38,946 nucleotides of DNA from Alistipes sp. (GTDB lineage: Bacteria > Bacteroidota > Bacteroidia > Bacteroidales > Rikenellaceae). Below are positions 1-38,946 of this stretch, piece after piece. The position numbers and the translations under genes were made by a program. Position 1 is the stretch's first letter, and every line of letters begins with the position of its first letter. The notes under the pieces were generated by a model. The model saw only the letters and a program-made list of their open reading frames with translations. It ran no database searches and was not told where the DNA came from. The DNA lies in contig JAFTNV010000026.1 in NCBI GenBank assembly GCA_017451685.1, positions 1 to 38,946 on the forward strand, read 5' to 3'.

Positions 1-227
1 ACAAATGTGCTCGCCCTCAAAATGCTGGCGCATTTTAGGCACATATTCACAATCCCCCTAAATCCCCCTTTGAAAAGTGGGACTTTTAATTAGACGCTAA
101 GTAAACTCCGCTTTTTCGGGCTTCGCAGCGCCGCGATTAAGCGAGAGCAGAGGCTGCTTGCAGACTATGCCGAGCGTGAGCGGTGAAAAGGAACTTAAGC
201 CTAAAACTACATCTTTTTATTGACTCT

Positions 228-270
228 CTTAGGTATCAAGGGCTGGCTAAGCAACTTTTTAGTCAGCCCC
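228..270. repeat. 43-bp dispersed hairpin repeat, copy 1
   Basis: This stretch is identical over 43 bases to 13507-13549. Its core, GGGCTGGCTAA then eight bases then TTAGTCAGCCC, forms an 11-bp stem with one G-T type wobble. Copy 2 lies between convergent genes and overlaps a stop codon, so the hairpin may act as a terminator. Here it would end transcription from an upstream gene outside the window. Confidence 0.8.
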
Positions 271-298
271 TTACCAGACATTTGTGTATGGCTCGGTA

Positions 299-329
299 TT
301 TGTCATGGTCTAAGACGATAATTGATTTG
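299..329 (+). promoter_or_regulatory. Candidate promoter of the OmpA-family gene
   Basis: TTTG at 299-302 is followed after 19 bases by TTGATTTG at 322-329, one base off the Bacteroidetes TAnnTTTG -7 element. The spacing fits the consensus and the implied start near 336 leaves a leader of about 18 nt before the ATG at 354. Confidence 0.4.
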
Positions 330-353
330 TGCGAACTTATAAAGTTTTAGACT

Positions 354-1556
354 ATGAAAAAGATTTTACTTACGATGTTCGTCGCCACGGTACTTTTGTC
401 GACAACGGCGGCCGTGGCGCAGGATGGCGGCAAGAAGCTGCGCTGGCAGGGCTTCGAGACAAACCGCTTCTGGGACAACTGGGAGATTAGCGTGGGTGGC
501 GGCGCCTCGTCGCTGAAGGTGGCAAACCGCTCGGGAGTGAAAGACCCGGGTAAGTTCTTCGACCGCGTGGGATGGAATGCTAACGTGGGATTCACGAAGT
601 GGGTGGCGCCCATCCTCGGTATGCGCCTACAACTCGACGGTGGCGAGTTTCAGAACTACTCGCTAAACAAGGCCGCCTATGGCGCCGGTGCCTTCAAGAC
701 ACCCTACATCTTCGTGCATGGCGACATCCTCGTAAACATGTCGAACTGGATTGGGGGCTACCACCCCAACCGCGTATATAGCGCCATATCGTACGTGGGC
801 TTCGGATATACGGCGATGTCGTGGACGAAGAAGTCCGCAGGGTCGTATAATGGCGAGTACGCCTTCTCGTCGGGACTATTGAATAAGTTCCGCGTGAGCC
901 GACAGTGGGACATAGAGCTCGACCTGCGCTCGTGGATATTTGCCGAGAAGGGGCTGCCCGACGAGATACAGAGCGGTGGCCGCTTTGCCTTCGCCATGTC
1001 GGCATCGCTCGGCGTGGCATACCGCTTCAATCAGCGCGATTGGACGCCGGCATACCCTGCCGTGGAGGTCGATGGCTACCTCGCTGCCATCGTCTTGCTG
1101 GAGGAGCAGCTGCTCGCAAATGGCGAGCGCCTGGCGAGTGCCAACAAGCAGGTGGAGAGCCTCACGGCCGACAATAAGCGCCTCAAGGGCGACCTCGACG
1201 CCTGTCGCGCGAAGAAGCCCACGACGGAGTATGTCACCATGGGTGAGGGCGTTGTATTCTTCAATATAGGTGATGCCGAGCTCACGGACTATGCCCGCGC
1301 AACGCTCGATGGCTACATCGCTGCCATCGCCAAGGGTGATGCTCCGCTGCATGTCACGGGATATGCCGATAGGGAGACGGGAAGCGCCGCGCGCAACGAG
1401 CAACTATCTATGGAGCGTGCCGAGAATGTCAAGGCCTACCTCCTCGCTGCGGGCATCGCCCCAAGCCGCATAACGACAACATGGGTGGGCGACACGGAGC
1501 GAGCCTTCGACTCGCCCGATACGCCGATAGTAAATCGTTGTGTGATAATAAAATAG
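354..1556 (+). CDS. OmpA-family outer membrane/peptidoglycan-binding protein
   Basis: A 400-residue envelope protein. Residues 1-22 form a Sec signal peptide ending near AVAQ. The central part (about 40-240) is rich in aromatic residues and alternating hydrophobic stretches, as in a small outer-membrane beta-barrel. A short coiled-coil linker follows at about 248-285. The last 110 residues resemble an OmpA C-terminal domain, including a HVTGYADRETG segment in place of the usual GHTD motif and an NEQLSMERAENVKAYL helix that matches the family's peptidoglycan-binding region. The likely role is to tether the outer membrane to peptidoglycan. It ends at a perfect hairpin shared with the convergent radical SAM gene. 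The family assignment is firm; the barrel topology is inferred. Confidence 0.85.
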   Translation: MKKILLTMFVATVLLSTTAAVAQDGGKKLRWQGFETNRFWDNWEISVGGGASSLKVANRSGVKDPGKFFDRVGWNANVGFTKWVAPILGMRLQLDGGEFQNYSLNKAAYGAGAFKTPYIFVHGDILVNMSNWIGGYHPNRVYSAISYVGFGYTAMSWTKKSAGSYNGEYAFSSGLLNKFRVSRQWDIELDLRSWIFAEKGLPDEIQSGGRFAFAMSASLGVAYRFNQRDWTPAYPAVEVDGYLAAIVLLEEQLLANGERLASANKQVESLTADNKRLKGDLDACRAKKPTTEYVTMGEGVVFFNIGDAELTDYARATLDGYIAAIAKGDAPLHVTGYADRETGSAARNEQLSMERAENVKAYLLAAGIAPSRITTTWVGDTERAFDSPDTPIVNRCVIIK

Positions 1557-1589
1557 TAAAAGGGAGCCGTGCTCCCTTTTACTATTTTA
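1549..1589. terminator. Bidirectional terminator hairpin between convergent genes
   Basis: A perfect 19-bp inverted repeat (1549-1567 with 1571-1589) closes on a 3-base loop. The arms have a GC core (GGGAGC/GCTCCC) and A/T-rich flanks that supply a U-run in both directions. It overlaps the stop codons of both convergent genes, which fits a shared intrinsic terminator. Confidence 0.85.
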
Positions 1590-2658
1590 GCATGTTGTAG
1601 TGGCAATACATCAGCCGCCCCTCGTCGTCGCGCAGGTGCATGCCTCCGCCACGGCAGAACTCCCACACCTTGCACTCGGCACACTCGTCCTTATGTGCCC
1701 ACGCACGGTTGCGGAAGGGCTCAAACCTGTTCTGCCACACATCCCAGAAGTGGTCGCGGTAGATGTTGCCCTGCGTATAGTTGGCCCTCACGCTCGTGCA
1801 TCCCGAGATGTCGCCATTGACACGGATGGATGCCACCGACACTCCGGCAGTACACATGTAGAAGTGGTCACGCACCTCGGCCTCGTAGCCACCGAGGAAG
1901 CCCTCGCAGGCGTAGTTGAGCGCGATGCGCCCCTCCTTGCGTGTGCGACGTATAAACTCCATGAGCGTGCGGAACTCCTCGGCATTGAGGTGGAGCGTGT
2001 CGTCCCTCTTTGCGCGCCCCGCGGGGAATATCGAGAATATGCGCCAGCGTGTGATGCCCTCAGCGATTAAGAACTCCTTCCACTCCTCGAGGCGGTTGAG
2101 CATCGCGGGTGTCACGCACGTTATGGCATCGTACGTAAGACCTTCGACCTCGCGTATGTATCGCAGGGCCTGACGTGCGCGCTCGAAACTTAACGGGCTC
2201 TGGCGTATGTAGTTATGCTCGTCGGCAAAGCCGTCGAAGCTCACGGATATGGAGCGCAGACCGGCACGCACAAGACCGTCGAGGCGCTCGCGCGTGAGAG
2301 CCATGCCGTTTGTCACCATGCCCCAGGCGTAGCCACGGCGTGTGACCTCGCGCCCCGCCTCCTCGATGTCGCTGCGCACGAGAACCTCGCCTCCGGAGAA
2401 GATGATGAGCACACGCTTAGGGTCGACATTGGGCGTGACCTCCTCGTCCAGGACACGCAGGAAGTCCTCCAAGGGCATATCCCTCTCCGCGACATCCGTG
2501 CGGCAGTCGCTGCCACAGTGACGACACCTCAAATTACAACGAAGCGTACACTCCCAAAAGAGTGTACGCAACTCGTGGCGCTCCACCGTGTCGTCGTATA
2601 GGCCCTTAAATAGCTTGAGGCCTATATGCTTGCGGAGACCCAATCTCTTCCCCTTCAC
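1582..2658 (-). CDS. Radical SAM/SPASM enzyme of the rSAM/lipoprotein system
   Basis: A predicted peptide-modifying radical S-adenosylmethionine enzyme, cytoplasmic and Fe-S dependent. The N-terminal conserved block includes KHIGLKLFKGLYDD, followed by the 4Fe-4S/SAM motif CNLRCRHC (CxxxCxxC). A SAM-binding SGGE motif is present. The C-terminal third is a SPASM-type domain with many cysteines (FYMC, GC, CAECKVWEFC and YCHYN segments) that would bind extra Fe-S clusters. The sequence matches my memory of the TIGR04133 family, described as partner of a small lipoprotein, and the gene directly upstream is such a lipoprotein. An ATG at 2703 would overlap the lipoprotein gene by 32 bases. I prefer the GTG at 2658, just after the lipoprotein stop, because family similarity begins there. 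The modification it catalyses is not known to me. Confidence 0.88.
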   Translation of the reverse strand: MKGKRLGLRKHIGLKLFKGLYDDTVERHELRTLFWECTLRCNLRCRHCGSDCRTDVAERDMPLEDFLRVLDEEVTPNVDPKRVLIIFSGGEVLVRSDIEEAGREVTRRGYAWGMVTNGMALTRERLDGLVRAGLRSISVSFDGFADEHNYIRQSPLSFERARQALRYIREVEGLTYDAITCVTPAMLNRLEEWKEFLIAEGITRWRIFSIFPAGRAKRDDTLHLNAEEFRTLMEFIRRTRKEGRIALNYACEGFLGGYEAEVRDHFYMCTAGVSVASIRVNGDISGCTSVRANYTQGNIYRDHFWDVWQNRFEPFRNRAWAHKDECAECKVWEFCRGGGMHLRDDEGRLMYCHYNMLK

Positions 2659-2671
2659 GGCTGTCGTAGGG

Positions 2672-3124
2672 TTACTTCTGCTCGGTAGCAGCCTTGGCCT
2701 CATCCTCGGCCTTGATCATCTCCAATATCTCGGCTGCGCGCTCCTCGCTGATGACGATAGCCACGCGGCCATCGGGGAAGGGTACGCCGTTAAGCTCGCT
2801 AACGACCTCGGCCTTGACCTCCTCGGCCTTAATCATCTCCAGAATCTCGGTAGCACGCTCCGCGCTCACCTCGACAGCCACACGGCCATCGGGGAAGGGT
2901 ACGCCAGGGCGCTGATGCTGGGGATTCTCCTCGCTGATAGGTCGGGGGAAGCTGCCGTCGGGCATGGGCACGCCATACATCAACATCACGCGGTTGTCGA
3001 TGCCCTCGACCTCGACATTGTCGTTGGCCTTATCCTGCTTCTTCGAAGCCTTCTTCGTGCTACAGCATGCTGCGGTAGACAATCCGAGTACTGCCAAAAG
3101 GGCTATCTTCCATCTATAGTTCAT
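2672..3124 (-). CDS. Small lipoprotein partner of the radical SAM enzyme, with repeated GVPxPDG motif
   Basis: A 150-residue lipoprotein and probable substrate of the adjacent radical SAM enzyme. The signal peptide ends in a lipobox (STAAC, Cys20, with a second Cys at 21), followed by a lysine-rich stretch. A MYGVP motif at 49-53 recalls the MYGxP signature of lipoproteins in the rSAM/lipoprotein system (TIGR04134, from memory). The motif recurs as GVPMPDG (51-57), GVPFPDGR (74-81) and GVPFPDGR (113-120). The last two sit in a 39-residue tandem duplication that also contains a predicted helix ending EILEMIKAE. The usual members I recall are built differently, so this is an atypical, expanded partner. 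It is the first gene of the pair and its own promoter is at 3158-3189. Confidence 0.8.
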   Translation of the reverse strand: MNYRWKIALLAVLGLSTAACCSTKKASKKQDKANDNVEVEGIDNRVMLMYGVPMPDGSFPRPISEENPQHQRPGVPFPDGRVAVEVSAERATEILEMIKAEEVKAEVVSELNGVPFPDGRVAIVISEERAAEILEMIKAEDEAKAATEQK

Positions 3125-3157
3125 AACATCAGTTTTTTAGTCTGTCGAAATTCAACA

Positions 3158-3189
3158 CAAATATACGCTATTTTTTGTGAATCTACAAA
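3158..3189 (-). promoter_or_regulatory. Promoter of the lipoprotein/radical SAM pair
   Basis: Read on the minus strand, TTTG (3189-3186) is followed after 20 bases by TATATTTG (3165-3158), an exact TAnnTTTG -7 element. The predicted start near 3151 leaves a leader of about 27 nt. Confidence 0.65.
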
Positions 3190-3217
3190 TATAACGTAAA
3201 AATTGCGCCTCGTAGTA

Positions 3218-3247
3218 TTGCCTTTACGGATAAAATGTGTAACTTTG
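3218..3247 (+). promoter_or_regulatory. Promoter of the cold-shock gene
   Basis: TTG at 3218-3220, a 19-base spacer and TAACTTTG at 3240-3247 match the Bacteroidetes housekeeping promoter. The expected transcript start, near 3254, favours the ATG at 3273 over that at 3261. Confidence 0.65.
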
Positions 3248-3272
3248 AAGTACCAAATATATGTTTGAGCGT

Positions 3273-3500
3273 ATGAAGGGTATAGTAAAATGGTTCGACG
3301 ACAAGCGTGGCTACGGGTTTATCACCGGCGAGGATGGTGTGGATACGTACGTGCACTATACGGCCGTCGTCCGCGAGGGATACCGCACACTGAAGCATAA
3401 TTGGCGCGTGGAGTACGACGTCGTCGTGGGTGCTGATGGCCGCCCCGAGGCCCGTAACGTGAGAACGCAGAAGTACCCCCCCCCTGAAAAAAGAATATAA
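3273..3500 (+). CDS. Cold-shock domain protein (Csp family)
   Basis: A 75-residue single cold-shock domain, expected to bind single-stranded RNA or DNA in the cytoplasm. It opens with MKGIVKWFDDKRGYGFI, which contains the RNP1-type GYGFI motif. The RNP2 region reads YVHYTAV where most family members have FVHFSAI. The basic C-terminal tail ends just after a run of nine C residues in the DNA (3476-3484). An in-frame ATG at 3261 would add four residues; I chose 3273 because cold-shock proteins normally start at MKGxVKWF and because of the mapped promoter. Loss of one C would extend the protein to a stop at 3577-3579; gain of one would end it at once. Confidence 0.88.
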   Translation: MKGIVKWFDDKRGYGFITGEDGVDTYVHYTAVVREGYRTLKHNWRVEYDVVVGADGRPEARNVRTQKYPPPEKRI

Positions 3501-3637
3501 AACTACACTTTTTGGATGTCACGATGGCACCCAAACGGAGGTGTGTCGGATGTATGTATGCGACTATGCGGGTGAATAAAAATGCTGTGTATGCAAGAAA
3601 AACGCTGTGTGATAGTGTAAGTTAGAAAAATTATACA

Positions 3638-3645
3638 TATATTTG
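3638..3645 (+). promoter_or_regulatory. Candidate -7 element of the 945-residue lipoprotein gene
   Basis: TATATTTG matches TAnnTTTG and lies about 60 bases upstream of the start at 3707. No good -33 TTG is present at the right distance. A perfect hairpin (3650-3669) begins almost at the predicted transcript start. Confidence 0.4.
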
Positions 3646-3649
3646 CAAA

Positions 3650-3669
3650 ATGGAATGGTGACATTCCAT
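3650..3669 (+). promoter_or_regulatory. 5'-UTR hairpin
   Basis: ATGGAATG and CATTCCAT flank a 4-base loop, giving a perfect 8-bp stem. The stem is bracketed by direct repeats GCAAAA (3645-3650 and 3670-3675). The position near the predicted RNA 5' end suggests a stabilising or regulatory leader structure; an operator is the alternative. Confidence 0.4.
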
Positions 3670-3706
3670 GCAAAACAGGACATACTAAAACCAAATTATT
3701 AACTTT

Positions 3707-6544
3707 ATGAAAAAGATTACAAACTATTTAGTTGCGATGGTGGCGCTCGTTATGGGCGTATGCTTCGTGGCTTGTAACGAGGATCCCGATGTTAACGGTC
3801 CCTCGACAGAGCAACCCGGCGACAAGGTTGAGGCGAGTGTTAAGGTTGAGGTCATCGAGGTTAACCCCGGTGGTGCTCGTATCGAGGTGACAACAACAAA
3901 CATCAAGCAGTTTGCCTACCTCAAGAGTGACAATGCCGTAGTCGAGGAGTCGGTGCTCTTCGTTACCGGTGCCATCAAGAACATCGACGAGCCCGAGAAG
4001 GAGACCGTAACACGTCTCGAGATTTTGGGCGTGGGCGAGAACACTGCTGCAAGTGTATACTTCGCCTTCATCCAGAGCAATGATGAGTACTATGGCGAGG
4101 TCGTTGAGGCTTCGTTCAAGACGACAAACTACGAGGGCGTACTCACGGTTATCGACCGTCGTTACGATGGCTTCGGCGTGTATATAAAGATGCCCGAGGA
4201 GGTTAAGGCGCGTGGTAATGCGTTGCGTTACTCTACATCGTCGCTTCCTATGTACAACTACAAGAAGTCGGAGGGTGCTTTGGAGCTCGACATGTTGCTC
4301 TACAATGCTCAGCAGTTCACCACAACCGACAAGGCTGTGCGCTACGACGAGGAGCACAGCTATGAGCTCGATGATGAGGGTAATCCCATCCCCGATGGTG
4401 CTGCGTACTCTGACCCCAAGGTTCCCGGTGAGCCCGGCGTATTCCTTATTGGTGAGTACGCTCTCATGGAGAACACCGAGGAGATGCTTGTTTACATGGA
4501 TCTCACGGACGATGGCGTGGATAATCCTTGTGCTACCTCTGTTAATGCTGTTGAGAGCGATCCTCTCTATCTCGACTATCTCTCTTCTGCAATATGGTGG
4601 TATCCCGCAGGCTGGGATCCCGGCTACTATATGCCTAAGTACGATTTTGATGCGTGGGTTGCTGATCTCCAAACTGGAGGTAGAAATATCGACACCGAGA
4701 AGTATTGGACGGGTTACTACCAGCGTATCCAGGTGGATACTATCGAGCCCGACACGTTCGATGGCGGCGTGAAGATGGGTACGCACAGCATGAAGCCTAT
4801 CGAGGGATGTGTTACGTTCGAGCCTACCGATAACGTAGTATTCTACAACGTGATGATAATGGAGGAGTCGGAGTTCCAGACCCAGGTGCTTCCGTTGCTC
4901 GACAACAACACGGATTACTTGCGTTGGTTCACTGGCTCATACTTCGGTCTCTACACCTTTGGTTCGATGATGCTCTATGGCGATAGCGAGATATACCTCA
5001 GCGACTGGTTCACGGATATGAAGACTATGCAGGGCAAGAAGATTCGCGTATTGTGCACCGCTATGGGTGACGAGGAGGGTAAGACACAGGTATATCAGGA
5101 CTTCACGTTCGATATTCCTACGGCCGACAAGCCCGCTCCCGTGATTGTCGTAACACCCGTTGAGAGCGACGACCCCTTCACTGCGACGTTCAACATCAAG
5201 GCTCCCAACAAGGATGTACACGAGGCATACTTCGCTTGCGACTATGTGCGTGAGTTCAACATCGCGCTTAAGGAGACCACCTACCTCGCGCTTATGCGTA
5301 CTATGGGTGCAGGTAACAAGTTCGGCAAGAACGAGATTACGATGATTAACTCGGCTGCGGGTCTTAACTTCACGGTTGCCAGCCGTGCTGATGCTACCAC
5401 ACGTCTTGCGGTTATCGCCTACAACGACGAGGGTACGCACAATGCCGACCTTAACGATGCCGACCCTCAGGCTATCGCCGAGTACACCACACCCAGGGAG
5501 AACTTCCCCGTGCCTGTTACGAGCGATCTCTTTGAGGCGCTTTGCGGCGAGTGGGAGGCTTCAGCACAGATGGCCGAGTACGACGAGGATGCTAAGGAGT
5601 TCAAGCTCAATGGCAAGACCTTCACATCGAAGGTTGAGATTTGCAGCGGCATCGAGTATCCCGAGACACTCCCCGAGGAGGTATACGAACTCTATGCTGA
5701 GTATGGCTACGATAAAGATGCTACCGATGTTCTCTACGAGGAGTTTGTAGACATGGCTGAGTATTACAACCGTCGCACACGTGGCTTCAACCGTCTGCTC
5801 TGCCTCGGTTACAACCTCACATCGCCGGAGTATATGCTTGACCTATTGGCTACACCTTACGAGCTCTTCACCATGACGGACTACTCGTCAAGCACAACAA
5901 ACGACCTCTTCTACGACTTCGGTCCGAAGTGGAACCTCGAGATTGACAAGGATGGTAAGGTATGGTTGCCTATCGACATCACCAGGGAGTACCCCTTGAG
6001 CACATGGAACTTCGGTCTTGAGTACACGTTCTACATCCTTGGCGTAGGCCAGAAGTCATATATCGGTGCTCCTGTATATGCTGAGAATGGTTCGCTTCTC
6101 TGCGACTCGCGCTTCCCCGTGGAGGTATCTGCCGACCGCAATACGATAACCATCAAGCCTATCGAGTATGAGTATAAGACGACCAGTGGTACTACGGCTA
6201 CCGAGGTCTACTATCCTTGTGTCGCACAGCTTCAGTATGGTCAGGCTACGCCTACATCACCGCGCGTCCAGAGCGACGTTGTGCTCAAGCGTAAGAGCTC
6301 GGCATCGGCATCGTCACAGAACGTATCTACGGGCGTAAGCACTCCCGCACCCAAGGTTAAGTCTATCGGCAATGCTCCTGTGCCTATGCAGCGTCACCAG
6401 GGCATCACCCCCGTGCGTGCTATCAAGGTTAAGGAGTTCAAGCGCGTAATTCCCGAGACTAAGATCGAGAGTGGCGTTGATGCCTTCAAGCGTCGTGCCG
6501 ACGAGTTGGTATACAGAACTTGTGGCGTGAGAATCGAGAGATAA
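3707..6544 (+). CDS. Large multi-domain surface lipoprotein, function unknown
   Basis: A 945-residue lipoprotein. The signal peptide ends in a lipobox with Cys23 (FVACNEDPD), and the acidic residues after the Cys fit the Bacteroidetes surface-export signal. The body appears to be a chain of beta-sandwich (Fn3/Ig-like) modules, with recurring endings such as EASFKTTNY, DFTFDIPTADKP and IAEYTTPRE that resemble module boundaries. It resembles the lipoproteins at 16348-18297 and 19029-21041 in style, including a small acidic region after the Cys. Codon use (many CGT, GGT and AAG) is more biased than in the neighbouring genes, which suggests strong expression. A clear terminator follows. No catalytic motif was recognised; adhesion, carbohydrate binding or protease partnering are all possible. 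Confidence 0.75.
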   Translation: MKKITNYLVAMVALVMGVCFVACNEDPDVNGPSTEQPGDKVEASVKVEVIEVNPGGARIEVTTTNIKQFAYLKSDNAVVEESVLFVTGAIKNIDEPEKETVTRLEILGVGENTAASVYFAFIQSNDEYYGEVVEASFKTTNYEGVLTVIDRRYDGFGVYIKMPEEVKARGNALRYSTSSLPMYNYKKSEGALELDMLLYNAQQFTTTDKAVRYDEEHSYELDDEGNPIPDGAAYSDPKVPGEPGVFLIGEYALMENTEEMLVYMDLTDDGVDNPCATSVNAVESDPLYLDYLSSAIWWYPAGWDPGYYMPKYDFDAWVADLQTGGRNIDTEKYWTGYYQRIQVDTIEPDTFDGGVKMGTHSMKPIEGCVTFEPTDNVVFYNVMIMEESEFQTQVLPLLDNNTDYLRWFTGSYFGLYTFGSMMLYGDSEIYLSDWFTDMKTMQGKKIRVLCTAMGDEEGKTQVYQDFTFDIPTADKPAPVIVVTPVESDDPFTATFNIKAPNKDVHEAYFACDYVREFNIALKETTYLALMRTMGAGNKFGKNEITMINSAAGLNFTVASRADATTRLAVIAYNDEGTHNADLNDADPQAIAEYTTPRENFPVPVTSDLFEALCGEWEASAQMAEYDEDAKEFKLNGKTFTSKVEICSGIEYPETLPEEVYELYAEYGYDKDATDVLYEEFVDMAEYYNRRTRGFNRLLCLGYNLTSPEYMLDLLATPYELFTMTDYSSSTTNDLFYDFGPKWNLEIDKDGKVWLPIDITREYPLSTWNFGLEYTFYILGVGQKSYIGAPVYAENGSLLCDSRFPVEVSADRNTITIKPIEYEYKTTSGTTATEVYYPCVAQLQYGQATPTSPRVQSDVVLKRKSSASASSQNVSTGVSTPAPKVKSIGNAPVPMQRHQGITPVRAIKVKEFKRVIPETKIESGVDAFKRRADELVYRTCGVRIER

Positions 6545-6566
6545 TCATCCACAATCACCACAACCG

Positions 6567-6600
6567 TGGGGTCGAGCCATTGTGCTCGACCCCATTTTTA
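6567..6600 (+). terminator. Intrinsic terminator after the large lipoprotein
   Basis: TGGGGTCGAGC (6567-6577) pairs perfectly with GCTCGACCCCA (6584-6594) across a 6-base loop and is followed by TTTTTA. Confidence 0.9.
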
Positions 6601-6623
6601 TGTTGCAACCACGCCGCGGAGCG

Positions 6624-6653
6624 TTGTATATTTAGTTTTTTATATTATCTTTG
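6624..6653 (+). promoter_or_regulatory. Promoter of the nitroreductase-lacZ operon
   Basis: TTG at 6624-6626, a 19-base spacer and TATCTTTG at 6646-6653 match the Bacteroidetes promoter. The transcript would start near 6660, right at a palindrome (ACCATCAT-A-ATGATGGT, 6662-6678), leaving an unusually long leader of about 145 nt that contains three 18-bp repeats. Confidence 0.65.
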
Positions 6654-6661
6654 CCGTCATA

Positions 6662-6678
6662 ACCATCATAATGATGGT
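6662..6678. promoter_or_regulatory. Palindrome at the predicted transcript start
   Basis: ACCATCAT and ATGATGGT are perfect inverted arms around one base. It may be an operator or a 5'-end hairpin of the nitroreductase-lacZ mRNA. Confidence 0.45.
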
Positions 6679-6704
6679 CTTATTACAGGGGAGTATTGCA
6701 GGGC

Positions 6705-6758
6705 TGTAAGGGTCAAGTGATTTGTAAGGGTCAGGTGATTTGTAAGGGTCAGGTGATA
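6705..6758 (+). repeat. Three tandem 18-bp repeats in the leader
   Basis: The unit TGTAAGGGTCAGGTGATT occurs at 6705-6722 (one A/G change), 6723-6740 and 6741-6758 (last base changed). The repeats lie between the promoter and the nitroreductase start, 48 bases upstream of the ATG. Each has an AAGGGTCAGGTGA core, so they could bind a protein or influence translation. The array has no spacers and is not a CRISPR. Confidence 0.85.
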
Positions 6759-6805
6759 CTGATACTATGTAAGAAGAGTGACTCGTTAATAAAGGTGTGT
6801 GAACT

Positions 6806-7432
6806 ATGGCAGACAACTACCTCGAGAAGAGAATGGAGGACTACAACCGTCAGCAGCCACGTGCAAAGCGTGTGGCGAGTGTTGCGCGGCTCATGAGGCA
6901 CAACCGCAGCTATCGTGGCTACGATGCCTCGTTTCGTGTGCGCGAGGATCAGCTGCGCAAGATTATAGAGGTGGCGACGCTATGTCCCTCGGCACGCAAC
7001 CAGCAGGTGTTGCGCTTCCGCCCCGTCCTGGCCGACGAGGCACCGAAGGTGCTGCGCCACATACGCCTTGGTGGTGCTCTGCCCGAGTTGCACCTGCCTT
7101 TTGCGGGCACGGAGCCCAATGCCTTCGTCGTTGTATGCTCGACGGTGGAGGAGTCGAAGTATGTAGACATCGACCTCGGTATTGTGGCGCAGTCGATGTT
7201 GTTGCAGGCCGTGGAGATGGGCCTTGGCGGCATCTGCATCGGTGCCTTCGACCATAAGGAGCTGCGCGAGGAGCTATCGCTGCCGTGCGAGCCCCTCTTG
7301 GTGCTTGCCATAGGGCGCCCTGCCGAGAAGATTGTCCTTAGGGAGTGTCGCGCGGGCGACAGCCTCACCTACTACCGCGAGGGCGACACACACTACGTTC
7401 CGAAGATAATACTTGATGACCTAATACTATAA
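6806..7432 (+). CDS. Nitroreductase-family FMN flavoprotein
   Basis: A 208-residue cytoplasmic protein of the nitroreductase superfamily, expected to bind FMN and use NAD(P)H. Family traits are visible: the RSYRGYD segment near residue 34, the A(T)LCPSARNQQ segment around residue 61 (normally APSARNQQPW), the DLGIVAQSMLLQAVEMGLGGICIGAF helix-strand region near residues 112-137, and the LVLAIGRPAEK ending typical of the fold. The physiological substrate cannot be told from sequence. Only three bases separate its stop from the lacZ start, so the two genes are probably co-transcribed and perhaps translationally coupled. Confidence 0.88.
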   Translation: MADNYLEKRMEDYNRQQPRAKRVASVARLMRHNRSYRGYDASFRVREDQLRKIIEVATLCPSARNQQVLRFRPVLADEAPKVLRHIRLGGALPELHLPFAGTEPNAFVVVCSTVEESKYVDIDLGIVAQSMLLQAVEMGLGGICIGAFDHKELREELSLPCEPLLVLAIGRPAEKIVLRECRAGDSLTYYREGDTHYVPKIILDDLIL

Positions 7433-10543
<3,111 letters not shown>

Positions 10544-10544
10544 T

Positions 10545-10652
10545 TTGTTGTGATAAGGCAGCATCTACTGCCGCTAACAAAAGAAAGTGCGAATGGGCCG
10601 TACGCTTTAGTACAGCCCATCCGCGCTTTTTTTGCCGAGTGTAGCACTCGGC
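10545..10652 (+). repeat. Dispersed ~105-bp two-hairpin element, copy 1
   Basis: This region aligns collinearly, with the same internal offsets, with 38843-38946. Shared landmarks are a TTGTTGTGATAA start, GCATCTACT.CCGCTAAC, a hairpin ATGGGCxGTAC/GTACxGCCCAT at offset 48, and a second hairpin starting GCCGAG at offset 89 (GCCGAGTG-TAG-CACTCGGC here). It begins two bases after the lacZ stop. Confidence 0.8.
10593..10633 (+). terminator. lacZ terminator inside the repeat element
   Basis: The stem ATGGGC-C-GTAC with GTAC-A-GCCCAT (10593-10620) carries one internal mismatch and is followed within seven bases by seven T residues (10627-10633). Confidence 0.8.
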
Positions 10653-10718
10653 ACCCTTCTGATAACAAATTTTTTGTGGTGGCAGACAGCCTTCTTACTT
10701 TTTGTGTAACTCCACCTT

Positions 10719-11648
10719 TCAACGCTCGCTCCATGCCGTTATCTGCTCGCCATCGTAGTCAAACATGGCGTAGCGGTTGCCGAGGCGCACACGTGCGGTG
10801 CCATCCTCCGTGTCGTACTCTATGTCGTCGTATATCGGAGCGATGATGTCGCGCCCATCCCTATCAATAATACCCGTCTTATACTCGTGGGTGACAACAA
10901 TAGCGCGATTCTCGTTAAAGTCCGTGGCACGAAAGTATCTATCCTCGATAACCATCCTCCCCGTCTCGTCCTCGAAGCCTATACCGCGCGATGTAGCCAC
11001 GCGGCGACGACGGCACACAAGAGGGTAGCTCCGCAGTGTCATATATGGTGCATACCCCTCATGTAGCTCCATATTGTCGGGAAGTGCGCGCTCGTCGATA
11101 AGTGATGCTATGCGCCTAAAGATGGCATCGTCGCCTCCCGTGCCACGACTCATGTAGTAGTTATGCGTGGTATGCCATACATGTGCACTATCCACGATGA
11201 TGTTATCCAGTGTTAGGTGGTTATGGCTCACAGCGTGGCGCTGAAGCACCTCGCGGAGTAGATTCATGCCGTAGTGCAGGTTGCTCCTCGAGTGTGTATA
11301 TAGTGCCTCGCGTAGCGGTATGCCTGTGGGGTGCTCCTCAACAATAACGCTGCAATAGTGTGGCAGAGGGTTGCTACACAGCAGCTCCTCGGCGAGGATG
11401 TCGAAGCGACCGAGGTCGCCACCTGCTGCGCCGATGATTGAGGAGGCATTCGTAGCGAGGGTCATCGCCTCGGGAGATATTGGGGCGTAGATTGTTATGC
11501 TACGCCCTTGCAGCGTTGCGTGACACTCGCCAAAGTGCTTCGTGTGCTGTGCGGTGTCTATGTCGATGACAGCATCGCGCAGGCTGCGTAGCAGCGCATC
11601 GGGGTTGCGCAGGGCATTCGCAAAGGTGGTGTAGGGGCACTGTTGCAT
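10719..11648 (-). CDS. Degenerate kinase-like/WG-repeat protein
   Basis: A 309-residue cytoplasmic protein. The first half (about 40-180) has the look of a protein-kinase fold: a GRSITIYAP strand region, a helix, and an HNHLTLDNIIVD segment that echoes the kinase catalytic loop HRDxxxxN. The catalytic Asp and the DFG motif are not visible, so it would be a pseudokinase. The last third (about 215-309) contains three WG-type repeats, for example GIIDRDGRDIIAPIYDDIEY. The upstream vWA gene stops at 11654, five bases before this ATG at 11648, so they form one transcription unit. An upstream in-frame ATG at 11714 would overlap the vWA gene and is less likely. The WG assignment is good; the kinase relation is inference. 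Confidence 0.65.
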   Translation of the reverse strand: MQQCPYTTFANALRNPDALLRSLRDAVIDIDTAQHTKHFGECHATLQGRSITIYAPISPEAMTLATNASSIIGAAGGDLGRFDILAEELLCSNPLPHYCSVIVEEHPTGIPLREALYTHSRSNLHYGMNLLREVLQRHAVSHNHLTLDNIIVDSAHVWHTTHNYYMSRGTGGDDAIFRRIASLIDERALPDNMELHEGYAPYMTLRSYPLVCRRRRVATSRGIGFEDETGRMVIEDRYFRATDFNENRAIVVTHEYKTGIIDRDGRDIIAPIYDDIEYDTEDGTARVRLGNRYAMFDYDGEQITAWSER

Positions 11649-11653
11649 GGCTC

Positions 11654-12523
11654 TTAGTATCGGAAGTCGTTGATACTTGCAGAGCCTATGTTTATGATTG
11701 ATAGTATCTCGCACACCGAGGTGTTGAACGCCACGGCGCGGTAGGGGCCGCGGTAGCGCTGGTGCAGCATGTCGTAGATGGCGGGCTCAAGGCTCTTGGG
11801 TATAACGCTCGACATCTTAAAGAGTGCGATTCTATCGGGGTCTTTGGAGTGAAATGTAGCCTCCGAGGGGAAGACGTTGCAGAAGTCATTCGCCTCGTTT
11901 GTGGGCGATAGGTGTAGGTTTACAAGGAGCGTGTTACCATCGCGCGTGTGCGTATCGGTGATACGTCGCGCTATCTCTATGAGCTCCTCCTCGCCGGCAT
12001 CGCTACAGTCGCCATTCGAGATGTGGAGCACCATGGGCGGGAAGCTGTCGCTATTGTCGGGGTCGTTGCACCACGCCTCGACAATATCCTTCACTGCAAC
12101 TAAGGCGTCATACATCGGCGTGCAACCTTTGGCCTTGGGCTCCACCCACGGGTGTAGCAGGAAGTGGGCATAGACACTCTTACCCTCGGGGGTCTTCTGC
12201 TCTACGACGTAGGTCTTGGGTTGTGGCATATACTCCACAAGCCTATCCACCGATATCAGGCCGTCGCCATCTCCCGGGAGTAGCGACACCACGCCATCGC
12301 CCGAGTAGCCTATGGCGGCAATGTCGTAGTAGTTGCGCACCCTATTATTACGTCGGGCACGCTCCACGAGTTCGTCGATGACGAAGTTGGCGACCATGGC
12401 TGCGACATCCGACATGGCTATGGGCGAGTTGTTTATGCGCATGCGTGCCTTCATCGACACCGAGCCGTCGATAAGAAGGATTATGGCCGTGCGATTACGG
12501 TGCGTAATATGTTGCTGATACAT
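11654..12523 (-). CDS. von Willebrand factor A domain protein, TerY-like
   Basis: A 289-residue cytoplasmic vWA protein. It starts almost directly in the domain, with the MIDAS metal-binding motif DGSVS in IILLIDGSVSM, a downstream Thr in GCTPMYDAL, and an Asp in SNGDCSDAG, so all three MIDAS elements seem present. The arrangement, with a helix of the AxxVANFVIDEL type after the MIDAS, resembles TerY-type vWA proteins that work with kinases and phosphatases. The ATG at 12580 lies inside a hairpin region and was rejected in favour of 12523 (MYQQH). The gene is followed after five bases by the kinase-like/WG gene, suggesting that the two proteins act together; no PP2C phosphatase gene is nearby. 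Confidence 0.75.
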   Translation of the reverse strand: MYQQHITHRNRTAIILLIDGSVSMKARMRINNSPIAMSDVAAMVANFVIDELVERARRNNRVRNYYDIAAIGYSGDGVVSLLPGDGDGLISVDRLVEYMPQPKTYVVEQKTPEGKSVYAHFLLHPWVEPKAKGCTPMYDALVAVKDIVEAWCNDPDNSDSFPPMVLHISNGDCSDAGEEELIEIARRITDTHTRDGNTLLVNLHLSPTNEANDFCNVFPSEATFHSKDPDRIALFKMSSVIPKSLEPAIYDMLHQRYRGPYRAVAFNTSVCEILSIINIGSASINDFRY

Positions 12524-12553
12524 GGGTAATTTGCAGGGGACAGATATAAGATG

Positions 12554-12591
12554 TACCCCTCCCCTTTGTCTTTTCGACAAGGGAAGGGGTA
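12554..12591 (-). terminator. Hairpin after ridA
   Basis: TACCCCT-CCCCTTTGTC (12554-12570) pairs, with a bulge and mismatches, with GACAAGGGAAGGGGTA (12576-12591) across a 5-base loop. It lies between the ridA stop and the start of the vWA gene on the minus strand, so it probably ends ridA transcription. Confidence 0.55.
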
Positions 12592-12612
12592 TGTCGTTGG
12601 TGGATGGGCTTA

Positions 12613-12987
12613 CTACTTGATGGCTATGGCATCAATCTCCACGCGCGCACCCATGGGGAGGGCTGCCACCTGGTAGCATATACGTGCGGGCTTGTCGCCG
12701 GTGAAGAACTCGGCATATATGGCGTTCATAGCCCCGAAGTCGGCGATGTCGGCAAGAAGCACAGTGGTCTTAGCCACATCGTTGAACGTGTAGCCAGCCT
12801 CCTCGAGGATATAGCCGAGGTTGGTGAGGGCCTGGCGTGTCTGTGCCTCAACGCCCTCGGCCATCTTGCCGGTAGCGCCGTCGATAGGAAGCTGACCAGA
12901 GATGTAGAGCGTAGCATCATGTGCGATAGCCTGCGAGTAGGGGCCTACGGCCTTGGGTGCCAAAGGCGAAGCGATAACTTTTTTCAT
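12613..12987 (-). CDS. ridA: RidA family reactive enamine/imine deaminase
   Basis: A 124-residue protein of the RidA/YjgF/YER057c family, a cytoplasmic trimer that hydrolyses 2-aminoacrylate and related enamines released by PLP enzymes. The full family length is present, with the PKAVGPYSQAI start region, YISGQLPID, QTRQALTNLGYILEEAG, and the PARICYQVAALPMGARVEID ending that carries the conserved active-site Arg before the last strand. The gene is single, transcribed away from the META-domain gene from a shared intergenic region with mirror-image -7 elements, and is followed by a hairpin. Confidence 0.95.
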   Translation of the reverse strand: MKKVIASPLAPKAVGPYSQAIAHDATLYISGQLPIDGATGKMAEGVEAQTRQALTNLGYILEEAGYTFNDVAKTTVLLADIADFGAMNAIYAEFFTGDKPARICYQVAALPMGARVEIDAIAIK

Positions 12988-13046
12988 TTCAGTATTAGTT
13001 TAAGGTATATTCTATAAATAAGTAAATACGTTTCGTTATTTTGTAT

Positions 13047-13071
13047 TATCTTTGTTGCGAGTACAAAGATA
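13047..13071. promoter_or_regulatory. Divergent -7 elements between ridA and the META lipoprotein gene
   Basis: TATCTTTG (13047-13054, plus) and its mirror CAAAGATA (13064-13071, so TATCTTTG on the minus strand) form an inverted repeat. Each matches TAnnTTTG and each points to one of the two divergent genes. Good -33 elements are not obvious for either. Confidence 0.5.
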
Positions 13072-13091
13072 ACGATAATTTAGAAAATAGT

Positions 13092-13511
13092 ATGAAACGC
13101 ACGCTTTTATTTTTCGTCATAGCCACATTTGCGACGCTCCTCGCCGTGGGCTGCTGCAACTGTCGCCAGCATGCCAAACTCGCCAAGCCTCTCGTGGGTA
13201 CCGATTGGCACCTTGTGCAGATTATGGGTCGCGACATACAAGCTGAGGGTGATAGTTTTACGCTCTTGTTCCATGCCGACGGCACGGTGACGGGTGCGGG
13301 TGATTGTAATAGGCTCACAGCCACATATACCACGACGGAGTCGCGTGCCCTAAATATCGAAAACCTCGGCTCCACACGTCGTCTATGTCCTAATGCCGAG
13401 GCCGAGAACGACTATTACGACATGTTGGAGCATGTCACACACTACGAGATGGATGCCGCGAATATGCTTCTTCTGAGCAATGGCACGCTTGTGGCAATAT
13501 TTGTGGCTTAG
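13092..13511 (+). CDS. META-domain (HslJ-like) lipoprotein
   Basis: A 139-residue lipoprotein. The signal peptide ends in a lipobox (LLAVGCC, Cys21). The rest is one META domain, recognised by the starting VGTDWHLVQI strand, a FHADGTVTGAGDCNRLTATY segment (family consensus has a GCN signature), and an LGSTRRLCPN segment that takes the place of the usual MTRMACP. E. coli HslJ, the best known member, is linked to novobiocin resistance and heat shock; the role here is unknown. The start at 13092 is preferred over an in-frame ATG at 13041 because the signal peptide begins there. Its stop codon lies inside the 43-bp repeat. Confidence 0.8.
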   Translation: MKRTLLFFVIATFATLLAVGCCNCRQHAKLAKPLVGTDWHLVQIMGRDIQAEGDSFTLLFHADGTVTGAGDCNRLTATYTTTESRALNIENLGSTRRLCPNAEAENDYYDMLEHVTHYEMDAANMLLLSNGTLVAIFVA

Positions 13512-13549
13512 GTATCAAGGGCTGGCTAAGCAACTTTTTAGTCAGCCCC
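13507..13549. repeat. 43-bp dispersed hairpin repeat, copy 2
   Basis: Identical to 228-270. It includes the last codons and stop (TAG at 13509-13511) of the META gene and ends seven bases before the stop of the convergent lipocalin-like gene. The hairpin core (13519-13549) can serve as a terminator for both genes. Confidence 0.8.
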
Positions 13550-13555
13550 AACCAA

Positions 13556-14326
13556 TTATAGTATAGGTCGCTCGGGAGCGTTGTCGGCCCTTGTGGCGAT
13601 ACTCTCCTCGATGACCTCCGTGGGAATATCCTCGCGGAGGTAGGTCATGACCTCACCGCTTATCGTCGCCGTGAGCGTCATCGTGTCGTCGTCGGCGTAT
13701 GCTACGGTGTAGCTGTCGCCCCACGCCTCGTTGTCGGCATATACGCCTGTGAGGATGTCGATGTCGAGTGCCCATGTGCCCTCATAGTGGCGGTAGCGAC
13801 CCTCGCCAAGACGCTGGTAGAGGTCGAAGGTGCTATCCTCGCCAAACGATACATATACCTCGGCATCAAGCTCCTCGACCGTGCAGTGCCACGACCCTAT
13901 GATGCGCATGTCGCTCTTAAGCGCCCCTTGCTCGATGACCTCGGCGGGAATATCTGCGCGCGTGAGAGTGTATACCGCAGTGGCATCGCTCTGAGCCATG
14001 AGCGTCATCGTATTCTTGCTCACAGCAACCGTGTAGCTATCGCCCCATGCCGTATTGTCGCTGTCGCTGCCCATAAGTGTCGTGCCCTCGAGCTGCCATG
14101 TACCCTCCGTAAGGCGGAAGCGACCCTCGCCAACACGCTTGTAGAGGTCGTATGCACCATCGGCCGTGAACGATACGTATACCTCCGTATCAGCATCCTC
14201 GGCGACGCCATGCCATGAGCCTACAATCTGCTTCTTGAGTGTGACCTTTGCATCCTTATCCTTATTGCACCCCGTGGCGATGCCCACGATGGCGAGTGCA
14301 ACTATTACGTATATAAGTCGTCTCAT
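13556..14326 (-). CDS. Lipoprotein with two tandem lipocalin-like domains
   Basis: A 256-residue lipoprotein. The signal peptide ends in a lipobox with Cys20 (GIATGCNKDKD). Two homologous units of about 110 residues follow, each starting IVGSWH and containing an EVYVSF segment, a GEGR(F/Y)R segment, EGTW, and AWGDSYTVA; this pattern is typical of Bacteroidetes lipocalin-like domains. Function unknown. Its ATG overlaps the stop of the subtilase gene (TAATG), so translation is probably coupled and the protein may act with or protect against the protease. An ATG three codons upstream is possible but less likely. Confidence 0.8.
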   Translation of the reverse strand: MRRLIYVIVALAIVGIATGCNKDKDAKVTLKKQIVGSWHGVAEDADTEVYVSFTADGAYDLYKRVGEGRFRLTEGTWQLEGTTLMGSDSDNTAWGDSYTVAVSKNTMTLMAQSDATAVYTLTRADIPAEVIEQGALKSDMRIIGSWHCTVEELDAEVYVSFGEDSTFDLYQRLGEGRYRHYEGTWALDIDILTGVYADNEAWGDSYTVAYADDDTMTLTATISGEVMTYLREDIPTEVIEESIATRADNAPERPIL

Positions 14327-16332
14327 TAGAACCATCCTCCATTTGTTGAACTTACACCTCGCGAGATGATCGACACCTCACGACTTATCTCCGTGCCACC
14401 GATGTTATTACCACCACCGAGCTGTCCGCCACCGGCGATTGCCGAGATGGTAATCTTATGAGCACCACGCTTGTTACACTTGATGACGAGCTTGCCACCC
14501 TCAATCTTAGGTGTCGAGTTGATGCCGAGCGTGGCCTTAGCCTCGTCGCTCACGCTTACATCCAAGTATGTGAGGTCGGCAGCCGAGGCACCGAAGTACT
14601 CGCGGAGGTCTACGGTTGTCTGCTTACCCGTGGTCACCATCACCGAGGGTGTGCCCTCAATCTGCATAAGTAGGCGCCAAGCATCCACCGCACCCGTACC
14701 CATACGTTTGTAGTAGCTCTTGAGCTCAAGTGCGGGTAGGTTCTGATAGTTGTACGTCTTCGTACCCTCAAGGTAGCAGTTGATGTCGCTTACCGAGGTG
14801 AGCAACATGTCGCGGAACTCGTTGTCCGAGAAGTGTTTGCCGAGCTTGCCGGCATACGATATGCCGAGGGCAGCAACACCCGATACATGGGGGCATGCCA
14901 TAGATGTTCCCGACATCCAGGCGTAGTCGCTCTTGCCATTTATGACGCACGTCGATAGTATCTCGGCATACGACCTTGAGCCATCCTCATTTGCGAGGTA
15001 GTCGCCACCCGGGGCTGCGATGTTGCAGCCACGACCATAGTTGGTGTAGTAGCCCGGGAGGAAGTCGGGGCCGAAGCCTGTCACCGACACACATATAGGC
15101 AATGCTCCCGGGTAGTCCGAGTTCGAGGCCTCCTCATTGCCCGCAGCAAAGATGGCGAGGTTGGCGCCAAGCGATGGGTGGTTACAGTTCTCGGGGTTGA
15201 CAAAGTACTTGATGGCACGGTGCTCGATGCTCATTGAGTTGATATAGTCGTTGTCGCTATCGTAGCTCTCAGGCATGTAGCCGTACGAGCACTGCGCGAT
15301 GCAGGCGCCATTATCGGCAGCATACGTAAGCGCACGGGCTATATCCTTTACTTCTGCCGAGTAGCCACCCTCGAATATCTGGCACGACATGATTCTCACG
15401 CCATCGCCCTTACCCGAGCCTCCGGCGATAGAGCTTATGCCCACGCCATTGTTGTTCGTCGCGGCAACGATGCCCGCCACATGTGTGCCGTGGCCACTCT
15501 CACCCTCTATGTCCCAGTTGATCTTACCCATAGAGGTACCTTGGGTGTAGAAGTTGTAGCCATAGATGTCGTCGACATATCCGTTATCGTCGTCGTCGAC
15601 ACCATCGGTGCCGTTGAGCTCGGCGTTGTTCGTCCACATCACATCCGCGAGGTCGGGGTGCGTGTACATCACAGGGCCGTCGCATACCGCCACGATGACA
15701 TCGGGTGTGCCGGCCGTGAGTCTCCATGCATCCTTAACGCTCACATCGGCACCCTCGCGCGCTGTGGTGGCAATCTTAGCCTCGCCTCTATTCTCGAGGT
15801 TCCACTGGTATTGATAGTATTGGTCGTTGAAGGGAGCCTCCGTCGCGCGAGTCACGCCCGCATGGTTGCTGAAGGGTGTCGCTATGCAGTTTGATGCCGG
15901 CTTTGCCACGGTGCAATACTGCACGCCACACACCTCGGGGTGTACGACAGCCTTCTCCATCACGTGCTTCACGCTAATATTGCTGTCGAAGGTCACGTAG
16001 AACCAGCGGTGAAGACCGAGTTCGCGTGCGAGCTTCTCGTTCTTCGGCATCTGACCTATGGCAAGCTCCATCTTGATGATGTCCACATCCTCAAAAAGCG
16101 ATGCTGCCACCTCACTCATAGAACCCTCAAGGGCCTTCGCTGTTGTCGCCTCATCCAAGTAGAGCAGCATGCTGCCACGCTGCTGCTCGGCCATAGTACA
16201 TCCTATAAGCTTCTTGGCAAGAAGCTCCGAGGGTGCAGCCTCGCGCTGCACCTCGGAGTCCTCCATATCGCTTACACAGGATGTAGAAGCCATGGCGAGC
16301 AATGCGCCTAAAAGTAATACTCTAAGCTTCAT
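14326..16332 (-). CDS. Subtilisin-family (S8) serine protease lipoprotein
   Basis: A 668-residue exported protease. The lipobox gives Cys19 (AMASTSCVSDMED), with acidic residues that fit surface export. A prodomain-like region spans about 40-165. The S8 domain has all three catalytic residues: Asp218 in VAVCDGPV (where DTGV is usual), His281 in GHGTHVAG and Ser477 in SGTSMACPHVSG, plus oxyanion Asn399 in AAGNE. A beta-sandwich of about 100 residues and a C-terminal tail ending NGGWF follow. It is the fourth gene of a lipoprotein operon and is joined by a TAATG overlap to the tandem lipocalin-like gene. Activity is expected; the substrate is unknown. Confidence 0.9.
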   Translation of the reverse strand: MKLRVLLLGALLAMASTSCVSDMEDSEVQREAAPSELLAKKLIGCTMAEQQRGSMLLYLDEATTAKALEGSMSEVAASLFEDVDIIKMELAIGQMPKNEKLARELGLHRWFYVTFDSNISVKHVMEKAVVHPEVCGVQYCTVAKPASNCIATPFSNHAGVTRATEAPFNDQYYQYQWNLENRGEAKIATTAREGADVSVKDAWRLTAGTPDVIVAVCDGPVMYTHPDLADVMWTNNAELNGTDGVDDDDNGYVDDIYGYNFYTQGTSMGKINWDIEGESGHGTHVAGIVAATNNNGVGISSIAGGSGKGDGVRIMSCQIFEGGYSAEVKDIARALTYAADNGACIAQCSYGYMPESYDSDNDYINSMSIEHRAIKYFVNPENCNHPSLGANLAIFAAGNEEASNSDYPGALPICVSVTGFGPDFLPGYYTNYGRGCNIAAPGGDYLANEDGSRSYAEILSTCVINGKSDYAWMSGTSMACPHVSGVAALGISYAGKLGKHFSDNEFRDMLLTSVSDINCYLEGTKTYNYQNLPALELKSYYKRMGTGAVDAWRLLMQIEGTPSVMVTTGKQTTVDLREYFGASAADLTYLDVSVSDEAKATLGINSTPKIEGGKLVIKCNKRGAHKITISAIAGGGQLGGGNNIGGTEISREVSIISRGVSSTNGGWF

Positions 16333-16347
16333 TCCTGATTTCGGTTT

Positions 16348-18297
16348 TTATAGTTCGCGTGCACTCTTATATACTACCGACTTAAGACCTGCGCCATACT
16401 CGGCATCGAAGTCCTCGGCCGGAGAGTAACCCTTCGACGAGAGCGTAAATGTCTTACGTGTCACGGGGCTGAAGTTATCGTCCGTATCCTTCGAGAAGTA
16501 GATAAGCGTAAGCGTCGTGTCGAAGTAGCAGTACGACATTGTGAGAGGCTTGTTGGCGTTACCGTTAATCTCGAGGTCGAGGATTATCTCCTCGTCGGTG
16601 GGGTAGGTCGTGTCGCTGAGGTCGTCTGTATATACGTCGTAGTAGTACTCTGCAACATCGCCATGCGTTGTCACCTCCAACGGAAGCACCGCCCAGCCAT
16701 CAGCACCAGCAAACTCCTCGGGGTACAGCTCCTGAAGATCGAAGTCGTAGTAGTACTTACCCACGGGAATCTCGATATATGCCTCCGATACTTGCTTTGC
16801 GGGGGTCTTGATAACGTCGGTGAAGAACACCTCGGTGTTGAACTCGCCCGTTGTCTCGTCGATACCTACGGCAAATACGCGGTACTCGGTCTCGGGGGCG
16901 AGCTTCGTGAAGTCGAACTGCTTCACACCCTTAAATCCTACGTACGACTTCATCGCCGTAGCAAGGTCGGTGAAGTAACCCTCGTTAATGTACCACTCGG
17001 CACCCTCGCGTATCATCTGCTTAAGCTCCTCGGCCGTGTCGGTGGCATAGCACCAGTCGGCATAATAGAGGCACGTAGCATTGCCGGCATCTACCGTAGC
17101 CTTGATGCGGAAGTTCGTCACCTTATCTACCGTCACCACAAAGTCGGCCTTGATAGATGTGTCTACGGTGAGTGTGTGTACCTTCTCGCGCTTAACCTCC
17201 GTTGTAAACATGCCATACTCGTAGCCGAAGGCCAAGATATAGTAGTCGCTATTCTCCTTAAGGCCAAGGGCCGTTGTCGTGAAGTTGCCGAAGTGGAGGT
17301 AGGGGATGACATCAAGTCCGTTGAACCATGCGAGGAGCTGCTCGTCGGTCATGGCCTCCGCATCTGCTGCGGGGAGTACCATCGCGGCATACTGATCCTG
17401 GTTTGTGGTATTCACCGTATAAGACACACGGTCGGTGTTAGTGTCGTTAACGACAATGTTGATGTCGTTTGTCGAGGGCTTCACCGCGCCCGTGCGGAAC
17501 TCCTTAATGTGTACATCTCCAAGGCGATCGCCAACCTTATTCACCGGACATACGAAGCCCACGAAGTCGGTCTCGCCGTTAAGCTCGAACTTCTGCGACG
17601 AGGGGCCCACGAAGGTAATCTTGTCCACAGCCTCCTCGGGGGACATCTGCTGATAGCTACCCTGATATATCGCCGAGGTCATGTCTACCTCGACAACCCT
17701 GTTGAGATACATCGTAGCATCTACGCCGGGTGACTGTGCCAAGGCCTCATCCAAGCCCTTCTTCGACATGTACCATGCGTAGTAGCGCGTACTCTCGGGC
17801 TTTGCCGAGACGTTCATCGTTACGTATGGGCCATCAATGTCGTACTTTATGTCGAACTCGTAGACTACCTCCTCCTGGCCGAGGCCACTTTGCGAGATGG
17901 TAACCTTATCCTTAGCCTTGCCGTACTCGAGGTTTAGGTATACTATGCGTGACTCGGTCGTCTCGTTGGCATCCACGGTGAAGAGCACCGTGCCATCTAT
18001 CGAGTAGTCGAAGTCGTGCACCCAGTTGGCCTCGCACGTAGCCACGAGCTCATCCGTGTCGTTGGGGTTGGTGAGCGTGTATGTAATCTCGTACTCGCCA
18101 CCCTTGTTGCTTACCGACACCAAGTTTTCGTTTATCTCGAGCGTGGGAGCCTCCTTGTCGGGAGCTTCGGGATTATCGCCAGGATTCTCATTCTCCGTGC
18201 CATCGTTTGTGGGCTCGTCAATGGGGGCATTGTCCTCACATGCTGCAAACATAGCCACAGCAGTAATTATTGCGACGTAATGTAATATCCTTTTCAT
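16348..18297 (-). CDS. BACON-domain lipoprotein with Fn3-like modules
   Basis: A 649-residue lipoprotein. The signal peptide ends at Cys20 (FAACEDNAP), followed by a flexible Asn/Glu/Pro-rich linker. Residues of about 50-135 form a BACON-type module: a GGEYEITYTL segment, a Trp in CEANWVHDF, and an ending KDKVTISQSGLG that is characteristic. The remainder is a series of beta-sandwich modules with EYRVFAVG- and YYILAFGY-type strands found in Fn3-like repeats. BACON domains often occur in proteins that handle carbohydrates or mucin, but here the protease neighbours point to a protein-processing context as well. It follows the DUF1566-like gene by 12 bases and precedes the subtilase gene by 15. 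Confidence 0.75.
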   Translation of the reverse strand: MKRILHYVAIITAVAMFAACEDNAPIDEPTNDGTENENPGDNPEAPDKEAPTLEINENLVSVSNKGGEYEITYTLTNPNDTDELVATCEANWVHDFDYSIDGTVLFTVDANETTESRIVYLNLEYGKAKDKVTISQSGLGQEEVVYEFDIKYDIDGPYVTMNVSAKPESTRYYAWYMSKKGLDEALAQSPGVDATMYLNRVVEVDMTSAIYQGSYQQMSPEEAVDKITFVGPSSQKFELNGETDFVGFVCPVNKVGDRLGDVHIKEFRTGAVKPSTNDINIVVNDTNTDRVSYTVNTTNQDQYAAMVLPAADAEAMTDEQLLAWFNGLDVIPYLHFGNFTTTALGLKENSDYYILAFGYEYGMFTTEVKREKVHTLTVDTSIKADFVVTVDKVTNFRIKATVDAGNATCLYYADWCYATDTAEELKQMIREGAEWYINEGYFTDLATAMKSYVGFKGVKQFDFTKLAPETEYRVFAVGIDETTGEFNTEVFFTDVIKTPAKQVSEAYIEIPVGKYYYDFDLQELYPEEFAGADGWAVLPLEVTTHGDVAEYYYDVYTDDLSDTTYPTDEEIILDLEINGNANKPLTMSYCYFDTTLTLIYFSKDTDDNFSPVTRKTFTLSSKGYSPAEDFDAEYGAGLKSVVYKSAREL

Positions 18298-18309
18298 TGT
18301 TGAGTGTGT

Positions 18310-19029
18310 TTAGAATTTTCTCACAGCGCGCACGTGGTGCTCGTTCATTTTGTCGTTGTCGTATGACGCAATCTCGCCATAAGAGAAGCTGAAGGCATAG
18401 GCGTTGTTTACGCCCATCTCCGTCGACGACCAGTAGCTATCGTTTACGCCATCCGTCAGGAGCGTAGCGTCCATCGACTCAAGCGTGGCGTTTATAGCCT
18501 CGCGGCCGTTGTATATATACTCGAGCTCGTATACTGCGGGCAGATACCACGACGAGAGACCCAGGGCATTCTTATTGTGACACCACGCCACGGCGGGGTA
18601 TGTCTGCTCCCAGTTCTCCTGCTCGCGTATGTATGCGCAGTTCTTGGCGCCATCCTCCATCGAGAACTCGCCACCCATAATCGTGAGCATGTGGTGCTCC
18701 GTAGACCACTGTGCCACGGTCTCGTCGATAGATACGAGCAAGCCATGCTCGCCACTCTCGTCAACATAGGCTACGATACCCTCGGCAAGTCCCACCTTGT
18801 AGTAGTCGCCAACCTTGAACGCTGCAACCTCGTCGCCACCGCCCTCATTTCCGGTGCCATCCTCGTTCTCGTTGCCCTCGTTGTTGCCGCCTTCGTTCTC
18901 GTCGCCTTCGTTGTTGCCACCCTGCTCGGTGCCGTTGCCTGAGCCGGTGTCGTCCGGCTCAGAGCATGCATACGGCAGAGCGAGTGTTGCGAGTAAGAGC
19001 ATCAAAAATGATAATCTCTTCATAACCAT
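18310..19029 (-). CDS. DUF1566-like lipoprotein with an acidic Gly/Asn linker
   Basis: A 239-residue lipoprotein with Cys22 in a lipobox (LPYACSEPDD). Residues of about 30-67 are an extreme Gly/Asn/Glu linker made of short imperfect repeats. The folded part (about 70-239) resembles the DUF1566/Fibrobacter paralogous domain: WYLPAVYELEYIYN, YWSSTEMG and HHVRAVRKF, the last being its common C-terminal end. The start overlaps the stop of the upstream gene (TAATG at 19031-19027); an in-frame ATG six bases later is an alternative. Function unknown; such domains are usually found in surface proteins. Confidence 0.75.
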   Translation of the reverse strand: MVMKRLSFLMLLLATLALPYACSEPDDTGSGNGTEQGGNNEGDENEGGNNEGNENEDGTGNEGGGDEVAAFKVGDYYKVGLAEGIVAYVDESGEHGLLVSIDETVAQWSTEHHMLTIMGGEFSMEDGAKNCAYIREQENWEQTYPAVAWCHNKNALGLSSWYLPAVYELEYIYNGREAINATLESMDATLLTDGVNDSYWSSTEMGVNNAYAFSFSYGEIASYDNDKMNEHHVRAVRKF

Positions 19030-21041
19030 TAGAGCGTTTTAGTTTCACGATAGATGCGGGCGTTGCCATCAGCATCGTATGCAGCACCGGCGTAGTAAAC
19101 GGTGTCACCCTCCTTGAGGTTGCTGTCGTGGATGGTGAAGTATGTCTGGTTGGTAACCTCGTTGTAGAAGGTTGTATCCTTCTCCTCCACGAGATACTTA
19201 AGAAGCTCATCGTCGCTGAGGTTGTAGACGGTGTCGTCATTTACAATGTGGCTCATTCTGATGGTTGCCACAGCGGTATCCATATCGAGGTATATCCATG
19301 CCTGAATCCAGCCCTGAGCCTTATTGGTGGTGAACAATATCTCCTTAACGTGCGGGCCCTCTTTTACCTCCTTCGTAGTGAAGTCGCGGTATTCGGGAGC
19401 TGTAGTGTAGGTGCCGTCGGGCACCATGCCGATAACGTATACCAAGTACTTGGTGTTGGGCGTGAGGCCATCGATAGTCCATGAGTTGTACTCAGTCTCC
19501 AAGGCGCGTGATAGCCACTCCTCCTTGCTCATGGCGTAGGTGTGAGAGTCTACCCACTTCTGGTACTCGGCAGCGACAAACTCGTCGTTGTACTTCTTGA
19601 TAGCATCGGCATTAGCACCATACTCCTCGAATGTGGCGTAAGGCATGTAGCTGAAGATATGGGGTGTAGGCTTGATGTAGGGGTCGAATGATACGCCACA
19701 TGACGTCGTTGTAGGCGTGCCAAGTGTGATTAAGAACTCGCATGTCGAAGCATCCGCAGCCTTAGTCTTAAATGCCACCTTCGTGAGAGGTGTTGTCACC
19801 TCGCCACCGAAGTAACCGAATACCAAGCAGTAGTAATCCTTGTTGGGGATAAGGGGGCACTCCGTAACTGAAGATGTGCCGCTGTACATGTGGTCTGTGA
19901 TATAGTTGCCCTGCGCTGCAAGGATAGCCTCGATAATCTCGTCGTCCGTAAGTGCGGTGCCCTCCTCGTCGTACATATACTCCTGGAGCTCGAAGAGAGC
20001 TACGTATGACTCGTTGTGTGCGGGTGCTACGTAGAATGTTGCGCGGTCATCCTCGATAGTGGCCTCGGTCACCTGGTAGGTGTTCATCGGGGGATTACCC
20101 GTCTTGATATGTAGAACCTTGGCATCCGTCGTGGCAGTGCCGTCAGCGCCGATACCGAGGGCGAACACGTAGTAGTCGCTTGCAGGCTGAATGCCATCCT
20201 CCGAGTCGAAGTCGGCAACCAGCGAACCGAAGTTAGAGATAGCACCTACGGCCTCCGCTACGCTTACGCTGTTCTCCGATGCAATCGCGGGGATGTACTC
20301 TGCGATGAATGCGGGGATGTTGGCAGGATCGCTCGTGCAGTACTCCTCGTATGCTGCTGCGGGGAAGATGTCGAAGTAGTAACCTACGGTCTCATCCGAG
20401 GGAACGATGGTTACTGAGAATGAGTTTGCGGTAGTGTTGCTACCCTCAACAATCTCGAACTCGCAATCCAACTTCTCGACCTTTGTCGTTGTGAACGTAA
20501 ACTTGTTTACGGTCGTCAGCGCTGCACCGTCGGCTGCGTTAATGCCATAGACATAGAATACATACTCGGTGAGGGGGCTGAGGCCTGTGTAGCGCCACTC
20601 CTTGTCACCATTTACAGCCGCCTCGTTGAGGAGCTGTGCGATGGTCATGCCGGCACTCTCGGCAACGGCTGTAAAATACTCGATGTTTGCGGTGATGACC
20701 TCCTCGTCCGTCTCGGGCATAACCTCCTTGATGACGAGCTGGTAGAAGTACTTCATCTCCTTGTTCTCGGGCTCGATGTTAAGCCACACATCGCCAGAGT
20801 GAAGTGCCGTGAGCGTAACGGTGAAGTCCTCCATAACGAAGGGAACATCCACCTCGGGCTTCGTCTGCTGGCCGTCGTCACCGGGCTTCTCGTTCTCGTC
20901 GCCAGGCTGCTCATTCTCGTCGCCGGGCTGCTCCTCGTTGGGCTTCTTGCCATCGTCGATGGGATCCTCCTGACAACCTACGGCTACGCCAAGAGCGAGG
21001 ACTGCCATAAAGAAGAACTTGAAAAAGTTGTTAGTTTTCAT
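19029..21041 (-). CDS. Multi-domain Fn3-like lipoprotein, first gene of the protease operon
   Basis: A 670-residue lipoprotein. The signal peptide ends at Cys23 (VAVGCQEDP), followed by an acidic linker of tandem GDENEQP-type repeats. About four Fn3-like modules follow, each ending in a YVFYVYGI-, YYVFALGI-, YYCLVFGY- or YLVYVIGM-like strand and a short T-rich strand (FTFTTTK, FTTKEVKE). It is the first of five co-oriented lipoprotein genes reaching to 13556 that include a subtilase. No catalytic motif is seen. The long spacing from the PG0541-type gene and the hairpin at 21184 suggest that a new transcript starts here, though I found no convincing promoter. Confidence 0.75.
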   Translation of the reverse strand: MKTNNFFKFFFMAVLALGVAVGCQEDPIDDGKKPNEEQPGDENEQPGDENEKPGDDGQQTKPEVDVPFVMEDFTVTLTALHSGDVWLNIEPENKEMKYFYQLVIKEVMPETDEEVITANIEYFTAVAESAGMTIAQLLNEAAVNGDKEWRYTGLSPLTEYVFYVYGINAADGAALTTVNKFTFTTTKVEKLDCEFEIVEGSNTTANSFSVTIVPSDETVGYYFDIFPAAAYEEYCTSDPANIPAFIAEYIPAIASENSVSVAEAVGAISNFGSLVADFDSEDGIQPASDYYVFALGIGADGTATTDAKVLHIKTGNPPMNTYQVTEATIEDDRATFYVAPAHNESYVALFELQEYMYDEEGTALTDDEIIEAILAAQGNYITDHMYSGTSSVTECPLIPNKDYYCLVFGYFGGEVTTPLTKVAFKTKAADASTCEFLITLGTPTTTSCGVSFDPYIKPTPHIFSYMPYATFEEYGANADAIKKYNDEFVAAEYQKWVDSHTYAMSKEEWLSRALETEYNSWTIDGLTPNTKYLVYVIGMVPDGTYTTAPEYRDFTTKEVKEGPHVKEILFTTNKAQGWIQAWIYLDMDTAVATIRMSHIVNDDTVYNLSDDELLKYLVEEKDTTFYNEVTNQTYFTIHDSNLKEGDTVYYAGAAYDADGNARIYRETKTL

Positions 21042-21183
21042 AATTGTTTGGTTAAAGTATTAATATTAATGTCATTTACAACTGCGAAAATAATATTTAT
21101 TTCTTAAATATTACCATAAATAGCCTTAAAATTTAGCAGTAGATGAATAAATATGCCAATATGCATTTCATGACTCTTAAAAT

Positions 21184-21224
21184 ACACCAAAGGCCGACCA
21201 ATCGAATTGGCCGACCTTTGGTGT
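21184..21224 (-). terminator. Terminator of the efflux operon
   Basis: A long inverted repeat (ACACCAAAGG...CCAAT, 3-base loop, ATTGG...CCTTTGGTGT) whose two mismatches become G-U pairs only on the minus strand. It sits 17 bases past the stop of the PG0541-type gene and is followed by TATTTTAAG in that direction. Confidence 0.8.
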
Positions 21225-21240
21225 GAGAGGGTAGTTGCAA

Positions 21241-21534
21241 CTACATCGCCTGTGTGATATCCCACACGAAGGCGCGTGAGCCCTGCTGCTCGGTTGTTGA
21301 GTCTATCTCGCGCACGGCATTGAGCAGTGCCTCGACCTTCTCGTCCTCGACAATGGCAAGGATTGAGGTGTTCATCGAGGGCCATGCGTGTGTGCCGTAG
21401 TGAGGCTCACCGGTATACGTACCGCGACCCTCGGTGAGCGCCCAGCGTGTGAAGCCACGTACGCCGTGGTCGTCCAACATCTTATTCACACGGTCGGTGA
21501 GCGCCTGGTTGTATGATAAAAAGAATGCTTTCAT
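21241..21534 (-). CDS. PG0541-family transporter-associated, PII-like protein
   Basis: A 97-residue cytoplasmic protein. It resembles small PII-like proteins (ferredoxin-like fold with a variable T-loop) and, from its position right after an RND pump gene, corresponds to what is called the PG0541 family, named after a Porphyromonas gingivalis gene next to an efflux operon. The strand MKAFFLSYNQALTDRVNKML and the SILAIVEDEKVEALLNAV helix region fit the PII order. A GEPHYGTHAWP segment occupies the loop where PII has its nucleotide-contacting part. Its function is not known; it may sense a nucleotide or ion and control the pump. The gene ends the operon before a strong terminator. Confidence 0.8.
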   Translation of the reverse strand: MKAFFLSYNQALTDRVNKMLDDHGVRGFTRWALTEGRGTYTGEPHYGTHAWPSMNTSILAIVEDEKVEALLNAVREIDSTTEQQGSRAFVWDITQAM

Positions 21535-21548
21535 TTCGTTTCGTATGT

Positions 21549-24500
21549 TTATTGGTTATTTGCCTCTAAGGCCTTCTGCTTCTGTGCGCGGATAAATGCC
21601 TCCTGCTGAGCCAACAAGCGCGCCTTGCGTGCTGCCTTACGCTCCTTGCGGCCCTCCAACATAGCGTAGAGCGCAGGAACGATGAAGAGCGTCAACAGCG
21701 TAGACATAAGCAGACCGCCGACAACCGCGATACCCATTGGCTGCCATATCTCCGAGCCCTCGCCGATACCCATAGCCATAGGCACCATGCCAAGGACGGT
21801 AGTGAATGAGGTCATAAGCACGGGGCGCAGACGGCTCTTACCACCGGCGATAACGGCATCCGCTACGGGCATACCACGCTCCACCAAGAGGTTCATATAG
21901 TCCACCATCACGATACCGTTCTTCGTAACGATACCCACAAGCATAATGGCACCGATAAGAGCAATGATCGACAGCGGTGTATTTGTGAGCCACAAGGCGA
22001 TAAATACACCCGACATAGCGAACGGCAATGTAAACATAATGATGAAGGGGTAGACGAGCGACTCGAACTGCGTAGCCATCACGATGTATACGAGCACGAT
22101 GATAAGAATCAACAACGTACCGATGTCGCCGAAGGCCTCGCCCTGATCCTCGATAGAGCCACCGAGCTCGAGCGTGATGCCCGCAGGAGCAGTATAGTCC
22201 GCCAAGAGAGCATTTACCTCAGCCACAGCGTCGCCAAGGGCTACATCAGCACCCACGGTACTCTCCACCGTAACGATACGCTGACGGTTCTCGCGCTCGA
22301 TCTCGGGTGATGAGAATACCTCCTGTACCTCGGCAACCTCCTTCAATCTGATAGGACGTCCCATAGAGGTGTAGAGGATGATATTTTCTACCTCCTCGAT
22401 ACTCTCGCGGAAGGGCTCGTCGTAGCGTACTACGATGTCGTACTCGTCGCCATCCTCGCGGTACTTCGAGCACTCGTAGCCATAGATGCGGTTACGGATA
22501 AACTGAGCAGCCGTGGCGCTATTGAGGCCGTAGTAGGCGAGCTTCTCGCGGTCGAAGACCACGTTGTACTCGGGCTGCAAGTCCTCACGCGAGAGCTTAA
22601 CATCGCGCAACGTGCTCAATGCCGACATCTTAGCCTGAAGATCCTTGGCCGTAGCCATGGCGTTATCCATGTTGTGACCAAACACCTTGATGTTCACGGT
22701 ACTTGCACCACCGCCCATGCCACCGCCACTGCCACCGGGTGATACGGTGAATTCGCGAATCTCGGGAATGGCGGCAAGATCCTTACGCAAATCATCCGAA
22801 ATCTCGAAGATTGTCGGGCGCTCCATATCCGAGAGTCGGGGCATACGCATATTGTAGTTGATGATATGCGAGCCCGTTGTCTGCATCGCTGCGAAGGCGT
22901 TGTCCGAAGAGCTCTCACCAGCAGAGGTAGACACCATGAAGATGTAGGGGTACTTCTCCGCGATGATAGAGTCTATCTGTCGTGCCACCTTCGAGGTGTA
23001 GTCCACGTGTACGTTCTGTGGCATCTTGATGCTCATCGTGATACGTGCATTATCCGAGGGCGGGAAGAACTCCGTAGGCACCTGGCGGATAAGCATCAAC
23101 GACACAGCAAAGATGGCAATAAGAACTAATACTGTTGTCTTCTTCCAGCGTACCACAAAGCGTAGCGATGCCTCATATACGCGGTCGAGCCAACGCAGTG
23201 CCTTGTCGATAGGCTTATAGATGATACCAATACCCTTGTACGTATGCTCACCACCGTCGAGCTTAAGCATATATGCCGACAACATAGGCGTAAGGGTGAT
23301 AGCTGCGGTTGTAGATACGCAGACAACGATAGTCACGATCCAGCCCAACTCTCTAAACATGATACCCGACATGCCCGGGAGCATCGTAAGAGGCATAAAC
23401 ACAGCTACGATAACGAGCGTCGTGGCGATAACTGACAACCATACCTCGTTTGTGGCGTAGATAGCCGCCTCCTTAGGCTTCGAGCCTCGCTCGATATGCG
23501 TGGTGATGTTCTCCAACACCACAATGGCATCATCCACAACCATACCGATGGCGATAGATAGCGCCGAGAGCGAGATGATGTTGAGCGTCGAGCCTACGGC
23601 ATATAGGTATATAAAGGCACAGATAAGCGAAATCGGGATTGTAAGACAGATGATAAACGTCGCACGCCAGCGTCCGAGGAAGATCATAACGACCAAGATC
23701 ACAAAGATGAAGGCGAACATAATAGTCTCGGCCAGCGAGTTGATAGCGTCGTTAATCTCGCGCGACGACTCGAAGATGGTCTCCACCTTACAGTCGGGCG
23801 GAAGCGTGGGGATGATTCTTTCGAGCTCCTTCTGCACATCCTCGATAATCTCCACGGTGTTTGCACCCGTCTGCTTTTGCACGATAACGCGCACACCCTG
23901 ACGGCCGTTGATGCGCTCGTCCATCGTCGCCTTCTCCAGCGTATCGCGTATCTCGGCAACATCCGTGAGCTTCACGGTGCGACCGCCGATGTTCGAGATG
24001 ACGATGTCGCGCAACTCACGCGAGTCGTCGAACTCCAAGTCCGACTTGAGGTTGAACGTCTGGTTGCCAAGGTCGAGGCTACCTGCCGGAATGTTGACAT
24101 TCTCGGCAGCGATGATACCACCAAGCGACTCGATGGTAAGGCCGTATGCCTCCAACTTCTTGGGGTCTACGTTCACCTGCACCTCGCGCTCACGAGCACC
24201 GATGACGGCCACCGAGCCGATACCGTTGATGCGGTTGAGCTCGTTTACCATCCTATCGTCGAGAATCTTAGCAAGGGCAGCGTAGCTCTCGTCCGCCGTG
24301 ATTGATAGCATCATGATAGGCATCATCGACGTCGAGAACTTCATGACGGTGGGGTACTCCACACCGTCGGGTAGGAGTGACTGCGAGCGGCTCACAACAT
24401 CACGCACATCGTTTGCCGCCTCCGTGAGGTCACATCCGTATTCGAACTCCATCGTCACGATTGATACGTTATCGGACGACTTTGAGGTAATCTTGTCGAG

Positions 24501-24728
24501 GTTATCGACAGAGTTGAGCTGATCCTCCAACACACGGGTGATGTTGGTCTCGATATCCTCGGCATTACCGCCCGGGTACATAGTGATAACACTGATGTAG
24601 GGCACCTCGATGTCGGGGAACTGGTCGACGCCGAGCTTATTCACCGAGAACAAGCCAAAGACGATGACCGCTATGAATATTAGCGCGGTAGAAATCGGTT
24701 TTCGTACCGCTGATTCGTAAATTTTCAT
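21549..24728 (-). CDS. RND-family (HAE1) efflux pump inner membrane subunit
   Basis: A 1059-residue AcrB-type drug/proton antiporter of the inner membrane. The N-terminal helix begins after MKIYESAVRKPIS, as in the family. Two large periplasmic loops are present, with TM clusters around 335-545 and 865-1030. The proton-relay Asp pair (Asp399 and Asp400) in AIGMVVDDAIVVLENI of TM4 is intact, as is the matching TM10 region with Gly-rich GIVTKNGIVMVDY. Length is typical. A Gly-rich segment near residue 670 is a family-variable loop. The partners are the MFP and TolC-like genes upstream in the same transcript. Substrates cannot be predicted; the TetR gene at the head suggests that the pump responds to a small ligand. 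Confidence 0.95.
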   Translation of the reverse strand: MKIYESAVRKPISTALIFIAVIVFGLFSVNKLGVDQFPDIEVPYISVITMYPGGNAEDIETNITRVLEDQLNSVDNLDKITSKSSDNVSIVTMEFEYGCDLTEAANDVRDVVSRSQSLLPDGVEYPTVMKFSTSMMPIMMLSITADESYAALAKILDDRMVNELNRINGIGSVAVIGAREREVQVNVDPKKLEAYGLTIESLGGIIAAENVNIPAGSLDLGNQTFNLKSDLEFDDSRELRDIVISNIGGRTVKLTDVAEIRDTLEKATMDERINGRQGVRVIVQKQTGANTVEIIEDVQKELERIIPTLPPDCKVETIFESSREINDAINSLAETIMFAFIFVILVVMIFLGRWRATFIICLTIPISLICAFIYLYAVGSTLNIISLSALSIAIGMVVDDAIVVLENITTHIERGSKPKEAAIYATNEVWLSVIATTLVIVAVFMPLTMLPGMSGIMFRELGWIVTIVVCVSTTAAITLTPMLSAYMLKLDGGEHTYKGIGIIYKPIDKALRWLDRVYEASLRFVVRWKKTTVLVLIAIFAVSLMLIRQVPTEFFPPSDNARITMSIKMPQNVHVDYTSKVARQIDSIIAEKYPYIFMVSTSAGESSSDNAFAAMQTTGSHIINYNMRMPRLSDMERPTIFEISDDLRKDLAAIPEIREFTVSPGGSGGGMGGGASTVNIKVFGHNMDNAMATAKDLQAKMSALSTLRDVKLSREDLQPEYNVVFDREKLAYYGLNSATAAQFIRNRIYGYECSKYREDGDEYDIVVRYDEPFRESIEEVENIILYTSMGRPIRLKEVAEVQEVFSSPEIERENRQRIVTVESTVGADVALGDAVAEVNALLADYTAPAGITLELGGSIEDQGEAFGDIGTLLILIIVLVYIVMATQFESLVYPFIIMFTLPFAMSGVFIALWLTNTPLSIIALIGAIMLVGIVTKNGIVMVDYMNLLVERGMPVADAVIAGGKSRLRPVLMTSFTTVLGMVPMAMGIGEGSEIWQPMGIAVVGGLLMSTLLTLFIVPALYAMLEGRKERKAARKARLLAQQEAFIRAQKQKALEANNQ

Positions 24729-24776
24729 CTCTCAAATAGTCTTCTTATTGCATTAACAACTATTGGATGTGTGTGG

Positions 24777-25793
24777 CTACTCGTTAACCACCTCTACAGC
24801 CTTGCCATCCATAAGGCGCACGAACGACGTTGTGGCAACCTCCTCGCCGGCATTCAGACCCTTGCGAATCTCCACTTTGTCGGCAACCTTACGACCATCA
24901 TCTACGAGACGATAGTTAGCCATGCCATTCTCGATAACGTATACGAAGCGCTCCGACGAGCCTGCCTGCTTCTGCACGGCGATATCGTCAATCATGACGG
25001 CCTCGCGCTGACCCATGTTAAACGTCGCGCGTGCATACATGCCGGGGCGCAGACGCTCGTTGCTGTTGGGGATTGTCACCTCCACGCCAAAGGTGCGTGT
25101 TGCGGCATCCAACGAGGGGTTTATGCGCGATACCTTACCCTCGAATACCTCGCCGGGGAAGATGTCTACGTGTATCTCTACGGGCTGACCAACCTTCACG
25201 TTGGGGTAGTACTGTTCCGATACGTTGGCCATAACCTTGAGCTTGTTAATCTGCATGATGTGGAGTATGGGCATGCCGGCAAAGAGGTCACCATTCTCGT
25301 AGTTACGTGCCGTCACGACACCCGAGATGGGCGACTTAATCTCCGAGTTCTTACGCATGTTTGCCACCATCTCCTTCTGGAGGTTGAGGGTATTCTCAAT
25401 CTCGATAAACTGCTGGTCTGAGATGCCGCCTGCCTCGTGTACGGGCTTCATGCGGTTGTAGCTATCCTCTACGGTGGCGAGGTTAATCTCGAGCTGCTTG
25501 AGGCTCGTGCGGTTGAGCGTGGCAACAACCTCGCCCTCCTTCACGCGGTCGCCCACGTCGAACTTGATATAGTCGATGTGCAAGCCCTGTGCTGCGGGGG
25601 TGATGTCGTTCTCCTTGTAGGGTAGAATCTCCGAGGTGTAGGTCTCCTTGAGGTCGATGGTCATAACCTCGGCCACGCAGCTCTTTACGGCCACGGCGCT
25701 CTCGGTCGTAGTCTCCTCGGTGGCTGTCTGCTGGTTCGAGTTGCAGGCAGCAAATGAGGCCGCTGCAACGATAAACATAATGTACTTCTTCAT
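24777..25793 (-). CDS. RND efflux periplasmic adaptor (membrane-fusion) lipoprotein
   Basis: A 338-residue HlyD/AcrA-type adaptor. The lipobox gives Cys17 (AASFAACNSN), so it is anchored in a membrane and bridges pump and outer channel. Domain order is visible: a beta-strand region with a lipoyl half-motif (YIKFDVGDRVKEGEVVATL), an alpha-helical hairpin (about 95-140), the second lipoyl half (IKSPISGVVTARNYENGDL), and the beta-barrel and proximal domains (KVGQPVEIHVDIFPGEVFEGKV). It lies between the TolC-like gene and the pump gene, in the usual order. Confidence 0.93.
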   Translation of the reverse strand: MKKYIMFIVAAASFAACNSNQQTATEETTTESAVAVKSCVAEVMTIDLKETYTSEILPYKENDITPAAQGLHIDYIKFDVGDRVKEGEVVATLNRTSLKQLEINLATVEDSYNRMKPVHEAGGISDQQFIEIENTLNLQKEMVANMRKNSEIKSPISGVVTARNYENGDLFAGMPILHIMQINKLKVMANVSEQYYPNVKVGQPVEIHVDIFPGEVFEGKVSRINPSLDAATRTFGVEVTIPNSNERLRPGMYARATFNMGQREAVMIDDIAVQKQAGSSERFVYVIENGMANYRLVDDGRKVADKVEIRKGLNAGEEVATTSFVRLMDGKAVEVVNE

Positions 25794-25826
25794 AATATTT
25801 GTATTTTTAATTTTTATCCCGTTGTG

Positions 25827-27182
25827 TTACTCTACATCTGAGGGTGTTACGTCCTCCACGCCAAGTGCCTTCTCGTACTCGGCATGTGCAGCGAGGTAGT
25901 TGTATATCGACTGCGAGTAGCTCAGCTGCGCCTGTGTGAGCGACAGCTGTGCGGTGTTAAGCTCGATGATGGTTCCCGCACCGGCGTTGTAGCGCGTGAG
26001 CGATATGTCGTATGCCTTCTCTGCCTGCTCCACCGTGAGCTCGTTGGCAAGCATCGTCTCGCGTGCCGTGAGCAGCGTGTTTATCGAGGCCTGCACCTGT
26101 AGGCGTATGCCCTCCTCGGCGTATGAGCGCTGAAGGTCGAGCTGTGCCATCTGGTTGCGCACCTCGCGGAGCTGGTTTGTCTTCTTCAATCCCGAGAAGA
26201 TGGGTATCGAAATCTGTGCACCTACAGATATAGGGTACTGCCACCAGAACTTCGACTGGCTCTCGGCAGCGGCACGTGTGCCTCCCATGGCGCCACCCAT
26301 AAGACCGCTGAGGTCGATACGCTCCTGACCGATGTACGATATTGAGCCAAAGGCTACCAACGAGGGCATGCGCGTAGTCTGGATAAGCTTCTCCTGATGC
26401 TCCAACAGTTCGCGCTGGAGGTCTAAGGTCTTAAGCGTGGTGTTCTCGGCAATATCTGTCGAGTAGTCCTCGCCAAGGAGCACCTCGGTGCGGAAGTCGT
26501 CGAGCGTGCCGCTAACCTCTATCTCGAGATCCTCGGGCAACGAGAGGTACATCTTGAGCTGTAGCTTGGTGATGTCGATGGCGGTCTCTGCCTGCAGCAC
26601 CTGAGGCTTGAGGTTTGAGAGCTGCACCTGCGCTGTGAGGTAGTCGTACTCCGAGGCAAGACCGTTGTCGTAGAGATCCTTGGTGTTGTCTACCACGCGC
26701 TGTGTTGTCGCTACAGCCTCGTTTAGCACCTCGAGCGACTGCTCCGCGAGGAGCACGTTGTAGTATGCCGAGCGTACCGCAGCGATGAGGTCTATGCGGT
26801 TGGCACGTGCGCTCTCCACGGCCGTAGCCATCTGCGTGCGTGTCATCTTCATCTGGCGGTATACCGAGGGTACAAAGAGGGGTAGCGATACGTTACCCGA
26901 CACGTTGAACGTGTTCTTACCACCAAACGAGAAGCCCTCGGTCATCTCCTGACGGCGAATAGCCAAGGCGTACTGTCCCGAGGCTTCAATCTGCGGGTAG
27001 AGTGTCGATGCTGCCTGCTTGTAGACATAGTCGTAACGCTCGACCTCCAAGTCGGCCACCTTGACGGTGGGGTTGTCGTTGAGTGCAATCTCTATCGCCT
27101 TGTCGAGCGTGAGCTGCACCTGAGCCTCTGCCACGCCAAGCGAGGCAAGACCCATACACATCATCATTAAAATCCTTTTCAT
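25827..27182 (-). CDS. TolC-family outer membrane efflux channel
   Basis: A 451-residue outer membrane efflux protein. Signal peptide residues 1-20 end at AEAQ. Two homologous halves of long helices with beta-strands follow, as in TolC/OprM. Family traits include LTLDKAIEIALNDNPTVK at the mature N terminus, YYNVLLAEQSLEVLNEAV, and RYNAGAGTIIELNTAQLSLTQAQLSY near the C terminus. It is the outer-membrane exit for the adaptor and pump encoded just downstream, and starts 73 bases after the regulator gene. Confidence 0.93.
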   Translation of the reverse strand: MKRILMMMCMGLASLGVAEAQVQLTLDKAIEIALNDNPTVKVADLEVERYDYVYKQAASTLYPQIEASGQYALAIRRQEMTEGFSFGGKNTFNVSGNVSLPLFVPSVYRQMKMTRTQMATAVESARANRIDLIAAVRSAYYNVLLAEQSLEVLNEAVATTQRVVDNTKDLYDNGLASEYDYLTAQVQLSNLKPQVLQAETAIDITKLQLKMYLSLPEDLEIEVSGTLDDFRTEVLLGEDYSTDIAENTTLKTLDLQRELLEHQEKLIQTTRMPSLVAFGSISYIGQERIDLSGLMGGAMGGTRAAAESQSKFWWQYPISVGAQISIPIFSGLKKTNQLREVRNQMAQLDLQRSYAEEGIRLQVQASINTLLTARETMLANELTVEQAEKAYDISLTRYNAGAGTIIELNTAQLSLTQAQLSYSQSIYNYLAAHAEYEKALGVEDVTPSDVE

Positions 27183-27255
27183 CCTATTATTTTGTTTATT
27201 TGTTTTATCTCGCTGATTGCTTGTTGCACTAACTATACTATAACGTACCGCAGAC

Positions 27256-27873
27256 CTAAATATTATCGAAATATTTCGTTTTGTAAGAGTCGAATGCTAT
27301 TTTACCCTTTTCGGTGCATAGCCCGCGTATGAATATGAGCAGAGCGTAGTACATCATGGCAATGAGTTCGTCCGACGGTGCCTCCTCGTGTAGCGTGTTT
27401 ATGAGCATGCCATGTACGGAGTTGTGCAGCAACTTTATGGCATACTCCTTATTTATATTAGGTTCGAAGTAACCATTTGCTACACAGTTGTCCATCCACT
27501 TTTCGAGGTCGTTGTACGACTTCGACTGCACGTCGTGCTCCAAGCGGCTGTATACCGAGGGGTAGAAGCGACGCATGTTGCGGCGCATGCGGCCGGCTAT
27601 TGGCGCAGCATCCATCATTCCGCGTAGACTGAGCATCATCACTTCGAGCGAGTTATCCACATCGGCAATCTCCTCCATGCGGCGCTCGCGTGAGGTCTCG
27701 GAGTAGTGGCGTATGCTCTGGTAGATAAGCTCCTCCTTGTCGCCAAAGAGTTCGTAGAGTGTTCGCTTCGAGATGCTTAGCTCCTGCGCGATGTCATCCA
27801 TGCGCACCGCCTTGATGCCCTGCTCGATGAACATCTTCGATGTGTACTTAATGATATCCTCCCTGTTTGCCAT
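27256..27873 (-). CDS. TetR/AcrR-family transcriptional regulator of the efflux operon
   Basis: A 205-residue dimeric regulator. Residues 4-50 form the TetR helix-turn-helix with the usual order: a first helix ending MFIEQGIKAVRM, DDIAQELSISKRTLYELFGDKEELIYQSI. The rest is an all-helical ligand-binding region with no recognisable ligand signature. It is transcribed ahead of the TolC-adaptor-pump genes and so likely represses its own operon. The ATG at 27873 was chosen because it starts the HTH domain and follows a good promoter; the 263-residue ORF from 28047 would run through that promoter. Confidence 0.92.
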   Translation of the reverse strand: MANREDIIKYTSKMFIEQGIKAVRMDDIAQELSISKRTLYELFGDKEELIYQSIRHYSETSRERRMEEIADVDNSLEVMMLSLRGMMDAAPIAGRMRRNMRRFYPSVYSRLEHDVQSKSYNDLEKWMDNCVANGYFEPNINKEYAIKLLHNSVHGMLINTLHEEAPSDELIAMMYYALLIFIRGLCTEKGKIAFDSYKTKYFDNI

Positions 27874-27882
27874 CTCTATACG

Positions 27883-27905
27883 TATATTTTCACGGTGCAA
27901 ATATA
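27883..27905. promoter_or_regulatory. Candidate TetR operator
   Basis: A 23-bp inverted repeat, TATATTT, nine bases, AAATATA, overlaps the -7 element and transcript start of the TetR gene. A second perfect palindrome, TATACGTATA (27877-27886), lies between this and the start codon. Binding of the regulator to either would block the operon. This is inference from position and symmetry. Confidence 0.45.
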
Positions 27906-27928
27906 GCGCAGAAAACTCAAAAAACAAA
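27898..27928 (-). promoter_or_regulatory. Promoter of the TetR-efflux operon
   Basis: On the minus strand TTTG (27928-27925), a 19-base spacer and TATATTTG (27905-27898) match the Bacteroidetes promoter exactly. The expected start near 27891 gives a leader of about 18 nt. Confidence 0.7.
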
Positions 27929-27986
27929 AAAAGTTTTATAGTTTTCGCGGTTTTCTTTGGTCGATTCTTCTGAAACACGAAAAAAG

Positions 27987-28019
27987 TATGCGAGTGACGC
28001 CCAACGCGCCACTCGCATA
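27987..28019 (-). terminator. Terminator of the 350-residue lipoprotein gene
   Basis: TATGCGAGTG and CACTCGCATA pair perfectly over 10 bp, with a further partial inner stem. Read on the minus strand it is followed by CTTTTTTCG, a U-run. It lies 66 bases past the lipoprotein stop. Confidence 0.8.
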
Positions 28020-28085
28020 ATTGGCAATTTGTTCGTGACAAATCCACCTATGTCTACTCGCTACTCAAACCTCGCTTACGGCTAT

Positions 28086-29138
28086 TTACTCCCTTCGTGC
28101 GAAAGCCTGTCGTATATATTCTGTCTCATCATGACCAAGATATACCTCCTCGAAGTCCCATATAAGCCAGTTGTCGTCTACCGCAATCAGCGAGTGTGAC
28201 ACGCTTTTGCCATTCTCGTCTACAACGACAAGATCATTCTTCTGGCTGTCGTAGCTCCACGTATAGGTGTGCGTAACCTCCTCAAATGGAGGGTTCTCCA
28301 TCTCGAAACTATATGTCATCGTGCCATCAGCACTGAAGATATAAGGACCGCCAAAGCCAGGAGGGAAGGGAGTCCAATCATGCTCGCCGAAGAGCGCGTA
28401 CACTCCGATGATGCTGGCATAATCGGCGCTATCATACTGGAGCATCGTGCTACCCAGCCATTTGCCGACGATAAGCTCCTCAACGCGCGACTTATCGAGC
28501 GGGCTGACACTCTCCAAGAGAGTGCCGAACCTTAGCTCAGCCTCCTTCAACTGCATCATTTGATGGTTTGTTCTCTTGAACAAGGCTCGAAGGTTGATGC
28601 CTTCATCATGCCACTCGATGACGAAGTAGTCGTTGGTATATGCCAATAGCTTAGCCTCAAGAGCAACCACATCGTAGCCGTTCTGTGCCTCCATATCTAC
28701 AAAGAGAGTCGCCATGCGCGGGTAAAACTCCAGCGTTCCCTGCTGTGCAACATCAAGCTCGTTGTTCTCCAATAGTGCAAAGCGCTGTACCATGTCGTTT
28801 GTGATGTACACCACCGTCTCCAGCTCCTCCTGCCACGGCTCACCGCCAATCTCGGAAACAATCTTCGTGACACTCTCGAAGTTGGCATCGTATTCCATCT
28901 TTGCATCGAGATACCAGTATTTATGCCACTCTATATCCTCGGGGGCGAACTCGCTACCACCGTCGATATACTCCGCCATCGCTGCGGTAGCAGCAGCCAG
29001 CTTTTCATCCACAACGGGCTTAACTTCTTCATTTGGCTTGCTATCCTCGTTAGGCTTAACGCCGTCGTTATTAGCCTTCTCGCACGCTGCGAACATCATC
29101 AGCGGTATGATGAACACACCAATAAGTATTCTTTTCAT
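28086..29138 (-). CDS. Lipoprotein with C-terminal lipocalin-like region, function unknown
   Basis: A 350-residue lipoprotein. Signal peptide and lipobox give Cys19 (MMFAACEKANN), followed by a PNED/PNEE-repeat linker. The middle (about 45-225) is mostly helical with many Glu and Leu. The last 130 residues contain VGKWLGSTM, FSADGTMTYSF, HTYTWSYDSQKNDLVVVD and WLIWDF, a strand pattern like the lipocalin-like domains of Bacteroidetes lipoproteins. It is a single gene between a possible -7 element (29177-29184) and a strong terminator. Confidence 0.7.
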   Translation of the reverse strand: MKRILIGVFIIPLMMFAACEKANNDGVKPNEDSKPNEEVKPVVDEKLAAATAAMAEYIDGGSEFAPEDIEWHKYWYLDAKMEYDANFESVTKIVSEIGGEPWQEELETVVYITNDMVQRFALLENNELDVAQQGTLEFYPRMATLFVDMEAQNGYDVVALEAKLLAYTNDYFVIEWHDEGINLRALFKRTNHQMMQLKEAELRFGTLLESVSPLDKSRVEELIVGKWLGSTMLQYDSADYASIIGVYALFGEHDWTPFPPGFGGPYIFSADGTMTYSFEMENPPFEEVTHTYTWSYDSQKNDLVVVDENGKSVSHSLIAVDDNWLIWDFEEVYLGHDETEYIRQAFARRE

Positions 29139-29176
29139 AGTCGTAAATTTTTAATGTTTGTATAACTCTCTTTTCA

Positions 29177-29184
29177 CAAAGATA
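29177..29184 (-). promoter_or_regulatory. Candidate -7 element of the 350-residue lipoprotein gene
   Basis: CAAAGATA on the plus strand reads TATCTTTG on the minus strand, 38 bases before the start codon. No clear -33 TTG was found at the proper distance. Confidence 0.4.
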
Positions 29185-29220
29185 AGAAATATTTTCCTAA
29201 TTACATACTATTAGCCATGG

Positions 29221-30594
29221 TTATAGTTCATATACAATATACGAAACATTGAGATTATAGTTTCGTTCCATATTTGAATCTAAATCATTTTCTTCGCGAA
29301 ATTCATCAAATTTATCAGATGCGACATCAAATGCACCAGGCAAATAATATCCATCACCTTCTCCATCCCAACCAAAATTAACATGTACAAGGTCCAACTT
29401 ATGCTGAACATTATCTACTCTAAGTGACGAACTCCCAAGGGCACCAGTAACGACATTGAGAGTATACTGCAACCTCAACCATCCGTCAATATTAAAATAA
29501 TGCGTATATTTACTTTCATTATCTTCTCTCGTGGCACAACAATCAACAGGATAATTCTTGTCAACAATCATCAAGAATAATGAATCTATTGCATTACTAC
29601 TACTATTATACATTCTTCTTACATTTGATAAGCCAATTTTGTTATACACGTACATTATACTATCAACTGGAGTACCTGTCGAAGAGGTAGAATATGTAGC
29701 ATTTGCCTCTTTCCCAATTGCCCGAATGAGTGTTGCAACCGCTCGTGAGCCCGGTGTAATTTGTCCACTGTTATATTTGACCGTATCAGCATATATAAGT
29801 CTATTAATCGCATACCAATCAACCTCATACTCCGAATTTATCTCTATATCTGGTCTAAAATTATGACGATAGCATAATGATGCTAATGTTTGAGCTCCTG
29901 CCACAGGGACACAACCCGCAACACAGACAATGCCATTCTGTATAGGTGAATACATATTGTATGGGCTATACTGACCCCATTTTACTGGAATAAGTGGATG
30001 ACACTTGACTAACATTGTTGTATCAACCCCCGTTTGCTGTATTGAGCCAGAAGGAATTGTTGGGGTTAATCCGGTTATTGTAAGCGCATTGTTTACCATG
30101 GTATATTGCATCTCTTGTGCAGGGGTTATCTCCTCACTGGTGCGAGTGGATATTTCACCGCTAATATATTGTAAGAACTCTTTGGTAGAGAATGTGCCGT
30201 TATCACCGATTGCAATAATAGGAGGTAGTTGCTCATCAGCTGCAAGAATGGCATAACCTTGATTATCAGCATAATTTACAACATACGCAAGAGGGCTTTC
30301 TTTTACTCCATTACTGTCCTTTGAGCGTGTCGCCACTGCTGATGTTAGGTCTGCAGATGTTAGCAAATCTACCTTGCTAATACGGCGTGTTTTATTGGCG
30401 ACACCTTCGGTATTGCTAAATATAAAATTTGCATTTCCAATAGCATTCTCAAAAGATAATGATGTTTCGAGGTACTCAACGCCATCCTGACCCTGAACAT
30501 CTATCGTATTTTGACTTGTAGTTGGCTCTGTCTGCTTAACGCATGAACATGTAAGAGTAATTATTACAATTAGGTATAAGTATAAATTTTTCAT
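29221..30594 (-). CDS. C10-family (streptopain-like) cysteine protease lipoprotein
   Basis: A 457-residue exported protease. The signal peptide ends in TCSC, so Cys16 or Cys18 would carry the lipid. Residues of about 40-190 form a pro/inhibitor-like region with the sequence YADNQGYAILAADEQLPP, as in Spi/streptopain prodomains. The catalytic domain has VKWGQYSPYN, a nucleophile Cys228 in CVAGCVPVAGAQ, His365 in YTHYFNIDGW, and VNFGWDGEGDGYY near residue 405, all family marks. It is distinctly AT-richer than genes outside this block. A small ORF of unknown role precedes it by 37 bases. The substrate is unknown; relatives in Bacteroides and Streptococcus cleave host proteins. Confidence 0.88.
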   Translation of the reverse strand: MKNLYLYLIVIITLTCSCVKQTEPTTSQNTIDVQGQDGVEYLETSLSFENAIGNANFIFSNTEGVANKTRRISKVDLLTSADLTSAVATRSKDSNGVKESPLAYVVNYADNQGYAILAADEQLPPIIAIGDNGTFSTKEFLQYISGEISTRTSEEITPAQEMQYTMVNNALTITGLTPTIPSGSIQQTGVDTTMLVKCHPLIPVKWGQYSPYNMYSPIQNGIVCVAGCVPVAGAQTLASLCYRHNFRPDIEINSEYEVDWYAINRLIYADTVKYNSGQITPGSRAVATLIRAIGKEANATYSTSSTGTPVDSIMYVYNKIGLSNVRRMYNSSSNAIDSLFLMIVDKNYPVDCCATREDNESKYTHYFNIDGWLRLQYTLNVVTGALGSSSLRVDNVQHKLDLVHVNFGWDGEGDGYYLPGAFDVASDKFDEFREENDLDSNMERNYNLNVSYIVYEL

Positions 30595-30631
30595 GGTTTG
30601 ATTGGTTTAATAGGTTATAATATAGCTGTCT

Positions 30632-30928
30632 TCATTTATCTACATGGCCTAAGTTGTACATATAGTCGCGTAACTCTGTGCGTGTTGCACGCCTGGAGTA
30701 CTTATATTTTGATGGGAGAGAGTGCCATTTTGAGAAGTTTCGCAAATCGAGAGAGGAACTCTCAAGATTTATCTTACCGCTATCTATTGAGTTATATATC
30801 CCCCAGAGGCTATCGTGCGCGGGGCAATGTTTCTTTTCGGGATGAAATAGATATAGTTCGCCTATTATAAATTTCTGTGAGCGTAATGCTTCGGGGGTGT
30901 AGGTCGATGAGTGATAGGGTCTATTCAT
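30632..30928 (-). CDS. Small protein of unknown function upstream of the C10 protease
   Basis: A 98-residue predicted cytoplasmic protein; no signal peptide, membrane segment or known motif. It is basic, Ser/Tyr-rich, and ends with RRATRTELRDYMYNLGHVDK, which looks like a conserved amphipathic helix. It lies on the same strand as the C10 gene, 37 bases upstream, and could share its transcript. C10 loci often carry a small inhibitor gene, but those are exported and this one appears not to be. It might also be a chance ORF, so confidence is moderate. Confidence 0.45.
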   Translation of the reverse strand: MNRPYHSSTYTPEALRSQKFIIGELYLFHPEKKHCPAHDSLWGIYNSIDSGKINLESSSLDLRNFSKWHSLPSKYKYSRRATRTELRDYMYNLGHVDK

Positions 30929-31295
30929 TGTCGCATTATTTTTGATAGTTAAATATTATCCAAGTAATGCGCGAAGCCTAATTCGTGTACACATTCGATT
31001 CAGTCCGGAACCAACGGATATACGGCAAATAGCACAGCTAATCAAGAATCGCGCACAGTAGCACGCCTCCAGCTGCTTTATCTGTCGTATATTGTGGATT
31101 ATTGGTTCTTTCTGAATCGACAAACAGTGGACGTCTATATCTGAACATATAGCCCATATTTTCATTTGCATGGGCTTATTATACTTTTCTATTGCTTGTT
31201 ATTGTAGTGTTTTTCTATATATTTAATAGTTTAGGTTTGTTTTTATACCCACAGCGCACACGAGCGCGCTGTGGGTCATTACACATTAGAGTTAC
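30929..31295. other. AT-rich gap with no confident gene
   Basis: This 367-base stretch holds one minus-strand ORF (31171-30956, 71 codons, Cys-rich, no motif) that I do not call as a gene, and the hairpin at 31247-31276. No good promoter was identified. It may be the remnant of a gene, or a regulatory leader for the small ORF and C10 protease genes. Confidence 0.4.
31247..31276 (-). terminator. Hairpin after the DUF3244 gene
   Basis: ACCCACAGCGC (31247-31257) pairs perfectly with GCGCTGTGGGT (31266-31276) across an 8-base loop, 19 bases past the stop of the DUF3244 gene. A strong U-run is lacking, so it may be a weak terminator or an mRNA 3' end stabiliser. Confidence 0.6.
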
Positions 31296-31670
31296 TTATA
31301 AGTAATACTCTCCACACCACGTTGCGGAGTCACTCTCTATCTCTACGTAATATTGTCCCGATGTGGTTGGAACGTCAACATAGAAATACTGACCCATGCC
31401 CGAAGCAAACGTATCGTACTGCTCGCCGGTGTAGATGCTGGTTACAGATATCTCAACATCCTCTACAGGTGCATAGAAATCTACGTATACTCTGCCATCA
31501 TAATAGTAGCACTCAACCGTTGTTGTCAAGTCGCCAGTGCGAGGTAGTTTTAGTTTTTTCCCTTTTAAGGTTATTGGTATTGCTTTTTGTGCAGTTGGGG
31601 TATCTCCTAATGAATACGCTCCAAAAGTAACGCATAGAATTGAAAGAAGTAGAATGGTAATTTTTCTCAT
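31296..31670 (-). CDS. DUF3244-family secreted protein
   Basis: A 124-residue exported protein. Signal peptide about 1-20 (ending near AYSLG), without a lipobox Cys. The mature part is a small all-beta domain with the DUF3244 pattern: IPITLKGKKLKLPRTG, YYYDGRVYVDFYAPVEDVEISVTSI, and a final GQYYVEIESDS strand. From memory, DUF3244 proteins are small Bacteroidetes beta-sandwich proteins of unknown function. The neighbouring C10 protease and TPR-HTH regulator suggest that it belongs to a secreted-protease locus, perhaps as an inhibitor or accessory protein; that is inference. A -7 element is present at 31697-31704. Confidence 0.8.
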   Translation of the reverse strand: MRKITILLLSILCVTFGAYSLGDTPTAQKAIPITLKGKKLKLPRTGDLTTTVECYYYDGRVYVDFYAPVEDVEISVTSIYTGEQYDTFASGMGQYFYVDVPTTSGQYYVEIESDSATWCGEYYL

Positions 31671-31696
31671 AATCTATTAGGTTTTGGTTTATAGCA

Positions 31697-31704
31697 CAAA
31701 TATA
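31697..31704 (-). promoter_or_regulatory. Candidate -7 element of the DUF3244 gene
   Basis: CAAATATA (minus strand TATATTTG) lies 26 bases before the start codon. The expected -33 TTG is absent, which would fit a promoter that needs an activator. Confidence 0.45.
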
Positions 31705-31861
31705 GTATGAGTATCTTAGATAATATCATCTTTTTTCTCAAAAGTGCATCACATGTCGCTCGTGTAATGTATTGAATATTAATAAAATACAAATAGCGCA
31801 ATATTTCAAAATATCACACTATTTTTTACATTGTAATAATATGTTGAATATCAGCGAATTA

Positions 31862-31871
31862 CCCCCCCCCC
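31862..31871. repeat. C10 homopolymer upstream of the DUF3244 gene
   Basis: Ten C residues in an AT-rich intergenic stretch, 35 bases past the stop of the TPR-HTH regulator and about 160 bases before the -7 element of the DUF3244 gene. Runs of this length are prone to slipped-strand changes. Confidence 0.85.
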
Positions 31872-31906
31872 TCGGAATTGCGCCAATGTGATAAAAAATT
31901 CAAGGC

Positions 31907-33613
31907 TTAGGGCATCTCTTCGAGTATAATTTGGGCGTTAGGGGTATTACGGCTCGAGATTTTGTTACGCAAGCGGTACTTGCGTGTAAGGATATTGCCT
32001 GTAGTCTCGCCCATAAAGATACTTATGCTTTTAGCAGAGAATCCTGCATAGATAAAGCATAGTAGCTTAATATCGCGTGGCGATATATTGGGAATCTCGG
32101 TGCGCACCAGATTTATAGCATTGCGCTTATATTGATTTACAATCTTCTCCAACTGTACTAATGTTCCCTTGTCGTTGGCGAATTTGTTTATCTCTATTCT
32201 CACTTGCTCATAGATACTATCCTTTTCGCGACTAATTCCATGAGTCTCGTAGTATGTATTACTGAGCCTATCCAACAATTTATACTGCTTGTGGAATAGG
32301 TCTGCCACTTGGCTGTGCATCTCCCTAATCAGGGAGGTGTGCGCCTCCTCTTGCATAGATATATGTTTGGAAATCTCCGATATGTGTTGCTCCTTATCTT
32401 GGATAGCGTGCTGCAGTTCGGTGGCTAAATCCATATATTTGCTAATCTCAAGATCTTTTGATATAACGCGATGTCTTGCGTACATTACTATAACAACTAT
32501 ACATAATAGGGCGACAACGAACAGTGAAACGTAAATCTGAGTATTCTTCTTGAGTCGGTACGAATTAAGTTTAGACTGATTATGGAAATATTCCTTTTGC
32601 GCAGAAACTATTGGTTGTTGTATCGCGCTGTGTAGTTGTTTCTTTTGGATATGTAGTCCCTTATCGATGTATTGTAAGGCTTTGTCAGTTTGCCCCATGA
32701 GCTTCAGCGTATTTGCTGATTGAAAATACATGTTAATGGAATCATTTATATCTGTAGCTGCGTTCCATGCTCTATTCAAATAAACCTCAGCTCGTTTGTA
32801 GTCGTTTATTCCAGCATAGTAGTTGGCGACAGCGCTGAAATATCCAGAGGAGGTCGGTTGGTTAGCTTTGTCTTGCGTTATGTTAATTATATTGCCGCAG
32901 CGTTCATAATCTCCCACCATATCGTAGAGGACGGTAAGATTTTCATAACAAGTAGCCACGAGTTGTTTATCATCCAACTCGACAGCCGACTGTAGAGCGT
33001 GGTTGATATACTCCTCTGCTTTCTCTGACTCATCGAGATTCAAATAGGCCAGACCAATATTATGCAATGCGTATGCTTTGTGATACTCTAAATCTGTTTG
33101 CGAATAATGGTCATACGCCTGTTGGGCAGCTATTAGCCATTTGTTGTAATCGTAGAATAGACTATATATATTGCCTATCTCCGAGTACAACAGTCCTGCC
33201 AAGTAGTTGTCGTTTAATTTGCTGAGCAGCTCCTCGGCTTGGGTGTATGCTATTATGGCATGAGTATAATCTCCTTTATTGAACAATATTCGCCCATGGT
33301 AGTAGTGTGATAGGAATTTGTATCGTACGTTGTCGGACTCTTCGTAGTACTCTACGGCCTCGTTTATTAGCGTAGCATCCGTCTCGTCGATATAGTTCTT
33401 ATCCTTGGCCTGGGTTAGCAGTAGAGCATACTTGGCGCGCAGACGACGTGAGCCTATATCGTCGATAGCTATACCATCAAGGATGACCAACGACGAGTCG
33501 GGGCGCTCGACCATCATGCCTTCCGCTACATCTAACATCTGCTCAACATCGTTTGATGTCGAGCATGAGAATAGCAGCGGGATTAGTATTGTGATATACA
33601 ACAGTCGTTTCAT
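31907..33613 (-). CDS. Membrane-anchored TPR protein with C-terminal LuxR-type HTH
   Basis: A 568-residue transmembrane regulator. It starts with a lipoprotein-like signal (Cys17 in LLFSCSTSN). Residues of about 60-330 hold about six to seven TPR-like helix pairs with GLAYLNLDESEKAEEYINHAL-type sequences. One transmembrane helix lies at 359-380, followed by a cytoplasmic coiled coil (about 385-450) and a LuxR-like HTH at about 505-552 (SPRDIKLLCFIYAGFSAKSIS, then MGETTGNILTRKYRLRNKI). This one-component sensor layout is common in Bacteroidales; it would sense an envelope signal and control nearby genes such as the DUF3244 and C10 genes. The start at 33613 is preferred over 33757, which would overlap the transpeptidase gene. 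The gene is AT-richer than those upstream. Confidence 0.85.
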   Translation of the reverse strand: MKRLLYITILIPLLFSCSTSNDVEQMLDVAEGMMVERPDSSLVILDGIAIDDIGSRRLRAKYALLLTQAKDKNYIDETDATLINEAVEYYEESDNVRYKFLSHYYHGRILFNKGDYTHAIIAYTQAEELLSKLNDNYLAGLLYSEIGNIYSLFYDYNKWLIAAQQAYDHYSQTDLEYHKAYALHNIGLAYLNLDESEKAEEYINHALQSAVELDDKQLVATCYENLTVLYDMVGDYERCGNIINITQDKANQPTSSGYFSAVANYYAGINDYKRAEVYLNRAWNAATDINDSINMYFQSANTLKLMGQTDKALQYIDKGLHIQKKQLHSAIQQPIVSAQKEYFHNQSKLNSYRLKKNTQIYVSLFVVALLCIVVIVMYARHRVISKDLEISKYMDLATELQHAIQDKEQHISEISKHISMQEEAHTSLIREMHSQVADLFHKQYKLLDRLSNTYYETHGISREKDSIYEQVRIEINKFANDKGTLVQLEKIVNQYKRNAINLVRTEIPNISPRDIKLLCFIYAGFSAKSISIFMGETTGNILTRKYRLRNKISSRNTPNAQIILEEMP

Positions 33614-33618
33614 GTCTC

Positions 33619-34698
33619 CTACTTCACACGTATGCGCTGGCCTATGGAGATACGGTCGATATTTATGTCGGGGTTTAGCTCTGCAATCTTTGCCGAGGTT
33701 GTGCCATATTGCTTGGCGATGCGGCCTACGAGGTCGCCATCCACGACCGTATGCCACACCTCGTCGCCACCCTCCGTGGTGGGCGCGGGCGCGGGGCTCT
33801 CCGTCGATGTGTTTTCGGTTACGTGTGCGTTGCCATCGTCCCTAACCTTTATGCGCTGGCCGATAGCTATGCGGTCGATATTTATGTCGGGGTTTAACTC
33901 TGCAATCTTTGCCGAGGTTGTGCCGTAACGCTTGGCGATACGACCCACAAGGTCGCCATCGACGACCGTATGCCATACGGCATCGTCATCGTCGCTCGAT
34001 GCGGGTGCCTCTACTATGGGTGTTGCGCCCTCTGCGGGGGCTGTAACCTCGGGCATGCTCGACACTACGGGCGTAGGCTCGGTGTGTGTGGCCGAGGCTA
34101 TCTCACGCCCATCGGCGCGCAGGTCGGCATCGCCCGCCTCGATAGTCACCCTCATGCCGGCATGCACCATGGGCTTAAGACTGTCCAGGTCGTTGTTCTC
34201 CAGGCGTATGCATCCCTCCGTGGCACGTGTGCCGATAGAGGCGGGGTCGTGCGTGCCGTGGATGCCGATGCCACGATGTGGCGGTGTCTTGAGGCGTATA
34301 AACCAGTTGCCGTAGCAACCCTCGATAACACCCTTGCCGTCGCCAAAGTCGTGTGTCCAGTGCGCTGCGGGGACAACCTCCTCGACGGTGAACTCACCCT
34401 CGGGGGTCTTCATGTCGCCCGGGCGTTGTTTGTTGCCCGCATGCTTGCCCGTAGCCACGGGGAATGTGCATATCAGCGCCCCGTCGCTGTCGTAGAGGCG
34501 CAGGGTCATCGTCTGCTTCGAGATGACGATATTGTCGGCCTTCGTGCTGTCGCCCGTGGGCTCCTCCGTAATGACCGCGGGGGTGGGTATCTCCACCGCG
34601 GCGACCTCCTTATCCTCGTTGCTTGTCGTGGTGTTATTGCCACATGCTGCGACCATGATTGCCGCTGCAAATATTGATGCTACCATCCTGAAAAACAT
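33619..34698 (-). CDS. L,D-transpeptidase with two LysM domains (lipoprotein)
   Basis: A 359-residue envelope protein that probably forms 3-3 peptidoglycan cross-links or anchors proteins. The lipobox gives Cys19 (MVAACGNN). The YkuD catalytic domain (about 55-190) has the motif IGIHGTHDPASIGTRATEGC with His147 and nucleophile Cys163. An acidic Pro/Ala linker follows. Two LysM repeats (241-285 and 314-358) bind glycan; they are nearly identical to each other, also at DNA level, which suggests a recent internal duplication. It lies 28 bases after glgB and 5 bases before the TPR-HTH gene, so the three are probably one transcript. Confidence 0.9.
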   Translation of the reverse strand: MFFRMVASIFAAAIMVAACGNNTTTSNEDKEVAAVEIPTPAVITEEPTGDSTKADNIVISKQTMTLRLYDSDGALICTFPVATGKHAGNKQRPGDMKTPEGEFTVEEVVPAAHWTHDFGDGKGVIEGCYGNWFIRLKTPPHRGIGIHGTHDPASIGTRATEGCIRLENNDLDSLKPMVHAGMRVTIEAGDADLRADGREIASATHTEPTPVVSSMPEVTAPAEGATPIVEAPASSDDDDAVWHTVVDGDLVGRIAKRYGTTSAKIAELNPDINIDRIAIGQRIKVRDDGNAHVTENTSTESPAPAPTTEGGDEVWHTVVDGDLVGRIAKQYGTTSAKIAELNPDINIDRISIGQRIRVK

Positions 34699-34726
34699 AG
34701 TATAGGCCTCTTCGTTAGTGGTTGCG

Positions 34727-36760
34727 TTACTCCTCCCACCTTAGGACTACGCCCGTGCGCGAGGTGTTGTATATCTCTATCGTGTAGTACTCGGTGCCAT
34801 CCTCGGCCTTATGTGTTGTGGTGAAGTGCTCGCCACCGATGTCAGCGCGGCTGTGGCCACCGAAGCGCTCCTCGTCCGACGAGAAGAGCACGGTATACTT
34901 ACCCGGCCATGGCACGTTGAGGCGGTAATTGGGGATGGATGCCGTGGGGTGCCAGTTGATGACAAACAGGAGCCCCTTATGCGAGTATACCATCGTCTTA
35001 TTCTGCTCGTCCATCATGTGGTTGTAGGGGTAGCCGTCGCCAAGGACACCATACTCCTTAACGACCTCAATCATCGCCTTATCGAAGGCGGCAAGATACG
35101 AGTAGCGCAGGAAGCCGTTCTCGGCCAACGACCACTGACGGCGTGCATGCTTATACGACCAGCCGTTGCCCTCGCGCGGGAAGTCTATCCACTCGGGGTG
35201 GCCGAACTCGTTGCCCATGAAGTTGAGGTAGGCCTCGCCACCCGTGGTGATGGTAAAGAGGCGTATGAGCTTATGTAGCGCCATGCCACGGTCGATAATG
35301 AGGTTCTCCGAGGCGCGGTTCATGGCGAAGTACATCTCCTTGTCCATAAGGCGGAAGGCGAGGGTCTTGTCGCCCACGAGCGCCTGGTCGTGCGACTCGG
35401 CGTAGGCCACCGTCTTGACCGATGGCAGACGGTTGGTCATCACCGACCACATCTCCCAGATGTTCCAGTCGTCGTCGCTTCGCTCCTTGAGTATCTTAAT
35501 CCAGTAGTCGGGTATGGCCATGCCTAAGCGGTAGTCGAAGCCCATGCCACCCTCCTCGGGTTTCACGCACGAGCCCGGCATGCCGCTGACATCCTCAGCG
35601 ATGGTTATGGCATCGGGGCGTAGGTCGTGGATGAGCTTATTGGCCAACGTGAGGTAGACGATGGCATCGCGGTTGACACCCTCGTCGAAGAAGCGCTCGC
35701 GACAGTCGAACTCCACATATCCGTGGTGGTGGTAGAGCATCGACGTCACGCCATCGAAGCGGTAGCCGTCGAAGTGAAACTCCTCGATCCAGTACTTCAC
35801 GTTTGATAGCAGGAAGTGCTCAACCTCGCGCTTGCCGTAGTCGAATATCATCGAGTCCCAATACTGCTGATAGCCGGCACCGCCCTCCTTCGAGTAGTGG
35901 TGCTTCGAGCCGTCGAGCTCGTTGATGCCCTCGTCGAAGTTCTTAACGTAGTGGGCGTGTACCAAGTCCATAATCACGGCTATGCCGAGCTCGTGGGCGC
36001 GGTCTACGAGCGAGCGTAGCTCCTCGGCGGTGCCGAAGCGCGACGAGGGGGCAAAGAAGCTCGACACGTGGTAGCCAAACGAGCCGTAGTAGGGGTGCTC
36101 GGCTATGGCCATGAGCTGCACGGCGTTGTATCCCGCCTCCTTGATGCGCGGCAGGACATTGTCGCGGAACTCGGCGTAGGTGCCCACACCCTCGCGCTCC
36201 TCGGCCATGCCTACGTGAGCCTCGTAGATAAGCAACTCACCCACCTTCGGTGCGCGGAAGTCGTCGTGCTTCCAATCGTAGGGTTTGTCGACGACAAACT
36301 GTGCCGTGTAGTTCTTCGTGGCGTCGTCCTGCACTACGCGCTTGGCGTAGGCCGGTATGCGGTCGCGCCAGCCGTTGTGGCCGTGAACGTGTATCTTGTA
36401 GAGCGAGCCGTCGGTGAGCCTTGCGCCATACATTGCATCGGGAAGGAATATGCTCCACACACCCTCGCGATTGCGGTCGAGGCGTAACTCTGTGCGCTGC
36501 CACGCGTTGAAGTCGCCAAAGATGTATACATCCTTAGCCTCGGGGAGCCACTCTCTAAACCACCATCCGCGCATCGCCTCGTCCCTCTGCCAGCCGAAGT
36601 AACGATGTCCGTTGGCATAGTCGACAATCGACCCTGCGGCACGCTCGATGTTACCCAAGCTGTTGATATACATGTCGTAGCGACGGTTTATCTCCTCCTC
36701 CACGGGCTGTAACCACTCATCCTCCGCAACCATTGCGAGTCTATATTTCTGCTCTTCCAT
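34727..36760 (-). CDS. glgB: 1,4-alpha-glucan branching enzyme (GH13)
   Basis: A 677-residue glycogen branching enzyme that cuts alpha-1,4 chains and re-attaches them by alpha-1,6 bonds. The order is complete: N-terminal CBM48-like region (about 65-155, with the IFGDFNAW segment), the GH13 barrel, and a C-terminal beta-domain. The GH13 catalytic residues are present: Asp336 (GYRFDGVTS), Glu389 (TIAEDVSG) and Asp458 (AESHDQ). The ESHDQALVGDKTLAF segment and short N terminus resemble the eukaryote-like (GH13_8) branch rather than E. coli GlgB, as is common in Bacteroidetes. It is the first gene of a minus-strand unit and diverges from the POT transporter gene. Confidence 0.93.
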   Translation of the reverse strand: MEEQKYRLAMVAEDEWLQPVEEEINRRYDMYINSLGNIERAAGSIVDYANGHRYFGWQRDEAMRGWWFREWLPEAKDVYIFGDFNAWQRTELRLDRNREGVWSIFLPDAMYGARLTDGSLYKIHVHGHNGWRDRIPAYAKRVVQDDATKNYTAQFVVDKPYDWKHDDFRAPKVGELLIYEAHVGMAEEREGVGTYAEFRDNVLPRIKEAGYNAVQLMAIAEHPYYGSFGYHVSSFFAPSSRFGTAEELRSLVDRAHELGIAVIMDLVHAHYVKNFDEGINELDGSKHHYSKEGGAGYQQYWDSMIFDYGKREVEHFLLSNVKYWIEEFHFDGYRFDGVTSMLYHHHGYVEFDCRERFFDEGVNRDAIVYLTLANKLIHDLRPDAITIAEDVSGMPGSCVKPEEGGMGFDYRLGMAIPDYWIKILKERSDDDWNIWEMWSVMTNRLPSVKTVAYAESHDQALVGDKTLAFRLMDKEMYFAMNRASENLIIDRGMALHKLIRLFTITTGGEAYLNFMGNEFGHPEWIDFPREGNGWSYKHARRQWSLAENGFLRYSYLAAFDKAMIEVVKEYGVLGDGYPYNHMMDEQNKTMVYSHKGLLFVINWHPTASIPNYRLNVPWPGKYTVLFSSDEERFGGHSRADIGGEHFTTTHKAEDGTEYYTIEIYNTSRTGVVLRWEE

Positions 36761-36781
36761 ACTTTTTTTGGTTTATTTTTA

Positions 36782-36812
36782 GCAAAGATACAAAAAATCT
36801 TCGTATCTTTGC
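36782..36812. promoter_or_regulatory. Mirror-image divergent promoter region of glgB and the POT gene
   Basis: GCAAAGATA (36782-36790) and TATCTTTGC (36804-36812) are perfect inverted arms around 13 bases. Each arm contains a TAnnTTTG -7 element, pointing to glgB (minus) and to the transporter (plus). Clear -33 elements were not found, so the two promoters may share a regulator or compete. A second small palindrome, GTTATT-TG-AATAAC, lies at 36825-36838 in the transporter leader. Confidence 0.55.
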
Positions 36813-36874
36813 CCGTTGTGAAGTGTTATTTGAATAACAAAACAAATTTATATATTAACTTAAAACTCTGATTT

Positions 36875-38788
36875 ATGTTCAAAGGACATCCTAAAGGTCT
36901 GTATGCCTTGGCTCTCGCCAACACAGGTGAGCGCTTTGGTTACTACACCATGTTGGCCGTGTTCGCGCTCTTCCTTCGCGAGAACTTCGGTCTTGAGGCA
37001 GGTACTGCCGGTGCTATCTACTCTACATTCCTCGGCTTGGTATACTTCATGCCGCTTGTAGGAGGTATCCTTGCCGATAAGTTCGGCTTCGGTAAGATGG
37101 TGACTATCGGTATCTCGGTAATGTTTGCCGGTTATATGTTGCTGTCGTTCCCCTTGGGTGGCGACCTTATCGCCATGATTGCCATGATGGCAGCGTTGGT
37201 GCTCATCAGCTTGGGTACCGGTTTGTTCAAGGGTAACCTTCAGGTTATGGTTGGTAACCTCTACGACGACCCCAAGTATGCCGATAAGCGTGACTCGGGC
37301 TTCTCGCTCTTCTACATGGCTATCAACGTAGGTTCGTTGTTCGCACCTACCACCGCCGTGGGTATCAAGCGTTGGGCTGAGGAGTCGCTTGGCTATAGCT
37401 CTAACGACGCTTACCATTTCTCGTTCATGGTTGCTTGCGCAGCGTTGATTCTCTCAATCCTTATCTACTACGCCTTCCGCTTCACGTTCCGTCATGTTGA
37501 GGGTGGCAAGAAGAAGGGCGAGGCTGCCGTTGTTGAGGATAACCTCACTCCCGAGCAGACGAAGCAGCGCATCGTGGCTCTCTGCCTTGTATTTGCTGTC
37601 GTTATCTTCTTCTGGATGGCGTTCCACCAGAACGGTTTGACGCTCACATACTTCGCTGACGAGTTCACCCAGACTACAGCCTTCGGCTTCGACACTATGT
37701 TGTTCGACGTATGGAACCTCGCGCTTATCATCGTTGCCGTATATGCTACGTTCTCTATCTTCCAGAGCGATAGCGCTAAGGGTAAGCTTTTCTCGGGTAT
37801 CTTGGCATCGGGCGTTTTGGCATTCCTCGTATACCGCGCTATGGGCGTTGAGGCTACTGCCGAGGTCGCTGTTGCAGCGCCTATCTTCCAGCAGTTTAAC
37901 CCCTTCTACGTTGTGGCGTTGACTCCCGTGTCGATGGCTATCTTCGGCTCGTTGGCAAAGAAGGGTAAGGAGCCCTCAGCACCCCGTAAGATTGCATACG
38001 GTATGTTGGTTGCCGCTATCGGCTTCGTTATCATGGCTATTGGCTCTGACGGCTTGAATACGCCTAACGACCAGCAGCGTGCTATCGCTGTTCAGAAGGC
38101 CGAGAAGTTCGCCGCAGATTATTACAACGTGGCAGCTACGGCCGAGGATCTCGAGGCTATGAAGGAGGATAAGGAGCTTGGCGCTGAGGTTAAGCCTGCT
38201 ACCGACTTTATGGGTAAGCTCACTGAGAAGACACGTCCTATTTTTACCGATGTATACAATGCGAGCGTTGTAATCCTTAAGGCTCAGGCTCCCGTTATCG
38301 AGGAGGTAGCTGTTGAGGAGCCCGCAGTTGTTGAGGAGGCTCCCGTAGTGGAGGAGGCAGCAGTTGTTGAGGCTCCCGTAGTGGAGGAGGTAGTCCTCGC
38401 GGAGGCTGCTCCCGTGGCTGAGGATAATGCTGCTGTTGCGGAGGCAGAGGCTACGCTTGCTGCTATCAAGGCTGACACTAAGGAGGAGACACGCACATCG
38501 CCCTACTGGTTGATCTTCACGTACCTCATCCTTACGTTTGCTGAGCTTTTGCTCTCGCCCATGGGTATCTCGTTTGTGTCGAAGGTGGCACCTCCGAAGC
38601 TCAAGGGTCTTATGATGGGTGGCTGGTTCGTTGCCACGGCTATCGGTAACATGCTTGTAGCTGTTGGTGGCTTCCTCTGGGCAGGCCTTCCCTTGTGGTC
38701 GGTATGGACAGTATTTATCGTTCTCTGCTTGCTCTCGGCTCTCTTCATGTTCGTGATGATGAAGCGCTTGGAGAGCGTTACGAAGTAG
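36875..38788 (+). CDS. POT/PTR-family proton-coupled peptide transporter with an enlarged loop
   Basis: A 637-residue inner membrane transporter of di- and tripeptides. The POT marks are present: GERFGYYTM (ExxER-type region at the N terminus), GTGLFKGNLQVMVGNLY, and FSLFYMAINVGS. The family is usually around 450-520 residues; the extra length lies mainly in a segment of about 150 residues (about 395-541) before the last pair of helices. Its core, residues 473-520, is a low-complexity run of Val/Glu/Ala/Pro repeats such as VVEEAPVVEEA. Codon use is strongly biased, like the 945-residue lipoprotein, suggesting high expression. The gene is divergent from glgB and is followed by copy 2 of the two-hairpin element. 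Confidence 0.9.
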   Translation: MFKGHPKGLYALALANTGERFGYYTMLAVFALFLRENFGLEAGTAGAIYSTFLGLVYFMPLVGGILADKFGFGKMVTIGISVMFAGYMLLSFPLGGDLIAMIAMMAALVLISLGTGLFKGNLQVMVGNLYDDPKYADKRDSGFSLFYMAINVGSLFAPTTAVGIKRWAEESLGYSSNDAYHFSFMVACAALILSILIYYAFRFTFRHVEGGKKKGEAAVVEDNLTPEQTKQRIVALCLVFAVVIFFWMAFHQNGLTLTYFADEFTQTTAFGFDTMLFDVWNLALIIVAVYATFSIFQSDSAKGKLFSGILASGVLAFLVYRAMGVEATAEVAVAAPIFQQFNPFYVVALTPVSMAIFGSLAKKGKEPSAPRKIAYGMLVAAIGFVIMAIGSDGLNTPNDQQRAIAVQKAEKFAADYYNVAATAEDLEAMKEDKELGAEVKPATDFMGKLTEKTRPIFTDVYNASVVILKAQAPVIEEVAVEEPAVVEEAPVVEEAAVVEAPVVEEVVLAEAAPVAEDNAAVAEAEATLAAIKADTKEETRTSPYWLIFTYLILTFAELLLSPMGISFVSKVAPPKLKGLMMGGWFVATAIGNMLVAVGGFLWAGLPLWSVWTVFIVLCLLSALFMFVMMKRLESVTK

Positions 38789-38842
38789 TACGATAACGCC
38801 ATAAACAAAAGAGAGTGAATAAAAAGTGTATTTTGTCGTTCT

Positions 38843-38946
38843 TTGTTGTGATAATGGCGCATCTACTTCCGCTAACGAATTATCTCGTCAATGGGCAGTA
38901 CGCCTAAGTACAGCCCATCGCCTCGAAATTCGCCGAGCGTTGTATC
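38843..38946 (+). repeat. Dispersed two-hairpin element, copy 2 (cut by the window end)
   Basis: Collinear with 10545-10652. The conserved start TTGTTGTGATAA, the hairpin ATGGGC-A-GTAC/GTAC-A-GCCCAT (38891-38918) and the GCCGAG start of the second hairpin (38932) lie at the same offsets. It begins 55 bases after the POT gene stop. Compared with copy 1 the T-run is absent, so terminator function is less clear here. Confidence 0.75.

Follow-up and report, generated by a model that had tools for sequence, protein, structure and literature searches.

A conserved X-Tyr-Gly motif in the lipoprotein partners of TIGR04133 radical SAM enzymes suggests a splicease-like reaction before export

The 38,946-nucleotide stretch of DNA from Alistipes sp., a gut bacterium, analyzed here (contig JAFTNV010000026.1; referred to as the window) carries a gene for a small lipoprotein directly upstream of a gene for a radical SAM enzyme with a SPASM domain, which raises the question of whether the enzyme modifies the lipoprotein and, if so, at which residues and by what chemistry. 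A first-pass annotation had singled out this pair as the most likely place in the window for unexplained chemistry. The choice appears sound. TIGR04133 and TIGR04134, the families to which the pair had been assigned, form a curated pair to which no reaction has been assigned by name (hypoth_equivalog in NCBIfam). The features of the locus are as follows.

2672..3124, minus strand: partner lipoprotein of 150 amino acids (sequence, alignment)
3068..3124, minus strand: lipoprotein signal peptide, residues 1 to 19, followed by C20; its LGLS is a form of the partners' LGFS motif
2972..2980, minus strand: M49-Y50-G51, the single XYG and proposed splice site (sequence, partner comparison)
2960..2980, minus strand: MYGVPMP, conserved block of the mature protein (23-row alignment)
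2789..2905, minus strand: repeat copy 1, residues 74 to 112, GVPFPDG without Tyr (repeat analysis)
2675..2788, minus strand: repeat copy 2, residues 113 to 150, GVPFPDG without Tyr (repeat analysis)
1582..2703, minus strand: TIGR04133 radical SAM/SPASM enzyme (ATG open frame; likely start, GTG 2658)
2515..2538, minus strand: radical SAM CxxxCxxC motif (C56, C60, C63) in CTLRCNLRCRHCGS (sequence)
1603..1854, minus strand: SPASM region, conserved cysteines C284 to C367 (Pfam scan, alignment)

Both reading frames were as annotated, the lipoprotein gene preceding the radical SAM/SPASM gene on the minus strand, and the proposed pairing of a SPASM enzyme with a small lipoprotein was borne out. The enzyme is a full member of TIGR04133, scoring 568.6 bits (E, 4e-171; cut-off, 425) over residues 23 to 372 and profile positions 1 to 349 of 350, and it matched both Radical_SAM and SPASM in Pfam. 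Since the TIGR04133 homology begins near GTG 2658 (residue 23 in the ATG frame), this GTG is likely to be the enzyme start rather than ATG 2703. It sits 13 nt past the lipoprotein stop codon; a start at ATG 2703 would overlap the lipoprotein gene. The neighbors of the pair, an OmpA-family protein and a cold-shock protein on the other strand, suggest no further partner. The three neighbor genes that were scanned, two of them from the OmpA and cold-shock families and the third unmatched, included no recognizable RRE or PlpY-like gene; small RREs can escape detection. Phage records gave no match at an E value of ≤1e-20.

Assignment to the TIGR04133/TIGR04134 system held for the enzyme and for the adjacency of the lipoprotein gene but failed for the lipoprotein itself, which had no TIGR04134 match at an E value of ≤1 (cut-off, 39.8 bits); the model also found nothing in the rest of its contig. 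TIGR04134 does match two proteins elsewhere in this genome (G000; 43 contigs, 80.6% complete), at 77.6 and 56.1 bits. A second TIGR04133 gene is located at C23:105437-106483. Two consecutive TIGR04134 lipoprotein genes lie upstream of it, and this canonical locus spans C23:105437-107453 (L001, L073). Because it is also present, the window pair represents a second, divergent system of the genome. The TIGR04134 lipoproteins of G000 carry the motifs AEYGCP and PMYGAL on a body that Pfam matches as Ig-like, weakly and below threshold. The window pair thus resembles canonical TIGR04133/TIGR04134 systems in having a full TIGR04133 member next to a lipoprotein gene, and XYG occurs in canonical TIGR04134 partners too; unlike them, the window lipoprotein has no Ig/CarboxypepD-like body and contains Tyr-less GVPFPDG repeats.

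The window lipoprotein has a lipobox up to C20 and MYGVPMPDG at residues 49 to 57. Its structure model is largely disordered (mean pLDDT, 68; pTM, 0.23); at this low confidence, MYGVP is without secondary structure and the repeats precede helices at residues 88 to 105 and 127 to 149. Surface export was considered and not favored, as the positive stretch CCSTKKASKKQD does not resemble the acidic LES, the surface-export signal used for comparison (accessible part of PMC5080379); this makes it tentatively the likelier arrangement that the lipoprotein faces the periplasm.

As described in the first pass, the lipoprotein contains one MYGVP, three GVPxPDG motifs, and one 39-residue tandem repeat. 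GVPFPDGR begins at residues 74 and 113, the period is exactly 39, and 25 of 39 residues are identical. The local score is 121, whereas 1000 shuffles reached 55 at most. TRF (minimum score, 30) detected no array over the repeat, and the copies share 74 of 96 nt across 32 codons, an identity that indicates an old repeat visible at the protein level. The copy number varies among relatives, a point that the first pass had proposed to check: the 37 repeat-type proteins each have 1 to 4 PDG-like units (first one counted). The accompanying proposal, that the repeated motifs provide several modification sites with Pro or Asp as the targets, was not supported by the comparison. YG is present in the first PDG-like copy of all 37 proteins and in only 4 of 50 later copies (L057, L100, L102, and L103); the later copies in the window, PGVPFPDG and NGVPFPDG, both lack Tyr. 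Several modification sites in the window lipoprotein are thus unlikely. Moreover, PDG units were seen in just one partner group, mostly ruminant-gut Alistipes, so we rejected modification of the repeats as the preferred reading. Pro and Asp are not what all partners keep; X-Tyr-Gly is shared by nearly every one. The GVPFPDG-helix repeats resemble copies of the site unit that have no Tyr, and they would probably serve as spacer or binding parts rather than as further sites.

This conservation was assessed in a set of 182 TIGR04133-like enzymes, all distinct, which was drawn from the fetched loci and is biased to Alistipes. An adjacent upstream lipoprotein-like gene was found for 168 of them. 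YG is present in 164 of these 168 partners, always within the first 90 mature residues, a share of 97.6% compared with a shuffle mean of 17% (maximum, 24.4%) and with 14 of 83 control lipoprotein-like genes taken from these loci; partners in one class are homologous, so these counts are not independent. YGxP occurs in 122 of the 168 partners and in none of the 83 controls. The residue before Tyr varies (M, 98; C, 26; E, 18; V, 7; K, 6; L, 4; A, 4; I, 1), and the only other frequent residue across scaffolds is Pro two positions after Gly (119 of 164). Most adjacent proteins have a single YG (122 proteins); 42 have two (36), three (4), or four (2), some perhaps by chance, and 4 have none (L154, L074, L175, and L141, which looks like a spurious frame). 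Counting any lipoprotein-like gene within 2.5 kb upstream, 171 of 182 enzymes have a YG partner, and the total reaches 177 with L157 and L205, missed by the rule used here, and with the partners located downstream of the enzyme (L173, L180, L189, and L212). The remaining five are L136 (CYAPYD), L088 (contig end), L091 (upstream frame not intact), and L175 and L195, where no partner was seen. X-Tyr-Gly, and not GVPxPDG, is the element common to nearly all partners.

The association also holds in the opposite direction, as all loci of the 30 best matches to the window lipoprotein in the genus (window included) hold the enzyme. The partners' signal peptides carry the motif [LFI]G[FILM][STGAF] in 114 of 149 cases, compared with 6 of 82 controls (shuffle mean, 11), a frequency partly explained by shared descent; a branch with CYG carries a different signal sequence, likewise recurring. 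At L136, an apparent second radical SAM gene (CxxxCxxC) lies immediately upstream of the TIGR04133 gene, with the CYAPYD lipoprotein further up.

YG is found on several unrelated scaffolds, classified by eye as Ig-like TIGR04134 bodies, short tails, and the stretch before PDG repeats; many partners are approximately a signal peptide, a linker, and MYGV with little else. Coiled-coil-like lipoproteins at L079, L082, L084, and L087 carry one or two REGxxVYGSPE-like units beside TIGR04133, and at L089 YG is present on three successive short lipoproteins. The L082 lipoprotein has an additional ALYGVPVP at its end. In most of L193 to L211, and also on a Treponema plasmid, YG directly follows the lipobox cysteine (QACYGTPQD and similar), so that in this CYG branch Tyr is preceded by the lipidated Cys itself. 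The partners at L173, L180, and L189 have no lipobox and show AQYG after the signal peptide.

Closer relatives of the window lipoprotein were found by searching 180 genomes of the genus, which gave matches at an E value of ≤0.001 in 79, its own genome included. Both repeats are present in five close relatives (G218, G220, G118, G174, and G147); other matches have a shorter repeat part, and most weak ones are confined to the N-terminal half. The 80 loci of relatives reveal a gradient of lipoprotein types: in the cultured Alistipes strains at L114, L117, L120, and L132, lipoproteins of 89 to 109 residues continue from MYGV[PR]xP without PDG repeats, and the mostly ruminant-gut group has MYGVPxPDG and a total of 1 to 4 PDG-like units. 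Across a 23-row alignment hand-picked from the no-PDG and PDG-repeat types, the residues invariant from C20 on are C20, K24, M49, Y50, G51, V52, and P55. Eight genomes (G046, G054, G072, G081, G087, G093, G101, and G123) have TIGR04133 over the cut-off with a short MYGV lipoprotein beside it, those of G054 and G072 being read through loci L120 and L117, and no TIGR04134 match at an E value of ≤0.001. The window lipoprotein is a repeat-bearing form of these short lipoproteins, which lie beside many Alistipes TIGR04133 genes. TIGR04133 itself exceeds its cut-off in 116 of 200 Rikenellaceae genomes and in 60 of 295 genomes of the window's order. A pair outside Bacteroidota is present on Treponema saccharophilum plasmid pTS1 (L229), where it adjoins a serine recombinase gene.

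Which reaction might take place at such a motif is suggested by the PlpX-type spliceases, for which XYG is the splice site from which tyramine is excised (accessible parts of PMC10533398 and PMC11002830). The accessible text of PMC11002830 describes PlpX as a SPASM enzyme (IPR026482) that has the RRE protein PlpY as its working partner. In that of PMC10533398, PlpXY excises a tyramine equivalent (C8H9NO) at natural MYG and LYG sites, with a dispensable leader and a printed loss of 135.0757 Da; computed by hand, the mass of C8H9NO is 135.068. One precursor can undergo several splicing events (PMC10373908, as accessible), and a further 27 characterized and 939 predicted splicease systems have been reported (PMC10533398, accessible part, its reference 40, taken to be Scott et al. 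2022). TIGR04133 may already be covered there. Literature searches with TIGR04133, with the name of the lipoprotein, and with splicease plus lipoprotein returned nothing on the pair among the listed matches. The accessible parts of PMC8326336, PMC9415263, PMC9484694, PMC10885120, PMC11117315, PMC10036551, and PMC10352776 contained nothing on TIGR04133, as was the case for that of PMC8939145, in which the lipoproteins are unrelated.

We compared the enzymes in a tree of 45 hand-picked rows, comprising 18 TIGR04133 enzymes, 13 PlpX-like enzymes, and 14 others (MftC, PqqE, NirJ, TIGR04053, TIGR04347, AhbD-like, and unnamed); the tree is unrooted, and several rows are skewed in composition. A branch with 100/100 support separates the TIGR04133 and PlpX-like rows from the 14 other SPASM enzymes. 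TIGR04133 itself forms one group at 100/100, and its stem is long (1.77). This group could be either the sister of the PlpX-like rows or nested in them. Six residues (G64, W220, G268, G271, E274, and R278) are common to TIGR04133 and ten PlpX-like rows and rare in the 14 others; G64 of HCGS is present in 18 of 18 TIGR04133 rows, 10 of 10 of those PlpX-like rows, and 0 of 14 others. The other 3 of the 13 PlpX-like rows (L218, L221, and L223) keep W220 and G268 and are without G64, G271, E274, and R278. Given the long stem and the presence of WRxF...GRA in TIGR04133 in place of the WQxQ...MGN of most PlpX-like rows, the chemistry of TIGR04133 may differ.

Against TIGR04103, to which we take PlpX to belong, the window enzyme scored 107 bits, below the cut-off of 725, and NCBIfam scored NirJ2, AhbD, TIGR03913, and TIGR04053 above it. 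In NCBIfam scans of TIGR04133 enzymes, TIGR04053, AhbD, or NirJ2 came ahead of TIGR04103, and TIGR04053 was the second-best family for two other TIGR04133 enzymes. For PlpX-like enzymes of the same phylum, TIGR04133 ranked third after TIGR03913 and TIGR04103 in two of three and fourth in one. A tblastn search of 72,556 plasmid records with the window enzyme yielded nine matches at an E value of ≤1e-20, three of them TIGR04133-like (one record unannotated) and six annotated as TIGR03913-type (three), TIGR04103-type (one), or radical SAM protein (two). In the tree, four of the six (Nostoc, one Azospirillum, Aureibacter, and Agathobacter) lie on the PlpX-like side; the remaining two, both from Azospirillum, carry TIGR03913-type annotations. 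At an E value of ≤1e-6 there were 142 records, and beyond those nine the strongest match was 6e-19 (best 60 of 142).

Several PlpX-like enzymes likewise have XYG nearby. The C terminus of a Nostoc Nif11 precursor reads ALYGLPPELF, RPYGPA occurs near an Azospirillum enzyme, and an unannotated Agathobacter frame ends in PVMYGTGVRM; in Aureibacter, one of three peptides has QPYGAG and the other two LYAAG and MYAAS. IMPYGVAV and TVLYGVGI were found at L213 and LLYGTPPV at L215. No XYG partner was seen near the PlpX-like loci L214, L216, L218 to L224, and L236. At L217 (2955-3596), a 214-residue protein with KYGYPC five times follows a PlpX-like radical SAM gene in a genome from the same order.

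With PlpX-type spliceases (TIGR04103) and TIGR03913 enzymes, the window pair shares the same half of the tree, the residues common with 10 of 13 rows, and XYG in several partners; those systems use a Nif11 or NHLP leader peptide, whereas the window pair has an exported lipoprotein, no recognized RRE gene nearby, and an enzyme far below the TIGR04103 cut-off. MftC, PqqE, NirJ, anSME, and SkfB resemble the window enzyme in fold and cluster motifs but act on other substrates, and MftC, PqqE, and NirJ fall outside the TIGR04133 and PlpX-like half of the tree; the tree as a whole has no anSME or SkfB row. The enzyme model, which is confident (pLDDT, 87.2; pTM, 0.87), retrieved SPASM peptide maturases in general (SkfB, SuiB, anSME, and ChlB) in a fold search, among which no entry was named splicease, a result that excludes nothing; of the seven sequences that the Nostoc TIGR04103 enzyme retrieved from the PDB, none bore that name either. 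A helix at residues 8 to 27 precedes the radical SAM domain and could contact the membrane or the signal peptide; the N termini of L217, L230, and L232 are too short for it.

We infer that the lipoprotein is the substrate and, from sequence comparison, lean toward a lipoprotein-directed, splicease-like enzyme that would act once, at M49-Y50-G51. Iron-sulfur radical enzymes usually act in the cytosol, ahead of export, and the TIGR04133 enzyme would accordingly modify the lipoprotein precursor there, before Sec export. Recognition may be aided by the conserved signal peptide, and translational coupling across the 13-nt gap would help modification to come before export. Most of Y50 would be cut out of the backbone in one splice, with a predicted mass change of about -135.07 Da. 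Once exported and lipidated at C20, the product would display its reactive alpha-ketoamide close to the membrane, on a disordered linker. Any end use, such as that of a tethered protease inhibitor or of a crosslinker, is guesswork.

The enzyme might instead carry out another radical reaction at YGxP, such as a Tyr crosslink, a change at the Gly alpha-carbon, or oxidation, with no excision of tyramine. Conservation of YG marks a site and not a reaction, TIGR04133 has its long stem and its own sequence traits, and the modeled fold is that of SPASM peptide maturases generally. Nevertheless, we regard such chemistry as rather unlikely: Gly is not epimerizable, a crosslink partner for Tyr is not obvious when the only other frequent residue is the Pro two after Gly, and the tree places no other rows as close to TIGR04133 as the PlpX-like ones. 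Splicing is favored over other YG chemistry by tree position and motif jointly and is proven by neither.

It is more doubtful still that YG is a docking motif and that the modified residue lies elsewhere, for example in the GVPFPDG repeats. The joint conservation of signal peptide and motif does recall leader-type recognition, and close relatives retain the repeats, but many partners offer little beyond signal peptide, linker, and MYGV, the PDG repeats were seen in a single group, and by eye no other residue is common to the scaffolds. Least probable, to the point of being hardly credible, is an unmodified lipoprotein that serves as a tether or sensor for an enzyme with another substrate. The few enzymes without a visible partner (L175 and L195) would fit this role, yet the gene is adjacent at 168 of 182 enzymes, the dipeptide is nearly invariant on changing scaffolds, and every one of the 30 loci found by the lipoprotein holds the enzyme.

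Splicing at M49-Y50-G51 remains our preferred reading. The likely substrate site is narrowed to one dipeptide on many scaffolds, the TIGR04133 enzyme is placed with the spliceases, and a widespread family without a known job gains a testable role. By extension, and with the case for and against evenly balanced, TIGR04133 would be a large splicease lineage whose substrates are membrane lipoproteins that have yet to be exported. Many Bacteroidota, together with at least one Treponema, would then carry envelope-anchored, backbone-spliced ketoamide proteins, and in the CYG branch the lipidated Cys itself would be homologated. If true, protein backbone splicing would be a common trait of the Bacteroidota envelope and would place reactive ketoamides at the membrane.

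Elsewhere in the window, we observed a Peptidase C10 with a Spi-type inhibitor domain (29221-30594), RND-type efflux genes (AcrB-like, HlyD-like, and OEP) with a TetR-type regulator (21549-28047), and, in an intergenic region (6705-6757), approximately three near-identical 18-base tandem copies.
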